DNA of 64,000 nucleotides from Rhodoferax saidenbachensis. Its GTDB lineage: Bacteria; Pseudomonadota; Gammaproteobacteria; Burkholderiales; Burkholderiaceae_C. Each line of letters begins with the position of its first letter. The stretch's first letter is position 1. The notes beneath the pieces are model-generated. The model had not been told where the DNA came from. It made no database searches and worked only from the letters and a program-made list of their open reading frames with translations. This document shows, in pieces, positions 1-64,000 of this stretch. The translations under genes were made by a program, and so were the position numbers. The DNA is taken from NCBI RefSeq assembly GCF_001955715.1, contig NZ_CP019239.1, forward strand, positions 2,976,001-3,040,000, given 5' to 3'.

Positions 1-2
1 AC

Positions 3-458
3 GCGCGCCTGATCCCTGACGAGCAGGCCACCATCAGCGCCACCCTGATTGCGCTGGTGGATGCCGGCTGCGCATTGGTGCTGACCACCGGCGGCACCGG
101 CCCCGCCATCCGCGATGTGACACCTGAGGCCACACTGGCCGTGGCACACAAGGAAATGCCGGGTTTTGGTGAGCAGATGCGCGCCATCAGCCTGCACTTT
201 GTGCCCACCGCGATCCTCTCGCGCCAAGTAGCGGTGATTCGCGACCAGTCGTTGATCATCAACCTGCCGGGTCAGCCCAAGGCGATTGCCGAAACGCTGG
301 AAGGGCTGAAGGATGCCGACGGCAAACAACTGGTCAACGGCATCTTTGCCGCCGTGCCCTATTGCATTGATTTGATTGGCGGGCCGTATCTGGAAACGGT
401 AGACGCCGTGTGCAAGGCCTTCCGGCCAAAAAGCGCCGTACGCCCGAGTCGCGCCTAG
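3..458 (+). CDS. mog: Molybdopterin adenylyltransferase, 5' truncated by window edge
   Basis: The reading frame is open from the first bases of the window, so the N-terminus lies outside. The visible part carries TTGGTGPAIRDVTPEAT, the nucleotide/MPT-binding signature of the MoaB/Mog family, followed by the typical EMPGFGEQMR segment. Mog adenylylates molybdopterin before molybdate insertion in cytoplasmic Moco biosynthesis. The ATG at 57 is internal to the conserved fold, so it is not the real start. A molybdate uptake operon (modABC/modE) lies 24 kb away, consistent with molybdenum use. The Mog rather than MoaB assignment rests on the RDVTPEAT motif and the long C-terminal part. Confidence 0.88.
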   Translation, partial: ARLIPDEQATISATLIALVDAGCALVLTTGGTGPAIRDVTPEATLAVAHKEMPGFGEQMRAISLHFVPTAILSRQVAVIRDQSLIINLPGQPKAIAETLEGLKDADGKQLVNGIFAAVPYCIDLIGGPYLETVDAVCKAFRPKSAVRPSRA

Positions 459-467
459 AAAAATATG

Positions 468-525
468 TCAAATCGGGCTCTAGCCCGCATTTGGATTGCG
501 CAAGCAGCTATCATAGTGATAGCAA
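468..525 (-). repeat. Repeat A copy 1 (intergenic)
   Basis: Copy of the interspersed element called repeat A here. Read on the minus strand it has TTGCTATCA, then TAGCTGCTTGCGCA, then a variable stretch and a GGGCTAGAGCCCGATTT-like end. It lies between the convergent ends of mog and cysE. The inverted TTGCTATCA / TGATAGC part can form a small hairpin. No coding function is seen here. Confidence 0.75.
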
Positions 526-567
526 TCCGAGCAACAAAACCAATTTTCCGCCGGGCCGCCCCAAGGA

Positions 568-614
568 AAATTAGCCCCCTTTGGGGGGCAGCGACCCGCG
601 CAGCGGCGGAGCGT
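568..614. repeat. GC hairpin and Burkholderiales-type intergenic palindrome
   Basis: The stretch holds AGCCCCCTTTGGGGGG, a perfect short hairpin, followed by a CGCGCAGCGGCGGAGCG block. It sits just after the cysE stop codon (minus strand). It could help end transcription from both sides, but no U-run follows the stem, so a standard intrinsic terminator is not shown. Confidence 0.4.
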
Positions 615-621
615 GGGGGCG

Positions 622-1395
622 CTATTTCCCTACCAACTCGTTGAGCTTGGCGGCTTCGAAACACTCCTTGCGCGCCGCGTCCTGCGGCACACAGTCGTCC
701 TGGGCACGGCTGGCGGACAAGGATTCAATCGCCTTCCACAGCAGCGCAATCTGGTGGTCCTGGCCCGAAGCTGAATCGATCAGCCCGCGCAGGGCCTGGC
801 TGACAGGGTCGTCTTCCTGGGTAATGCCATAAGCGCTGAATTTGGGGGCCTGGCTGGTGACGTCCGCGCTCTCGCCCGCCTTGCTGGGAATGATGCGCGC
901 GGGGATGCCCACCGCCGTGGCACCTGCGGGCACGGGCTTGATGACCACGGCGTTGCTGCCGATCTTGGCGCCGTCACCCACCTCAAAACCACCCAGAATT
1001 TTGGCCCCGGCGCTGACCACCACATCGCGGCCCAGCGTGGGGTGGCGTTTGGCGCCTTTGTACAGGCTGGTACCGCCCAGCGTGACACCCTGGTAGATCG
1101 TGCAACCGTCGCCAATTTCCGCCGTCTCGCCCACCACCACGCCCATGGCGTGGTCAAAAAAGACGCGCTGGCCGATCTTGGCGCCGGGGTGGATTTCAAT
1201 GCCGGTGAAAAAGCGCGACACATGCGAGATAAAGCGCCCCAGCCACTTGAAACCATGTTCCCAGCACCAGTGCGCGCGCCGGTGCAGCCACAGAGCGTGC
1301 AGACCCGGGTAGCAGGTCAACACCTCCCAGGTGGTTCGCGCCGCAGGATCGCGGTCGAGAATGCATTGGATGTCGGAGCGCAGGCGTGAAAACAT
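622..1395 (-). CDS. cysE: Serine O-acetyltransferase
   Basis: 257-residue protein that acetylates L-serine with acetyl-CoA, the first step of cysteine synthesis in the cytoplasm. An N-terminal helical region (residues ~1-65) precedes left-handed beta-helix hexapeptide repeats (~65-190) with the expected [18 protein letters not shown] and GIPARI segments. The His in FFDHAMG matches the catalytic His of the family. The C-terminal ~60 residues are a variable tail longer than in E. coli. It begins 10 bp after the trmJ stop on the same strand, so the two are probably co-transcribed. ATG at 1395 gives the usual start MFSRLRSDI. Confidence 0.95.
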
Positions 1396-1405
1396 GGTTC
1401 GCAGT

Positions 1406-2287
1406 CTAGCCGGTCAAACCGGGTTTGCCGTCTATAGCCACCAATCCCACACCCGCAGTCGGTGCTTGGCCACGGCGCTGCAGGATGGCTTTGGCAATGC
1501 CGCGCAGGATGTGGATTTCTTCCTGCGTGACTTGGGCGCGATTGAACAAGGCGTTCAGGCGTGGCATCAGCTTCTTGGGTGCGGCCGGGTCCAGAAACTC
1601 CAGCGCGACGAGTGACTGCTCCAGGTGGGCCAGCATGCCGGCCACCTGGGCCGCGTCAGCAAGACCCGCCCCCGTTCGGGTTGGGCCCGTCGAAGCCTGC
1701 AACCCTTCGACAGGCTCAGGGAGAACGGAATCGGAAAAACCACCCAGCGCCAGCCGCCATTCATACGCAATCACCTGCAGCGCCGCACCGATATTGAGCG
1801 AACCAAACTGCGGGTTGCTGGGAATGCTCAGGGCCACATGGCAGCGGTACACATCTTCGTTGCGCATGCCGAAACGCTCGGAACCAAACAGAAACGCAAT
1901 GCCGGTTTGTTCCAACACACCGGAATTCGGTGCCAAATCGCCCTCCAGCCCCGATGGAACCTGCGCAAGCAGCTCCCCTTTTGATAGCAATTCGAAGTGT
2001 TCCCGCGGCGTGCGGGTGGGCGGGCCAAAGTCACGCGGCGTCATGGCGGTGGCGCACAGGTGGCTCATGCCGTCCAGTGCCTCGTCCAGCGTTTCCACAA
2101 TGCGGCATTTGTCCAGCACATCCAGCGCCCCGCTGGCGCGCTGGATGGTTTCTTCGCGGCGCAGCACATTGGCCCAGCGCGGGGCGACCAGCACCAGATC
2201 GTCAAAACCCATGGTTTTCATGGCGCGCGCGGCAGCGCCCACATTGCCGGCATGGCTGGTATTGATCAGGATAAATCGGGTCTGCAT
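1406..2287 (-). CDS. trmJ: tRNA (cytidine/uridine-32-2'-O)-methyltransferase TrmJ
   Basis: SPOUT-fold SAM-dependent methyltransferase acting on position 32 of tRNA anticodon loops. The start at 2287 ([12 protein letters not shown]) matches the family; an upstream ATG at 2329 would add a non-conserved leader. Family motifs are [19 protein letters not shown] near the N-terminus and [17 protein letters not shown] in the middle, which forms the trefoil knot cofactor site. Two interspersed repeats form part of the coding sequence: repeat A at 1934-1990 (encoding [13 protein letters not shown]) and half of repeat B at 1703-1728 (encoding VLPEPVEGL). Both fall between conserved blocks, so they are probably tolerated loops. 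Confidence 0.93.
1703..1728 (-). repeat. Repeat B half copy inside trmJ
   Basis: The sequence CCCTTCGACAGGCTCAGG followed by GAGAACGG is one arm of the palindromic repeat B found complete at four other places in the window. Here it is read in frame within trmJ. Confidence 0.7.
1934..1990 (-). repeat. Repeat A copy 2, in frame inside trmJ
   Basis: Minus-strand reading gives TTGCTATCA, AGCTGCTTGCGCA and a GGGCTGGAGGGCGATTT end, matching intergenic copies of repeat A. It encodes [14 protein letters not shown], the same frame and near the same peptide as the copy inside mutS (10488-10542). Confidence 0.7.
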
Positions 2288-2432
2288 GGGTAAAAACGGT
2301 CTAAAAAGCAGTCTGTGGCGCCTGGGCAAACCCGGATAGGGTGCGCTCTCAAGGCGGGGCGGCTAAAATCTGGCCCTATTGTCGCCGCCTGCATCGCCAG
2401 CCGGTCTTCCCCAGTTCTTCCCCCAACAATCT

Positions 2433-3329
2433 ATGTCGCCCAATCTGCACCCCATGATCAACGTGGCCGTCAAGGCCGCCCGCGCCGCTGGCAACATCAT
2501 CAACCGCGCCGCGCTGGACATTGAATCGGTCCGCGTCTCGCAAAAGAAGGCCAACGACTTTGTCACCGAGGTGGACCAGGCTGCAGAAGCCGCGATCATA
2601 GAAACCCTGCTCACCGCCTACCCCGGCCACGGCATCTGGGCCGAAGAGTCAGGCCGCGAACACGGCGCCCAGGATTCCGAATACGTCTGGATCATCGATC
2701 CGCTGGACGGCACCACCAATTTCATCCACGGCCTGCCCGTGTACTGCGTCAGCATCGCCTTGGCCGTGAAGGGCAAGATTGAGCAAGCGGTGGTGTACGA
2801 CCCCACCCGCAACGACCTGTTCACTGCCACCAAAGGCCGCGGCGCCTACCTGAACGACCGCCGTCTGCGCGTCTCCAAACGCACGCGCCTCCAGGAGTCG
2901 TTGATCTCCACCGGTTTCCCCTTCCGTCCGGGCGACAACTTCAACCAGTACCTGAGCATGATGGGCGACGTGATGCAGCGCACTGCGGGCCTGCGCCGCC
3001 CCGGTGCCGCCGCGCTGGACCTGGCCTATGTGGCCGCAGGTTACACCGAAGGCTTTTTCGAACTGGGCCTGCAGCCCTGGGACGTGGCCGCAGGTTCGCT
3101 CCTGGTCACCGAAGCCGGTGGTCTGGTCGGCAACTTCACCGGTGAAGCCGACTTTCTGGAACAGGAAGAATGCCTGGCCGGCAGCCCCAAGATCTATGGC
3201 CAGATGGTCAGCATCCTGGGCAAGTACAGCAAGTTTGCCGGCGCCGGCGAAAAAGCCGCTTTGCGCCAAGCCTACCCGGTGGCCAGCTTGGGCACCCTGT
3301 CTGCCGATGCGCAAGGCGCCGCCGAGTAA
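2433..3329 (+). CDS. suhB: Inositol-1-monophosphatase family protein SuhB
   Basis: Mg-dependent phosphatase of the IMPase/FIG fold; the SuhB branch also takes part in rRNA transcription antitermination in enterobacteria. Metal-binding motifs are all present: AEESGRE (Glu), [14 protein letters not shown] (Asp, Asp) and QPWDVAAG near the C-terminus. The start is placed at 2433 ([11 protein letters not shown]); ATG at 2454 is an equally good alternative, and an earlier ATG at 2379 adds an unconserved proline-rich leader. About 298 residues, slightly longer than E. coli SuhB because of a C-terminal extension. Transcribed divergently from trmJ-cysE across a 145-bp gap that contains a TAAAAT element near 2364, possibly a -10 box. 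Confidence 0.93.
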
Positions 3330-3335
3330 TCCGTT

Positions 3336-6275
3336 TTAGATATGGGCAGCCGGGTCGTCGAGCAGCAATTGCTCCACGGGCACCGGTTTGCTGAACAAAT
3401 ACCCCTGAAACAGGGTGCAGCCGCATTGCAGTAAAAAGTCGCGCTGCCCCGCTGTTTCCACCCCTTCCGCCACCACACTCAGGCCCAGGCTCTGGCCCAG
3501 CGCCAGGATGGTGCGGGCAATGGCCGCATCGTTGGGGTCGGTCAGCACATCGCGCACAAACGACTGGTCGATCTTGAGCTGCTCCAGCGGCAACAGCTTC
3601 AGGTACGACAGCGACGAATACCCGGTGCCAAAGTCGTCCAGCGAAAACTGCACGCCGTGCTCGCGCAGTTCGCCCATCTTGCGCACCGTGTCCTGGGTGT
3701 CGCCCAGCAACAGGCTTTCGGTCAGCTCCAGCCGCAGCAGTTGCGGGCTGGCCTGTGTGCGGCGCACGGTGTCCATCACCTGTTCCACAAACTCGGGATG
3801 GCGGAACTGGCGTGCACTCACATTCACGGCCACAGTCAGTGCCGCGGTGGCGCTCCGGTGTGACCAGAAGGCCAACTGCCTGCAGGCGGCGTCCAGTACC
3901 CAACCACCCAGTGCCAGAATCAGCCCGGTCTGCTCGGCAATCGAAATGAACGCATTGGGCGGCACCAGCCCGCGCTGCGGATGTTGCCAGCGCACGAGTG
4001 CCTCCACGCCCACCACGCGGCTATGGGCGTCCACCACGGGCTGGTAGTGCAGTAGCAGCTCGCCCCGCTGCAGGCCCAGGCGCAGATCGGACTCCAGCGC
4101 GGTGCGCTGCGCCACCAGGGCCTGCATGGTGGGGTCGAAAAAGCGCATGGTGTTGCGCCCTGCCGATTTGGATTCGTACATGGCCAGATCAGCCTGCTTG
4201 AGCAAATCATCCACGGACTGGTGCTGATCCTCGAAGAGCGCAACACCGATGCTGGGCGTACTGTGGTGCTCCAGTGCACCCAAGCGGTAGGTCTGGTTCA
4301 AGGCGGCCAGGATTTTTTTGCCGACCAGTTCCACCTGGGCCGTGGCCTGGTCCAACGCGGTGTCCAGGTTTTGCAGCATCACCACAAATTCGTCACCCCC
4401 GAGCCGGGCCACGGTGTCGGTTTCGCGCACACAGGTCACCAGGCGCTGCGCCACCTGCAACAGCAGCATGTCGCCCACATCGTGGCCCTGGGTGTCGTTG
4501 AGGTCCTTGAAGTTGTCCAGGTCAATGAACAGCAGGGCGCCGGGCGTCTTGTCCCGACCACTGGTGGCCAAGGCGTAGTGCAGCCGGTCCATCAGCAGGC
4601 GGCGGTTGGGCAGCCCGGTCAGCACGTCGTAATAGGCCAGCTTTTCAATCTTTTCCTCGGCACGCTTGCGCCCGGTGATATTGCGCCCGACACCGCGGTA
4701 GCCGGCAAAACGCCCATCGGCATCAAAGAAAGGTGCACCGCTGAGTGACATCCAGTAAGGGCGCCCCTTGTAGTCCAGCTCCTGCAACTCCAGATCGTGA
4801 AACACCGCGTGTGACTTCAGGATCGCGCGGTGGGCGTCCCAATCCGCAGGGCCCATGTTGAGCGCACCGATATCCCAGCGGGTTTTGCCCAGGCCGGCCA
4901 GGGCCTGTCCACCGCCCTTGTGCACCATGGCCCCATCCAGCCGGGATAGGCGAAACTGGGCATCCTGCTCCCAATACCAGTCGGACGACAGCTCGGTCAA
5001 TGCACGAAAGCGCTCTTCACTCTCGCGCAGCGACGCCTGAGAGGCCTTGTGGTCGGTCACGTCGGTGATGGAACCGTAGGCCATGGCCTGCCCATTGGCT
5101 TCCACAAAGGTAATGGCCTTGCCAAACAGCACCCGCGTCGTGCCATCGTCAAACCGCACCCTGAACTCGTAGGCCCAGGTCTGCCCGTGTCCAGCACCTT
5201 CCTGCATGGACCGCACCATGCCTGGCATGTCGTCCGGGTGGATATGGCGAAAAATCCGGGTTGAGTCCGCATAGGCCTGCTCGGGGCTCACACGAAAAAC
5301 GTCCTGCACCGCATCACTGACAAACACAAACGCACCGCTTTGTTTGCCATGGCGCGCAAACTGGAACACCATCTCGGGCAGGCGGCTGGTCAGGCGCTGC
5401 ACCAGCCCCAAGCGGTCCTGCAGCGCCTGCTTGGCCTCCTGCTCCTCGGTAAAGTCCTGTACCACCCCATAGTCCAGATAGCTGCCGTCGCGCCCCTGGT
5501 GGCGGCGCATGCGGCTGCGCATCCAGTGCACCTTGCCATCCGGGTGCATCCACCGATATTCCAGCGTACTGCCATCCAGTTGCGTGCGGGCTTGAATGAA
5601 AGCCGCGCGGTCTTCCGGGTGGATACGCCCGCGTGCCACGCCCGTACTCAGATCGGTGTCGGTTGGGATGCCCCCCAGCGCGTACAACCCGGCAGACCAT
5701 TGCTGCTGCTTCGCATTGAAGTCGGCCATGGTCCAGTGGCCCACACGGGCCAGGTTTTCGGTGAGCTCGAAAATCTCCACCTTGGCCGTCAATTCATCGT
5801 TGAGCTTTTGCAGGGCGCGTTCGCTTTCCTCGATGACCGCCTGCGCCTTGCGCTGCTGGGTGACATCGGTCAGTTGCGAGACATAGTGCGGCTCTCCATC
5901 GATGTCGATAAAGGCGGCATCCAGCTGCAGCAACAGCGACCGGCCGTCACGCGTGACAAAAGGCAGATCCACGGTGCGCGCGCCCGCGCTGCGCAACCGC
6001 GCGAGCGTGGCTTCGCGGACTTGCGCATCGGGCCACACGCCCATTTCCAGCGTGGTCTTGCCCAGAGTTTCCTCGCGCGAGTAGCCGCTTATGACACACC
6101 ACTTGTGGTTGACTTCCACAAAACGCCCATCGCTGCGCCGGCTGATAAGAATGGCAGCGGGACTGTCCCAGAAGCTTCCCTGCAACAAGCTGTGGGCACG
6201 CGCGGCGTCAGCCTGTGCAGCTTGCAGGGCGTGCTGCAGCGCCTCCACTTGCGCCGCCAGGTCGTTAGATGCCAT
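3336..6275 (-). CDS. Multi-PAS GGDEF/EAL protein (c-di-GMP turnover), copy 1
   Basis: About 979 residues with no obvious membrane segment. Four PAS-type sensor domains cover roughly the first 540 residues, then a GGDEF domain ([13 protein letters not shown], intact) and an EAL domain ([10 protein letters not shown], intact, with [10 protein letters not shown]). Both cyclase and phosphodiesterase activities are therefore possible. ATG 6275 is preceded by AAGAAGG at good spacing; the alternative ATG at 6293 overlaps the upstream stop as ATGA. It is colinear with its upstream neighbour over the full length, so the two arose by tandem duplication and are probably co-translated. The stop lies only 6 bp from the convergent suhB stop. 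Confidence 0.92.
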   Translation of the reverse strand: MASNDLAAQVEALQHALQAAQADAARAHSLLQGSFWDSPAAILISRRSDGRFVEVNHKWCVISGYSREETLGKTTLEMGVWPDAQVREATLARLRSAGARTVDLPFVTRDGRSLLLQLDAAFIDIDGEPHYVSQLTDVTQQRKAQAVIEESERALQKLNDELTAKVEIFELTENLARVGHWTMADFNAKQQQWSAGLYALGGIPTDTDLSTGVARGRIHPEDRAAFIQARTQLDGSTLEYRWMHPDGKVHWMRSRMRRHQGRDGSYLDYGVVQDFTEEQEAKQALQDRLGLVQRLTSRLPEMVFQFARHGKQSGAFVFVSDAVQDVFRVSPEQAYADSTRIFRHIHPDDMPGMVRSMQEGAGHGQTWAYEFRVRFDDGTTRVLFGKAITFVEANGQAMAYGSITDVTDHKASQASLRESEERFRALTELSSDWYWEQDAQFRLSRLDGAMVHKGGGQALAGLGKTRWDIGALNMGPADWDAHRAILKSHAVFHDLELQELDYKGRPYWMSLSGAPFFDADGRFAGYRGVGRNITGRKRAEEKIEKLAYYDVLTGLPNRRLLMDRLHYALATSGRDKTPGALLFIDLDNFKDLNDTQGHDVGDMLLLQVAQRLVTCVRETDTVARLGGDEFVVMLQNLDTALDQATAQVELVGKKILAALNQTYRLGALEHHSTPSIGVALFEDQHQSVDDLLKQADLAMYESKSAGRNTMRFFDPTMQALVAQRTALESDLRLGLQRGELLLHYQPVVDAHSRVVGVEALVRWQHPQRGLVPPNAFISIAEQTGLILALGGWVLDAACRQLAFWSHRSATAALTVAVNVSARQFRHPEFVEQVMDTVRRTQASPQLLRLELTESLLLGDTQDTVRKMGELREHGVQFSLDDFGTGYSSLSYLKLLPLEQLKIDQSFVRDVLTDPNDAAIARTILALGQSLGLSVVAEGVETAGQRDFLLQCGCTLFQGYLFSKPVPVEQLLLDDPAAHI

Positions 6276-6289
6276 GGCGCCTTCTTTTT

Positions 6290-9229
6290 TCATCTCACCC
6301 GCAAATCCAATTGCACCACAGGTACCGGACGGCCGAACAAATACCCCTGGAAGGCCTTGCAACCCGCACGCAACAGAAACTCGTGCTGGCCCTTGGTCTC
6401 CACCCCTTCCGCCACCACGCCCAAGTCCAGGCTTTGCGCCAGATTCAGGATGGTGCGGGCAATGGCGGCATCGTTGGGGTCATTGAGCACATCGCGCACA
6501 AACGATTGGTCGATCTTGAGTTGGTCCAGCGGCAGACGCTTGAGGTACGACAGGGAGGAATAACCGGTGCCAAAGTCGTCCAGCGAAAAGTTCACGCCGA
6601 TGGAGCGCAACTCCCCCATCTTGACGATGGCGTCTTCGATGTCGCTGAGCAGCAGGCTTTCGGTCAGCTCCAGCTTCAGGCGGTAGGGGTTGGCACCACT
6701 CACGCGCAGCAGGCTCAACAACTGGTTGGAAAACTCGGGATGGCGGAACTGGCGCGCGCTCACATTCACCGCCATGGTGAGGCGCTGGGTGGATGCCTGC
6801 GCACTCCATTCCACCAACTGGGCGCACGCCGTCTCCAGCACCCACTGCCCCAGCGGCAAGATGAGCCCGGTTTGCTCCGCCACCGGGATGAACTCCGCGG
6901 GCGACACCAGCCCCCGCTCAGGGTGTTGCCAGCGCACCAGCGCTTCTACCCCGGTGATGCGGGCTTGCGCGTCCACCACGGGTTGGTAATACAGCAGAAA
7001 CTCGTTGCGCTCCAGCCCCAGCCGCATATCGGCCTCCAGCGTGGCCCGTGCACTGGCGGCCGCCTGCATTTGTGGGTCGAAGAAGCGCAGTGTGTTGCGC
7101 CCGGCGGCCTTGGCCTGGTACATCGCCAGGTCCGCCCGCTTGAGCAGTTCGTCCAAGCTGTGCGCATGCTGGAAAAACAGCGTTACGCCGATGCTGGGTG
7201 AACTGTGGTGGCGCTGGCCTTCCAGGTCGTACTCCTGGTTCAGCGCAAGCAGGATTTTCTTGCCCACGGTTTCGGCCAGTGCGGCAGCGTCGGCAGGCAT
7301 CTCGCCAATCTCTTCGAGCATCACCACAAATTCATCCCCACCGAGCCGCGCCACGGTATCGGCACTGCGCACACATTTGGACAGTCGATCGGCCACCTGT
7401 TTGAGCAGTTCGTCACCGGTATGGTGACCCATGGTGTCGTTGAGTATCTTGAAGTTGTCCAGATCAATGAACAACAACGCGCCGTGGGAGGTGTGGCGTG
7501 CGCTGGCCTCCAGCGCATGGTTCAGCCGGTCGATCAGCAAGCGCCGGTTCGGCAGGCCGGTCAGGGCATCGAAAAAGGCCAGGCGCTCGATGTCCGCCTC
7601 GGCCTGCTTGCGCGCCGTGATATCGCGCCCAGTGCCACGGTAGCCCCGAAATTCCCCGCGCGGACCAAGGATCGGGGCCCCGCTGATAGACACCCAGGAC
7701 ATGCTGCCATCCTCACGCAGGCGCTGCATCTCGAAGTCGCGGAAGGGCTCATGCCGTTCCAGTTGTGCCTTATGGGCCGCCCATTGCGCGTCTGTAACAC
7801 CCAGTACCCCCGAGTCCCACCGGGTCCTGCCCACATACACCTTCGTGGGCACGCCGTTGGTGGACTCCGTACTGCCATCCACATGCACAAAGCGGAAATC
7901 CGCGTCCTGCTCCCAGTACCAGTCAGAGGACAGTTCGGTGAGACTGCGGAACCGCATCTCGCTTTGTTGCAACTGCTCCAGCATGCTCTTGCGCGCCGTG
8001 ATATCCAGGAACGATCCGCACCACAGCACCGCGCCATCGGGCCGGACCTCGGGCACGGCGCTCCCCAAAAGCCAGCGCTGCGGGCCACTGCGGGGCCAGG
8101 TGCGCACCTCACACTCCCACGGCGTCAGGGTACGTGTCGCCTCCTGCGAAACCTCCAGCAGGTGGGGCAGGTCGTCGCGATGGATGTGGTTGAAGAACTG
8201 GTGGGCATCCTCACACACCTCCCGCTCGGTCACACCAATGAATTGCTCAATGCCCGCGCTGATAAACGGAAAATTCATGCGGCCATCCGGCCAGGCCTGG
8301 AACTCGAAAAGCACGCCCGGCGCGCGGCTGGTGATCTTCTGGATGAAAGCGAGCTGCGCTTGCAGCGCCTCCATGGCCTGACGCTCTGCCGTGATTTCCT
8401 GCACGATGCCGAAGTCTGCCTTCACCACCCCATGTTCGATCTGCCGGTGCATGCGCGAGCGAATCCAGCGCGTAGAACCATCGGCGTGGATGTAGCGGTA
8501 CTCCACGGTTTCGCCATTCATCTGGCGCAGGGCGTTCTTGAATATGTTCAGGTCTTGCGCGACAACCTGCTGCTTGTAGATCCCTTGCGGGGCGCTCATT
8601 TTCTGAGGCGCCCCCGTCATTTCCGCATACCCATGCGAGAAGTGCACCATCGGGTCGTCCGGGTAGGTAACCCAGTGGCCCACCTTGGCGACCTTCTCGG
8701 TTATTTCATAAAGCTTGACCTGGCGATTGAGTGTTTCATACGCCCGCTCCAGGGCTTTTTCACTCGCCAACATGGCCTCCTGGGCCAGCCGGTCGGCGGT
8801 GACGTCACGCAGAAAGATCAGGATGTAGGCCTCCCCTTCGGCCTCGACCAGATTGGCGTTCATGCGGATCATGCGCGGCATGCCATCTTTCATGATCAGG
8901 GTGACATCGGCATCGGTGATGCGTCCGTTCATCTTGAGCGGGGTCAGCGCCGCTTCGCGCGCCTGCTCATTCGGCCAGTGCCCTATCTCTACCGCGGTGC
9001 GCCCGAGTACCTCCTCGCGGGAAAAGCCGGTCAGGCGCAGCCATTCCGCGTTGACTTCGGCAATCGTGCCGTCCTGGGCCCGGGTCAGGGCAATGGCTTC
9101 CGGGCCCTGGCTGAAAGCCGCCCTGAACACGGCATCGGAGACGGCAGGAGACTCTCCATGGCGTGTCGTCCCATCCGCATGCGCGGCGGAAGGACGTGGC
9201 GCGTTTTGGGAAAGTGTCTCCACAGGCAT
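6290..9229 (-). CDS. Multi-PAS GGDEF/EAL protein (c-di-GMP turnover), copy 2
   Basis: About 979 residues, first gene of a two-gene minus-strand unit. It has four PAS-type domains, GGDEF ([16 protein letters not shown], intact) and EAL ([14 protein letters not shown], intact). The C-terminal GGDEF-EAL half is more similar to copy 1 than the sensor half is, suggesting divergence of input after duplication. The start at 9229 ([11 protein letters not shown]) is chosen because the longer frame back to 9367 gives a low-complexity leader and would run across the mutS start. It is divergent from mutS with about 107 bp between starts, where both promoters should lie. Confidence 0.92.
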
Positions 9230-9336
9230 CTGCAGCTCACGCTGGGGGTTGTATTGCTCCGTATGATAGGGCCTATCCCAAGGCGCACCAACCGCGGACA
9301 AACCCCCTCGCCCCCTCTTCTTTTTCCCTGAGCACC

Positions 9337-11952
9337 GTGACCCCACCTGACAAACTGCCCGCCGCACCCCTGGAGCAGCACACCCCCATGATGCAGCAGT
9401 ACCTGGGCCTCAAAGCAGCCTATCCCGGCACCCTGCTTTTCTACCGCATGGGGGACTTTTACGAGATGTTCTACGGTGACGCCGAGAAAGCGGCTGCCCT
9501 GCTGGACATCACCCTGACCCAACGGGGCCAGTCAGCCGGCCAGCCAGTCGTCATGGCCGGTGTGCCGTTTCACGCCATGGAAGGTTACCTGGCCAAGCTG
9601 ATCCGCCATGGCGAATCGGTGGCCATCTGCGAGCAAACCGGGGAAGTCGGCGCCGCCAAAGGCCCGGTGGAACGCAAGGTGGTGCGCGTGGTCACCCCCG
9701 GCACGCTGACCGATACCGAACTGCTCAGCGAAAAAACCGAATCCATGTTGATGGCCGTGCACCAGGGCCCACGCAACCGCTGCGGCCTGGCCTGGCTGTC
9801 CGTGACCCAAGGTCTGGTGCACCTGGCCGAATGCGCCCCCGATGAGGTGCCGGACTGGATTTCCCGCGTGGCACCGAGCGAGCTGGCCTACAGCGCCGGT
9901 GTCACCACCACCTTTGAAGACCGCCTCAAACGCTTGCGCAACGGCACAGCCACCTACCTCACGGCGCGCCCCGAGTGGCAATTCGACAGCGCCCTTGGCC
10001 AGCGCAAGCTGCTGGACGCGCTGCAAGCCGCCAGCCTCAGCAGCTGGAACGCCCAGGACCTGCCGCTGGCCCATGCCGCTGCTGCCGCGCTGCTGGGTTA
10101 CGCCGAACATACCCAGGGCCGTGCGCTGACCCACATCAGCAACGTGCAGGTGCAGCGCGACGACGAACTCATCGACCTGCCCACCACCACACGCCGCAAC
10201 CTGGAACTCGTGCAGACCCTGCGCGGCGAAGAAGCGCCCACGCTGTTTTCGCTCTTGGATACCTGCATGACCGGCATGGGCAGCCGCCAGCTCAAAAGCT
10301 GGCTACTGACCCCGCGGCGCGACCGCGCGCAGGCGCAGCAGCGGCTGGATGCCATTGCAACACTGCGCAGTGGTTTGTGGCAAACGCTGCGCGGCCAGCT
10401 CAAAGGCAGTGCCGACGTGGAGCGCATCACCGCCCGCGTGGCGCTGCGCCAGGTGCGTCCGCGCGAACTCGTGGGTCTGGCCCAGACGCTACAAAAAACG
10501 GAGCTGCTTGCGCAATCCCTGCAAGGGCTGGAGGCCTATTTGGCACATATTTCAGAGGATCTGCACCCGCCCCTGGAATGCGCCGCGCTGCTGCAGCAGT
10601 CCATAGATGCCGAGCCCGCCGCGCTGGTGCGCGACGGCGGTGTCATCGCCACCGGTTTTGACGCCGAGCTCGACGAGCTGCGCGCCATCCAGACCAATTG
10701 CGATGCTTTCCTGATCGACCTGGAAACCCGTGAAAAAGCGCGCACCGGCATCGCCAACCTGCGCGTGCAGTTCAACCGCGTGCATGGCTTCTACATTGAG
10801 GTCACCCAGGGCCAGGCCGACAAGGTGCCCGACGACTACCGTCGCCGCCAGACCCTCAAGAACGCCGAGCGCTTCATCACGCCCGAGCTGAAAGCCTTTG
10901 AAGACAAGGCGCTCAGCGCCCAGGAGCGCGCGCTGGCACGTGAAAAATACCTGTACGAGCAAATCCTCGACCGCCTGCAGCCCTTTGTGCCCGCCCTCAC
11001 CCGCGTGGCCCGCGCGCTGGCCGCACTCGATGCGCTGTGCGCGCTGACCGAGCGCGCCCTCACGCTGGACTGGTGCGCGCCGCAGTTTGTGGTGGAGCCC
11101 TGCATTGACATTACGCAGGGCCGCCACCCGGTGGTGCAGGCGCGGCTGGCTGAACTCTCCAGCGGTAACTTCATCGCCAACGACACGCGCATGGGTGCCA
11201 AGGCCCGCATGCAGGTCATCACCGGCCCCAACATGGGCGGTAAATCGACCTATATGCGCCAGGTGGCGCTCATCGTGTTGCTGGCCAGCATCGGCAGCTA
11301 CGTGCCTGCCGCCGCCTGCCGACTGGGGCCTATCGATGCCATACACACCCGCATTGGCGCTTCGGATGATCTGTCCAACGCCCAGTCCACCTTCATGCTG
11401 GAGATGACCGAGGCCGCGCAAATCCTGCATAGCGCCACGCCGCACAGCCTGGTGCTCATGGACGAGATCGGCCGGGGTACATCGACCTTCGACGGCCTCG
11501 CACTGGCCAGCGCGATTGCCACCCAATTGCACGACAAGACCCAGGCCTTCACGCTGTTCGCCACCCACTACTTTGAGCTCACCGAGTTCCCGGCCACGCA
11601 CCATGGCGCGCTGAACGTGCACGTAAGCGCCGCCGAAGCCGGCCGCGACATCGTCTTCCTGCACGCGATTGAACCCGGCCCAGCCAGCAAGAGCTACGGT
11701 GTGCAGGTGGCGCGCCTGGCCGGCATGCCCGCGGCCGTGCTCAACCAGGCCCGCCATGTGCTGGAGGCACTGGAGAGCCAGGCCAGCGAATCGCAAGCGC
11801 AGGTCGACCTGTTTGCCGCACCACCCGCTACAGAAACCATAGCTGCTTCCGCAATGGATTCGGCGGTTGCGGCCCTGAATCCCGATGCCATGAGCCCGCG
11901 GGACGCGCTGGAAGCGATTTACCAGCTCAAAGGACTGTTAGCCCGAAGCTGA
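9337..11952 (+). CDS. mutS: DNA mismatch repair protein MutS
   Basis: About 871 residues. The N-terminal mismatch-recognition domain has HTPMMQQYL and the GDFYEMF motif whose Phe stacks on the mismatch. The C-terminal ABC ATPase has Walker [14 protein letters not shown], Walker [15 protein letters not shown] and [10 protein letters not shown]. The start is GTG 9337 (VTPPDKLP); ATG 9388 would cut the conserved HTPMM segment, and the longer frame to 9163 is not conserved. Repeat A copies occur within the coding sequence, clearly at 10488-10542 (lever region) and as a weaker trace near 11830-11860 in the linker before the C-terminal DAL(E)AIYQLK segment. Cytoplasmic, acts with MutL. Confidence 0.96.
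10488..10542 (+). repeat. Repeat A copy 3, in frame inside mutS
   Basis: GGAGCTGCTTGCGCAATC followed by GGGCTGGAGGCCTATTT is close to the intergenic consensus of repeat A. It encodes [15 protein letters not shown] in MutS, with no clear net length change relative to E. coli MutS as I recall it. Confidence 0.65.
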
Positions 11953-11962
11953 TTTTTACCGT

Positions 11963-11986
11963 GGTGCCGAAACCCCATCCGGCACC
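11963..11986 (+). terminator. Possible hairpin after mutS
   Basis: GGTGCCG and CGGCACC form a perfect 7-bp stem with a 10-nt loop, starting 10 bp after the mutS stop. There is no U-run, so it is only a candidate terminator or mRNA-stabilising hairpin. Confidence 0.35.
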
Positions 11987-12012
11987 CCAACTGCCCCTTC
12001 TCAGGTAACCCT

Positions 12013-13842
12013 ATGATTTCGCGCACCCCAAGCCCCCTTGCCCCCACGCTGGATGGCGTTTTCACCCTGTCCGAACTCTTTGCCTGGCGCGTCGCACAGA
12101 CACCGCAGGCCGCGGCCTACCTGCAATACGACGAACCCGCCCAACGCTGGGCACCTGTCAGTTGGCAGGCCATAGGCGCACAGGTACACAACGTGACCGA
12201 TGCGCTGGGCAACCTGCAACTGCCCAGAGGCTCACGCATCGCCATCCTGTTGCCCAACGGCTTGCCCGCCGTCTGCATTGACCAGGCCAGCCTCGCGCAA
12301 GCCTGTGTGCCCGTGCCTCTGCACGCACTGGACAACCCCGCCAGCATCGCCTACATCCTGGCCGACAGCGACACCGTGCTGCTGATCGCACAGTCCCTCG
12401 CGCAGTGGGAGGCCATTGCGTCTGCGGGCGTGGAGTTTCCCGCGCTACGCCAGGTAGTGGTCCTCGAAGCCACGCCAGAACCCCTGCCCTCCACACCACA
12501 GTTGCCCGTCGTCTTCTGGAGCGACTGGCTGGCGCAGCCCCGTCATGCCCCAGCCCCCAGCGAACCACCGCGCGCAGACGAACTGGCAACGCTGGTGTAC
12601 ACCTCCGGCACCACCGGCAAACCCAAGGGCGTGATGCTCACGCACGAGAACGTGCTGGAGAACGTCAAAGCCGTGCTGCAGCGCGTGGTACCCGGGCCGC
12701 AGGATGTGTTTCTGTCTTTCCTGCCGCTGTCGCACACCTTTGAGCGTACGGCCGGGTACTACCTGCCCATCGCAGCTGGCAGTTGTGTGGCCCATGCGCG
12801 CTCGGTCGCGCTGCTGTCGGAAGACATGAAAACGGTGCGCCCCACGGTCCTGATTTCGGTACCCCGGATTTATGAGCGGGTGTATGGGGTTCTCAAAGGC
12901 ATGCTGGTGGCTTCACGGCTCAAGTCCACGCTGTTCCAGTGGGCGCAAACCGTGGGCTGGCGGCGTTTTTGCCGCACCCAAGGCCTGCCGGTGCCAGGGC
13001 GTATGCCTGCCGCACTGGATGCGCTCGTATGGCCCGCTCTGAACCGGCTGGTAGCCCGCCCGTTGCTGGCCCAGTTTGGGGGGCGGCTGCGCGTCGCGGT
13101 CAGCGGCGGCGCGGCGCTGTCGCAGCCCATTGCGCACTGCTTTCTGGGTCTGGGCCTGCCCATCCTGCAGGGCTACGGCATGACAGAAACTTCCCCGGTG
13201 GTGGCCGTCAATGGCTTGGATGACAACGACCCGGCCACCATTGGCCGAGCATTGCCCGGCGTGGAGGTGCGCATTGGAGAACTACAGGAGCTGCAAGTAC
13301 GCAGCCGCAGCGTGATGCGCGGCTACTGGAAACGCGAGGCAGACACCGCCGCCACCTTTGTGGACGGCTGGCTGCGCACCGGTGACCAGGCTGCCATTGA
13401 GGGTGGACGCATTCGCATCCTGGGCCGCATCAAGGAAATCATTGTCACGTCCACCGGAGAAAAGATTGCCCCGGGCGATCTGGAGCTGGCCATCACCAGC
13501 GACCCTTTGTTCGAGCAGGCCTACACCTTTGGCGACAACAAACCCTTTATCGCCTGCATTGTGGTGCTGAGCCAGGCCGGTTGGCGGCAACTGGCGGCCA
13601 GTCTGCAGCTCCCCGCAGATGCGCCACAGAGCCTGGATGCGCCCGCAGCAAGGCAAGCCGCGCTGACACGCATACAGGCGCTTACCCGAGGCTTCCCGTA
13701 CTACGCCCAGCCCCGCGCCGTGGCGCTGACCCAGGAACCCTGGACCAGTGAGAACACCCTGCTCACCCCCACGCTGAAGCTCAAACGCAAGAACCTGACA
13801 GCCCGTTTTGCCGCCGAAATGGACCAGTTGTACCGGCGTTAA
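12013..13842 (+). CDS. AMP-dependent long-chain acyl-CoA synthetase family protein
   Basis: 609 residues of the ANL adenylate-forming family, which activates a carboxylate with ATP and transfers it to CoA. The P-loop-like signature YTSGTTGKPKGVMLTHEN lies at ~196-213. QGYGMTETSPVV and GWLRTGDQA are the A5 and A7-type motifs, and GRIKEIIVTSTGEKIAP holds the hinge region. The C-terminal lysine motif KLKRKNLT is present. This pattern fits FadD15-like long-chain fatty acyl-CoA synthetases; the substrate cannot be told from sequence alone. It follows mutS by 60 bp and a hairpin, so it may have its own promoter. Confidence 0.88.
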   Translation: MISRTPSPLAPTLDGVFTLSELFAWRVAQTPQAAAYLQYDEPAQRWAPVSWQAIGAQVHNVTDALGNLQLPRGSRIAILLPNGLPAVCIDQASLAQACVPVPLHALDNPASIAYILADSDTVLLIAQSLAQWEAIASAGVEFPALRQVVVLEATPEPLPSTPQLPVVFWSDWLAQPRHAPAPSEPPRADELATLVYTSGTTGKPKGVMLTHENVLENVKAVLQRVVPGPQDVFLSFLPLSHTFERTAGYYLPIAAGSCVAHARSVALLSEDMKTVRPTVLISVPRIYERVYGVLKGMLVASRLKSTLFQWAQTVGWRRFCRTQGLPVPGRMPAALDALVWPALNRLVARPLLAQFGGRLRVAVSGGAALSQPIAHCFLGLGLPILQGYGMTETSPVVAVNGLDDNDPATIGRALPGVEVRIGELQELQVRSRSVMRGYWKREADTAATFVDGWLRTGDQAAIEGGRIRILGRIKEIIVTSTGEKIAPGDLELAITSDPLFEQAYTFGDNKPFIACIVVLSQAGWRQLAASLQLPADAPQSLDAPAARQAALTRIQALTRGFPYYAQPRAVALTQEPWTSENTLLTPTLKLKRKNLTARFAAEMDQLYRR

Positions 13843-13914
13843 GTCCGCCCTGCGCAAGGCCACCCCTTTACACTCTAGGTTTAGAACCCGCACCGCCCTC
13901 CCGGCACCCCAGAA

Positions 13915-14742
13915 ATGACCTACTGCGTCGCTATCAAACTCAACGCCGGACTGGTGTTCCTCTCCGACTCCCGCACCAACGCCGGGCTGGACCAGATCAG
14001 CACCTTCCGCAAGATGATCGTCTACGAGAAGCCCAATGACCGCTTCATGGTGCTGCTGTCGGCCGGCAACCTGAGCATCTCGCAGTCCGTGCGCGAGATT
14101 CTGCAGGTCGAGCGGCTCAAGGACCACGAAGCCGACGAAGGCACCACGATCTGGAACGCCCGCAGCATGTTTGACGCGGCGCGCGTGCTGGGGTCGGCCA
14201 TACGCCGGGTGCAGGAGCGTGATGGCGCGGCACTCAAAGCCTCCGGTGTGGACTTCAATGTGTCGCTGATCTTTGGTGGACAAATCCAGGGCGAAGGCAT
14301 GCGCCTGTTCCAAGTCTACTCAGCAGGCAACTTCATCGAAGCCACACCCGAAACACCCTATTTCCAGGTGGGCGAATCCAAATACGGAAAACCCGTGCTT
14401 GACCGCGTCATCACCCCCACGACCCCGCTGGACGAAGCCGCCAAGTGCGCGCTGGTGTCTATGGATTCCACGCTCAAATCCAACCTATCGGTGGGCCTGC
14501 CCATGGACCTAGTGGTCTACGAGGCCAATAGCTTCCAGACCGACAAGGTGGTCTGCATTGACGAAAACAACCCCTACTTCAAGATGCTGCACGGCAGTTG
14601 GGGCCAGAAGCTGCGCGAGGTGTTTGACAGCATCGAAGACCCGATGTGGCACGGCGAGTCCACCAACGTGCCGCTGATGCAGCAGTCCACCCGCAGCCTG
14701 CCCCTGAAAAAAATCACAACGCCTGAAGAGAAGTTGATATAG
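13915..14742 (+). CDS. Anbu-type proteasome-like peptidase (ancestral beta subunit)
   Basis: 275 residues beginning MTYCVAIKLNAGLVFLSDSR. This MTYC start, with Thr2 exposed as the N-terminal nucleophile after Met removal, and the following SDSRTNAG and STFRKM segments are characteristic of Anbu, the HslV-related Ntn-hydrolase that forms helical open rings. No propeptide is present. Anbu genes usually sit beside an alpha-E protein, an ATP-grasp protein and a transglutaminase-like protein; none is here. Instead it is followed after 5 bp by an alpha/beta hydrolase and then two histidine kinases. The peptidase's substrate is unknown. Confidence 0.85.
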   Translation: MTYCVAIKLNAGLVFLSDSRTNAGLDQISTFRKMIVYEKPNDRFMVLLSAGNLSISQSVREILQVERLKDHEADEGTTIWNARSMFDAARVLGSAIRRVQERDGAALKASGVDFNVSLIFGGQIQGEGMRLFQVYSAGNFIEATPETPYFQVGESKYGKPVLDRVITPTTPLDEAAKCALVSMDSTLKSNLSVGLPMDLVVYEANSFQTDKVVCIDENNPYFKMLHGSWGQKLREVFDSIEDPMWHGESTNVPLMQQSTRSLPLKKITTPEEKLI

Positions 14743-14747
14743 CCGGT

Positions 14748-15551
14748 ATGTCCACCATCGTTTTCTCCCACGCCAACAGCTTCCCCGCCAGCACCTACAA
14801 GGTGCTTTTCAAGAGCCTGCGTTCCCGGGGCTTTGCGGTCAAGGCGCTGGACAAATTTGGCCACGATGCACGGTACCCGGTCACCAACAACTGGCCCCAG
14901 GTGGTGCAGCAACTGCTGGACTTTGTACAGCCTGTGGTCGAGAAGGTCGGCGAGCCGGTCTGGCTGGTGGGCCACTCGCTGGGCGGCTTCCTCAGTGTGA
15001 TGGCAGCGGCACGCCGGCCTGATCTGGCGCGTGGCGTGGTGCTGGTCGACTCACCCTTGGTCGGGGGCTGGCGCTCCTCGGCGCTGGGCGTCATGAAATC
15101 CACACAGCTTTTTGGTTCACTTTCGCCCGGCGCGGTGAGCAAACAGCGGCGCAACACCTGGCCCTCGGTCGAGGCGGCCTATGAACACTTTCGCCACAAG
15201 AAAGCGTTTGCCCAATGGGACGACCAGGTACTGCTGGACTATGTGACCTACGGCACCTGCGAAGAGGATGGCAAACGCGTGCTGAATTTTGACCGCCAGA
15301 TCGAGACCCAGTTCTACAACACCGTACCCGACAACCTGGAGCGCCTGCTGGCGCGCCACCCCCTCAAATGCCCGGTGAGTTTTATCGGCGGGCGCGACTC
15401 CATGGAGATGAAGCAGGTCGGCATGACCTTGACTGAAAAAATCACCAAGGGCCGCACCATGATGCTGGATGGCAGCCACCTTTTCCCCATGGAAAAACCG
15501 CTGGCCACCGCTGCCGCCATCGAAGCCGCCCTGCGCAACATGGGGCACTGA
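14748..15551 (+). CDS. Alpha/beta hydrolase
   Basis: 267 residues. The nucleophile elbow GHSLGG (~residue 80) gives Ser, a late GSHLFPMEKP segment supplies the probable His, and an early FSHANSFPAST matches the oxyanion region of the family. No signal peptide, so cytoplasmic. It is only 5 bp downstream of the Anbu peptidase gene and 8 bp upstream of histidine kinase 1, so it is part of a five-gene unit. The substrate is not predictable; ester or peptide-like bonds are possible. Confidence 0.85.
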   Translation: MSTIVFSHANSFPASTYKVLFKSLRSRGFAVKALDKFGHDARYPVTNNWPQVVQQLLDFVQPVVEKVGEPVWLVGHSLGGFLSVMAAARRPDLARGVVLVDSPLVGGWRSSALGVMKSTQLFGSLSPGAVSKQRRNTWPSVEAAYEHFRHKKAFAQWDDQVLLDYVTYGTCEEDGKRVLNFDRQIETQFYNTVPDNLERLLARHPLKCPVSFIGGRDSMEMKQVGMTLTEKITKGRTMMLDGSHLFPMEKPLATAAAIEAALRNMGH

Positions 15552-15559
15552 AGCGCAAC

Positions 15560-17359
15560 ATGTCTAACACGTTGCAAGCCCAGGTGGATGCGCTGAAAGC
15601 GCAGCACCTGCACTTGCAGGTCCAGTACCAGGCATTGGAGCGGTCGCTGGAACAGCAGTCTGCGTCTGCACAACGCTGGCAGGCCCAGCGCAACCTGGAT
15701 ATGGAAGCGCAAGCCCAGGAGCACCGCAAGGCCGCAGCGCTGCAGCGTACGTTCTACCGCATCGCCGAACGCGCCACGGCCGACCTCTCGCTCTACGAAT
15801 TCCTGCAGTCCGTGCACGCCCTGCTGGGCGAGCTGTTGTACGCCAAAAACTGTTACGTGTGCCTGTACAACCCGAAAAAACACACGCTGGATTTTCCGTA
15901 CTACGTGGACGAACGGGACGGTGACACCATGCAGTGCAATGACGTGCCCTACCGCCATGGACTCACAGAGTTTGTTCTGCGCACGGCCCAACCACAGTTG
16001 ATCGATGCAACGCGTTTTCAAGCGCTGCAGGACGCCGGCGAAATCACCGATGCGTCGGGCGACCTGAGTTTTTCGGCCTGGTTGGGTGTGCCCATGCAGA
16101 TACAAGGCGCGTTGCGCGGTGTGCTGGTGGTGCAGAGCTACGAAAGCTCCATTCCGTACACCGAGGCCGACGCCAAGATTCTCAGTTTTGTAGCCAACCA
16201 CTTCAGCACCGCGCTGGAGCGCTACCAGGCCATTGACGAAATGCGCAAGTCCGAAGAGCGCTACCGGCTGGTCATTGAAAGCGTCGGCGTTGGCGTGGTG
16301 GTGGTGCAGGACGGTCGCATGGTGTTTGCCAACCCGGCCCTCATACGCATCGTGGGCCATCCGCTGGACTACCTGCTGACACAGTCCTTCACCGCCACCA
16401 TCCATCCGGAGGACGTGGCCGCTGTGGTCGAACGCCACCAGCGCCGCCTGCGCGGCGAGCCCGTCGAAACCACCTACGGTTTTCGCATCCTCACGGGCCA
16501 GGGAGACGTGCGTACGCTAGAACTGTCCGCTGTCAAGATCGAGTGGGACAAGCGCGACGCCACGCTGATGTTTGTGGTGGACGCTACCGCACGCATTCAA
16601 GCAGAGGAGACCCAGCGCATCGCCCTGCAGAAGCAGAGCGAGCTCAACGACATGAAGTCGCGCTTCATCACCATGGCCTCCCACGAGTTCCGCACCCCGC
16701 TGGCCACCATCCACGGCTCGGTGGAGCTGTTGCTGCACTACGAAGACCGCATGCAGGCCGCGCAAAAGCGTGCCACGCTGCAGCGGGTTGACGACGCGGT
16801 CGAACGCATGACCCATATGCTGGAAAACGTGCTGGCCATTGGCCGCGCCGACGCGGGCCAGGTGCAGTTCAAACCGCAGCCGCTGGCCCTGCAAGCCTTT
16901 TGCATGAACCTGCTGGACGAGCTGCGCAGCGCCATGGAACGCCAGTACCAGAAGGTCTGCCTGGTCGTGGACCTGCCTGATCCAGATGCCCTGTTTCTGC
17001 TGGACGACACACTGCTGCGCAACATCGTGGGCAACCTGCTCTCCAACGCCCTCAAATACTCGCCCGAAGGCGGCGAAGTGCGGTTCAGCGTGCAGGAGCA
17101 GGGCGTCGCTCTGGTGTTCACAGTGGCAGACCAAGGCATCGGCATCCCCGAGACCGACCAGCCCCGCCTGTTTGAGACTTTCCACCGGGCCAGCAACGTG
17201 GGGCCCATTGCGGGCACCGGACTCGGCCTGTCCATTGTCAAAGAAGCGGTTTTATGTCACAAAGGTCGCATCGAAGTGCATAGCCAGGTGGGCAAGGGAA
17301 GCCGGTTTACCGTTACCCTGCCTGTTTCACCGATCCCCCACCCTGTCCCAACGCCATGA
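15560..17359 (+). CDS. GAF-PAS sensor histidine kinase, tandem paralogue 1
   Basis: 599 residues, no membrane segments. A coiled-coil N-terminus (~1-60) rich in Gln/Ala is followed by GAF (~60-220), PAS (~230-345), a HisKA dimerisation domain with His375 in MASHEFRTPLATIHG, and a HATPase_c domain with N-box LLSNALKYS, DQGIGIP and GTGLGLSIVKEA. It overlaps the next kinase by 4 bp (ATGA). The next gene product has the same architecture and high identity, so this is a tandem duplication kept as a pair. The likely phosphoacceptor is the REC domain encoded two genes downstream. The signal is unknown; GAF suggests a small ligand. Confidence 0.92.
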   Translation: MSNTLQAQVDALKAQHLHLQVQYQALERSLEQQSASAQRWQAQRNLDMEAQAQEHRKAAALQRTFYRIAERATADLSLYEFLQSVHALLGELLYAKNCYVCLYNPKKHTLDFPYYVDERDGDTMQCNDVPYRHGLTEFVLRTAQPQLIDATRFQALQDAGEITDASGDLSFSAWLGVPMQIQGALRGVLVVQSYESSIPYTEADAKILSFVANHFSTALERYQAIDEMRKSEERYRLVIESVGVGVVVVQDGRMVFANPALIRIVGHPLDYLLTQSFTATIHPEDVAAVVERHQRRLRGEPVETTYGFRILTGQGDVRTLELSAVKIEWDKRDATLMFVVDATARIQAEETQRIALQKQSELNDMKSRFITMASHEFRTPLATIHGSVELLLHYEDRMQAAQKRATLQRVDDAVERMTHMLENVLAIGRADAGQVQFKPQPLALQAFCMNLLDELRSAMERQYQKVCLVVDLPDPDALFLLDDTLLRNIVGNLLSNALKYSPEGGEVRFSVQEQGVALVFTVADQGIGIPETDQPRLFETFHRASNVGPIAGTGLGLSIVKEAVLCHKGRIEVHSQVGKGSRFTVTLPVSPIPHPVPTP

Positions 17360-19161
17360 TCTCCGACGCGGAACTGCAGACCCAACTGGAACAATTGCAA
17401 GCACAACATGCGGCTTTGCAAGCCCAGTACCAGGCGCTGCAGATTCGCCAGCAGGAACATGAGATTTCGGCCAACCAGTGGCTGAACCAGCGCACCGAAG
17501 AACTCAAGGCCGAAGCCCGGGAGCAACGCAAGGCCGAAACCCTGCAACGCGTTTTCTACCGCATTGCCGAGCGCGCCGCGGCCGATCTGTCCTTCTACGA
17601 TTTCCTGCAGGCTGTGCATGGCCTGCTGGGTGAACTGCTGTACGCCAAGAACTGTTACGTCTGCCTGTACGACGAAAAGAAGCAGATCAAGGACTTCCCC
17701 TATTACGTGGACGAGCGTGATGGCGATGCCCTGCAGCTCAGCGCCGTGCCCTTGCGCCGCGGCCTGACCGAGTTTGTGCTGCGCACCGCGCAGCCGCAGA
17801 TCATTGACGCAGAGCGCCTCAAGCGGCTGGAGGCCAGCGGTGACGTCACCGAAGGCAGTGGCGACATGAGCTTCTCCAGCTGGCTGGGCGTGCCCATGCA
17901 GATCCGCGGGCAGATCGGCGGCATTCTGGCGGTGCAGGGCTACGAGCCCGGCATCGCCTACAGCCCGGCAGACGCCGACATCCTGTCATTTGTAGCCAAC
18001 CACGTCAGCAGCGCCATTGAGCGCTACCAGGCACTCGACGCCCTGCGCAACTCCGAGGCCCGTTACCGCACCGTGATCGAAAACGTGGGGGTGGGCGTGG
18101 TGGTGGTGCAGGATGGCCGACTGGTGTTTGCCAACGCCAGCGTGGAAGGCGTGGTGGATCACCCGCTGGACTACCTGCTCTCGCAGCCCTTTACCGCAGT
18201 GATCCATCCCGATGATCTGGCCATGGTGGTCGAGCGCCACGGCATGCGCCTGCGCGGCGAGCCGGTGGACTCCACCTATGACTTTCGTGTCATCACCCAA
18301 ACCGGTGAAGTACGCATCATCGAGCTGTCCGCCGTGCGCATTGAGTGGGCCAAGCAGGATGCGGTGCTGCTGTTCCTGGTGGACACGACCGCGCGGCGCG
18401 AAGCCGAGCAGACCAAACGCATCTCGCTGCAAAAACAGATCGAACTCAACGATATGAAGACCCGCTTCATCTCGATGGCCTCGCACGAATTCCGCACCCC
18501 GCTGGCCACCATCCACGGCTCGGTGGAGCTGCTGCTGCACTACGAAGACCGCATGCCAGCCGACAAGAAACGCCAGACGCTACAGAAGATCGACGATGCG
18601 GTGGAACGCATGACCCACATGCTGGAGAACGTGCTGGTCATTGGCCGCACGGGTGCAGGCCAGTTGGAGTTCAAACCCCGACCCATGGCCATCACGCCGT
18701 TTTGCATGGGCCTGCTGGACGAACTGCGCAGCGCCATGACGCGCCAGTACGAACGTGTGAGCGTGGTGATTGACCTGCCACCCCACGAACAACAGTTTTT
18801 GCTCGACGAAACCCTGATCCGCAATATCGCGGGCAACCTGCTCTCCAATGCCATCAAATACTCCCCCGACGGCGGCGAAGTGACCCTGCGCGTGCAGGTA
18901 CTGGCTGACCAACTGGTGATGACGGTGCGCGACCAGGGCATTGGCATCCCCGAGGCTGACCAAGCCCACCTGTTTGAGAGTTTCCACCGCGCCAGCAATG
19001 TGGGGCCCATCGCCGGTACCGGCCTGGGTCTGTCTATCGTCAAGGACGCCGTCACCTGCCATCTGGGCACCATCAGCGTGCAAAGCCAGGTGGGCCAGGG
19101 AAGCTGTTTTACCGTGACCCTGCCCAATCCACCCATGTCTGCTGCGCACGCCACACCATGA
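17356..19161 (+). CDS. GAF-PAS sensor histidine kinase, tandem paralogue 2
   Basis: 601 residues, same order of coiled coil, GAF, PAS, HisKA (His377 in MASHEFRTPL) and HATPase_c (LLSNAIKYS, DQGIGIP, GTGLGLSIVKD) as its upstream neighbour. Start and stop codons overlap the neighbours as ATGA on both sides (17356 and 19158), implying translational coupling and roughly equal dosage. All catalytic boxes are intact in both kinases, so neither copy looks decayed. The near-identical HisKA domains could permit heterodimers, which is an inference. Confidence 0.92.
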   Translation: MISDAELQTQLEQLQAQHAALQAQYQALQIRQQEHEISANQWLNQRTEELKAEAREQRKAETLQRVFYRIAERAAADLSFYDFLQAVHGLLGELLYAKNCYVCLYDEKKQIKDFPYYVDERDGDALQLSAVPLRRGLTEFVLRTAQPQIIDAERLKRLEASGDVTEGSGDMSFSSWLGVPMQIRGQIGGILAVQGYEPGIAYSPADADILSFVANHVSSAIERYQALDALRNSEARYRTVIENVGVGVVVVQDGRLVFANASVEGVVDHPLDYLLSQPFTAVIHPDDLAMVVERHGMRLRGEPVDSTYDFRVITQTGEVRIIELSAVRIEWAKQDAVLLFLVDTTARREAEQTKRISLQKQIELNDMKTRFISMASHEFRTPLATIHGSVELLLHYEDRMPADKKRQTLQKIDDAVERMTHMLENVLVIGRTGAGQLEFKPRPMAITPFCMGLLDELRSAMTRQYERVSVVIDLPPHEQQFLLDETLIRNIAGNLLSNAIKYSPDGGEVTLRVQVLADQLVMTVRDQGIGIPEADQAHLFESFHRASNVGPIAGTGLGLSIVKDAVTCHLGTISVQSQVGQGSCFTVTLPNPPMSAAHATP

Positions 19162-20879
19162 AAATCCTGATTGCCGAAGACGAGCCTTCGCTGCGCGAAA
19201 ACCTGCAGTGGATGCTGGAGCTGGAAGGCTACGAGGTCATGACCGCCAAGGACGGGCGCGACGCCTATGTGCAGGCCTGTCGCACCCGCCCCGACCTGGT
19301 GCTGACCGACGTCATGATGCCGGTGCTGGACGGCTACGGCCTGCTGAAGGCACTGCGCGAAGACTCCACCACCGCCACCGTACCCATCATCATGCTCACC
19401 GCCAAGGCCGACCGCAGCGATGTGCGCATGGGCATGAACCTGGGCGCCGACGACTACCTGACCAAACCCTACAAACGCGACGAACTGCTCGAAGCCGTGC
19501 AGGCCCGCCTGGCACGCAGCTCCAGCCAGGAGCAAGCGGCCAAGACCCTGCAACATCAGATGCAGCAGGCCCAGCAGTTCGACCCCCTCACCTCGCTGCC
19601 CAACCGCGAACTGTTCGACCAGCAACTGGCCGCCGCGCTGGAGCATGCGGGCCGCACCCACGGTGGTGTGCTGGTGGTCTGCGTGGGCCTGGACGGTTTT
19701 GCCAAGGTCAATGAATCGCTGGGCCCGGCCACCGGTGACCTGGTGCTGCAGGAAGTGGCCAACCGCCTGCTCGACCGCATGGGCGCCAGCACCCAGACCG
19801 GCGCACACGACAGCCTGGCCCGTCTGGGCGGCGACCAGTTCGCCCTCTGCCTCAGCGGTGTGCTGGACACCGCCCTGCTGGAGCGCACCTGCAGCGACAT
19901 CCTGGAGCTGCTGGCCCGCCCCTATCTGATCGACGACCGCTCGCTGTTTCTCACCGCCTGCGCCGGGGCCAGCCAATACCCGTCCCAGGCGAATACAGCG
20001 CAAGCCCTGCTGCTCAACGCCGAATCTGCGCTGCACCACGCCAAGACGGGCGGCCCCGGATCGTTTCGCCTCTTTGACCCGGCCATGAACCAGCAGGTGG
20101 TGCGCCGCCTGCAAATCCACAACGCGCTGCACCAGGCCTTGGAACAAGGCGAACTGCAGGTCTTCTACCAGCCGCAGGTGTCCATCGCCAGCGGGGCCGT
20201 GGTCGGTTTTGAGGCGCTGCTGCGCTGGAACCACCCCACGCTGGGCTGGATTTCACCGGCCGAGTTCATCCCCATTGCCGAAGACAGCGGCTTTATCGTC
20301 AAGCTCGGTGAATGGGTCATGCGTACCGCCGCGCGCCAGGCCGCCGACTGGCATGCCCTGGGCCACAACAGCTTTCGTATGGCAGTGAACCTGTCGGTGC
20401 GCCAGTTTGCCGACCCGCGCCTGCCTTCGCTGGTGCAACAGGTGCTCACCGACACCGGCCTGCCCGCCCACATGCTGGAGCTGGAAGTCACCGAAAGCCT
20501 GGCCCTGCAAAGCGTCACCACCACCATTGGCACCCTCAACGCCTGCAAGGCGCTGGGCGTGAAGCTGGCCATGGACGACTTTGGCACCGGCTACTCCAGC
20601 CTGGCCTACCTCAAGCGTTACCCGCTGGACTCGCTCAAGATCGACCAAGCCTTTGTGCGCAACCTGACCCAGGACGCAGGCGACGCCGCCATCACCCGCG
20701 CCATCGTGGCCATGGCGCACAGCTTTGGCATGAGCGTGATCGCCGAAGGGGTGGAGACCACGGGCCAACTCGATTTTTTGCGTACCCTGGGCTGCGAAGA
20801 CTTCCAGGGCTACCTGTTCAGCCGCCCGGTGCCACCCGACGAAGCCGTGTTGTGCTTCCCCGGTTACCACCCAGGCTAG
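19158..20879 (+). CDS. Response regulator REC-GGDEF-EAL
   Basis: 573 residues. The REC domain has acidic residues AEDEP, phosphoacceptor Asp51 in LTDVMMP and Lys in TKPYKR. It is followed by a GGDEF domain whose signature is degenerate (LARLGGDQF: Glu replaced by Gln) and a full EAL domain ([28 protein letters not shown]). The expected output is therefore c-di-GMP hydrolysis, with the GGDEF domain perhaps only binding GTP. It overlaps kinase 2 by 4 bp, making it the obvious partner of both kinases. Confidence 0.92.
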   Translation: MKILIAEDEPSLRENLQWMLELEGYEVMTAKDGRDAYVQACRTRPDLVLTDVMMPVLDGYGLLKALREDSTTATVPIIMLTAKADRSDVRMGMNLGADDYLTKPYKRDELLEAVQARLARSSSQEQAAKTLQHQMQQAQQFDPLTSLPNRELFDQQLAAALEHAGRTHGGVLVVCVGLDGFAKVNESLGPATGDLVLQEVANRLLDRMGASTQTGAHDSLARLGGDQFALCLSGVLDTALLERTCSDILELLARPYLIDDRSLFLTACAGASQYPSQANTAQALLLNAESALHHAKTGGPGSFRLFDPAMNQQVVRRLQIHNALHQALEQGELQVFYQPQVSIASGAVVGFEALLRWNHPTLGWISPAEFIPIAEDSGFIVKLGEWVMRTAARQAADWHALGHNSFRMAVNLSVRQFADPRLPSLVQQVLTDTGLPAHMLELEVTESLALQSVTTTIGTLNACKALGVKLAMDDFGTGYSSLAYLKRYPLDSLKIDQAFVRNLTQDAGDAAITRAIVAMAHSFGMSVIAEGVETTGQLDFLRTLGCEDFQGYLFSRPVPPDEAVLCFPGYHPG

Positions 20880-20925
20880 TTTCTGTTTCGTTAAAAAGCA
20901 TGCGCCCGGACGCACGGCGTCAGGG

Positions 20926-20937
20926 CACAATATTGTG
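20926..20937. promoter_or_regulatory. Perfect palindrome CACAATATTGTG upstream of haem sensor
   Basis: A 12-bp perfect palindrome lies 35 bp before the ATG at 20973, in the 93-bp gap after the response regulator gene. Its place and symmetry fit an operator; no regulator can be named. A GGGGGGAT Shine-Dalgarno sequence lies just before the ATG. Confidence 0.35.
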
Positions 20938-20972
20938 TACGGGGCACCTTTGCCCATGATTCGGGGGGATGT

Positions 20973-21851
20973 ATGGGATTGCGACTCAAGTTCAATTTGG
21001 TATTGATCATGGTGTTTCTGGTGGGCTTTGCAGCCGCCGGCTTCATTTCACGTGAACTGCTGCAGGCCAATGCCCGCGAAGAAGTGGTGCGCAATGCCCG
21101 CTTGCTGATGGACACGGCGCTGGCGGTGCGCTCCTACACGGTGGAGCAGATCAAACCCCACCTCGACCCGCAACTCAACGAGGTTTTCCTGCCGCAGACG
21201 GTGCCCGCCTACGCCGCCACCGAAACCCTGGCCCACGTACAAAAGAAGTACCCGGACTACGGCTACAAAGAGGCCACCCTCAACCCCACCAACCCGCGTG
21301 ACCGGGCCACCGACTGGGAGTCTGACCTGGTCCAGCAGTTCCGCCAGAACGGCGAATACAAGGAGTTGATCTCCGAACGCAGCGGCGCCACCGGGCGCCA
21401 GCTCTACATCGCCAAACCCATCCAGATTTCCAATCCGGCCTGCCTGGCCTGCCACAGCGTGCCGGCCAATGCCCCGGCCAGCATGATCAAGATCTATGGT
21501 GAAGCCAACGGTTTTGGCTGGAAACACAACGAAATCATTGGCGCACAGGTCGTGACCGTGCCCATGGATATCCCGATTCGTAATGCCGACCGCGCGCTCA
21601 AGACTTTCATGGCATCGCTGGCAGGCGTGTTTTTCGTGGTTTTCATCGTCCTCAATCTGATGTTGAGCTGGTTGATCGTGCGCCCCATCCGTCGCATGTC
21701 CCAGTCCGCTGACAAGATCAGCACCGGCGACTTTGATGTGCCGGAGTTTGCCGACGGTGGCAAGGACGAAGTGGCCGTGTTGGGCAGCGCCTTCAACCGC
21801 ATGCGCCGTAGCCTGGACAAGGCCATGCAGATGATCGAGCGGGGCGACTAA
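20973..21851 (+). CDS. Tll0287-like (DUF3365) haem-type sensor with HAMP domain
   Basis: 292 residues. An N-terminal membrane helix (~5-25) precedes a periplasmic domain (~30-200) with a single c-type haem motif CLACHSVP at ~153, then a second membrane helix (~212-235) and a HAMP domain (~235-290). The protein ends right after HAMP with no output domain. The downstream kinase-cyclase gene starts 3 bp later, so the signal probably passes by protein contact. The Tll0287/DUF3365 family is known as a haem-binding redox or gas sensor fold. Haem attachment is inferred from CxxCH only. Confidence 0.85.
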   Translation: MGLRLKFNLVLIMVFLVGFAAAGFISRELLQANAREEVVRNARLLMDTALAVRSYTVEQIKPHLDPQLNEVFLPQTVPAYAATETLAHVQKKYPDYGYKEATLNPTNPRDRATDWESDLVQQFRQNGEYKELISERSGATGRQLYIAKPIQISNPACLACHSVPANAPASMIKIYGEANGFGWKHNEIIGAQVVTVPMDIPIRNADRALKTFMASLAGVFFVVFIVLNLMLSWLIVRPIRRMSQSADKISTGDFDVPEFADGGKDEVAVLGSAFNRMRRSLDKAMQMIERGD

Positions 21852-21854
21852 GCT

Positions 21855-24017
21855 TTGGAACCGAGCGACAGCAAACCCGCACCCCTGGCCATGAAGGCTG
21901 CCGACAAGGCGGCGCTGGAGCCGGGGCAGACGGTTTTTGAATACCGCATCGACAAGGTGCTGGGCGGTGGCGGCTTCGGCATCACCTACCTGGCGCAGGA
22001 CGTCAATCTGCAGTTGCCGGTCGCCATCAAGGAGTACTTCCCCTCCAGCCTGGCCGTGCGCTCGGTGGACAACGCGGTGCATGTGCGCTCTGAAGAAGGC
22101 GCCGCGCAGTTCCAGTGGGGCCTGGAGCGTTTTGTGGACGAGGCCCGCGCGCTGGCATCCTTCCGGCACCCCAACATCGTGCGGGTGCTGCGCTACTTCA
22201 AGGAAAACGGCACCGCCTACATCGTCATGGAGTACGAGTCGGGCGACCCGCTCAAACACTGGCTGAGCAAACAGGGCGCACTGGACCAGCGCAGCCTGCT
22301 GCAGATCGTTTACCCGCTGCTCGATGGCCTGGAGTCCGTGCACAAGCTCAACTTCCTGCACCGCGACATCAAGCCCGACAACATCTACATCCGCGCCGAT
22401 GGCACACCGGTACTGCTGGACTTTGGCGCCGCACGCCGCCTCACCAGCAACCACGACATGACCAACATCGTCAGTCCTGGTTTTGCCCCGTTTGAGCAGT
22501 ACCACACCAAGGGCAACCAGGGCCCCTGGACCGATCTGTATTCGCTGGGCGCCGTCATGTACTGGATGACCACAGGCAGCAAACCCATGGAGTCCGCCTC
22601 ACGCGTGCGCGACGACGCCATGCCCAAAGCGGCCAACCTGGCCAGCCGCGCTGCCTTTGGTGAACAACTGCTGCAAGCCATCGACTGGGCCATGAGCCCC
22701 AACGAAACCCAGCGTCCACAAACCGTGGACGCGCTGCGCCGCGCCTTCCAGAATTCCGAGCACCTCAAGACCCAGGTGTTGCAGGCATCGCAGCGCGTGG
22801 ACCCCACCGCCGTACTGACGGCCAATACGCTTTCGGTACCCATCAACACCGAAGAAGCGCTGCGTAAAAATGTGATGGGCACCATCATGTTTCTGGATCT
22901 GGTCGCCTACTCCACGCACTCGGTGGACCAGCAGGTCGTCATCAAGACGCTGTTCAATGAAATGATCACCAAGGCCATTGGTGGGGTCAACGAATCGTCG
23001 CGCATCATGCTGGACACGGGTGACGGTGCCGCCATCTGCTTCCTGGGCGACCCCGAAGAAGCCTTGCAGTCCGCCCTGCTGCTGCGTGACCTGCTGCTGC
23101 AGAAATACGGCCAGAAACTCTCCATGCGGGTGGGCCTGCACATGGGCCCGGTGCGCATGCTGATGGACATCAACAATCGGGTCAACGTGGTGGGCGATGG
23201 CATCAACGTCGCGCAGCGCATCATGGATTTTTCCTCGGCCAACCAGATCACGGTGTCACGCGCTTACTACGACGTGATCTCCCGCATCAGCGACGGCGCC
23301 GAAGCCATGTTCGAGTACCTGGGCCCGCGTCTGGACAAACACAAACGCTCGCACGAGGTGTACTCCCTGGTGGACCCGAATGCCGTGCGCGCGGCACCGC
23401 CCACGCCCGATGCCGTATTTGCACACACCACCCTGATCGGCGACATCGAAGAAGTCTTGCCCCACGAGGCCCAGGCCATCGAAACCGAATTGACCAAGGC
23501 CATTGGCCCGCTGGCCCATGTGCTGGTCAAAAAAGCCAAGGCCCGCGCCACCAGCGCGCAGAACCTGCGCGAACTGGTGTCCATCTCGATCCAGGACGCG
23601 GCGGTGCGCGACGCCTTTCTCTCCGGCAAAAACAGCAGCCGACTGACCGGCCCCGGCACCGTGCCACTCTCCAGCAGCTCGCGGTCTACCGGCAGCGGCT
23701 CATTGAGCCGTCCCCTGTCCGTGCCGATGCCCACCACGGTGCCGCCCGATGCCAGCAGGCTGTCCGCCTCCACATCCAGCGCGTCGGTGTCGTCCGCTTC
23801 GCTCAAGGTGCACACCTTCAGCGCCGAACAACAAGCCCAGTTGGAGCGCGCGCTGAGCCAGTACATCGGCCCGCTGTCCAAAACACTGGTGCGCAAAGAA
23901 GCCAACCGCCAGCCCACGTTTACCGACCTGCTGCAGGCGCTGGCCCTGCACATCGACAAGGCCGAAGACCGCGCGCGTTTTGTCAGCGCCGCCAGCAAAC
24001 TCCAGTCCAAGCCCTGA
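21855..24017 (+). CDS. Ser/Thr protein kinase fused to class III nucleotide cyclase
   Basis: About 720 residues. The kinase domain (~20-295) has GGGGFGITYLAQD, AIKEYFP (Lys), LHRDIKPDNIY and LLDFGAARR, with the PFEQY segment of bacterial kinases. A class III cyclase domain (~335-505) has FLDLVAYS and LDTGDGAA (two metal Asp) and VVGDGINVAQRI (Asn, Arg). Two copies of a ~60-residue helical repeat with IGPLAHVLVKKA and IGPLSKTLVRKE end the protein (~534-591 and ~653-716), separated by a Ser/Thr-rich linker. The start is TTG 21855, 3 bp after the sensor stop; ATG 21891 is the alternative. Soluble; cAMP versus cGMP is not predictable. Confidence 0.9.
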   Translation: MEPSDSKPAPLAMKAADKAALEPGQTVFEYRIDKVLGGGGFGITYLAQDVNLQLPVAIKEYFPSSLAVRSVDNAVHVRSEEGAAQFQWGLERFVDEARALASFRHPNIVRVLRYFKENGTAYIVMEYESGDPLKHWLSKQGALDQRSLLQIVYPLLDGLESVHKLNFLHRDIKPDNIYIRADGTPVLLDFGAARRLTSNHDMTNIVSPGFAPFEQYHTKGNQGPWTDLYSLGAVMYWMTTGSKPMESASRVRDDAMPKAANLASRAAFGEQLLQAIDWAMSPNETQRPQTVDALRRAFQNSEHLKTQVLQASQRVDPTAVLTANTLSVPINTEEALRKNVMGTIMFLDLVAYSTHSVDQQVVIKTLFNEMITKAIGGVNESSRIMLDTGDGAAICFLGDPEEALQSALLLRDLLLQKYGQKLSMRVGLHMGPVRMLMDINNRVNVVGDGINVAQRIMDFSSANQITVSRAYYDVISRISDGAEAMFEYLGPRLDKHKRSHEVYSLVDPNAVRAAPPTPDAVFAHTTLIGDIEEVLPHEAQAIETELTKAIGPLAHVLVKKAKARATSAQNLRELVSISIQDAAVRDAFLSGKNSSRLTGPGTVPLSSSSRSTGSGSLSRPLSVPMPTTVPPDASRLSASTSSASVSSASLKVHTFSAEQQAQLERALSQYIGPLSKTLVRKEANRQPTFTDLLQALALHIDKAEDRARFVSAASKLQSKP

Positions 24018-24087
24018 CCCGTTTGCCCGCCCACGGCCTTGATCGGCAAAATCGGATGGTTGTCAGGCTGAGCGGGGAAATTTATAT

Positions 24088-24144
24088 GAAATTGGCCTGT
24101 AGCCCGCGCGGAGTTTGCGCAAGCAGCTTCTCTTTTGATAGCAA
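24088..24144 (-). repeat. Repeat A copy 4 (intergenic)
   Basis: Minus-strand reading has TTGCTATCAAAAGAGAAG, GCTGCTTGCGCA and GGGCTACAGGCCAATTT. It sits between the convergent kinase-cyclase and modC genes and accounts for most of the 136-bp gap. Confidence 0.75.
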
Positions 24145-24153
24145 ATCTGGCGC

Positions 24154-25230
24154 CTAGACCAGCGCCGCAGACTTCACTTGCGCCCAGACGGTCTGGCCTG
24201 TTGCCAGCCCCAGCGCATCGGCAGCACGCGCCGTAATCCGCGCGAGCAACACAGAGCCACCGCAGTCCAGTTGCACCAGCACCTGAGACGGATGGGTGTC
24301 GGGCACCACCGCACGCACCGTGCAGGACAAAAGGTTCTGGATGCTGGTGTGCTCGGGCTTTTGCACGGCAATACTCACATCGCGGGCCAACACACGCATA
24401 CGCACGGCCTGACCGATCTCAGCACCGCCGTCCCGCAGCCACAAGGCGCCGCCTGCAAAACCCACTTGCATCAAATGCCACTGTGCATCCCGCTGCAGCA
24501 CACTGCCCTGCAGCAGCACACCCACATCTTCACCCAGCACCACCGGGCGGTGCAGGTCCGACAGCACCTGCGCCACCGGCCCCATCGCTTTGACGCCGCC
24601 CTCCTCCAGCACCACCAGCGTGTCGGCCAGGCGCGCAGCCTCATCGGCGGCATGGGTCACGTAGAGCATGGGAATCTTCACCTCGTCGCGCAGACGCTCC
24701 AGCCACGGCAGCAGCTCCTGGCGGCGCGCGGGGTCCAGGCCTGAGCAGGGCTCGTCCAGCAGCAGCAGGCGCGGCTGCAGGGCCAGTGCACGGGCGATGG
24801 CCACGCGCTGGCGCTCACCGCCCGAAAGCTGCACCGGATCGCGCTGCAGCAGCGGGACCAGGCCCAGCAACGCAATGGCATGCTCCAGCGCTTCGCGCGC
24901 ACCCGGTCCGGCGCGGCGCATGCCGTACTCCAGATTACCGCGCACGCTCCGATGCGCAAACAGGCTGGCTTCCTGAAACACATAGCCCAGCGGACGCTGC
25001 CAGGTGGGCACAAATACGCCGTGGTTGCTGTCCTGCCAGATGGCACCCTCCACACGCACCAACGCATTGGCAGAGCGCTCCAGCCCTGCCACACAGCGCA
25101 GCAAGCTGGTCTTGCCGGAGCCAGACGCCCCCATCACCACGGTGATGCCGCGTGCGGGCAACTCCAGGTCTACCTGCAGCGCAAACGCCGCGCGTGGCAA
25201 CTCCAGCCGGATACGCAGCGGCGTGCTCAT
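24154..25230 (-). CDS. modC: Molybdate ABC transporter ATP-binding protein
   Basis: 358 residues. The ATPase has Walker [14 protein letters not shown], signature [15 protein letters not shown] and Walker [16 protein letters not shown]-terminal TOBE/MOP domain (~285-355) with [10 protein letters not shown] binds molybdate and distinguishes ModC from general ABC ATPases. It overlaps modB by 4 bp and is the last gene of modABC. It drives molybdate uptake from the cytoplasmic face. Confidence 0.95.
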
Positions 25231-25913
25231 GGCATCACCCCCACGTTGCGCCGGTTCAGCAGACCCAGCCCCAGCAGCACCACAAACGCAAACAGCACCA
25301 TGCCACCGGCCAGCCAGTGCGCCTGCGCATATTCCATCGCCTCCACATGGCCGTAGATCTGCGTGGACACCACACTGGTCTTGCCCGGAATATTGCCACC
25401 CAGCATCAACACCACACCAAACTCACCTACGGTGTGTGCAAACGTCAGGATGGCCGCGGTCAAAAAGCCGGGACGGGCCAGCGGCAGCGCCACGCTCACA
25501 AATGCATCGAACGGGCGCGCCCGCAAGGTGGCAGCCACTTCCATGGGCCGTGTGCCCATGGCGGCAAAAGCGTTTTGCAGTGGCTGCACGGCAAACGGCA
25601 GCGAATAAATCACCGAGCCCAGCAACAGCCCGCCAAAGGTGAACGGCAGCGGGCCCAGCCCCAGCCACTGCGTGAACTGCCCGCCCGGCCCCAGCGGCCC
25701 CAGCGTGATCAGCAGGTAAAAGCCCAGCACCGTGGGCGGCAGCACCAGCGGCAGCGCCACCACAGCGCCCACCGGCGCACGCCAGCGCGAAGTCGTGCGT
25801 GCCAGCCACCAGGCCAACGGCGTGGCCAGCAGCAACAGCAACAACGTGGTCAGGCTGGCCAGCTCCAGCGTGAGGCGAATTGCGCCCCAGTCGGATGCGC
25901 TCAGGCCCAGCAT
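25227..25913 (-). CDS. modB: Molybdate ABC transporter permease
   Basis: 228 residues with about five to six membrane helices and the permease EAA loop ([20 protein letters not shown]), which contacts ModC. The usual [18 protein letters not shown] segment of ModB is present. It sits between modA (18 bp upstream) and modC (4-bp overlap), in order modA-modB-modC on the minus strand. Confidence 0.95.
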
Positions 25914-25931
25914 CGGCGCTCGGGTTGAAAT

Positions 25932-26795
<864 letters not shown>

Positions 26796-26807
26796 TCACT
26801 TTTATAG

Positions 26808-26830
26808 AAACCCGCAAAGCGGGTTTTCTT
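26808..26830 (+). terminator. Hairpin with short T-run
   Basis: AAACCCGC and GCGGGTTT form an 8-bp stem with an AAA loop followed by TCTT. It looks like a small intrinsic terminator but no plus-strand gene precedes it. It lies at the left boundary of the long inverted repeat and may belong to that element. Confidence 0.35.
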
Positions 26831-27330
26831 GCTTCGCCAAGGCGTGCTTTGCACGCGGAGTTTGCTCACTTCGCGTAGCGAAGTTACGCAAACACCAAAA
26901 GTAAGCAAAAGAAGGCGAGCCGGATTCGTCGGCCCTGCGGGCACGCTGCGTTGCTCGGTTCGGACGGGGTCTGGCTCGAACTCGCCTTCGGCTCAAACAA
27001 TCGCCAGCCCTCATCCGCCCAAACCTGCGCTACTCGCCTCCTCATTACGGCACCAGCCAAGTAACCGAAGACCAAATACCGAACTTCGTCCGCGCTACGC
27101 GCGGACGTGGGGGCCGAGCGCAGCGACGGCCTGAATTCCCCCAATCCCTTCTGTATGCGCCGAGGAGCGCAGGGTTCAGTGGATGAGGGCTGGCGATTGT
27201 TTGAGCCCGCAGGGCGAGTTCGAGCCAGACCCCACTGAACCCGAGCACCGCAGGTTGCCCCGGCAAAGCCGGGGTCGCAGACAGCAGGGTCGCCTTCTTT
27301 TGCTTACTTTTCTTGGCGAAGCAAGAAAAG
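26823..27330. repeat. Long nested inverted repeat between modA and modE
   Basis: Three nested pairs of complementary arms: 26823-26841 with 27312-27330 (TTCTTGCTTCGCCAAG core), 26898-26919 with 27290-27311 (22 bp perfect), and 26966-27017 with 27181-27233 (about 52 bp, only a few differences). The centre is ~163 bp. The pieces are in the right order for one long imperfect hairpin. Short open frames in it are by-products of the palindrome. No transposase is present; it may be a non-autonomous element or the remains of one. Confidence 0.75.
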
Positions 27331-27411
27331 TGAGTCGGCCGCCGGGCCGAAACCCGGCTAGCCAAGCAAGAAGCAACACCCCAAAAAAAGAGCACAAGCC
27401 ACAATAGCAAT

Positions 27412-28170
27412 ATGGCAAAGAAACCATCCCTCCAATTGGCCGAAGCCCTAGGCCACGAAATAGCCGACAAACGCCTAGACATCCTGCGCCGCATCGGCGA
27501 AGTAGGCTCCATCTCCGAAGCCGCACGCGGCGCTGGCGTGAGCTACAAGGCGGCGTGGCAAGCCATCGACACGTTGGGCAACCTCGCAGGCACCGCATTG
27601 CTGGAACGCATGGTCGGCGGCTCCGGCGGCGGCGGCGCACAACTCACCCCCGCAGGCCAGCAACTCCTGCAGGCCGCAGAACTGCTAAACCAAGCCCGGC
27701 AACAAGTACTAAAACAAATCACCCAAGGCCAAAGCACGCCCGGTCTGGCCGCCCTGAGCCTGCGTACCAGCATGCGCAACCAGTTGCCCTGCACGGTCAA
27801 AGCGCTGCGCACACAGGGCCAGGCGATTCAGGTGGAGATGCGCCTGTGCGACGGCACACCGCTGTTCTCCCGCATCACCCGCGAAAGCGCAGAGCTGTTG
27901 TCACTGCACGCAGGCCAAACCGTGCTTGCCCTGTGCAAAGCCACGGCGGTGGAGATTTTTCCGGCAGGCCAGACAGCCACCGGGCGTAACCTGCTGCTCG
28001 GGCGGGTGACCCGTGCCTCCCGCGCACGCGCCGGGGGAGAGGTCGCGCTTGCGCTGGATTGCGGCCTGCAGATGGTGGGCTTCTCGGGCCCCGACAGTGG
28101 ACTCCAACTCAATCACGCCGCGCAGGCCAGTGTGGATGCGTCGGCGGTGGTGATTGCGCTCGCTGGCTAA
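27412..28170 (+). CDS. modE: Molybdate-responsive transcriptional regulator ModE
   Basis: 252 residues. An N-terminal winged HTH (~20-90; GSISEAARGAGVSYKAAWQ is the recognition region) is followed by two MOP/TOBE domains (~115-180 and ~185-250) that bind molybdate and dimerise. Length and order match E. coli ModE. It is divergent from modABC but separated from it by the ~0.5-kb inverted repeat, an unusual insertion for this pair. With molybdate bound it should repress modABC. Confidence 0.94.
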   Translation: MAKKPSLQLAEALGHEIADKRLDILRRIGEVGSISEAARGAGVSYKAAWQAIDTLGNLAGTALLERMVGGSGGGGAQLTPAGQQLLQAAELLNQARQQVLKQITQGQSTPGLAALSLRTSMRNQLPCTVKALRTQGQAIQVEMRLCDGTPLFSRITRESAELLSLHAGQTVLALCKATAVEIFPAGQTATGRNLLLGRVTRASRARAGGEVALALDCGLQMVGFSGPDSGLQLNHAAQASVDASAVVIALAG

Positions 28171-28219
28171 ACGTTGCAATCCTCACCATGCCCCGCAAAG
28201 AACCGGGGGACAACAGGCC

Positions 28220-29455
28220 TCAACCCATCGCCACAACAGCCTGAAAGAGCGCGCTCAACTCACGTGGCCAGTCACCGCTGCTGTCTACGCCGGTCTGCAC
28301 CAGCACCGTCTGTGTCGGCAGATCAACAAAGACGCGCTGCCCATCGGCACCGTTGAAGTAAGGCTGAGAGCCATCGGCTTTGGCATGCCACATGAAGTTT
28401 TTGTACCCAACACTCTTGCGTCCCGCCATCGCGTCAAAGCGTACTTGCGCATCGACAGCATCCCAACGGCTGTAACTGTCCATCCAGGCGCGGCTGACAA
28501 TCTGTTTGCCATTCATCTCGCCGCGCTGCGCCACCAGTTGGCCCAGACGTGCCCAGTCACGCAGGCGCGCGGCAAAACCGATGCAGTTGAATTCCTGCCC
28601 GGTCGAGTCAGTCAGCCACGTGGCATTCGCCTCGGCGCCCATCGGTATCCACAACTGCTCCTGCGCAAAGGCCGCCAAGCTCTTGCCCGTGACCGCTCGC
28701 AACACCAGGCCCACCGTCAGCGGGCACAACTCGTTGTAGTTAAAACGCGCGCCCGCTGGTTCCAGCCGTTCGTTCCAGCCACGCACCACATTGGCAATGC
28801 TGGAGTTTCCGTTGGTCAGCGCGTTCGGATATATCTGCTGGTTGCTCACCTCGTGCACCACGGCCGCACCGCTCGACATATTCATCAGGTTGCGCAGCGT
28901 GGTCTCGCCATGCAGCGTGCCGGCCAGTGCGGGTACGTATTTGGCGGGGGCATCGTCGAGCGAGGCAATCAGGCCTTTGTCGAGCGCAATGCCTACCAGC
29001 AAAGATGTCACGCTTTTCGACATCGACCAACCCGTCATCCGCATCTCGGCGTTGCGGTCAAAGCGGTATTTCTCGGCCCACACCTCACCGCGTCGCGCGA
29101 TCAGCAGGCCGGTGACCGGCCAGGCATTGAGGTAGTCGTCCACCGTGCGCGACGCAAATCCCCAACGGTAGCGGATGTCGTCACGGTTGCGCTGCACCAG
29201 CGGTAGCTCGGCGCCACACTGCACGGTGTGGTTGGGCAACATGCCCTCAAACCCTCCCGAGTAGTTGCCCACCCGCAGCGCCGGGTAAAACGAAAACCGC
29301 CGCGGACTGCCCCAGCCGGTTGGGTAGCCCGCAGAAGCGCCCCACTTGTCAGCCTGGGCAAAGGCCTGCGGCACACCCAGCAACGCTGGCGCAGCCAGAG
29401 CAGCCACCACAAAGCCGCGGCGATTCACCGGCTCGGCGTATGCAGTGGAATCCAT
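28220..29455 (-). CDS. Serine hydrolase, beta-lactamase/class C family, Tat-exported
   Basis: About 411 residues. The N-terminus has a twin-arginine signal NRRGFVVAALAAPALLG ending near AFA, so export of a folded enzyme is likely. The SxxK catalytic motif is GWSMSKSVTS (~residue 128), and FNYNELCPL supplies the YxN-like motif. The family includes esterases, D-aminopeptidases and 6-aminohexanoate-dimer hydrolases rather than true beta-lactamases; the specific substrate is unknown. The start at 29455 is preferred; ATG 29479 would extend the N-terminus by eight residues. Confidence 0.85.
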   Translation of the reverse strand: MDSTAYAEPVNRRGFVVAALAAPALLGVPQAFAQADKWGASAGYPTGWGSPRRFSFYPALRVGNYSGGFEGMLPNHTVQCGAELPLVQRNRDDIRYRWGFASRTVDDYLNAWPVTGLLIARRGEVWAEKYRFDRNAEMRMTGWSMSKSVTSLLVGIALDKGLIASLDDAPAKYVPALAGTLHGETTLRNLMNMSSGAAVVHEVSNQQIYPNALTNGNSSIANVVRGWNERLEPAGARFNYNELCPLTVGLVLRAVTGKSLAAFAQEQLWIPMGAEANATWLTDSTGQEFNCIGFAARLRDWARLGQLVAQRGEMNGKQIVSRAWMDSYSRWDAVDAQVRFDAMAGRKSVGYKNFMWHAKADGSQPYFNGADGQRVFVDLPTQTVLVQTGVDSSGDWPRELSALFQAVVAMG

Positions 29456-29518
29456 GGGTGAAATTTCAGCGAGGGGCACGCCGCCATTCTAGGCAGGTGC
29501 CCGGTTGGGTACGTCTAC

Positions 29519-30352
29519 TCAGGCCGCCCAGTGCACCACGCCACTCCAGGCCGTGGCCAGCACCACGATGCCGAAGGCGATGCGGTAGTACGCGAAGCTG
29601 TTGAAGCTGTGGGTGGAGATGAACTTGAGCAGCCAGCGCACACACAGCCAGGCGCTGATGAACGAGAACACCAGCCCCACGCCAAACAGTGGCACGTCGG
29701 CCATGCTGAGCAGCGCGCGTTCCTTGTAGAGACTGTAGACCCCCGCACCAATCAGCGTGGGGATGGCCAGAAAGAAAGAGAAGTCGGTGGCCGCCTTGCG
29801 CGAGAGGCCCAGCAACATGCCGCCAATGATGGTGGCGCCGCTGCGGCTGGTGCCGGGCACCATGGCCAGACACTGCACCAGGCCCACCTTCAGCGCGTCA
29901 AGCGCCGTCATGTCGTCCACACTGTGGATGCGCACCGCGGTGCCACCCGCCGCCTGGCGCTTTTCGGCCCACAGGATGATGAAACCGCCGACGATGAAGG
30001 TGGTGGCCACCACGACCGGGGTAAACAAATGTTCCTTGATGACTTTTCCGAACAACAGTCCCAGCACCACTGCCGGCACAAAAGCGATCAGTACGTTCAA
30101 GGAGAACTGTTGTGCTTTTTTCTCGGTGGGCAGGGCCACCAGCGTATCGCGGATCTTTTGCCAATACACCAGGATCACGGCAAAGATGGCGCCGGTCTGA
30201 ATCGCGATGTCAAACACCTTGGCCTTCTCGTCGTCAAAGCCCAGCAGCGCACCCGCCAGGATCAGGTGGCCGGTGCTGGAGATCGGCAAAAACTCGGTCA
30301 GCCCTTCCACCACACCCATGATGGCGGCCTTGGTCAACAACACAATATCCAA
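29519..30352 (-). CDS. uppP: Undecaprenyl-diphosphatase
   Basis: 277 residues with about eight membrane helices. Signature motifs are [17 protein letters not shown] (~16-32) and [13 protein letters not shown] (~165-177), which form the active site. It dephosphorylates undecaprenyl pyrophosphate to recycle the lipid carrier for peptidoglycan and confers some bacitracin tolerance. Single gene, separated from neighbours by repeat-bearing gaps. Confidence 0.95.
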
Positions 30353-30401
30353 AATACTCTCCTCAAAATCTCAATAACAAACACCGTTCGGACCGAAGAT
30401 A

Positions 30402-30460
30402 CCGTTCGGGCTGAGCCTGTCGAAGCCCTGGGAGCCCTTCGACAAGCTCAGGGCCAACGG
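30402..30460. repeat. Repeat B, full palindromic copy
   Basis: CCGTTCGGGCTGAGCCTG then TCGAAGCCC and the mirrored CCTTCGACAAGCTCAGGG arm form a long hairpin. It is upstream of uppP. Further complete copies are at 31843, 39264 and 40109. Confidence 0.75.
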
Positions 30461-30484
30461 GTTTAACCCAAATTCACAACGAAA

Positions 30485-30538
30485 CAGGGCTCTAGCCCTT
30501 ATACAGATTGCGCAAGCAGCTCACTTATTTATAGCGTT
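30485..30538 (-). repeat. Repeat A copy 5 (intergenic)
   Basis: Minus-strand reading gives GAGCTGCTTGCGCAATC and AAGGGCTAGAGCCCTGTTT. It lies immediately after the ABC permease stop and next to repeat B. Confidence 0.7.
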
Positions 30539-30547
30539 TGACACGCC

Positions 30548-31779
<1,232 letters not shown>

Positions 31780-31783
<4 letters not shown>

Positions 31784-32688
31784 GCGCCTACCTCTCTCCG
31801 TGCGCCCTGAACGCCATCCCGGTCGGGCTGAGCTTGATTACCCCGTTCGGACTGAGCCTGTCGAAGCCCTTCGACAAGCTCAGGGCGAACGGAGTTTGCA
31901 TCAGGGCTTGCATCAGCCTGAACGGTAGAAGGTTCAACGCGAACGGAGTGGGAGTCCACATGCACGGGCTGCAACACGTCTTCCACAATGTGCCCATCCT
32001 TGAACACGAGACGGCGCCGCGCCCAGGCCGCAATGTCGGCTTCGTGGGTCACCAGCACCACGGTCATGCCCTGCTGGTTCAGTTCGGTCAGCAGCCGCAT
32101 GATGTCTTCACTGGTCTGCGAATCCAGCGCACCCGTGGGTTCGTCGGCCAGTATCAGTTGCGGGCTGTTCACCAACGCGCGCGCAATCGCCACGCGCTGT
32201 TGTTGCCCGCCCGAGAGTTCGGCCGGTGTGTGGTCCAGGCGCTCGCCCAGGCCCACGCGCTGCAGCGCGGCACGCGCGCGGGTCTTGCGCGTGGGGCCAT
32301 CCACATTGCCGTAGACCATGGGCAGTTCCACGTTTTCCAGCGCGCTGGTGCGTGGCAGCAGGTTGAACTGCTGAAACACAAACCCAATGCGCCGGTTGCG
32401 GATGGACGCCAACTGGTCCGCCCCCATGCCCTGCACCGCTTCACCGGCCAGGTGGTAGCTGCCCTCGGTGGGCAAATCCAGACAACCCAGAATGTTCATC
32501 AGCGTGGATTTGCCCGAGCCCGACGCACCCATGATGGCGACAAACTCACCCTCGGTGATCTGCAGCGACACATCACGCAGCGCGTGCACCGTCTGGCCAT
32601 CGCCCGCGCGCAGTTGCGCAGGTGTGCCCATGCGGTAAGTCTTGCGCAGGTTACGCGCGTCAATCAACACGCTGCCAGAGGTTTGCAT
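31780..32688 (-). CDS. MacB-type ABC transporter ATP-binding protein with repeat-derived tail
   Basis: About 302 residues. Walker A GASGSGKSTLMN, Q-loop FQQFNLLP, signature [15 protein letters not shown] and Walker B LILADEPTGALD are complete. The domain should end near residue 230 after the FKDGHIVED segment; the last ~70 residues are non-conserved and include repeat B (31843-31892) translated as SVRPELVEGLRQAQSERG. The start at 32688 lies 1 bp after the adaptor stop; the longer frame to 32745 would overlap it. The ATPase powers the MacAB-like exporter. Confidence 0.9.
31843..31892. repeat. Repeat B, full copy inside the ATPase coding sequence
   Basis: CCGTTCGGACTGAGCCTG, TCGAAGCCC and the inverted arm CTTCGACAAGCTCAGGGCG, ending GAACGG, give a near-perfect palindrome within the 3' end of the ATP-binding protein gene. 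Parts of the same sequence (GCGAACGG, AACGGTAG) recur nearby at ~31918-31950. Confidence 0.75.
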
Positions 32689-32689
32689 A

Positions 32690-34282
32690 TCAGAACGGTG
32701 GCCGTGGCGCGGCCTTGACCGGCGCACCGGCGGTCTTGGTGCCAACGATCAACTCCGTGCCTTCCTTCAGCTCGCTGTTGGCCGCATTGGGCCCCAGCAG
32801 CAGTTCGGTCGTGCTGCCGTCGCTCACACCCAGACGCACATTGAGCGCTTTGGGTTTGCCGCTCGTGTCCAGCACATAGACGCGCCCACGCGTCACGGTG
32901 CGGCCAGCCGACTCGGCGGCCATAGCGGCGTAACGCGTCTTTTGCTCAGGCGTCAGCACATCGGCAATACGCAAGCGGATATCGGCCATGAGTTTGTCGC
33001 GCGCCTTGGGGCGCTCCTCGGCGCTCAGGTCGCGCAGTTGGCCAAACTTGGGCCGTGTCTCGACAAAGATAGCGTCCACACGCGCGGCCTGCTCGGTGTT
33101 GAGCTGCAGGTCGGCCACCAGGCGGTTGCGCATCTCATTGCCACCACCGGATTGCGCAGTGGCAACGGGCGCACTGGCGGCCACCGCAGGGGCAGAGGCC
33201 GCTGCAGCCGGTCCCACTGCAGGTGCCTCAGGCGGCTCCACGCCAGCAATCCGCATGCGCAGCGCCGCGTTGGGCACCTTGAGCACGCTTTCGCGCTGGT
33301 CGGTCACCACACGCACATTGGCCGTCATGCCGGGCAGCAGGCGCCCGCCCACGTTGGAGAAACCGATGATGGCCACATAGGTCACCACGTTGGCCACATT
33401 GGTCGCGGCCTTGCGCACCTGGCGAATCTCGCCCTCAAAAGTCTGACCCGGGAAAGCGTCCACCGTGAAACTGGCCTTCTGCCCATTGCGCAGGCGGCCC
33501 ACGTCACTCTCGTCGATGCTGGCCTCCACCTGCATGTCCGACAGGTTTTGCGCAATCACAAACAGCTCCGGCGCCTGCAGGCTGCTAGCCACGGTCTGGC
33601 CGCGCTCGATGGCGCGTTTGATGACGATGCCGTTCACCGGCGAGGTGATGCGTGTGCGCGCCAGGTCAATGCGCGCCTGCGCCAGCGTGGACTGGCGCTG
33701 CGCCACATTGGCCTGGGCCGACTTCACCTGCGCCTGCGCCACACCCACCTGGGCTTCCACCGCCTTCAGCGCCTCGTTGCTGGTGTTGACCAGCGCCCGG
33801 GATTTGTCGGCCTCGCTCTGGGCGATGAACCCCTTGCCCACCAACATCAGGTTGCGTTCATGCGTGCGGCGGGCTTCGTCCAGGTCCACCTGGGCGCGCG
33901 ACACCTGGGCCCCGCTGGCGACCAGATTGGCCTGGGCCGTCAGCACGGCGGCGCTGGCAGCGTCCACATCGGCCTGGGCCGAGCGCACGCGGTATTCAAA
34001 CGTGTCGGGGTCAATCTGCGCCAGCAACTGACCGGCCTTGACCTCGGTGTTGAAGTCGACAAACAGATCACGGATCTGGCCGCTGACCTGCGTGCCCACC
34101 GACACCTGCGACACCGGGCTCACATTGCCGCTGGCCGCCACGCTGGCCTGCAGGCTGCCGCGTGCCAGCGGTGCGGTGCGGTACTGCACGGCATCGGCCG
34201 CATCGCGCTGGCTCCACCACCAGGCCCCGAGCGCCGCCACCACCAAAGCCACACCGGCGGCCATCACGTAATTTCTTTTCAT
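32690..34282 (-). CDS. MacA-type periplasmic adaptor with inserted helical (LTXXQ-like) segment
   Basis: 530 residues, much longer than E. coli MacA (~370). The N-terminal anchor MKRNYVMAAGVALVVAALG is followed by a lipoyl half (ASGNVSPVSQVSVGTQVSGQI), a coiled coil (~90-170) and beta-barrel parts. At ~380-455 an extra helical segment occurs (LNTEQAARVDAIF, LTPEQKTRYAAM) after an Ala/Pro-rich linker, reminiscent of Spy/CpxP LTXXQ motifs. The adaptor fold resumes with GRVYVLDTSGKPKALNVRLG. First gene of the adaptor-ATPase-permease operon. Confidence 0.88.
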   Translation of the reverse strand: MKRNYVMAAGVALVVAALGAWWWSQRDAADAVQYRTAPLARGSLQASVAASGNVSPVSQVSVGTQVSGQIRDLFVDFNTEVKAGQLLAQIDPDTFEYRVRSAQADVDAASAAVLTAQANLVASGAQVSRAQVDLDEARRTHERNLMLVGKGFIAQSEADKSRALVNTSNEALKAVEAQVGVAQAQVKSAQANVAQRQSTLAQARIDLARTRITSPVNGIVIKRAIERGQTVASSLQAPELFVIAQNLSDMQVEASIDESDVGRLRNGQKASFTVDAFPGQTFEGEIRQVRKAATNVANVVTYVAIIGFSNVGGRLLPGMTANVRVVTDQRESVLKVPNAALRMRIAGVEPPEAPAVGPAAAASAPAVAASAPVATAQSGGGNEMRNRLVADLQLNTEQAARVDAIFVETRPKFGQLRDLSAEERPKARDKLMADIRLRIADVLTPEQKTRYAAMAAESAGRTVTRGRVYVLDTSGKPKALNVRLGVSDGSTTELLLGPNAANSELKEGTELIVGTKTAGAPVKAAPRPPF

Positions 34283-34453
34283 GCCCCGATTCTAGAAACC
34301 CCGCATGACCCTCCTGTTTCACCGGTGTAAAGCGCCACCGTTCACGCCACCTGGCTGCATTTCGCACCGCGCCTCCTGCATTTGGTCGCAAAGTGCTGTC
34401 GCCGCCACCGCCCCACGGGCACAGTCCGCCTATCGCCGCACCGGAGCCACCCC

Positions 34454-34867
34454 ATGCAACTCACACCCGTCATCGCCATCCACATGACCGCCGCCCTGGG
34501 CGCGCTCGTCGTCGGCCCAATCGCCCTGTGGGCGCGCAAGGGCAACACCCAGCGCCCCAAGCTGCACCGCGCGTTTGGTTACGCCTGGGTCACGCTGATG
34601 CTGATCACCGCCGTTTCAGCGCTGTTTATCCGTGACTTTGAAATGGTGAATATCGCCGGTTATTCCCCCATCCACCTGTTCATCCCCGTCGTGCTGTTCG
34701 GCCTGTTTGGTGCGTTCTGGTTCCTCGCCCGCAGCAACATCGCCGGCCACCGCAAGACCATGCGGGGCCTGTACTTCGGTGCCTGCATAGGGGCCGGTGC
34801 CTTCACGCTGCTGCCCGACCGCGCCCTGGGCCAACTGGTCTGGCACGACTGGCTGGCGCTGGTCTGA
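34454..34867 (+). CDS. DUF2306-type small membrane protein
   Basis: 137 residues with four predicted membrane helices and the segment GPIALWARKGNTQRPKLHRA followed by FGYAWVTLM typical of DUF2306/YesK-like proteins. The function is unknown. The start at 34454 is chosen because the 24 residues encoded upstream are not membrane-like. It is the first of three close small plus-strand genes, opposite to the MacA-type gene. Confidence 0.7.
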   Translation: MQLTPVIAIHMTAALGALVVGPIALWARKGNTQRPKLHRAFGYAWVTLMLITAVSALFIRDFEMVNIAGYSPIHLFIPVVLFGLFGAFWFLARSNIAGHRKTMRGLYFGACIGAGAFTLLPDRALGQLVWHDWLALV

Positions 34868-34906
34868 TTGCTTCACCACCCGTCTTTCTCTTTCCAAGGA
34901 AAAAAC

Positions 34907-35431
34907 ATGATCACGCAAATCCTTCTTCACACCCCCGCCTGGGTATGGGGCCTGCTGGCCGTCCTGCTGGCACTGGGCTTCACGCAAACCCGCTCGGGCC
35001 TGGTGGGCCTGCCGCGCATCACCTTCATGCCGCTCGCGATGGTGGCGCTGTCCGCGTATGGCACGGTGTCGGCGTTTGGCGCCACGCCCGGCGTGCTGCT
35101 GGCCTGGCTGGTGGGTGCCGCCCTGCTGGCCACCTTCATCACACTGCGCCCACTGCCCGCGGGTACGCGTTTTGACACCGCCACGCAAAACCTCTTTGTG
35201 CCCGGCAGCTGGACCCCCATGGCGCTGATCCTGGGCATCTTTTGCACCAAGTACTTTGTGGGTGTGGACACCGCCCTGCACCCCGCGCTGCCGCATGACA
35301 GTGCCTTCACGCTGGGCTTTGCCGCGCTGTACGGCGCCTTCAGCGGCACCTTTGCCGCACGGGCCGCCCGCCTGCTGCGCCTGGCGCTGCTGGAACGCAA
35401 CAACCTTTCCGCCACTCCTTTGACCGCCTAA
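34907..35431 (+). CDS. Hypothetical membrane protein
   Basis: 174 residues with four to five hydrophobic segments, beginning MITQILLHTPAWVWGLLAVL. Preceded by AAGGA at a good distance. It resembles short integral-membrane proteins of the DUF6622 kind (QTRSGLVGLPRITFMPLAM), but I do not recognise a function. It is 39 bp after the DUF2306 gene and 15 bp before the 2TM gene, so co-expression is likely. Confidence 0.7.
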   Translation: MITQILLHTPAWVWGLLAVLLALGFTQTRSGLVGLPRITFMPLAMVALSAYGTVSAFGATPGVLLAWLVGAALLATFITLRPLPAGTRFDTATQNLFVPGSWTPMALILGIFCTKYFVGVDTALHPALPHDSAFTLGFAALYGAFSGTFAARAARLLRLALLERNNLSATPLTA

Positions 35432-35446
35432 CCCCAGGAGCCCACC

Positions 35447-35734
35447 ATGCACACCACCCTCAATGTCGACGAAGCCGAACAACTGGCCCGCAAACGCGCG
35501 GGCGCCAAACTGGGCTGGATCACCCACGCCACGGTCTACCTGCTGGTCAACGCCCTGGTGCTGCTGACGGGCTGGAGCGGCCACCACGGACACGGCTTTC
35601 CCATCCTGGGCTGGGGCCTGGCGCTGCTAATCCACGGCGCGGTGGTCTTCCTGGCCGCACCGGGCGACGCACTGCATGACCGCCTGCTGCAACGCGAGCG
35701 TGCCCGCCTGCAGGGCCGTCTGGACCCCTGGTAA
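35447..35734 (+). CDS. 2TM-domain protein, paralogue 1
   Basis: 95 residues: an N-terminal charged helix (EAEQLARKRAGAKLGW), two membrane helices separated by a short loop, and a C-terminal Arg/Glu-rich helix (LLQRERARLQG). This is the 2TM domain pattern often found near LytTR regulators. A close paralogue is at 37068-37364, just upstream of a LytS kinase. Shine-Dalgarno CAGGAG precedes the ATG. The MITE at 35741 begins 7 bp after its stop. Confidence 0.8.
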   Translation: MHTTLNVDEAEQLARKRAGAKLGWITHATVYLLVNALVLLTGWSGHHGHGFPILGWGLALLIHGAVVFLAAPGDALHDRLLQRERARLQGRLDPW

Positions 35735-35740
35735 GGGCTA

Positions 35741-36006
35741 GGGCCTGTTCACACCAATTTCCCGAGATGCGTTGCGGATCAAAAATGTCATGCGCAAGGC
35801 GCGAAACGCAGCCGGGGTATCCCCCCGGCAAGGCTTCGCAACGCCGCGCATGGCCTTTTTGGCCGCAACCCGTAGGGAACGGGGTGCAAACAGCGCCACT
35901 CGTTGTTGCACTCCTAGCCAAGACGGCCAGTCTTGGCGTCGTCCTGCGCCTAGATTGGCGCTGTTTTAACCACGTTCGCACTCGGGAAATTAGTATGAAC
36001 AGGCCC
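35741..36006. mobile_element. MITE with 27-bp terminal inverted repeats and TA target duplication
   Basis: The left end reads GGGCCTGTTCACACCAATTT then CCCGAG, and the right end is its reverse complement with two or so mismatches (CTCGGGAAATTAGTATG then AACAGGCCC). TA flanks both sides (35739-35740 and 36007-36008), as expected for IS630/Tc1-type targets. The 266-bp interior carries no transposase. It separates the 2TM gene from the hydrolase and removes the latter's native upstream region. Confidence 0.8.
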
Positions 36007-36012
36007 TACCCC

Positions 36013-37056
36013 ATGCGCCGTTTGCAACTCCCTGCCATCGCAACGCTGTGCCTGTGGGCCTGCCAAAGCTGGGCCGGCATGGGCCTGACGGAACTGCCCG
36101 CCATGGATACCGAAGGCCCCGTCACCTTGATGTACCCCAGCGCCGCCGCCCACCAGACCGTACAGCGCGGCCCCTACACCCTGCAGGCCGCGCCAGACGC
36201 TGCGCCCCAACGTGGCAATGGCCGCCTGATCGTGTTGTCGCACGGCTCCGGTGGTGCGCCCTGGGTGCATACCGCCCTGGCCCGGCACCTGGTGGAAGCG
36301 GGCTACACCGTGGCCTTTCCCGAGCATGTGGGCGACAACTGGCACGACACCCGCAACGTCGGCCCCGTGAGCTGGCAGCGCCGCCCGCTGGAGGTCTCCC
36401 ATGCCATCGACGCCGTGGCGCAGGACCCGCGCTTTGCACCACTGCTGGATTTCACCCAGGTGGGCATGTGGGGCATGTCGGCCGGTGGCCACACCGCCCT
36501 CACGCTGGCAGGCGGCCGCTGGTCCAGCGCCCAGCTCCTGGCCCATTGCGAAACCCATCTGGCCGATGACTTTGCCACCTGTACCGGCGGCATCACGCGG
36601 CTGGACGGTGGACTGCTGGACGGCCTGAAAAAAGCCATTGCCCGGGTACTGATCCGCTGGCATCTGCGCGACACCCAGTGGCACCAGCACACCGACCCAC
36701 GCATTCGCGCCGTGGTCGCCGGTGTGCCCTTTGCGGTGGACTTTGATCTCGCCAGCTTGACCCAACCGGTTGTGCCTCTGGGCCTGATACAAGCGCAGAG
36801 TGACGCTTGGCTGCTGCCCACTTTCCACAGTGGCCCGGTGATCGCGGCCTGCCGCAGTTGCGAAACCCTGGCTGACCTGCCACGGGCAGGCCACGGCGCG
36901 CTGCTGGAGCCGCTGCCGGTGAACCCACCCGGCTGGCTGGTGCCCCTGCTGGCCGATGCACCCGATTTCGACCGTGCCACGACCCTGGCCGATCTGTACC
37001 CGCGCGTCAGCGCGTTCTTCGATCGCCACCTACTTGCCACAGCGGCCAAGCCCTAG
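36013..37056 (+). CDS. Exported alpha/beta hydrolase (dienelactone hydrolase-like)
   Basis: About 347 residues from ATG 36013, with a signal peptide (MRRLQLPAIATLCLWACQSW, cut after AG), so periplasmic or lipoprotein-like. A family-type SHGSGG segment and the nucleophile motif GMSAGGH are visible; AGHGALL near the end could give the His. The gene sits directly against the MITE: an alternative ATG at 35995 lies inside the right terminal repeat, with GGGAAA upstream of it, and may now be used as start. Substrate unknown. Confidence 0.8.
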   Translation: MRRLQLPAIATLCLWACQSWAGMGLTELPAMDTEGPVTLMYPSAAAHQTVQRGPYTLQAAPDAAPQRGNGRLIVLSHGSGGAPWVHTALARHLVEAGYTVAFPEHVGDNWHDTRNVGPVSWQRRPLEVSHAIDAVAQDPRFAPLLDFTQVGMWGMSAGGHTALTLAGGRWSSAQLLAHCETHLADDFATCTGGITRLDGGLLDGLKKAIARVLIRWHLRDTQWHQHTDPRIRAVVAGVPFAVDFDLASLTQPVVPLGLIQAQSDAWLLPTFHSGPVIAACRSCETLADLPRAGHGALLEPLPVNPPGWLVPLLADAPDFDRATTLADLYPRVSAFFDRHLLATAAKP

Positions 37057-37067
37057 AATAAAACCAC

Positions 37068-37364
37068 ATGCACACCCCTCTGCCCCCCGAAGAAATCGAA
37101 CGCCTCGCGCGCAAGCGTGCCGGTGCCAAACTGGGCTGGTACATCCACGCCACGGTGTATGTGCTGGTCAACCTGCTGATCTTCTCGATGTCGCACTACG
37201 CTTTTGGCACACGGCCCTGGTCGCTGGGTCCGCTGCTGGGCTGGGGCATGGGTCTGGTGCTGCACGGCGTGTCGGTCTTTGTGCTGGGCACCGGCAGCGG
37301 CATACGTGAACGCATGGTGCAGCGCGAACGCGAGCGCCTGGAGCGTGCGCAGCGCGGGCCCTGA
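37068..37364 (+). CDS. 2TM-domain protein, paralogue 2
   Basis: 98 residues, same layout as 35447-35734: ERLARKRAGAKLGWYIHATV, two membrane helices and a charged C-terminal ERERLERAQRG helix. It is 11 bp after the hydrolase and 19 bp before the LytS-type kinase, so it belongs to that operon. 2TM domains often accompany LytTR systems and may act as membrane partners; that role is inferred. Confidence 0.82.
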   Translation: MHTPLPPEEIERLARKRAGAKLGWYIHATVYVLVNLLIFSMSHYAFGTRPWSLGPLLGWGMGLVLHGVSVFVLGTGSGIRERMVQRERERLERAQRGP

Positions 37365-37383
37365 GCAGCGCGGACCATAAGCC

Positions 37384-38427
37384 ATGCGCATTGACTGGAT
37401 CTCCAAGCTGCAGCACCTGCTGCAGGTGCTGGGCTTTTGCCTGGCGATAGCGGCCATCCAGGTGGCTTTTCTGCCGGACCGGCCCTATGGCCCACCTGCC
37501 ACGTATTCCCTGTTCATCGGCCTGTTCACCTGGGCCATCATTGACTTGGGCCGCCACCTGTTTCCATCGGCACAAGAGACCGGCTGGCCCAACGGCCTCA
37601 CCGGACTGGCATTGGTACTGGGCGGCATTGTGGTCGGGTACATGCTGGGCAATCTGGTAGCCGACTTGCTGTGCCGCACGTTTGACCTGTACCACGGCAC
37701 GCCCAAGATGGACCGCGCCACCGAGCTGCGCAACAGCGTGCTAATCACCGGCATGGCCGGTGTGGTGGGCAGCTACTACTTCTACGCCCTCAACAAAAGC
37801 GCCTACCTGGAACGCAAGATGGCGGAAGCACGCCACCAGGCCTCGGAGTCGCGCCTCAAGCTGCTGGAAACGCAGCTCGAACCCCACATGCTGTTCAACA
37901 CCCTGGCCAACCTGCGCGCGCTGATCGCCGTGGACCCGGCCCGTGCGCAGACCATGCTGGACCACATGATTGCTTACCTGCGCGCCACGCTCAGCGCCTC
38001 ACGCACCGGCACCCACACGCTGGAGCAGGAGTTCGCCCGCCTGGCCGACTACCTGGCGCTCATGGCCATACGCATGGGTCCGCGCTTGCAGTACACGCTG
38101 GAGCTACCCGACACCCTGCAGGCCCTGCCCGTGCCGCCGCTGCTGCTGCAGCCGCTGGTGGAAAACAGCATCCGCCACGGGCTGGAGCCCAAGGTCGAGG
38201 GCGGCCGCATCACCGTGCGCGCCCAGAGCGACGGCACCACCGTCACGCTGGAGGTCGAAGACACCGGCCTGGGCCTGGGCGCCCCCGATCCCGATGGCAG
38301 CCGCTTTGGCCTGGCCCAGGTGCGCGAACGCCTGGCCACCGTCTACGGTGCGGCGGGTACTATCAATTTGGTAGCTGGTCACGCAGGCGGGGTGAGGGCT
38401 AGCATCACTTTTCCCTTGAAAACATGA
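37384..38427 (+). CDS. LytS-type membrane sensor histidine kinase
   Basis: 347 residues. Four membrane helices (~15-145) precede a His_kinase domain with phospho-His in LEPHMLFNTLANLRAL (~159-174) and a HATPase with PLVENSIRHGLEP and RFGLAQVRERL. The C-terminal end overlaps repeat A (38358-38410). It overlaps the regulator gene by 4 bp (ATGA), so the two form one system. The signal is unknown. Confidence 0.9.
   Translation: MRIDWISKLQHLLQVLGFCLAIAAIQVAFLPDRPYGPPATYSLFIGLFTWAIIDLGRHLFPSAQETGWPNGLTGLALVLGGIVVGYMLGNLVADLLCRTFDLYHGTPKMDRATELRNSVLITGMAGVVGSYYFYALNKSAYLERKMAEARHQASESRLKLLETQLEPHMLFNTLANLRALIAVDPARAQTMLDHMIAYLRATLSASRTGTHTLEQEFARLADYLALMAIRMGPRLQYTLELPDTLQALPVPPLLLQPLVENSIRHGLEPKVEGGRITVRAQSDGTTVTLEVEDTGLGLGAPDPDGSRFGLAQVRERLATVYGAAGTINLVAGHAGGVRASITFPLKT
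38358..38410 (+). repeat. Repeat A copy 6, in frame at the 3' end of the LytS kinase
   Basis: TATCAATTTGGTAGCTGG, then CACGCAGGCGGGGTGAGGG and CTAGCATCACTT matches repeat A loosely. It encodes the last ~20 residues (TINLVAGHAGGVRASIT). Confidence 0.5.
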
Positions 38428-39257
38428 GTGCACAAGCCCCCAGCGCCCTGATTGCCGAAGACGAGCCGCTGCTGGCCGCCGCGCTGCAGGCCGAGCTGGC
38501 GCGCGCCTGGCCCGAGCTGCGGATTGCCGCCACCGTGGGCGACGGCGCCTCTGCCGTACAGCAGGCGCTGGCGCTGCAGCCCGAGGTGCTGTTTTTTGAC
38601 ATTCGTATGCCCGGCATGACCGGCCTGGAAGCCGCCGCCGCGCTGGCCGACCAATGGCCCACCGAGGAGCGGCCCTTCCCCGCACTGGTGTTTGTCACCG
38701 CCTACGACCAGTACGCCGTGCAGGCGTTTGAGGCCCAGGCCATGGACTACCTGCTCAAGCCCGTGCAGCCCGCGCGCCTGGCAAAAACCGTGGCAAAACT
38801 GCAGCTAGCCCTTGCGCAGCCTGCGCAAGCAGCTATCAATTTAGAAGCAAATTTCGAGGCCACTCTCGGCCAACTGCGCGGCCTGCTGGCGCGCGGGCTG
38901 GATGGCGGCGCGCTTGCCGGGCCAGCCGCCGCACCGCTACAACACATCCAGGCCAACGTGGGCACCAGCATCCGTATGGTGCCGCTGGCCGAGGTGGTGT
39001 ACCTGGAGGCGGCCGACAAATACGTGCGTGTGCTGACGGCGGCGCATGAGTACCTGATCCGCACCCCGCTCAAGGAATTACTACCCCAGCTCGACGCCCA
39101 GACCTTCTGGCAAATCCACCGCGGCACCGTCGTGCACAGCGCCTGCATCCACAGCGTGGAGCGCGACGAGGCCGGCAAGCTGAGCCTGAAGTTGCGCGGC
39201 CGACCGGAGACATTGCCCGTGAGCCGGCTTTACGCGCACCGCTTCAAGGCGATGTAG
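38424..39257 (+). CDS. LytTR response regulator
   Basis: 277 residues. The REC domain (~1-125) has AEDEPL and the phosphoacceptor Asp in FFDIRMPGMTG, with Lys in LLKPVQP. A linker (~126-170) follows, then a LytTR DNA-binding domain (~170-270; VVYLEAADKYVRVLT, FWQIHRGTVV). The linker contains a reverse-oriented repeat A (38804-38851). It should regulate promoters carrying pairs of LytTR sites; none was identified here. Confidence 0.92.
   Translation: MSAQAPSALIAEDEPLLAAALQAELARAWPELRIAATVGDGASAVQQALALQPEVLFFDIRMPGMTGLEAAAALADQWPTEERPFPALVFVTAYDQYAVQAFEAQAMDYLLKPVQPARLAKTVAKLQLALAQPAQAAINLEANFEATLGQLRGLLARGLDGGALAGPAAAPLQHIQANVGTSIRMVPLAEVVYLEAADKYVRVLTAAHEYLIRTPLKELLPQLDAQTFWQIHRGTVVHSACIHSVERDEAGKLSLKLRGRPETLPVSRLYAHRFKAM
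38804..38851 (-). repeat. Repeat A copy 7, in frame in the LytTR regulator linker
   Basis: Minus-strand reading has TTGCTTCTAAATTGATAG, CTGCTTGCGCAGGCTGCGC and AAGGGCTAG. It encodes LALAQPAQAAINLEA in the linker between REC and LytTR. Confidence 0.6.
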
Positions 39258-39263
39258 TTTCAT

Positions 39264-39313
39264 CCGTTCGCCCTGAGCCTGTCGAAGGGCTTCGACAAGC
39301 TCAGCCCGAACGG
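39264..39313. repeat. Repeat B, full palindromic copy
   Basis: CCGTTCGCCCTGAGCCTG, TCGAAGGGCTTCGACAAGC and TCAGCCCGAACGG form a near-perfect palindrome just after the LytTR stop. Weaker partial repeats (GCTCAGGGCGAGCGG, CTCAGCCCGAGCGG) follow up to ~39360. The rest of this 222-bp gap holds no other feature I can support. Confidence 0.8.
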
Positions 39314-39479
39314 AGATATTGGCTCAGGGCGAGCGGTGCCAGGCGCTCAGCCCGAGCGGTATGAGCGCACCCAGAATGGCGTTGGGAGTTCAGCCAGAAC
39401 GGCGTTATTGGCCCGGTGTTGCCTTGGAACGGTGCGCGCACTACGATAGGGCACATCAGAACAACAGGAAGATCCCCCT

Positions 39480-40070
39480 ATGACGATGCGTTACACGTCC
39501 GTTGCCAATGTGCTGCCCGAAAGCAAGATGCGCCTTTATCCCACCAAGGTGATCAACATCATTGGCGGGCCGGGTTGCGACAAGTCGTTGTTTTCGTCGG
39601 CCATCATCCTGTACCTCAACCTGCGCGGCAAAACCGTGGAGACCATCCCCGACTTCGCCAAGTCCCTGGTCTGGCAGCAGAACTTCCAGGTGCTCAAAAA
39701 CCAGTATTTCATCGCCCAACAGCAGTACGAAATGCTCAACCTGCTGGACGGCCAGGTGCAGTTCCTCATCACCGAATGTTCGCTGCCCCAGGTGCTGTAC
39801 TACAACGAAAACTACGAAGAGAACATCTGCGACGTGGCCAAGACCCGCACCCAGATCCTCGAGTGGTACAAGCAGCACAACAACATCAACATCATGGTCC
39901 AGCGCGGCGAGAAAAAGTACGTGCACACCGGCCGTTTCCAGAGCGAAGAACAGGCCAAAGAGATAGACCACGGCCTGCGTGCCATGCTGATCCACGAAGG
40001 CCTGCCCTTCACCAGCCTGGCCCCCACCATGGACGCCATCAACGAGTTTGCCGCTACGCTGATCGAATAG
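39480..40070 (+). CDS. P-loop NTPase-like protein with altered Walker A (AAA_28/phage-like)
   Basis: 196 residues. IIGGPGCDKSLFSS near residue 30 is a Walker A-like loop in which the last Gly before Lys is Asp. A C-terminal RGEKKYVHTGRFQSEEQAKE followed by IDHGLRAML resembles the tail of phage-type AAA/NadR-like ATPases (R...GR.Q.EE...ID). About 40 aromatic and Asn residues sit in the middle (QQQYEMLNLLDGQ, YYNENYEENI). No signal or membrane segment. It stands alone between repeats. The function is unknown; NTP binding is uncertain given the Asp. Confidence 0.7.
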   Translation: MTMRYTSVANVLPESKMRLYPTKVINIIGGPGCDKSLFSSAIILYLNLRGKTVETIPDFAKSLVWQQNFQVLKNQYFIAQQQYEMLNLLDGQVQFLITECSLPQVLYYNENYEENICDVAKTRTQILEWYKQHNNINIMVQRGEKKYVHTGRFQSEEQAKEIDHGLRAMLIHEGLPFTSLAPTMDAINEFAATLIE

Positions 40071-40077
40071 GCACCCT

Positions 40078-40115
40078 CCCGTTCCCGTTCCCGTTCCCGT
40101 TCCCGTTCCCGTTCG
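40078..40115. repeat. Hexanucleotide tandem repeat (GTTCCC)
   Basis: Five perfect GTTCCC units (40081-40110) flanked by CCC and GTTC, starting 11 bp after the P-loop gene stop and running into repeat B. Such arrays vary in copy number; no function is evident. Confidence 0.85.
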
Positions 40116-40175
40116 GGCTGAGCCTGTCGAAGCCCTGCGCCGCTTAGGACCCTTCGACAAGCTCAGGGCGAACGG
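40109..40175. repeat. Repeat B, full palindromic copy
   Basis: CCGTTCGGGCTGAGCCTG, TCGAAGCCC, a 15-bp centre and CCCTTCGACAAGCTCAGGG then CGAACGGG. The centre (TGCGCCGCTTAGGA) is longer than in other copies. Confidence 0.75.
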
Positions 40176-40210
40176 GATTTTCAAACTAAGGGCGAACGGT
40201 CCGGTTTCTT

Positions 40211-40240
40211 TTCAAAAAAACAGTTTCTTTTCGAAACGGT
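40211..40240 (-). terminator. Possible intrinsic terminator of the DUF2157-type gene
   Basis: On the minus strand, CGTTTC-GAAAA-GAAAC is followed by TGTTTTTTTG. It begins just beyond the stop codon of the minus-strand gene at 40247. The stem is short and AT-rich, so it is weak but has the T-run expected for Rho-independent termination. Confidence 0.45.
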
Positions 40241-40246
40241 TTTATT

Positions 40247-41365
40247 TCAAACGCGCGGCCGCAGCCCCTCAGGCACAAAGCGGGCCAGGCGCGCGTTGAT
40301 GGCCGGCTCATGGCGCTGCCACCACACCCCCAGCGCCACCACGGCCAGACCCAATAGCGTGAGCGCAAATGGGAACAACAGGCTGTCTTCGAATACACGG
40401 TGTGACAGGTACCCCAGATAACCCGCCACGCCCAGCGCGCCAAAGATGGTGAACACACGCCGCCCGATGGCTGCGCCAAATAGCACCATCACGATGTTGA
40501 TCAGCGCGTAGACAAACTTGCCAATCTCGCTACCCGAGTCGCGCCAGGAGAGTCCGCCCCAAAACATGATGGCGCCCAACACATAAAGCCAAAACGCAAA
40601 GTCCTGCCGCCATTCAGCCTCTTGCGCCCTGCGGCTGCGCATGTCCACCCACATGGCGATGCAACAGGTGGCAATGCCAAACACCAGCGACACGTCGCGG
40701 CTGAACTCCCAGTCAAAACCTTCCTGCTGCATCAGCCCGTTGGCCACGTCCATGCTCATGTACCAGATCGTCATGGCAATCGGCATCACCATGAATGGCA
40801 GGCGGTAGCGCCACAACATCACCACACCCGTGGCCAGCGTGGCGAACTCCAGCGTCATCCAGCGCCAGCTGATGATGGTGTGGTACGCGCGGTAGCTGTC
40901 ACTGCCACCCGGTGGCCACAGGCCCAGCAGGTGCTGCACGCACCACACCGCCAGCGGCGACAAGATAACGGCCAGCGTGGCCAAAATGCCGGCCGGCACC
41001 AGCAGCCCGCGCGCTTTGAAATGGTCCGCCACCTTCAGGCACGCCACCAGATAGGCCAGCCCAATCAGCAGCAGCCCGGTGGGCCCCATGGCCTGGAAGC
41101 CCAGCGTCATGAACAGCGTCATCGCGCCTATGGCCACCAGCCCGCCAAAGTAATACAGCACGTTGACAAAGCCAAACTTCGGGCCGCTGGCCAGCGCGCC
41201 GGGCTGCGTGGGCACCGTGGCCTGGTGGTCCAGCACCACCCAGCGCTGCCACAGGCTCTGCGCCTGGGCGGGGGTGATCACGCCGTCGTGGGCGGCGTCC
41301 TGCAGGTCTTGCTGCCGCAGGGAAACAACCTGGGGCGCCGTGGGGGTGGGTAGTGGATTAGGCAT
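40247..41365 (-). CDS. DUF2157-type integral membrane protein
   Basis: 372 residues. A soluble N-terminal part (LRQQDLQDAAHDGVITPAQA and a Trp-rich helix) fits DUF2157, followed by about nine to ten membrane helices to the C-terminus. Function unknown in the family. It is transcribed divergently from the binding-protein gene that follows on the plus strand, and ends beside a weak terminator-like hairpin. Confidence 0.75.
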   Translation of the reverse strand: MPNPLPTPTAPQVVSLRQQDLQDAAHDGVITPAQAQSLWQRWVVLDHQATVPTQPGALASGPKFGFVNVLYYFGGLVAIGAMTLFMTLGFQAMGPTGLLLIGLAYLVACLKVADHFKARGLLVPAGILATLAVILSPLAVWCVQHLLGLWPPGGSDSYRAYHTIISWRWMTLEFATLATGVVMLWRYRLPFMVMPIAMTIWYMSMDVANGLMQQEGFDWEFSRDVSLVFGIATCCIAMWVDMRSRRAQEAEWRQDFAFWLYVLGAIMFWGGLSWRDSGSEIGKFVYALINIVMVLFGAAIGRRVFTIFGALGVAGYLGYLSHRVFEDSLLFPFALTLLGLAVVALGVWWQRHEPAINARLARFVPEGLRPRV

Positions 41366-41478
41366 TTACGTCTTTGCAGTCCTTTGCTCGCATATGTACC
41401 ATAGCCAATACAAAAAGTGCATCCCCCATGGGAGCGTTGCCCGGGTTTTTCCAAATGACAGGTCGTTGGCAGGTTTTC

Positions 41479-42387
41479 ATGTATTGCTGTGTTCCCAAGC
41501 CTCCCTGGTTCACCCATGCGGTGCGCTTTGTGTTGACTGCGGGCCTGTGCGCCCTGGCCCTGACGCCCGCCCCCGCCCGGGCCGAAAAATTCAACCTGGT
41601 CTATGCGCGCCAATACGCCGAGACCGACAGCCGGCTGGACTACCCCGTACGCCTGCTGGAGCTGGCCCTGAAAAAAGCCGGGGCGGACTACAACATCCAA
41701 TCCGACGCACGCTCCATGTCGCAAGACGCATCGCTCAAACGCCTGGCCGAGGGCGGCAGCGTCAACGTGGTGTGGACCATGACCAGCAAGCAGCGCGAGC
41801 AAGAGCTGCTGCCCATCCGCATTCCGCTGGACAAGGGCCTGTTTGGCTACCGCATCGCCTTTGTGCGCCAGCAGGACCGCAACGCCCTGGCCAAGGTCAA
41901 GACACTGGCCGACATGCGCCGCTTTGCGGCTGGCCAGGGCCACGACTGGCCCGACACCCAGATCCTGCAGGGCAACGGCCTCAACGTCGTCACCGCCCCG
42001 GCCTTTGACGGCTTGTTCAACATGCTGCGCGCCGGGCGCTTTGACTATTTCCCCCGCTCCGTCCTGGAAATCTGGGACGAAGAAGAACAGGCCGGTGCCC
42101 AGCAACTGGTGGTGGACGACAAGATCGTGCTGCACTACCCCGCCGCCATCTACTACTTTGTGAACAAAAAAGACCGTGCACTGGCCAGCGCCCTGGAGCG
42201 CGGCCTGAACAAGGCCATTGCCGACGGCAGCTTTGACACCCTGTTTTACGAACGGTATGGCGAACCCATCAAGCGCGCCAACCTGCGCCAGCGCAGCGCC
42301 ATCGCCCTGAAAAACCCGCTTTTGCCGCCCGAAACCCCGCTTTCGCGCAAAGCACTGTGGCTGGATATAAACGCCCTGCCTAAATAA
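41479..42387 (+). CDS. Periplasmic binding-protein-like (family 3 type) protein
   Basis: About 302 residues from ATG 41479, with GGCAGG upstream; ATGs at 41455 and 41428 are alternatives. A signal peptide (FVLTAGLCALALTPAPARA) precedes a type-2 periplasmic binding fold beginning EKFNLVYARQYAETDSRL. Motifs include MSQDASLKRLAEGGSVNV and FDYFPRSVLEIWDEE. No permease or ATPase gene is adjacent, so it may serve as a free sensor or belong to a distant transporter. Confidence 0.72.
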   Translation: MYCCVPKPPWFTHAVRFVLTAGLCALALTPAPARAEKFNLVYARQYAETDSRLDYPVRLLELALKKAGADYNIQSDARSMSQDASLKRLAEGGSVNVVWTMTSKQREQELLPIRIPLDKGLFGYRIAFVRQQDRNALAKVKTLADMRRFAAGQGHDWPDTQILQGNGLNVVTAPAFDGLFNMLRAGRFDYFPRSVLEIWDEEEQAGAQQLVVDDKIVLHYPAAIYYFVNKKDRALASALERGLNKAIADGSFDTLFYERYGEPIKRANLRQRSAIALKNPLLPPETPLSRKALWLDINALPK

Positions 42388-42414
42388 ACGCTGGTGGCGG
42401 CCTAAAATCATTGG

Positions 42415-44226
42415 ATGAGCGCCAATACCCCAGCATCCCCCGCCAACGCCCCCGAAACACCCAAGATCAGCAACTTCCTGCGCCAGATCATCGAGTCCGA
42501 TCTGGAAAAAGGCACCTACGCCCAGCGCAAATGGGCCGGCAGCCCCGGCGACGCCGCCCACCACGCGGCGGGCCAGCCAGACCCCGCCAAGATCCGCACC
42601 CGCTTTCCGCCCGAGCCCAATGGCTACCTGCACGTAGGCCACGCCAAGAGCATCTGCATCAACTTTGGCCTGGCGCGTGATTACGGCGGCGTCTGCCACC
42701 TGCGCTTTGACGACACCAACCCCGAGAAGGAAGACACGGAGTACGTCAACTCCATCATCGACGCGGTGAAGTGGCTGGGCTTTGACTGGAATGGTGCGCC
42801 CGATGCGGCCGCCTACCAGGCCAGCGACTACTTTGACTTCATGTACCGCGCGGCGGAATACTTGATCGAAGCCGGCTACGCCTATGTGGACGAACAAACC
42901 GTAGAGCAAATGCGCGTGAACCGTGGCGACTTTGGCAAGCCCGGTGTGGACAGCCCCTTCCGCAGCCGCACGCCCGCCGAAAACCTGGCGCGTTTTCGCG
43001 AGATGCGCGACGGCAAACACGAAGACGGATCGATGGTGCTGCGCGCCAAGATCGACATGGCCAGCCCCAACATCAACATGCGCGACCCGGCCATCTACCG
43101 CATCCGCCGCGCCACCCACCACAACACGGGCGACACCTGGTGCATCTACCCGATGTACACCTACGCCCACCCCATTGAAGACGCGCTGGAGCAGATCACC
43201 CACAGCCTGTGCACGCTGGAGTTTGAAGACCAGCGCCCGTTTTACGACTGGCTGCTGGAGCGATTGGCTGAAGGCGACCTGCTGGCTGCGCCCGCGCCGC
43301 GCCAGTATGAGTTTGCCCGCCTGAACCTCACCTATGTGATCACCAGCAAACGCAAGCTGGCGCAACTGGTGTACGACCACAAGGTGCAAGGCTGGGACGA
43401 CCCGCGCATGCCCACCATCGTGGGCCTGCGCCGCCGTGGCTACACCCCCGCAGCGATCCAAATGTTTGCCGAGCGCATTGGCGTGACCAAGAGCGATAGC
43501 TGGATTGACTACTCCACGCTGGAAGGCTGCCTGCGCGAAGACCTGGAAGCCAAGGCCCACCGCGGCATGGCGGTCATCAACCCCGTCAAGCTGGTGCTGA
43601 CCAACTGGGATGAGGTCATGGGCGCTGGCCACCTGGAGCCCTGCACCCAGCCCGCCCTGCCCCACCCGCCCGAAGGCGTTGAATCGCCAACCCGTCACTT
43701 CACTATCGGCAAAGAAGTGTGGATCGAACGCGAAGACTTTGAAGAAGTGCAACCGAAGGGCTACAAGCGTTTGTTCCCCGGCAATAAAGTGCGCCTGAAA
43801 GGCGGCTACGTGATCGAATGCACCGGCTGCACTAAGGATGCCAACGGCACCATCACCGAAGTGCTGGCCACCGTGGTGCCCGACACCAAGAGCGGCACAC
43901 CGGGCAGCGACTTGGTGAAGGTGAAAGCCGCGATCACCTGGGTCGGCGTGGCCAACGGCGTCAACGCGGAAGTGCGCATGTACGACCGCCTGTTTTTGGA
44001 CGCGCAGCCCGATGCGGGTGGCAAAGACTTTATCGAGAGCCTGAACCCCAACAGCCTGAAAGTCGTCACCGCGATTGTTGAGCCGTCATTAGCCAATGCG
44101 TTGCCGGACCAGAAGTTCCAGTTTGAACGGCATGGGTACTTTGTGGCGGATCGCGTGGATCACGTGCAAGGCAGCAAGCCGGTGTTTAACTTGGCGGTGG
44201 GGTTGAAGGATAGTTGGGGGAAGTAA
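42415..44226 (+). CDS. glnS: Glutaminyl-tRNA synthetase
   Basis: 603 residues, class I synthetase. The HIGH-equivalent is PPEPNGYLHVGHAKSI, and the KMSKS-equivalent is VITSKRKLAQLV. The Rossmann part is followed by the anticodon-binding beta-barrel domains (PVKLVLTNWDE, EVWIEREDFEEV, GNKVRLKGGYVIEC). This fits GlnRS rather than discriminating GluRS. It attaches Gln to tRNA-Gln in the cytoplasm. It is the last housekeeping gene before the AT-richer accessory block. Confidence 0.96.
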   Translation: MSANTPASPANAPETPKISNFLRQIIESDLEKGTYAQRKWAGSPGDAAHHAAGQPDPAKIRTRFPPEPNGYLHVGHAKSICINFGLARDYGGVCHLRFDDTNPEKEDTEYVNSIIDAVKWLGFDWNGAPDAAAYQASDYFDFMYRAAEYLIEAGYAYVDEQTVEQMRVNRGDFGKPGVDSPFRSRTPAENLARFREMRDGKHEDGSMVLRAKIDMASPNINMRDPAIYRIRRATHHNTGDTWCIYPMYTYAHPIEDALEQITHSLCTLEFEDQRPFYDWLLERLAEGDLLAAPAPRQYEFARLNLTYVITSKRKLAQLVYDHKVQGWDDPRMPTIVGLRRRGYTPAAIQMFAERIGVTKSDSWIDYSTLEGCLREDLEAKAHRGMAVINPVKLVLTNWDEVMGAGHLEPCTQPALPHPPEGVESPTRHFTIGKEVWIEREDFEEVQPKGYKRLFPGNKVRLKGGYVIECTGCTKDANGTITEVLATVVPDTKSGTPGSDLVKVKAAITWVGVANGVNAEVRMYDRLFLDAQPDAGGKDFIESLNPNSLKVVTAIVEPSLANALPDQKFQFERHGYFVADRVDHVQGSKPVFNLAVGLKDSWGK

Positions 44227-44303
44227 TCAAATAGCAGTCGCATATTTATGAACACACCCCAAGCCCATCCAACTATTCAACGTCTTTGCAAAGTAACTGC
44301 GGG

Positions 44304-46442
44304 ATGAAAAGTACGATCACTCGCAGGAGCTCCCTCAAGGAGCCACTAGGCGATGCGCCGTTTCTCGGAGCTTCAATTGAGACCAATGAAGTAGTCCTGA
44401 ACGGCGATGCGTTCGATCTTTTGCACGAACTCCAGCCAGCATCAGTCGACTTGATCATTACTAGCCCGCCATACTGGGGGCATCGCGAATATGGCATGAG
44501 CCACAACTGGGACTTTTTCAATGACATTGCAACTGTTCGGGAAATAGGGGCAGCAACTCCCGGTTATGAGTGGTACAGAGAAAAGGGGGGACTTCTAGGA
44601 CTCGAACCGTACCCGGAATGGTATGTCGCTCATCTAGCCAGCATTTTCTCCCGTGCAAACAGATGCCTGAAGGCTGACGGCAATCTGTGGATCAATATTG
44701 GCGATACATATTTCGCACGCTGGAGCAGCATCCGCGATGGTGGACGACAAGGATTGGGCGACGATGATCGGAACCGCCGAAAGACGCCAATGGGAGGGGT
44801 TCGACAAGAAAAGCAGTTGCTACTAATTCCATCTCGTTTTGCTATCGCAATGCAGGAGCATGGGTGGATTCTGCGCAATGATGTGATATGGCATAAGCCT
44901 AACGCGACTCCCAGACCTGAAGGAGATCGTCTCAAGCTCGCACATGAGCATTTTTTCCATTTTGTGAAGAAACCAAAGGAAGGGCGGGCTACGTATTACT
45001 ACAAGCCCGAATATGCGGAGCCGCGAAGCAATGACGTGGTGACTGTCAATGTCGCGCCAGGAGAAGATGGACATACAGCCACGTTTCCTCATGCACTCAT
45101 TGAACCTCGCATCCTCACCTCATCACCGCCCGATGGTGTAGTACTGGATCCATTTTGCGGAACAGGCCGATCTCTTGAAGTCGCTAAACGTTTGGGACGA
45201 AAAGTGATTGGATTTGATGCGCAAATCAAATACGCAGACCTAACTCGAAACAAACTAGGAAGCCCAATGAACAAAAAACAAAAAGAAACTAAAGGCGACG
45301 TTAAAGGAAATTTCGTTAGCGAGTGGTTTGGCCAACGAATCTATCCACTGGTTCGCCTAGATATGGCTGCAGTTTCCGGAAAACGCGCGGGCACTTGCCA
45401 GTTCCTCACAAATATTCTAAAGACGAGTACTGATTGCGTAAAGAATGAGAACTCACAAGGAGTTTGCTCCATAAGTGCAACTAGCAACGGTCCTCGACAA
45501 GATTGGCTCGTATGCCCATATCGAGTCATCGATTCAGAAATTGTCAAACGCGGCTGCACGATGATTTTTGGGCTCAGTACAGACGTAAAACCAATCCCAG
45601 TTTCGCTGCTAAAACATGAAGGCGAGTTAGACAAATTTAAAAAATCCGTTGAATCCTCAGGTAGCGGATATCTTTTCTTTCAAGATAAGCTAGGCGGAGA
45701 AATTTCCATACTCTCCACTGAAAAATCACCTGAAATGGCTTTTGATGTCACGCTCGTCGAAATCAAATGCGTTGCAGGTGTGTTCCAAGTAGCTCGATAT
45801 GGCATCTTGGAAATTCAAACAATGGACTTTCACGGCTCATACAAACACGCCGTAACAAACTTGCGTGATGCCTTACGTTTGCACGGGAAAGAATTTCCAG
45901 AGGCACTACAAGCAAAGCCAGAATGGGCAGGCAAACAAGTTGAGGGGCCAAACATTGCCAACGTGTTTAAGCGGACCTTCTACCAGATCATGCTCAAGTT
46001 CAAATTATCTGGTCGTGGTTCTGCAGCAGGAACTGTGCTCGCGCTACCTCGATCCGTTTGGGATAGTTGGCAGCCATTTTTAGGGGCCCCAACACTAGAG
46101 GATGAAAGCCCGGGAATCAAACGCTTCAAAATTCACGACAAAGACGCGAAACAGGAAATTCTGAATTCATTTATCTGCGTTTTTGATGTTGATGCGGCAC
46201 AAAACAGTTCCAGCTCACCGATCAAAATTGATCACTTCATCAGAGTTTCGCCTGAGCAGCTCGCACACCATGCTTTTACTGAAGTTCCGAACCACATGTT
46301 GAATACGATTCAAAACAGCGATGCCGTGCTTTCAAGGATCAAGTCGAGACTGTTGGACTGGTGGCCCGATTTACCTAGTGATGACAGAAACAACAAAGTT
46401 GCTCGCAAAAGAATCGTCAAGTCGAAAAGTCAGCCAACTTAA
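44304..46442 (+). CDS. Fused DNA methyltransferase and NotI-like restriction endonuclease
   Basis: 712 residues with base use lower in GC than the neighbours (for example runs of AAACAAAAAGAAAC near 45270), suggesting transfer. Residues ~25-320 are a beta-class methyltransferase: catalytic TSPPYW (~54) precedes SAM motif DPFCGTGRSLEVAKRLG (~281); SPPY suggests N4-cytosine. After MNKKQKETKGDVKG (~322-335) the rest is NotI-like: four Cys in GTCQF, TDCVKN, GVCSIS and LVCPYR (~365-404), with SNGPRQDWLVCPYR, then FDVTLVEIKC and EIQTMDFHGSY (~480-510) as probable active site. ATG 45267 with TAGGA upstream could express the endonuclease alone. The TTG at 44286 is another possible start. Confidence 0.88.
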   Translation: MKSTITRRSSLKEPLGDAPFLGASIETNEVVLNGDAFDLLHELQPASVDLIITSPPYWGHREYGMSHNWDFFNDIATVREIGAATPGYEWYREKGGLLGLEPYPEWYVAHLASIFSRANRCLKADGNLWINIGDTYFARWSSIRDGGRQGLGDDDRNRRKTPMGGVRQEKQLLLIPSRFAIAMQEHGWILRNDVIWHKPNATPRPEGDRLKLAHEHFFHFVKKPKEGRATYYYKPEYAEPRSNDVVTVNVAPGEDGHTATFPHALIEPRILTSSPPDGVVLDPFCGTGRSLEVAKRLGRKVIGFDAQIKYADLTRNKLGSPMNKKQKETKGDVKGNFVSEWFGQRIYPLVRLDMAAVSGKRAGTCQFLTNILKTSTDCVKNENSQGVCSISATSNGPRQDWLVCPYRVIDSEIVKRGCTMIFGLSTDVKPIPVSLLKHEGELDKFKKSVESSGSGYLFFQDKLGGEISILSTEKSPEMAFDVTLVEIKCVAGVFQVARYGILEIQTMDFHGSYKHAVTNLRDALRLHGKEFPEALQAKPEWAGKQVEGPNIANVFKRTFYQIMLKFKLSGRGSAAGTVLALPRSVWDSWQPFLGAPTLEDESPGIKRFKIHDKDAKQEILNSFICVFDVDAAQNSSSSPIKIDHFIRVSPEQLAHHAFTEVPNHMLNTIQNSDAVLSRIKSRLLDWWPDLPSDDRNNKVARKRIVKSKSQPT
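45257..45269 (+). promoter_or_regulatory. Internal ribosome binding site and start at the domain junction
   Basis: AGGA at 45257-45260 stands six bases before ATG 45267, exactly where the methyltransferase ends and the NotI-like part begins. Use of this start would give a ~391-residue endonuclease, close to the length of NotI itself. Confidence 0.5.
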
Positions 46443-46451
46443 TTTATCGGA

Positions 46452-47030
46452 TTGAGTGAACACCGCACGTCTTACACGGTCCGACGCAACTTGCAACCCC
46501 AACCCATCCTCCACTTCTGGTTCGAAGAGCTAACCGCCAAGCAGCACTTCGTCAAAGACGCCGCACTGGACGAAACCATTCGCGCGCGGTTTGGCGACAC
46601 GCTGGAAGCGGCGGCGCGATGTGAACTGTTTGCGTGGCGCACAACGGCCGAAGGGCGGCTGGCGGAGATCATTGTGTTGGACCAGTTCTCGCGCAACGTG
46701 TACCGCGACACACCGCGCGCCTTTGCGCAGGACGCGCTGGCGCTGGTGTTGGCGCAGGAGCTGGTGGCAAGTACGCAGGACCGCAGCCTGCCTGAAGCGC
46801 AACGCGTGTTCGCCTACATGCCCTACATGCACAGCGAGTCCGCGCTGGTGCATACGCAGGCGGTGGCGCTGTTTACGCAGCTGGGCATACAAGACAACCT
46901 GAACTTCGAGCTGCTCCACAAAGCCATCGTCGACCGCTTCGGTCGTTACCCCCACCGCAACACCATCCTGGGCCGCACCTCCACCGCCGAAGAGCTGGCC
47001 TTCCTGAGCGAACCGGGGTCTTCGTTCTAG
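46452..47030 (+). CDS. DUF924 family protein
   Basis: 192 residues from TTG 46452; a later TTG start at 46490 (QPQPILHFWF) is also possible as there is no ATG in the N-terminal part. The PILHFWFEE start, the LDQFSRNVYRDTPRAFAQD block, the YMPYMHSES and HRNTILGR segments are those of DUF924, a helical family of unknown function. Its product is duplicated, truncated, at 48202-48699. It begins 10 bp after the fused methyltransferase-endonuclease but has ordinary GC, so the link is positional only. Confidence 0.8.
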   Translation: MSEHRTSYTVRRNLQPQPILHFWFEELTAKQHFVKDAALDETIRARFGDTLEAAARCELFAWRTTAEGRLAEIIVLDQFSRNVYRDTPRAFAQDALALVLAQELVASTQDRSLPEAQRVFAYMPYMHSESALVHTQAVALFTQLGIQDNLNFELLHKAIVDRFGRYPHRNTILGRTSTAEELAFLSEPGSSF

Positions 47031-47039
47031 GTTTTGGCT

Positions 47040-47098
47040 TGTAGTTGCGACGCTTTTGTAGCGTCCCAGGTTCCATTTACCTGGGCCTCAGGCCTATT
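47040..47098 (+). repeat. Repeat A copy 8 (divergent)
   Basis: GTAGTTGCGACGCTTTTG, TAGCGTC and then CTGGGCCTCAGGCCTATT; the centre has diverged from the usual TAGCTGCTTGCGCA. It starts ten bases after the DUF924 stop. Confidence 0.5.
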
Positions 47099-47133
47099 CT
47101 TCATACAAAGCCCTGTGGCAATCAACTGAAAAT

Positions 47134-47950
47134 ATGCCTGCACTTCAGCACTTTGCAATCCGCAGCCTTTTCCTCGTCGCGTGCGTGATCCTGGCCTCCT
47201 GCCAAAAGGCGGAGCTCCGGTACTCTGCCAGTCTGGATCGCGCCGCGTTGATGCTCTTAGCTTTTCCTACGTGGCAGGCAAATGGCCCTGGCTTGGTTCA
47301 GCAAGTTGACCTGTCTGCAACGGCCAATGACAAACACAACACGCAACCGCCTGCAACGCGTGCAGAGATCACGCCCATCTATGTGGTGCGGTTGGACGAA
47401 ACGCACGCGGCTCTGCTGACCAACACCCGAGCCATTGCCGAAGACAACCAGCGCCCCTACACCTGCCACATGTGCCCTGGATTCGTGGGAGCCTATTTCT
47501 TTGAGCACGATGCCAATGGCTGGCGAATGACGGCCAGACAGGATGCGGCAACACAAAGCGGTGTGGAAGGCGACATCGGCACGACCAGCATCGCGAAGCT
47601 ATCCGACGGCCACTACGCCTTGGCGTCCGAGTGGGGAAGCTGCTGGCAAGGCTACCCTCTTGTCGCGTGGCATTCCTCTGTCGGCCAACAATGATGGAGC
47701 CTATGGCGCCTGCAGCGCGCTAGATTCGCCGCCGACAGAGCCCGAAGACAAGCACGAATGCTTCGATGTCCGCGGCAAGTGGAAATTTCTGCAAGGTCGT
47801 TTGCTAGTCAACTTTGATGGACGCCTGAGCTTGATGAACGGAGCCAACGAACTGTTGCCAACAGAACAGGTTCACGAACAAGCCGTCTACGAGGTAGTTA
47901 AGGAATCGCTTGAGCTTGTAAAGGGCAAGAACCCAGTGCCAAATTTTTGA
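47134..47950 (+). pseudogene. Frameshifted hypothetical lipoprotein
   Basis: The first frame (47134-47694) begins with a lipoprotein-type signal (MPALQHFAIRSLFLVACVIL followed by ASC) and has HMCPGFVGAYFFEHDANGWR, then stops after WHSSVGQQ. A second frame continues without stops to 47950 (DGAYGACSALDSPPTEPEDK, HECFDVRGKWKFLQGR, ELVKGKNPVPNF) and has protein-like composition. The change of frame near 47660-47690 suggests a frameshift in one original gene of about 270 codons. A sequencing error is an alternative. No function recognised; four Cys in the product suggest a disulphide-containing exported protein. Confidence 0.6.
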
Positions 47951-48020
47951 GGCTCCAGCGCAGGTACGACTTGATTTCGCTGGCGAATTGCGATCGGCCC
48001 TCCAGATTCAGACCTGTATC

Positions 48021-48077
48021 TGCTACGGATTTGGTAGCTTCTTGTGCATATTCCACGGGGGCTAGAGGCCAATTTGA
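48021..48077 (+). repeat. Repeat A copy 9 (intergenic)
   Basis: TGCTACGGATTTGGTAGC, TTCTTGTGCATATTCCACG and GGGGGCTAGAGGCCAATTT, one of the best-conserved copies. It lies between the lipoprotein remnant and the truncated DUF924 copy. The rest of 47951-48201 shows no feature I can support. Confidence 0.75.
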
Positions 48078-48201
48078 CACACAAACAGCCTACTCCGGCA
48101 AACTCGTAGCCATGCGCCCCTTCCAGACTGCATTGCCTATTCTGAAAATTCAGGTGGAGGCCTTGCCATTTGCGTGACGGAACCCATAAGACGGCACAAA
48201 C

Positions 48202-48699
48202 TAAGCCAAGCAGCACTTCGTCAAAGGCGCCGCGCTGGACGAAACCATTCGCGCTCGGTTTGGCGACACGCTGGAAGCTGCGGCGCGGTGTGAGTTATTT
48301 GCGTGGCGCGCAACGGCCCAGGGGCGGCTGGTGGAGATCATCGTGTTGGACCAGTTCTCGCGCAACGTCTACCGCGACACGCCGCGCGCCTTTGCGCAGG
48401 ACGCGCTGGCGCTGGTGTTGGCGCAAGAGCTGGTGGCCAGCGGGCAAGACCGCAGCCTGCCCAAAGCGCAGCGCGTGTTTGCCTACATGCCCTACATGCA
48501 CAGCGAGTCCGCGCTGGTGCATACGCAGGCGGTGGCGTTGTTTACGCAATTGGGCATACAAGACAACCTGAACTTCGAGCTGCGCCACAAAGCCATCATC
48601 GACCGCTTCGGCCGTTACCCCCACCGCAACACCATCCTGGGCCGCACCTCCACCGCCGAAGAGCTGGCCTTCCTGAGCGAACCGGGGTCTTCGTTCTAG
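48202..48699 (+). pseudogene. Truncated second copy of the DUF924 gene
   Basis: From GCCAAGCAGCACTTC (~48205) on, it matches the DUF924 gene at 46452-47030 closely to the same end (FLSEPGSSF) and into the following repeat A. The N-terminal ~30 codons are missing: the in-frame TAA just upstream (CAAACTAA region) leaves no proper start. GTG 48331 could start a 122-residue remnant only. The duplication, with the lipoprotein remnant and repeats between, marks a local rearrangement. Confidence 0.75.
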
Positions 48700-48713
48700 G
48701 TTTGCCCCTGCAG

Positions 48714-48770
48714 TTGCTACGCTTTTAGTAGCTGCTTGCGCACACCCTGATTGGGCTAGATGCCGATTTC
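48714..48770 (+). repeat. Repeat A copy 10 (after DUF924 remnant)
   Basis: TTGCTACGCTTTTAGTAGC, TGCTTGCGCACACCC and GGGCTAGATGCCGATTT. Both DUF924 copies are followed by a repeat A at the same spacing, so it was probably part of the duplicated segment. Confidence 0.75.
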
Positions 48771-48805
48771 ATACCTAAATTGCCCTTTACGCCGATATTA
48801 TTTAA

Positions 48806-48855
48806 TTGTTTCTCAAAATTGACAAAATTGGCAATTTGCTCATAATGAGAAACAA
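48806..48855. promoter_or_regulatory. Operator/promoter of the XRE-AbiEii pair
   Basis: TTGTTTCTCA (48806-48815) and TGAGAAACAA (48846-48855) are perfect 10-bp inverted arms spanning an AT-rich core (TTGACAAAATTGGCAATTTG region) directly before the ATG. TTGACA at 48819-48824 could be a -35 box and CATAAT at 48841-48846 the -10 box (16-bp spacing). The inverted repeat overlaps both, fitting autorepression by the XRE protein. Confidence 0.6.
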
Positions 48856-49356
48856 ATGTCTTCCAATTCACCCGCCATCAATGAAACCGGTACTGCCCAG
48901 CTGCAGGCCCTGGGTGCGCAGATACGCAGCCAGCGCAAGGCTTTACGCCTGAGTGCGACGGTAACGGCCGAGGCGGCGGGCCTGTCTCGGGTGACGCTAC
49001 ACCGCATCGAAAAGGGCGAACCGTCCGTCACCATGGGAGCATGGTGCGGTGTGATGGCAGCACTGGGTATGGCGCTGCAGGCACACAGCGGGGCGCAGGC
49101 CAATACGGCCGGACAAGCACCTGACCGCGCTGGCTGGATACCGGCGCGCGTGGCGCTGGCCGACTACCCGCAACTCCGCGCGCTGGCCTGGCAGGTGCAC
49201 GGCACCGACACGCTCACCCCTATAGAGGCGTTGGACATATACGAACGCAATGCGCGCCACCTGGACTTGCAGGCCATGTCGGTCGATGAGCAGGCGCTGC
49301 TGCAGGCATTGCGTTTGGCCTTGTCGCGCAACCCAGGGAGCAGCGATGCAGTTTGA
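48856..49356 (+). CDS. XRE-family helix-turn-helix protein (probable antitoxin)
   Basis: 166 residues. The HTH_XRE domain (~15-75) has LGAQIRSQRKALRLSATVTA and GLSRVTLHRIEKGEPS. A C-terminal part (~90-160) has LADYPQLRALAWQVHGTDTL, typical of antitoxins paired with AbiEii-type proteins. It overlaps the next gene by 11 bp, implying coupling. It probably neutralises the nucleotidyltransferase and represses the pair at the inverted repeat. Confidence 0.78.
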   Translation: MSSNSPAINETGTAQLQALGAQIRSQRKALRLSATVTAEAAGLSRVTLHRIEKGEPSVTMGAWCGVMAALGMALQAHSGAQANTAGQAPDRAGWIPARVALADYPQLRALAWQVHGTDTLTPIEALDIYERNARHLDLQAMSVDEQALLQALRLALSRNPGSSDAV

Positions 49357-50059
49357 GCGCCCGCACCACCAGCGCATTGCCCATGTACTCGGCGCGCTGG
49401 ATGCAGCCGTGCTGCGTGAGTATGGTTGTCTCTTTGGCGGTGGCACCTGCATTGCGCTGCGCTATGGCGAATACCGGGAGTCGGTGGACATTGACTTTCT
49501 GGTCTCTGACGCGGCAGGTTACCGGGAGCTACGGCAGTTGCTCACCGGCCCCGAGGGCTTGAAGGCCATCAGCCACGCGCACGCCGTGCCGCTGGTGGTG
49601 CTGCGGGAAATACGCGCAGATCAATACGGCATACGCACCCAGGTGCAGATGGATGGCCAGGCCATCAAGCTGGAGATCGTGCGCGAGGCGCGCATCACCC
49701 TGGAACCCCCACTAGACGACGATACGGTGTGTGGCGTGAGCACGTTGACACGACTGGACTTGGCCACCTCCAAGCTGCTGGCCAACTCGGACCGCCAGGC
49801 GGATGACGGCGTTTTCAGCCGCGATGCGATCGACCTGGCCATGATGCGCCTGCCCCTGCCCGCTTTGCGCGCTGCGCTCGCCAAAGCGGCAGAGGCCTAT
49901 GGCCCGTCTGTAGCGCGCGATCTGGGCAAAGCCATTGACCGGCTGCAAAATCGCGCAGGTTGGCTGGAGCGCTGCATGCAAGCCATGGCCATGCAAATGC
50001 CCAAGGCGGTGCTATGGAAAAACGTACGGGCTCTGCGGCGTATCGCGTCTGCCCCCTGA
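49346..50059 (+). CDS. AbiEii/AbiGii-type nucleotidyltransferase (probable toxin)
   Basis: About 237 residues. The nucleotidyltransferase motifs are FGGGTCIALRYGEYRESVDIDF (split here as GGGTCIALRYG and RESVDIDFLV), KLEIVREARI, LATSKLLANSDR and SRDAIDLAMM; these match the four motifs of AbiEii toxins. Start ATG 49346 overlaps the XRE gene, which replaces the usual AbiEi antitoxin. AbiEii-type toxins act in abortive infection or persistence by modifying tRNA 3' ends or other targets; the target here is unknown. Confidence 0.8.
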   Translation: MQFERPHHQRIAHVLGALDAAVLREYGCLFGGGTCIALRYGEYRESVDIDFLVSDAAGYRELRQLLTGPEGLKAISHAHAVPLVVLREIRADQYGIRTQVQMDGQAIKLEIVREARITLEPPLDDDTVCGVSTLTRLDLATSKLLANSDRQADDGVFSRDAIDLAMMRLPLPALRAALAKAAEAYGPSVARDLGKAIDRLQNRAGWLERCMQAMAMQMPKAVLWKNVRALRRIASAP

Positions 50060-50126
50060 ACAAAGGCGTGCTGCTGGAGCCGCGCGTTCGCAAGAGCAAT
50101 CCGGGCTAGGTGAGGGATAAGCCTGA

Positions 50127-50957
50127 CTATTTCCAGAACTGCGCGTCCAGCACCAGGTCTTGCGTCACTTCCCGCTCGCCGGGGTTTGCTATGACCACGT
50201 GCAAGCGCGGCGCACCCTGGGCGGGGGTGGCCACTATCCACGAGGCCAAGGTGTATTCCTTGCCGCTGCGCCAGAGGCTGTTGTCGGGGCCATCGTGGTG
50301 GTCACGGGACAGGCTGCTGAATTGTTCTAGCGTGTAGGGCGCGGTGGACTGGCCCAGCAGGCTGTTGATGCGCTGGTAGCGCGTGCGGCTGCTGGCGCTT
50401 GTCTTTTGCGGGTAGGCCTTGGTCAGCTCCGGGTCCAGGTAGTGGTTGGTGTGGGTTGCGGTGCCGCTGTCGTTCACGCTGAGCGCGTATTTACCGTGCA
50501 GGCCCACCTCTACCGTCAGCACCTTGTTGCGGTCAGAGATCAGAAAGAAGTTGGCACGCGACTTGGAAAACACCTTGTCCGCATTGGCAATCAGCGCGTC
50601 CACGCTGTCGTAATCGGTCAGGATCTTGACCATCACGCCGTGCATGTCGGGCTGGTCTTCACGCACACTGCGCGGCAAGTTGCTGGACGCCGACACGATG
50701 GTCAGGCCTTTTTCATTGACACCGGCTTTGAGGCCCGGATCGCCATTGCCCTCGGCATACAGGCCGAAGTAGGCCCAGCCTTTTTTGGGACGCACTTTCC
50801 TCAACACCTGATGGTGGTCGGGCGCCCAATCGCGGTTCTTGGAGATCAGCGTGCCGCCGTCCGCAGCAGTACCCGCCGCACCCCACAGCGTGCATGCCAG
50901 CGCGGGCAAAGGGCTCAATGCGCAGATGAGTGCAGCGATCAGAGGTCTGGTGAACAT
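50127..50957 (-). CDS. C45/linear amide C-N hydrolase family protein
   Basis: 276 residues. A signal peptide (MFTRPLIAALICALSPLPA) ends just before LACTLWGA, so the mature protein starts with Cys, the N-terminal nucleophile of this Ntn-hydrolase family. ISKNRDW and GVNEKGLTIVSASSNLP are family segments. Substrates in the group include penicillins, bile salts, acyl-homoserine lactones and acyl amides; which one applies cannot be read here. It is divergent from udk. Confidence 0.82.
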   Translation of the reverse strand: MFTRPLIAALICALSPLPALACTLWGAAGTAADGGTLISKNRDWAPDHHQVLRKVRPKKGWAYFGLYAEGNGDPGLKAGVNEKGLTIVSASSNLPRSVREDQPDMHGVMVKILTDYDSVDALIANADKVFSKSRANFFLISDRNKVLTVEVGLHGKYALSVNDSGTATHTNHYLDPELTKAYPQKTSASSRTRYQRINSLLGQSTAPYTLEQFSSLSRDHHDGPDNSLWRSGKEYTLASWIVATPAQGAPRLHVVIANPGEREVTQDLVLDAQFWK

Positions 50958-51072
50958 GGAGGCTTGTCTTTTTGGGGCGCGCAGAGGGTGTCATGTGATT
51001 CTGCTCCGAATTCACCACGGTGTTGGTGGCTTGTAAAATTGCGCCCTTCGCCAGCCCCGACACAAGAACCCC

Positions 51073-51714
51073 ATGCCCAAAACAAACCACAAACCCTTCG
51101 TGATCGGTGTCGCAGGGGGCAGTGGCAGTGGCAAATCGACGGTGACACGTGAGGTGCTGGCGTCCATCGGGTCGGAGATGGCGGCGGTGGTGTTTCAGGA
51201 CGATTACTACCTGGACCAGTCCCACATGACGCCCGAGGACCGGCGCAAGACCAATTACGACCACCCGGATGCGTTTGACTGGCCACTGATGGCGCAGCAT
51301 GTGCGGGCGCTGCGCAACGGCGAGGCGATTGAGATGCCCGTGTATGACTTTGCGGCGGACAACCGCTCCAGCAAGACCATCACCGTGAACCCCGCACCGG
51401 TGATCGTGGTGGAAGGCCTGTTTGCGCTGTACGACGCCAAGTTGCGCAGCATGATGTCGCTAAAGATCTATGTGGACACAGCATCCGACGTGCGCTTTAT
51501 CCGCCGCCTGCAGCGCGACATGGCCGAGCGCGGGCGCAGTGCCGAGAGCGTGATCAACCAGTACCTGGAGACGGTGCGCCCCATGCACAAGCAGTTCATC
51601 GAACCGACCAAACGCAACGCCGATGTGATCTTGCCGCACGGCGCCAACGGGCCGGCGGTGGACATCATCACCACCAAGGTGCAAACCCTGGTGCGCGATT
51701 TGAACCGCAGCTAA
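51073..51714 (+). CDS. udk: Uridine kinase
   Basis: 213 residues. P-loop GVAGGSGSGKSTVTRE, followed by DDYYLDQ, YDHPDAFDWPLM and EGLFALYD, the uridine/cytidine-binding region of bacterial Udk. It phosphorylates uridine or cytidine for nucleotide salvage. AGGACGATTACTACC codes the conserved DDYY pair. The start ATG 51073 is preceded by no strong Shine-Dalgarno; a TGTAAAATT element ~40 bp upstream may be the -10 box. Confidence 0.95.
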   Translation: MPKTNHKPFVIGVAGGSGSGKSTVTREVLASIGSEMAAVVFQDDYYLDQSHMTPEDRRKTNYDHPDAFDWPLMAQHVRALRNGEAIEMPVYDFAADNRSSKTITVNPAPVIVVEGLFALYDAKLRSMMSLKIYVDTASDVRFIRRLQRDMAERGRSAESVINQYLETVRPMHKQFIEPTKRNADVILPHGANGPAVDIITTKVQTLVRDLNRS

Positions 51715-51735
51715 AACACCGACAAGGCACGCCCC

Positions 51736-52851
51736 ATGGCCGAACCCCTGGTTACGCAATACGGCCCCGATGTGCCCAAAGCGATTGCCCGCATGGTGGC
51801 GGCGGTGCACAAGCGTTTTCCGGTGGATGCGTTTCTGCACGACGCGCTGACCGGCTACGACGCGCTGGCGCTGATGCCGCGTGGCAAACACATTGCACGG
51901 GCCCTGCAGCGGCATTTGCCGCAGGACTATGCGCAGGCGCTGCCTATCTTGCTGGCATCGGCCGAACGCCCGCACGGGCGTGACCCGGGTTTGTCGCTGG
52001 GGTCATTTTTGTACCTGCCGCACACGGCGTTTGTGGCGGAGTTTGGGCTGGGGCATTTTGAGTTGTCCATGCAGGCACAGCACGCGCTCACGCAGCGCTT
52101 TACCGCCGAATTCAGCATCCGCCCGTTTCTGCAGAAACACCCCGAGGCCACGCTGGCGCAGCTGATGGAATGGACACGTGACCCGAGCGAACATGTGCGC
52201 CGCCTGGTGTCCGAGGGCACGCGGCCGCGGCTGCCCTGGGCGTCACGCCTGCCCGCCTTCCAGCGCGACCCGACGCCAGTGTTGGCCTTGCTGGAGCGCT
52301 TGAAGGACGACCCGGAACTGTATGTGCGCCGATCGGTGGCCAACAACCTCAACGACATTGGCAAGGACCACCCTGCCCTGCTGGCCAACACAGCCAAGGC
52401 CTGGCTGCGCAAAGCCACGCCCGAGCGCCGCTGGATCGTGCAGCACGCGCTGCGCTCCGCGGTGAAGCGCGGCGAGGCCGGTGCGCTGGCGGCGCTGGGC
52501 TTTGGTGGGGCTGCCGACGTGGCGATATGCCAGCACAGCATCACGCCCCAGCGCGCGGTGATCGGCGGCACGCTGGCGGTAGCCTTTGATGTGACCAACA
52601 GCACGGCCCAACCCCAGCGCGTGCTGGTGGACTTTGCGGTGCACTACGTCAAGGCCAATGGCCAGGCGCGGGCCAAGGTATTCAAGCTCAAGACGCTGGA
52701 CCTGGCCGCGCACGAAACCCAACGCGTGGGCAAGCAGATATCGCTGGCCGAGATGACCACGCGCAAACACTACCCCGGCGTACACCAGGTAGAAGCCATC
52801 CTCAACGGCCGCGCGCAGCCGCTGGGAAGTTTTAAGTTGGCGGCACGCTGA
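51736..52851 (+). CDS. AlkC-like DNA alkylation repair glycosylase
   Basis: 371 residues. The N-terminal ~235 residues form helical HEAT-like repeats with RRLVSEGTRPRLPWA and DDPELYVRRSVANNLNDIGK, marks of the AlkC/AlkD alkylpurine glycosylases. The C-terminal ~120 residues (TPQRAVIGGTLAVAFDVTNS, HQVEAILNGRAQPLG) look like an immunoglobulin-like beta domain, as in Pseudomonas AlkC. It would excise 3-methyladenine and 3-methylcytosine. It starts 21 bp after udk and may be co-transcribed. Confidence 0.82.
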   Translation: MAEPLVTQYGPDVPKAIARMVAAVHKRFPVDAFLHDALTGYDALALMPRGKHIARALQRHLPQDYAQALPILLASAERPHGRDPGLSLGSFLYLPHTAFVAEFGLGHFELSMQAQHALTQRFTAEFSIRPFLQKHPEATLAQLMEWTRDPSEHVRRLVSEGTRPRLPWASRLPAFQRDPTPVLALLERLKDDPELYVRRSVANNLNDIGKDHPALLANTAKAWLRKATPERRWIVQHALRSAVKRGEAGALAALGFGGAADVAICQHSITPQRAVIGGTLAVAFDVTNSTAQPQRVLVDFAVHYVKANGQARAKVFKLKTLDLAAHETQRVGKQISLAEMTTRKHYPGVHQVEAILNGRAQPLGSFKLAAR

Positions 52852-52878
52852 CGCCACGCGCCGCACTGGCGCAATGAA

Positions 52879-52936
52879 TTTGCTATTTTTTTAATAGCTT
52901 GTCGCGCAATATCCGCGGGGGCTAGAGGCCAATTTC
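52879..52936 (+). repeat. Repeat A copy 11 (intergenic)
   Basis: TTGCTATTTTTTTAATAGC, TTGTCGCGCAATATCCGCG and GGGGGCTAGAGGCCAATTT. It follows the AlkC-like gene; the rest of the gap to msrA shows nothing else I can support. Confidence 0.8.
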
Positions 52937-53074
52937 ACTCGTAATGGGCGCGCTACCCGCGCTAGGCCGACGCGGCCTGCAAAAACATCCTGGCGCAGCA
53001 GGTTTAATGCGGGCGGTGTAAGGTCCAGCCTGGTTGGGCGACCAATGGGCACGCCACCGCAACCCAAGGAGCAC

Positions 53075-53824
53075 ATGATGAAAACCCCACCTGCGTCCAA
53101 CAAGCGCTCTTCACTTTCTTCTTCGCTAGGCAAGACCGTCTTTTTGCTGGTCGGCGTTGTGCTGGTGCTGGGACTGATCAACATCAGCTCCCCCGCCAAA
53201 GCGGAAAAAGCCGTGTTGCTGCCCGCGCCATCGGCCGAGGTACTGGCCGCCGTCACGCCTGCTGCACAGACCAGCGAAACAGCGGTGTTTGCAGGCGGCT
53301 GCTTTTGGGGCGTGCAGGCGGTGTTTCAGCACACGCAGGGCGTGCTCAGCGCTGTGTCAGGCTATGCGGGTGGCAGTGCGGGGGACGCGGACTACAACAG
53401 GGTGAGTGGCGGCGGCACCGGGCATGCCGAGGCGGTGCAAGTGCGCTTTGACCCCAAGCAGATCAGCTACGCGCAGCTGCTGCAGATCTTCTTTTCTGTG
53501 GCGCACGACCCCACGCAACTCAACCGCCAGTATCCCGACGTGGGGCCACAGTACCGGTCGGCTATTTTTTACACCACGCCCGCCCACAAACTGGCGGCCG
53601 AGCGCTACATGGCGCAGTTGGGCAGTGCCAAAACATTTCCTTCGCCCATCGTGACGCAGTTGGCACCGCTGCAGGGCTTTTATGCTGCGGAGGCGTACCA
53701 CCAGAACTACGCCACGCTACACCCCGAGTCGGGCTACATCGCACAGTTCGACCGGCCCAAGATTGCCAACCTGCAGGCATTGCTGCCTGCGGTGTACCGT
53801 GCGCAACCGGTGCTGGTTCCGTAA
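53075..53824 (+). CDS. msrA: Peptide methionine-S-sulfoxide reductase, membrane-anchored
   Basis: About 249 residues. The N-terminal basic stretch and hydrophobic segment (KTVFLLVGVVLVLGLINI) anchor or export it. The catalytic GGCFWGVQAVFQ motif with Cys follows, then SGYAGG and HDPTQLNRQYPDVGPQYRS of MsrA. It reduces methionine-S-sulfoxide in proteins; periplasmic location is inferred. AAGGAG precedes ATG 53075/53078; the earlier ATG at 53045 lies before this site. Confidence 0.93.
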   Translation: MMKTPPASNKRSSLSSSLGKTVFLLVGVVLVLGLINISSPAKAEKAVLLPAPSAEVLAAVTPAAQTSETAVFAGGCFWGVQAVFQHTQGVLSAVSGYAGGSAGDADYNRVSGGGTGHAEAVQVRFDPKQISYAQLLQIFFSVAHDPTQLNRQYPDVGPQYRSAIFYTTPAHKLAAERYMAQLGSAKTFPSPIVTQLAPLQGFYAAEAYHQNYATLHPESGYIAQFDRPKIANLQALLPAVYRAQPVLVP

Positions 53825-53830
53825 ACTCGG

Positions 53831-53889
53831 CTTGCTATCAAGTTAGTAGCGTCCTGCGATGACTCTACGGGGGCTAGAGGCCGATTTGG
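53831..53889 (+). repeat. Repeat A copy 12 (intergenic)
   Basis: TTGCTATCAAGTTAGTAGC, GTCCTGCGATGACTCTACG and GGGGGCTAGAGGCCGATTT. It fills the gap between the convergent msrA and MORN-like genes and abuts the latter's stop. Confidence 0.8.
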
Positions 53890-55089
53890 CTACTTTTTAT
53901 AGGCCTTGCGCGAACCGTCTTCAAACAGCTCGTCGTCGCTGACCAGGTTGCCCGCTTCGTCCCACACCTTCTGGCGGGCGACATTGCCTTTGCTGTCATA
54001 GGTGTCTTCCTCCTCCAGCTTGCCGTTGGCAAACCAGAACTGGTGCACACCCACGGGGCGATCGCCATAGCGGCCGTCCAGTGCGTAGCGGCCCTGCTGG
54101 CGCAGCTTGCCCTGGTCGTTGAAGCTCTGGCTGTCGCGCAGCTCGGTGGTGCCGTCCAGCGTGTAGACGTCTTTGCTCTGCGGCTGACCGTTCAGGTAAA
54201 AGCGTGACTCGTTGGCTAGGCGGCTGCGTTTGCGGCCATTGGCCTCGGTGACCGTGAAGTTGCGCTCGCGTACCAGGGTGCCACTGGCGTGGAACTCGGC
54301 CTCGCGCAGCAGCAGCGCGGGGCGGGTGGAGACGTCCCAGCGCTTTTCGCGGCGCTTGCCACCGTCTTCTGCGTAAAAGGTTTCGCGCCTTTGGGTGCCT
54401 TGCAGTTCTTCTTCCAGCTCAGGCTTGCCGCTGCTGTAGAAGCGCGTGGATTTTTGCTCCACACCAGCCAGCAGCACGCTGGTCTCGCGCAACTCGCCTT
54501 TGGATGAGTACAGGTTGATGGTGGATGCTGCGCCAAAGCCGCACAGCTTGCCGTCGTCCACATGGGGGAGTAGCAGCGGCTTGGGGCCGCAGCGCAGGCT
54601 GGCGAGCTGGCCACTGGCGTGGTATTCCACAGCGGCACCTTCGCGTTCGTTGTCCGCAATCCACTCCACCTTGCGCGGCTTGCCATCGTCAAACCACTGG
54701 CGGCGCAGGCCGCGGGCGTTGCCGTTCACGTTGGTGAATTCATGCACCAGTTGCCCGTTGGCGGCCCATTCGCGCTCCAGGCCCACGTGCGGGCCGTTGG
54801 AGGTGACGGTGAATTCCTTGTAGAGCTTGCCGTCGCGGAAATAGCGACTCAGGCCCACGCTGTCGCCGTTGCGCAGCTCGTACTCGCGCTCGGTCTTGCC
54901 GCTGTCGCGGTCTTTGCAGCGCACCATGCCGGTCTTGCCCGCGGTCTCGGACCCGTTGTTGGTGTTGATGCTCTGGCCATTGAATTCGCAGTCCTGCACG
55001 GCATAGGCAGCCTGGCAGGTCCAGAGCGACAGTGCAGCAAGGCTGGCCCAGGCGGCACGACGGGGAAAAGTGTTTTTGGTGAATGGCAT
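53890..55089 (-). CDS. Exported MORN-like (YwqK-type) repeat protein
   Basis: About 399 residues. A signal peptide (RRAAWASLAALSLWTCQAA, cut near YA) precedes many short beta-hairpin repeats such as YFRDGKLYKEF, EWAANGQLVHEFTN, RQWFDDGKPRKVEW and HQFWFANGKLEEEDTYD, the MORN_2/YwqK pattern. No enzyme motif. Start ATG 55089, one base after the M14 peptidase stop, so the two are probably co-expressed. The role is unknown; MORN-like proteins bind surfaces or membranes. Confidence 0.78.
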   Translation of the reverse strand: MPFTKNTFPRRAAWASLAALSLWTCQAAYAVQDCEFNGQSINTNNGSETAGKTGMVRCKDRDSGKTEREYELRNGDSVGLSRYFRDGKLYKEFTVTSNGPHVGLEREWAANGQLVHEFTNVNGNARGLRRQWFDDGKPRKVEWIADNEREGAAVEYHASGQLASLRCGPKPLLLPHVDDGKLCGFGAASTINLYSSKGELRETSVLLAGVEQKSTRFYSSGKPELEEELQGTQRRETFYAEDGGKRREKRWDVSTRPALLLREAEFHASGTLVRERNFTVTEANGRKRSRLANESRFYLNGQPQSKDVYTLDGTTELRDSQSFNDQGKLRQQGRYALDGRYGDRPVGVHQFWFANGKLEEEDTYDSKGNVARQKVWDEAGNLVSDDELFEDGSRKAYKK

Positions 55090-55090
55090 G

Positions 55091-56029
55091 TCAAAGGCTT
55101 TCATGGCAAACAAAGTCCAGCGTGGCGCACACCGCTGCCACCTGGGCAGCGATGCATTGCTCGGGCGTGGCGCGGGGGCTGTCGGGGTAGACCTCGGTGG
55201 TGCTGGTGTAACGCGCATCGGTGATGCCAGCGCACAGGCCCAGTTCTTTCATGGCGTAGTGGATGACGCCGTGCGCCACCAGAGGTGAGCCGATGATGCC
55301 GCCCTTTGCATCGGCCGGGGCAATATGCGTCACGCGCTCCACGGCCTCAATGATGGCTTGCTGAAACGCAGGCTGCGGATTGGCCGTGTCGTCGACCAGG
55401 TAGAAGCCGTCGGGAATGCCATGGGCTTCGAATGCCTTGCCGTCGCGCGCGGCGCGTGCGGGGCCGAATTCGGATTCGTCGGTGTCGGTGGTTTCGTGCA
55501 GGTCGATATGGGCGGCAAACTGGCCGTGCAGAGGAGCGATGAGGCGCATGAGTGCGGCGGACTCTTGCGCGGGACTGTCCGCGCGGAAGTTGCGGTTCGG
55601 GTCCAGCGCGTCAAAGTTCCAGCGCTGGATGCGCTCATAGGCCCAGGGGCTCACACAGGGCGCGACCAGCAGGTTCACACGGCCCGCGTACGCCGCGGCC
55701 TGTGTCTCGGCAAAGCGCAAGGCGCCATGCACACCGCTGGTCTCATACCCATGCACACCGCCGGTGACCAGCACGGTGGGCAAACTGTTCTTCCATCCAC
55801 GGCTGCGCAGGGCCATGAGTGGAAACTTCTCGACCGGGTGCTGCGCATCCGCGTAGCTCACCTTGCCATAACTTTCCACGTCAAAGCGGTCCCGCAAGCG
55901 CTCCACCGCCGTCAACACATCGTCTGCATAACTGCGTTGGCGCACCTGGCGCGCGCGCCACAGCGTGCGCTCTGTGTCGCCCCAAGGCTGGCCGGGGGCA
56001 CCGATGGAATAGAAGTGGGGAGTGCTCAT
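55091..56029 (-). CDS. M14-family zinc carboxypeptidase-like protein
   Basis: 312 residues. The zinc-binding GVHGYETSGVHG (HxxE) and the later AAHIDLHETTD (His) match M14 metallopeptidases of the AstE/deacylase type. No signal peptide is obvious, so it may be cytoplasmic. It is followed after 1 bp by the MORN-like gene. The substrate is unknown. Confidence 0.82.
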   Translation of the reverse strand: MSTPHFYSIGAPGQPWGDTERTLWRARQVRQRSYADDVLTAVERLRDRFDVESYGKVSYADAQHPVEKFPLMALRSRGWKNSLPTVLVTGGVHGYETSGVHGALRFAETQAAAYAGRVNLLVAPCVSPWAYERIQRWNFDALDPNRNFRADSPAQESAALMRLIAPLHGQFAAHIDLHETTDTDESEFGPARAARDGKAFEAHGIPDGFYLVDDTANPQPAFQQAIIEAVERVTHIAPADAKGGIIGSPLVAHGVIHYAMKELGLCAGITDARYTSTTEVYPDSPRATPEQCIAAQVAAVCATLDFVCHESL

Positions 56030-56078
56030 GGGTGGCGGGTTAGTGTGGTGAGAAAAACCAAGAGTTTATGGTGAGGAG

Positions 56079-56687
56079 CTAGCCGCCAGTACACAACTGC
56101 TGCTCGCAAGGGATGCCGTCGTTGTCTCCATCCATCTCCATACCGGGGCAGTTCTTGAGGAAGCGCTTTGCTTCCTCGCACGACGTCATCTGAGAACAGT
56201 ACTTGCGCCCATCGCAGGTGAAGCTGGCGGGTGCCGGTTGTGGAGATTCAAACAGCGAAACAGGCGCAGGAGCAGATGTGGGGGGCTTCACTGCTTGCGC
56301 CGCAGCCTCCGTCTGCACCACCCGATTGGCGTATCGGCTGTAGGCAAACCATCCCACAGCCACGATCAGCGCAAGACTGATGAGGGTGCTGGCAAAGCTT
56401 GATTTATCGCTAGTGCGGGCAGAGCGTCCGGTGGCGAGTTTGGGCCTGTGCGCCGGTTCGTGCGGAGAGCTGCCAGGCCTGTGCACACGCACCGCACTTC
56501 TCTTGCCGCTGCGGTCGGGCTCCACCTCAAAGCTCAGCGACTCACCCTCGGCGGGTTGCAACCCATCGCGGGGGAACGCTGTGATGTGGACGAAGATGTC
56601 TTGCCCGCCATCATCGGCAACGACGAAGCCAAAGCCTCGTTCGGGATTCCACTTCTTTAGTTTGCCCGTATAGCGTGCTTGGCTCAT
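56079..56687 (-). CDS. Cold-shock domain protein with membrane helix and excalibur domain
   Basis: 202 residues. The N-terminal cold-shock domain (~5-70; KKWNPERGFGFVVADDGG, DIFVHITAF) keeps RNP1-type GFGFV. A single membrane helix (~105-125; TLISLALIVAVGWFAYS) is followed by an excalibur calcium-binding motif near the C-terminus (EMDGDNDGIPCEQQ) with Cys pairs. Such proteins probably bind RNA or DNA at the inner face and calcium outside; the role is not known. Confidence 0.85.
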   Translation of the reverse strand: MSQARYTGKLKKWNPERGFGFVVADDGGQDIFVHITAFPRDGLQPAEGESLSFEVEPDRSGKRSAVRVHRPGSSPHEPAHRPKLATGRSARTSDKSSFASTLISLALIVAVGWFAYSRYANRVVQTEAAAQAVKPPTSAPAPVSLFESPQPAPASFTCDGRKYCSQMTSCEEAKRFLKNCPGMEMDGDNDGIPCEQQLCTGG

Positions 56688-56891
56688 GTATCCGCTCCCT
56701 TGGCACGGGCGTCAGGCGCCGTGTTGTGTATTTGTTCATTGCATTCTAGGAGGTCATTGGGGCGGCTCCGATGCAACCCAAAGCATCTCAATGCGGTGCG
56801 TCGGCATAAGGGAATTCCCGCCCCTGTGAAACAAAGCGGCGGGCAGTTATGTCCCCATAATGCTTAAGAACTAAAGCGGCAAAAACCCTTG

Positions 56892-57710
56892 ATGCATTTC
56901 CCCCGAAACGTGTGGACCCGGTGGCTAGCGACTGTGTTGTTGGGCTCCACCAGTGTGGCCTGGGCTGCGCCTGTGTGCCCGGCCAGGCCGATCACGTTTG
57001 CGTTCTTCGAGAGCGGGCTGATGTACAGCGAGAAAACCAATGACGGCATCGACAAGGCGGTCATGGAGGAACTGGCGCGGCGCAGCAAGTGTGTCTTTGA
57101 GTTTTCGGTGCGTCCACGCGCGCGCATCTGGCTGGAACTGGAGCGTGGCGATCTGATGATGACGGGCAGCGCCATACGCACCGACGAGCGCGACGTCTAT
57201 GCCTGGGCTGTGAACTACTTCGGTCTGAAAGCCGAGGTGATGGTGCGCAGCGTGAACGGGCGTTTCCCCAAAACGAAAGAAGAGTTCCTGAAGGACGAGT
57301 CGCTGAAGTTTGCCGCGGCCCGCACCTTTGCGCACGGCGATGCGATGGACGCTTTCCTGGACGAGTTGCGCCAGCGCAACCGCGTGGTGGAGGTGCCCAT
57401 AACCTCGATGTACGAGATGCTGCAGATCAACCGCTTTGCCGCCATGCCGGTCTATCCGCTGGATGGTGTGTACCGGGCCAAACACGATGTCTCGCAGTAC
57501 AGCATTGCCAGCGACTGGTTCCCCACCGACAAAAGCGTGCCGCGGGCGATGCTGTTCGCCAAGAAACACTTCACCCGCCCCCAGGTGCAGGAATGGCGCA
57601 CGCTGCTACAGCAAATGCGAGACGACGGCACGCTGCGCAAGATCTACACCCAGTACGCGGGTAAGGACACAGCGGACAAGCTGATGCAGTTTGCGCCAGA
57701 CGTGCTCTGA
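56892..57710 (+). CDS. Periplasmic substrate-binding protein, family 3-like
   Basis: About 272 residues from ATG 56892 (TTG at 56889 is adjacent). A signal peptide (NVWTRWLATVLLGSTSVAWA) precedes PVCPARPITFAFFESGLMYS. It has the type-2 binding fold with ELERGDLMMTGSAIRTDERD. No permease or ATPase gene lies nearby. It may sense or bind amino acids or redox-active compounds. The gap from 56688 to 56891 shows no clear promoter. Confidence 0.82.
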   Translation: MHFPRNVWTRWLATVLLGSTSVAWAAPVCPARPITFAFFESGLMYSEKTNDGIDKAVMEELARRSKCVFEFSVRPRARIWLELERGDLMMTGSAIRTDERDVYAWAVNYFGLKAEVMVRSVNGRFPKTKEEFLKDESLKFAAARTFAHGDAMDAFLDELRQRNRVVEVPITSMYEMLQINRFAAMPVYPLDGVYRAKHDVSQYSIASDWFPTDKSVPRAMLFAKKHFTRPQVQEWRTLLQQMRDDGTLRKIYTQYAGKDTADKLMQFAPDVL

Positions 57711-57742
57711 AGCGACAGGCCCGCTGCCGCACGGCACATCAT

Positions 57743-57798
57743 TTACTATAGATTTAATAGCTGCTTGCGCATATTCCACGCGGGTTGCAGGTAATTTG
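57743..57798 (+). repeat. Repeat A copy 13 (intergenic)
   Basis: ACTATAGATTTAATAGC, TGCTTGCGCATATTCCACG and CGGGTTGCAGGTAATTTG. It lies between the binding-protein gene and trxC. Confidence 0.7.
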
Positions 57799-57856
57799 CG
57801 CTTGAAATAGAGGCTGCACACTTGCAAACCGCCCCGCCCGCCACCATCTGGATCGG

Positions 57857-58297
57857 ATGAGCGAAGCCCTGCACATCGTCTGCCCCCATTGCCACACCAC
57901 CAACCGCGTGCGCGCCGACCAGCTCGGCAGTGCGCCCGATTGCGGAAGCTGCAAGCAGCCGCTGTTCACCGGCAAGCCGGTGGACCTGGACGTGGCGGCG
58001 TTTGACAAACACCTGCAACGCAACCATATACCGCTGCTGGTGGACTTCTGGGCGCCGTGGTGCGGGCCGTGCCGCCAGATGGCGCCGCATTATGTGCAGG
58101 CCACGGGCCAACTGGAGCCGCGCGTGCGCGTGGCCAAAGTGGACACCGAGGCGCAGCAGGCGCTGGGCACGCGCTACCAGATACGCAGCATTCCCACGCT
58201 GGCCCTGTTTGTGGGTGGCCGCGAGGTCGCCCGCCAGGCGGGTGCCATGGGTGCCAGCGACATCGTGCGCTGGGTGCAGCAACACACACCGCGCTGA
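57857..58297 (+). CDS. trxC: Thioredoxin 2 with N-terminal zinc finger
   Basis: 146 residues. The N-terminal zinc-binding cysteines are in IVCPHCHTTN and DCGSCKQP, then the thioredoxin fold with active site FWAPWCGPCRQM (CGPC) and cis-Pro SIPTLALF. This is the TrxC layout: a cytoplasmic disulphide reductase with a redox-responsive Zn finger. Followed after 141 bp by an Old Yellow Enzyme gene, in a redox-themed neighbourhood. Confidence 0.94.
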   Translation: MSEALHIVCPHCHTTNRVRADQLGSAPDCGSCKQPLFTGKPVDLDVAAFDKHLQRNHIPLLVDFWAPWCGPCRQMAPHYVQATGQLEPRVRVAKVDTEAQQALGTRYQIRSIPTLALFVGGREVARQAGAMGASDIVRWVQQHTPR

Positions 58298-58438
58298 AAC
58301 GTTTAATGCAGGCCCTTGTCATTAGGCTATACCGTACTTTGCAGTAACCCTGCCGGGGACCATGTATTCACCGGCTGCTACCTTCACCCCCATTCCCCTC
58401 CCCTCTCCTTCTTTTAACCAACCTGAGCTTTCAACACC

Positions 58439-59500
58439 ATGTTATTCACACCCATCCAAGCCGGCGCCGTCAACCTGCCCAACCGCATCCTGCTGGCGCC
58501 GCTCACGCGTGCACGTGCAGACGCGGGCCATCTGCCCAATGACCTGATGGCCGAGTACTACAGCCAGCGCGCCACCGGCGGCCTGCTGATTACCGAGTGC
58601 ACCATGGTGGCGCCCGGTACGTCGGCCTTCATCAACGAACCCGGCATCTACAACGAAGCGCAGATCAGCGCCTGGAAGAAGGTGACCGACGCCGTGCACG
58701 CCAAGGGCGGACGCATCTTCATGCAGATCTGGCACGCCGGCCGCGCCGCACACCCCGATATGAACGAAGGTGTGGAGACCGTCTCCAGCTCCGCCACCGC
58801 CATTGAAGGCGAAACCCATACGCCCAAGGGCAAGGTTGCCCAGGCCGTGCCACGTGCGCTGACCACCGACGAAATCACCGCCGTCGTGGCGGCCTACGCG
58901 CAGGGCGCGAAGAACGCGATTGCTGCCGGTTTTGACGGCGTGGAAGTGCACGGCGCCAATGGTTACCTGATCGACCAGTTCCTGCGTGACACCCCCAACC
59001 AGCGTACCGACGGCTACGGCGGATCGCTGGAGAACCGCGCACGTTTCCTGTTTGAAGTGCTGACCGCCGTGACCGCCGCCATTGGTGCGGACAAGGTGGG
59101 CCTGCGCCTGTCGCCACTGAACAGCTACAACAGCATGAAGGACAGCGACCCACTGGCGCTGATCACCTTCCTGGCCGACAAGCTCAATGCATTCAAGCTG
59201 GCCTACCTGCACGTGATGCGCGCTGACTTCTTTGGCGTGCAAAAGGGCGACGTGCTGGCGATTGCCCGCGAGAAATACAAGGGCGTGCTGGTCGGCAACA
59301 TGGGCTACAGCGCCGACGAAGCCGAAGCGGCAATCGCTGCAGGCAAGCTGGACGCTGTGGCCTTTGGCACTGCCTTCCTGGCCAACCCGGACCTGCCTGC
59401 ACGTATCAAGACCAAAGCCGCGCTGAACAAGCCGGATGCGGAAACCTTCTACACACCGGGCGCCAAGGGTTACACCGACTACCCCGCACTGGCTGCGTAA
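58439..59500 (+). CDS. Old Yellow Enzyme-family alkene reductase
   Basis: 353 residues. FMN-binding barrel with NRILLAPLTRARADAGHLPN at the start, EVHGANGYLIDQFLRDTPNQ (substrate His/Asn pair) and RTDGYGGSLENRARF, then VLVGNMGY and VAFGTAFLANPDLP at the phosphate site. It reduces activated C=C bonds and nitro compounds using NADPH, like NemA. A stem-loop and palindrome follow its stop. Confidence 0.94.
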   Translation: MLFTPIQAGAVNLPNRILLAPLTRARADAGHLPNDLMAEYYSQRATGGLLITECTMVAPGTSAFINEPGIYNEAQISAWKKVTDAVHAKGGRIFMQIWHAGRAAHPDMNEGVETVSSSATAIEGETHTPKGKVAQAVPRALTTDEITAVVAAYAQGAKNAIAAGFDGVEVHGANGYLIDQFLRDTPNQRTDGYGGSLENRARFLFEVLTAVTAAIGADKVGLRLSPLNSYNSMKDSDPLALITFLADKLNAFKLAYLHVMRADFFGVQKGDVLAIAREKYKGVLVGNMGYSADEAEAAIAAGKLDAVAFGTAFLANPDLPARIKTKAALNKPDAETFYTPGAKGYTDYPALAA

Positions 59501-59520
59501 GCCTGGGCACGGGCGCCTTT

Positions 59521-59554
59521 GTCAGACAGGCACACGGGTGCTTGTCTGACAGAC
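59521..59554. promoter_or_regulatory. Stem-loop and GTCTGACAGAC palindrome
   Basis: GTCAGACAGGCAC and GTGCTTGTCTGAC (59521-59550) are near-perfect inverted arms, and GTCTGACAGAC (59544-59554) is a perfect palindrome. It sits between the OYE gene and the small gene at 59603. The same palindrome recurs at 61046-61056 before the paralogous small gene. Confidence 0.55.
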
Positions 59555-59602
59555 GGCGGCGCCTGTTGGGCATGTAATGGACTTCAACCTCAGGAGCCCA
59601 CC

Positions 59603-59818
59603 ATGACCCAACATGCCACCGTGACTGCCCGCGTAACCTACCGCCCCGGAGACGGCGCGCCGCTGGTCATCCCCAAAGGCCCGGTCGAAGTCGACCTCGC
59701 ACCCGACAGCGCCACGCTGAGCTGGACCGCCGACAACGGCGCCGCCGGCCTCACGGCCATCCCGCTCACGCAGTTCAAGAAATACGTGCAGGACAAGAAG
59801 ATCCGGCTGGACAGCTAA
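59603..59818 (+). CDS. Small conserved protein, paralogue 1
   Basis: 71 residues, starting MTQHATVTARVTYRPGDGAP after CAGGAG. The core VEVDLAPDSATLSW and NGAAGLTAIP recurs in 61139-61351 (about 60 percent identity by eye). No signal or membrane segment. The function is unknown. Its stop abuts that of the convergent quinone reductase with no gap. Upstream palindrome suggests joint control with the paralogue. Confidence 0.75.
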   Translation: MTQHATVTARVTYRPGDGAPLVIPKGPVEVDLAPDSATLSWTADNGAAGLTAIPLTQFKKYVQDKKIRLDS

Positions 59819-60424
59819 CTAGCCCGCGTGCGGCAGTGACGCCGCCAGCGTACGCGCCTTGTGCAACCACTTCTCGCGCTGTTCAGGCGTGGAGTGAATG
59901 ACTGGCCCCAGCATCAAGGTCTTGACCGGTCGAATGCCGCAAAACGCCAGCGTGGCCTTGTTCATCTGGTGAATAGCTGGCATGCGGTAGACCCAGCGGA
60001 AATACCAGGGCGGCGTGTCCATGGGCACCAGCAGGTGCGCAGTGCGCCCTTTGAGCAAGGGCACCGGGAACGCAGATCCCTTGTTGAATTGGTAGGCCCA
60101 GCCCGAGACAAAGGCGCGGTCCAGAAAACCCTTGAGCAACGCAGGCACACTGCCCCACCACACCGGAAACACCCAGGCAATGTGCTGCGCCCATGCGATG
60201 CTGTCTTGCGCAGCGCGCAGGTCGGGCTCCAGCGCCTGGTGGTGCGGGTTGCTGCCGTGCAGGGTGGCATCGAACTGCAGATCGGCCAGGCGCAACACGC
60301 GAACGTGGTGGCCAGCGGCCTCTGCCGCCTCTGCATAGGTGTCGGCCAATGCCGCGCTGAAGCTGGTGTTGGACGGATGGCCCAGAATGACGAGTATGTT
60401 TTGCGGCGCAGTGCGAGAAGGCAT
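59819..60424 (-). CDS. Flavodoxin-fold NAD(P)H quinone reductase
   Basis: 201 residues. VILGHPSNTSFSAAL near the N-terminus is the FMN phosphate loop of the MdaB/KefF/NQO1 family; VFPVWWGSVPALLKGFLDR and LVPMDTPPWYF are the flavin and quinone contacts. It reduces quinones by two electrons. A MerR-type promoter (60454-60484) lies directly upstream, next to a merR-like gene. Confidence 0.88.
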   Translation of the reverse strand: MPSRTAPQNILVILGHPSNTSFSAALADTYAEAAEAAGHHVRVLRLADLQFDATLHGSNPHHQALEPDLRAAQDSIAWAQHIAWVFPVWWGSVPALLKGFLDRAFVSGWAYQFNKGSAFPVPLLKGRTAHLLVPMDTPPWYFRWVYRMPAIHQMNKATLAFCGIRPVKTLMLGPVIHSTPEQREKWLHKARTLAASLPHAG

Positions 60425-60453
60425 GAAGAGGCTTGTTGGGTTGAGAAGCCCTC

Positions 60454-60484
60454 ACCTTAAGTCTGCCCCCAAGGGCAGAGTCAA
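60454..60484 (-). promoter_or_regulatory. MerR-type promoter with 19-bp spacer and dyad
   Basis: On the minus strand TTGACT (-35, 60479-60484) and TAAGGT (-10, 60454-60459) are 19 bp apart. Between them lies a dyad, CTCTGCCC-TTGG-GGGCAGAC. The overlong spacer with a centred dyad is the hallmark of MerR-activated promoters. It drives the quinone reductase; its -35 end overlaps the stop of the merR-like gene. Confidence 0.75.
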
Positions 60485-60834
60485 GCCACTTCTGCGCAGG
60501 CGCGTATCTCGATGTTGATTTCCTGCAACTGCACATCAAGCTGCTGCAGCCGCACGATCTCTTCTGCAATATGGACGCGGCGCTGTTCCACCTGGTCGGC
60601 CAGCGTGGCCCAGTGGGGCTCCATCCGGTTGCCCTGCATGGACGGCACCACATCAGCCAATTTGAAGCCCATGGCCTGCGCCTGTTTGATGAGTCGTACC
60701 TGCGTGACGTGCTGTTCGGTGTAGATGCGGTAGGCCCCCATGCGGGTCACGCGGCCCAGCAGGCCCATGGCTTCGTAGAGGCGAATGGCTTTGGGCGTCG
60801 CGCCCGCGCGTTTGGCTAACTCACCGATATACAC
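60481..60834 (-). CDS. MerR-family transcriptional regulator
   Basis: 117 residues. The N-terminal winged helix (IGELAKRAGATPKAIRLYEA, MGLLGRVTRMGAYRIY) is followed by a dimerisation coiled coil with ADQVEQRRVHIAEEIVRLQQ. No Cys metal-binding motif is seen, so it probably senses a small redox or quinone-like compound rather than a metal. It should act on the 19-bp-spaced promoter between it and the quinone reductase gene. Confidence 0.88.
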   Translation of the reverse strand: MYIGELAKRAGATPKAIRLYEAMGLLGRVTRMGAYRIYTEQHVTQVRLIKQAQAMGFKLADVVPSMQGNRMEPHWATLADQVEQRRVHIAEEIVRLQQLDVQLQEINIEIRACAEVA

Positions 60835-60910
60835 ACGTGTTCCTTTGGGCCATGAATGTGAGCCCTTGCTGCGACTTTAGCGGGTTCTACACGCTACTTA
60901 TCCAACAAGG

Positions 60911-60970
60911 AATTGCTACTCTTTTGATAGCTGCTTACGCATATTCCATAAGGGCTGCAGGCCTATTTTT
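60911..60970 (+). repeat. Repeat A copy 14 (intergenic)
   Basis: TTGCTACTCTTTTGATAGC, TGCTTACGCATATTCCATA and AGGGCTGCAGGCCTATTT. It lies between the divergent merR-like gene and the small gene at 61139. Confidence 0.75.
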
Positions 60971-61045
60971 ATGCAAATAACCGTATCAAGCCGAGGGATA
61001 AGAACGGTTGACTGGTGCACTCGAAAATTTTGTAAACGGGAAGTT

Positions 61046-61056
61046 GTCTGACAGAC
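61046..61056. promoter_or_regulatory. GTCTGACAGAC palindrome upstream of small gene 2
   Basis: Perfect 11-bp palindrome (GTCTG-A-CAGAC) about 83 bp before ATG 61139, identical to that before the paralogous gene at 59603. Shared position and sequence support a common operator; the regulator is not identified. Confidence 0.5.
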
Positions 61057-61138
61057 AGCCGTGCGCAACGCGGGTGAAATGGAACTCCGTAGCGCCACAG
61101 CGCCCCCTTGAACCTTTATCACTTTTGAGGAGCACGCC

Positions 61139-61351
61139 ATGTCACAACAAGCAACCGTTACCGACCACGTGACCTACCGCCCCGGAGAGGGCGCCCTGCA
61201 GGAAATACCGCCCGGCCCGGTGGAGGTGGATATCGCACCCGACAGTGCCACGCTGAGCTGGAAAGAAGACAACGGCGCAGCCGGTCTGACGGCCATACCG
61301 ATCACGGAGTTCATCGACTACGTGCACGACCACAAGATTGAACTGGAGTAA
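61139..61351 (+). CDS. Small conserved protein, paralogue 2
   Basis: 70 residues starting MSQQATVTDHVTYRPGEGAL after GAGGAG. The core VEVDIAPDSATLSW and NGAAGLTAIP matches the product of 59603-59818. It is followed after 8 bp by a YbdK-type ligase gene, suggesting joint expression. Function unknown; both copies are acidic. Confidence 0.78.
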   Translation: MSQQATVTDHVTYRPGEGALQEIPPGPVEVDIAPDSATLSWKEDNGAAGLTAIPITEFIDYVHDHKIELE

Positions 61352-61359
61352 CAGCGCCC

Positions 61360-62508
61360 ATGCAGTTCGCACAATCCGACGCCCTGACCATGGGCATGGA
61401 GCTGGAGTTTCAGATCATCGATACCCAGACCGGGCTGCTGTCGCCGTCCAGTCTGGCGTTTCGCAACGTGCTGGAGTGCAGGGACAACGCCGAGCGTTTT
61501 GCGCTGGAGGCGACGCTGTCCACCATTGAGTTGAATTCGTCCGTGCACAGCAGCATAGACGCCATGGAAGACGAGATCGTGGCGTTGACCCAGTCGCTGC
61601 GCGACATTGCGCAGCCCATGGGGCTGGACATCCGCGGTGGCGGCACGCAGCTCACGCAGTTCTGGAACGAACACACCATGGCACCCACGCCGCGCGCGTC
61701 GGAGTTGGAGAGCAAGTTCGGCTTTTTGCCCAAACGTTTTTCCACCTACGGCATGCATGTACACATTGGTGTGCCCAGTGCCGACGAGGCCATCGTGCTG
61801 GGCAATGCGCTGCAAGCGACGGTGCCGTTGTTTATTGCGCTCTCTGCCGCGTCACCCTTCCTGCAACTGGCGGACACGGGCTTTTGTGCCTCGCGCCCGC
61901 TGGAGTCGCTGCTGTACCCGCACGGTGGCAGCATGCCGCGCATGAAAAACTGGCTGGAGTTTGAGCTGGCCACCGCCGAGATTTTCTCCACCCGGCTGGC
62001 CTCCTCGCTCAAGGACGTGTACTGGGATGTGCGGCCCAAGCCCGAGTTCGGCACCGTGGAAGTGCGCGTGTTTGACACCCCGCTGTCCGTGCACAAGGCC
62101 GTGGCGCTGGCCGCGTTCACCCGTGGCTGCGCTGATCTCGTGCTGCGTGGAGAACTAAAGCTGCCACCCGACGCGACGCCGCCCACCGCAGAACGGGTGA
62201 GCCGCTTTCTGGCCTGCCGCGATGGCATGGACGCCACGCTCTACAACCCGTTCAGCATGACATGGATGCCGGTGCGGCAATGGCTCGGTGAGCTGGTGGA
62301 CAGGATCGCGCATACGCCCGTGTCCGAATCCGACCTGCAACACATCCACGCCCTGCAAGCGCACTGCGATACCGTACAGGACTGCGCAGTGATGCGCCAG
62401 GTGCGTGCAGACACCGTGGCCAACGACAACCCCAACGGCGATGTGATGCACGGTCTGGCAGAAAACTCGCGCGTGCTCAGCGAGCGGCTTTTCACGCCGC
62501 TGCATTAA
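61360..62508 (+). CDS. YbdK-type carboxylate-amine ligase (GCS2 family)
   Basis: 382 residues. MGMELEFQIID near the N-terminus is the metal-binding start of the glutamate-cysteine ligase 2 family; STIELNSSVH, GGGTQLTQFWNE and TYGMHVHIGVPSADEAI carry the expected metal and substrate residues. YbdK proteins can form gamma-glutamylcysteine weakly, but the true amine substrate is unsure. Start 8 bp after the small gene, so probably co-transcribed. Confidence 0.88.
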   Translation: MQFAQSDALTMGMELEFQIIDTQTGLLSPSSLAFRNVLECRDNAERFALEATLSTIELNSSVHSSIDAMEDEIVALTQSLRDIAQPMGLDIRGGGTQLTQFWNEHTMAPTPRASELESKFGFLPKRFSTYGMHVHIGVPSADEAIVLGNALQATVPLFIALSAASPFLQLADTGFCASRPLESLLYPHGGSMPRMKNWLEFELATAEIFSTRLASSLKDVYWDVRPKPEFGTVEVRVFDTPLSVHKAVALAAFTRGCADLVLRGELKLPPDATPPTAERVSRFLACRDGMDATLYNPFSMTWMPVRQWLGELVDRIAHTPVSESDLQHIHALQAHCDTVQDCAVMRQVRADTVANDNPNGDVMHGLAENSRVLSERLFTPLH

Positions 62509-62512
62509 TGCG

Positions 62513-63259
62513 TTAGCTCTTGGAGGTGGCGGCCTTGCGGCGTACGTGCAGGTGCGTCTGCATCGCATCGCCCTCGCCCGATTTCACTTCCTTGACTTCC
62601 AGGTACGCGGCCTGCTGGCGGATCAGTTCGCCAAGCTTGGAGACACCGTAGTTGCGCGGGTCAAAAGCGGGATTGCTGCGGGTAATCTGGCTACCCAGCG
62701 CTGAGAGTGTGGTCCAGCCATCCTCACGCGCGATGGCGTTCAGCGCGTTGAGCAGCATGGGCTTGAGCTTGGGCAGCTCGGCCACGGGCTCGTGGCCGAG
62801 CTTGGCTTCTTCAGGCTCGTTGCGCAAAATTTCGGTGTAGATGAACTTGTCACATGCGGCCACAAAGGGCTCAGGTGTTTTGCGTTCGCCAAAACCGTAG
62901 ACCACCAACCCCGCCTCGCGGATGCGGGTGGCCAGGCGGGTGAAATCGCTGTCACTGCTAACGAGACAAAAGCCATCCACGCTGCCGGTGTGCAGCACGT
63001 CCATGGCGTCGATGATGAGGGCGGAGTCGGTGGCGTTTTTGCCACTGGTGTAGCTGAACTGCTGTATGGGCTGGATAGCCATGGTGTGCAGCACCTCTTT
63101 CCAACCCTTGAGGTTGGTCGTGGTCCAGTCGCCATAGGCGCGCTTGATGGTGGCGGTGCCATAACGCGACACCTCGGCCAGCAGTTCTTGAATGACAGAA
63201 GCCTGTGCGTTGTCTGCGTCGATGAGGACAGCGAGCTTCTGGTTGGTATTGGTAGCCAT
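62513..63259 (-). CDS. NYN-domain protein with C-terminal OST-HTH/LOTUS domain
   Basis: 248 residues. The NYN (PIN-like) nuclease domain (~8-150) has LAVLIDADNAQ, YTSGKNATDSALIIDAMD and LVSSDSDFTRLATRIR, with Asp residues placed as in metal-dependent RNases. The C-terminal OST-HTH domain (~175-240; LLNALNAIAREDGWTTLSAL) probably binds RNA. A LabA/DUF88-type RNase role is likely. Its stop is 5 bp after the convergent ligase stop. GGGAGG precedes the ATG. Confidence 0.88.
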   Translation of the reverse strand: MATNTNQKLAVLIDADNAQASVIQELLAEVSRYGTATIKRAYGDWTTTNLKGWKEVLHTMAIQPIQQFSYTSGKNATDSALIIDAMDVLHTGSVDGFCLVSSDSDFTRLATRIREAGLVVYGFGERKTPEPFVAACDKFIYTEILRNEPEEAKLGHEPVAELPKLKPMLLNALNAIAREDGWTTLSALGSQITRSNPAFDPRNYGVSKLGELIRQQAAYLEVKEVKSGEGDAMQTHLHVRRKAATSKS

Positions 63260-63332
63260 GGCAACCTCCCCTGTAGTTGCACCATCGTACAGGGGCGGCA
63301 GCCGGCCCGGCTACCGGGGCTTCGGGACGGGT

Positions 63333-63608
63333 TTAGACCGCGCCGGATTCGTGGCGGTCAGCCGCGGCGAACAGGTCGCTGGCAAAGCCAGGGTCAGTGC
63401 GTTGGAAGGTGGACGCAAAGGCGCGCAGTTCTTCGGCTTCCTGAAATACGGTTTTGGCTTCCGCAGAGACGGCTGCTGGGGCGAAAGCGGTGAACCAGAT
63501 GGCAGAAACCAGATCCCGACCCGCCACCAACAAGGCGTGCACCGAGGCGCCCACGGTGGGTTGCTGTTTTTGGGGAAGGGAAAGTGCGTTCAAAGTGGTG
63601 CTGCTCAT
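63333..63608 (-). CDS. Hypothetical protein
   Basis: 91 residues. CAGGAG lies seven bases before ATG 63608. A hydrophobic middle (LVSAIWFTAFAPAAVSAEAK) and an acidic C-terminal half (FQEAEELRAFASTFQRTDPG) are seen; no family recognised. It shares a divergent, palindrome-bearing upstream region with the MBL-fold hydrolase gene. Confidence 0.6.
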   Translation of the reverse strand: MSSTTLNALSLPQKQQPTVGASVHALLVAGRDLVSAIWFTAFAPAAVSAEAKTVFQEAEELRAFASTFQRTDPGFASDLFAAADRHESGAV

Positions 63609-63648
63609 AGGGGACTCCTGTAAAACTCGGTCATGTTGCAGTGCAGTA

Positions 63649-63685
63649 TAGGGTAAACCCTAGATTCATTCAAGGGTTTACCCTA
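63649..63685. promoter_or_regulatory. Divergent operator with perfect 13-bp inverted repeats
   Basis: TAGGGTAAACCCT (63649-63661) and AGGGTTTACCCTA (63673-63685) are exact inverted arms with 11 bp between. Each arm is itself an AGGGT-NN-ACCCT dyad, so two sites for a dimeric repressor are likely. It lies between the hypothetical gene (minus) and the MBL-fold gene (plus). Confidence 0.7.
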
Positions 63686-63759
63686 ATAACCACAGTCCAT
63701 GTCTGCCATCAGCCTCAGACTTCTTCTGGACACAGAACTATTGCAAGAGAAAAACACCC

Positions 63760-64000
63760 ATGAAACGCTGGAAAACGCTAGCCAAAGCGCTGCTGGTATT
63801 GGCCCTGGTACTAGGCCTGCTCACCTGGCTGGTCTTTCGCCTGCCCGGCTTTGGCGGCGTCGCTGAGGGCGCGCGACTGGCACGCATGCAGGCTTCGCCC
63901 CAGTTCCATAACGGCCGTTTTGAAAACACCCCACCTTACGTGAGTGATATGTCCTTGCGGCGCGAGCTGCACGACTACCTGGGCGAACAGGTGCGCGAAC
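63760..64000 (+). CDS. MBL-fold metallo-hydrolase, 3' cut by window edge
   Basis: Visible 80 residues start MKRWKTLAKALLVLALVLGL, a membrane anchor or signal, then a segment RMQASPQFHNGRFENTPPYV as seen in NAPE-PLD/RomA-like MBL-fold hydrolases. The metal-binding HxHxDH motif lies outside the window, so activity cannot be judged. The upstream palindromic operator suggests control by a repressor. Confidence 0.65.
   Translation, partial: MKRWKTLAKALLVLALVLGLLTWLVFRLPGFGGVAEGARLARMQASPQFHNGRFENTPPYVSDMSLRRELHDYLGEQVRE

Follow-up and report, generated by a model that had tools for sequence, protein, structure and literature searches.

Organization of the Fused Gene

The window analyzed here, a 64,000-nucleotide stretch of the Rhodoferax saidenbachensis genome, carries between glnS and a DUF924 gene one open frame that joins a DNA methylase to a NotI-like endonuclease (Table 1). 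As a preceding sequence-only reading had stated, with the right coordinates, the methylase runs into the endonuclease within a single frame that contains no internal stop; from stop to stop this frame extends over 735 codons, and an alternative in-frame start, a TTG at 44286, lies upstream of the ATG. The frame has one match within its own genome, whose assembly consists of one contig of 4,264,855 bp. The predicted structure of the complete fused protein is a middling model (pLDDT 71.7, pTM 0.54), in which two stretches of the methylase, residues 134-178 and 219-245, have pLDDT values below 50.

Table 1. Features of the window, slots after glnS in sister genomes, and loci with an m5C-type partner
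Feature	Position	Strand	Evidence or remark
glnS, left neighbor of the slot	42415..44226	+	name by eye
Fused open frame	44304..46442	+	ATG 44304, stop TAA 46440-46442, 712 aa
Beta-class DNA methylase part, probably cytosine-N4	44304..45266	+	similarity, E 5.6e-38
Motif IV, TSPPYW	44460..44477	+	sequence; present in 24/25 methylases checked
Motif I, DPFCGTG	45147..45167	+	sequence; LDPF[CSA]G[TS]G in 25/25 methylases checked
AGGA, modest Shine-Dalgarno-like site upstream of internal ATG	45257..45260	+	-4.2 kcal/mol
In-frame internal ATG, where relatives start their separate endonuclease	45267..45269	+	
Linker and first endonuclease residues, low model confidence	45282..45353	+	residues 327-350, pLDDT < 50
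NotI-family endonuclease domain	45306..46370	+	similarity to NotI, E 2.1e-72
Four cysteines at NotI positions	45396..45515	+	codons at 45396, 45435, 45465, 45513
Residues matching NotI E145, D160, E182, Q184	45699..45818	+	codons at 45699, 45744, 45810, 45816
DUF924 gene, right neighbor of the slot	46497..47030	+	PF06041, E 3.6e-63
Slot, window	44227-46496		
Slot, L083	1949-6241		
Slot, L085	1808-5902		
Slot, L086	7410-7442		
Slot, L087			
m5C-partner loci			L011, L012, L014, L017, L018, L021, L022, L023, L031, L032, L035, L036, L039

In the methylase part, motif IV precedes motif I, which is the order of the beta class, and the fold is that of N6_N4_Mtase; the earlier assignment to a beta-class enzyme with TSPPYW followed by DPFCGTG holds. 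Both motifs were followed through 25 methylases, namely that of the window and those of 24 loci, and the only one lacking TSPPYW, at L008, lies on a contig that begins 3' of the motif position. TSPP-type motifs are associated with cytosine-N4 methylation, and this is probably the chemistry of the window methylase.

The similarity of the C-terminal part to NotI, in both sequence and fold, spans the whole domain. The four cysteines, which we take to be the iron-site residues of NotI, are residues 365, 378, 388, and 404 of 712, and each of them is kept in all 38 rows of an alignment comprising 36 loci, NotI, and the window. The residues E145, D160, E182, and Q184, presumably those catalytic in NotI, are all present in the window; among the aligned rows the first three are found in 38/38 and Q184 in 37/38. 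Two loci were left out of this count and of the endonuclease tree: L007, whose endonuclease is interrupted, and L013, which is cut by a contig end. SNGPRQDWLVCPYR and EIQTMDFHGSY both occur in the fused frame, and the NotI-family marks that had been named from the sequence, that is, these two peptides and the spaced cysteines, are all in place. A match to PF12183, the Pfam family named NotI, had been proposed as a check. No match over the curated cut-off was obtained in the window genome, in the window endonuclease part, or in seven related endonucleases scanned (eight NotI-type enzymes with that of the window). This negative is uninformative on NotI membership, because the 354 residues of NotI itself (PDB 3bvq) do not match any Pfam family either (searched to E 10, with most weak matches filtered out). 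To read it as a refutation would be wrong, and the PF12183 result was dropped as evidence against the NotI family.

Genomic Setting

The fused gene had been described as part of an AT-richer island adjoining glnS, and base composition agrees with this: GC is 51% in the methylase part and 45% in the endonuclease part vs 62% in both glnS and the whole window, and GC3 is 0.48 and 0.44 vs 0.81 in glnS. The gene is a low-GC segment, apparently acquired. A comparison of the same place in seven sister genomes (G018, G009, G001, G007, G006, G015, and G014) shows that this genus carries a cargo slot behind glnS, with varied contents. In G018 the slot is nearly empty, with about 30 nt between the glnS and DUF924 matches; G009 holds a dCTPase-type defence gene recognized by PADLOC (E 2e-131) together with a Schlafen-AlbA_2 protein and a PDC-S14 candidate (E 3.5e-109). 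The slot of G001 encodes a HATPase protein of 732 aa and another of 396 aa that has no Pfam match; G007 has a 194-aa frame without a match, and G006 has frames that look by eye like household genes. In the stretches fetched from G015 and G014, DUF924 was not found; glnS is followed in G015 by HEC-01A (E 1.2e-130) and HEC-01B (E 2.5e-74), both from PADLOC, and in G014 by frames reading as chaperone-usher fimbriae. Listed defence genes thus occur in two of the seven genomes (G009 and G015), and the slot is not purely one for defence.

The right border of the slot has features of its own. In the window, DUF924 is duplicated (46536-46835 and 48205-48504, 92% over 300 nt), and in G009 its 3' end occurs four times, the gene's own included, with small frames between the copies (L083 6653-6881, 7550-7778, 8369-8597, and 9258-9367), as if this 3' end were a repeated insertion target. 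Rfam gave nothing at gathering score over 44000-50200.

Relatives and Partner Methylases

A collection of 84,980 species genomes was scanned with six exact peptide seeds, a procedure that misses seedless relatives, and returned 66 stretches, 38 of which encode a related endonuclease. The partner methylase is of the TSPPYW type at 24/38 loci (at L026 it lies on the strand opposite to the endonuclease) and of the m5C type at 13/38, two of the latter being confirmed as PF00145 by Pfam and the other 11 recognized by their PPCQ and ENV motifs; the remaining locus, L013, is cut by the contig end. One NotI-like endonuclease family is thus accompanied by two unrelated methylase kinds, an exchange of partners. 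On the endonuclease tree, which has long branches and some unsure placements, the fewest changes of partner kind are two, and the well-supported branches alone force one. Because both partner kinds are cytosine methylases, a recognition site without adenine would fit, and the target of the fused enzyme is probably a G+C-only site, GCGGCCGC or a close relative. The window's genome does not avoid GCGGCCGC (309 sites vs 196 for the reversed control pattern), which is neutral in this regard.

The same fusion was found once more among the 38 related loci, at L002 in the metagenome assembly WY5.bin77; 36 loci are without it and L013 is cut, so that fused units amount to 2/39 with the window included. 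The two parts of the L002 protein are 75-80% identical to those of the window, and NG86 gave no dS for the methylase or for the endonuclease part, as happens when silent sites are saturated. In the tree, L002 is the sister of the window gene (bootstrap 98, SH-aLRT 93), and L003, L004, and L005 follow next (95/90). Endonuclease-bearing genomes, the own genome included, are 3/399 in the order set, 1/369 in the class set, 3/399 in the family set, and 1/10 around the genome of L002. No fused copy beyond those of the window and L002 was found in these four sets, and their non-window matches are the known loci L002, L005, L004, and L035, seen again as L051, L052, L094, and L095, respectively. The other 60 genomes of the comparison gave no endonuclease match.

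Viral contigs contributed four loci (L090-L093), three of which were looked into: L090 carries a separate pair whose genes share a frame but are divided by a stop, L091 an endonuclease only, and L092 only a distant methylase. The whole fused protein matches 149 plasmid records, none of which covers more than 80% of it, and among the 20 matches listed the similarity is confined to the methylase part; the endonuclease part gave no match to phages and plasmids. At L007 (6787-8332), what appears to be an insertion sequence, IS3-like by eye, splits the endonuclease gene; the methylase frame has stayed open.

The Junction and the Origin of the Fusion

The expectation that the two parts are normally separate proteins is supported by the 23 same-strand loci with a TSPPYW methylase upstream, 22 of which have separate genes: in 14 the genes lie in different frames, in 8 they share a frame with a stop between them, and only L002 is open. 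The closest unfused relatives have genes that overlap out of frame, by 41 bp in L003, L004, and L007 and by 26 bp in L005. The aligned DNA of the window and L002 is a net 8 bp longer than that of these four relatives just before the endonuclease ATG, and this difference places the ATG in the methylase frame. A modest change in length (net 8 bp) is therefore the likely cause of the join, not the loss of a stop. The sequence-only reading had also considered a recent stop-loss, which does not look probable: a simple event of this kind is doubtful because the genes of the nearest unfused relatives overlap in different frames, and the fusion is not very recent, because it is common to L002, which is 75-80% identical and located elsewhere in its genome. 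The L002 copy adjoins genes reading by eye as ribonucleotide reductase, not glnS, and the fused unit is consequently known from two unrelated sites.

With a probability of roughly 85%, we regard the locus as a type II restriction-modification system of the NotI family that was acquired horizontally, is carried on one polypeptide, and derives from overlapping, out-of-frame genes through the net 8-bp change. The open frame, both domains, the intact active- and metal-site residues, the second fused genome, and the unfused overlapping relatives are all observed. From these we infer the activity, the exact site, the methylation chemistry, the horizontal transfer, and the order of events. The ancestral methylase and endonuclease genes would have overlapped out of frame until the length change brought them into one. 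The N-terminal methylase would then mark a site made up of G and C alone (probably GCGGCCGC or one closely related to it), and the C-terminal NotI-like domain would cut the unmarked site in invading DNA. A plausible safeguard is that methylation would proceed at low enzyme concentration, while cutting would require two endonuclease domains to pair.

A single- or double-base error would suffice to join overlapping genes, and a base missed or added at the junction during sequencing or assembly has to be weighed for this reason. However, L002, a separate assembly with different flanks, is likewise open across the junction, and both fused genes differ from the four unfused relatives by the same net 8 bp. 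Taking into account that the window's genome is also a single contig, an artefact is highly improbable, and the fused gene is genuine and rare, with a second example. The rarity of the fusion (2/39 units) and the L007 endonuclease, insertion-interrupted beside an open methylase frame, would be consistent with an accidental join that was neutral or decaying, tolerated through a weak or silent cutter and effectively a lone methylase. Both the window and L002 nevertheless retain the whole frame intact, with the metal-site and catalytic residues, despite 21-24% protein divergence, which makes such a history unlikely.

A further possibility, compatible with the type II system proposed above, is that the single frame gives two products, the fusion and, from the internal ATG, an endonuclease on its own. 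Since no stop separates the parts, each full methylase made carries the endonuclease; as both fused genes keep the endonuclease ATG with a ribosome site, free endonuclease may also be made. In L002 this place has an AGGAGG-type site with a predicted 16S-tail pairing of -10.7 kcal/mol, the best of 41 ATGs in all frames, but an out-of-frame ATG comes second with a nearly equal -10.6. In the window the pairing (-4.2 kcal/mol) ranks only ninth of 47 ATGs in all three frames, and the retained ATG is explicable by plain inheritance. At the endonuclease ATG of unfused relatives, the values are -0.2 (L003), 0.1 (L004), -1.0 (L007), and -5.8 kcal/mol (L005). Some free endonuclease may therefore be made in addition, with better support in L002 than in the window, and we place two products slightly below even odds. 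Somewhat more tentative is the idea that the fusing length change also created or kept the internal ribosome site, yielding a self-protecting methylase-cutter together with a free NotI-like cutter. If two products are made, translation alone would couple guard and cutter, and the locus would represent a naturally occurring step between type II systems of two genes and enzymes of a single chain.

Comparison with Known Systems

The fused gene is a rare variant of a familiar type of phage-defence system. The endonuclease resembles NotI (PDB 3bvq, 3c25) in fold, in the four cysteines, in E145/D160/E182/Q184, and at 39% identity; unlike NotI and 36 of the 38 related loci, it is joined in frame behind its methylase. 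Type IIC and IIG enzymes such as BcgI, Eco57I, and MmeI also combine cutting and methylation on one polypeptide, as predicted for the window from its single frame. Their methylase is of the gamma type, usually preceded by the nuclease and sharing a single recognition domain with it, whereas the fused gene of the window encodes a full-length NotI-like enzyme behind a beta-class methylase. Among the NotI-family loci examined, the suggestion of a new restriction-modification layout is therefore justified, but enzymes with both activities on one polypeptide are as such of a known kind.

Two genomes share this natural joining of an orthodox type II pair, and unfused relatives with overlapping genes are available for comparison. 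The origin of single-chain restriction-modification enzymes can thereby be tested, as can the survival of a host whose rare cutter is at no time synthesized later than the methylase. A single gene may furthermore supply both a rare cutter and the protection against it. A parallel in origin is RM.Eco29kI, reportedly a laboratory-made in-frame fusion of overlapping type II genes with an endonuclease of another family. As proposed for the window, overlapping genes were brought into frame there by a small change; in contrast to the artificial RM.Eco29kI, the fusion described here is natural and common to two genomes.
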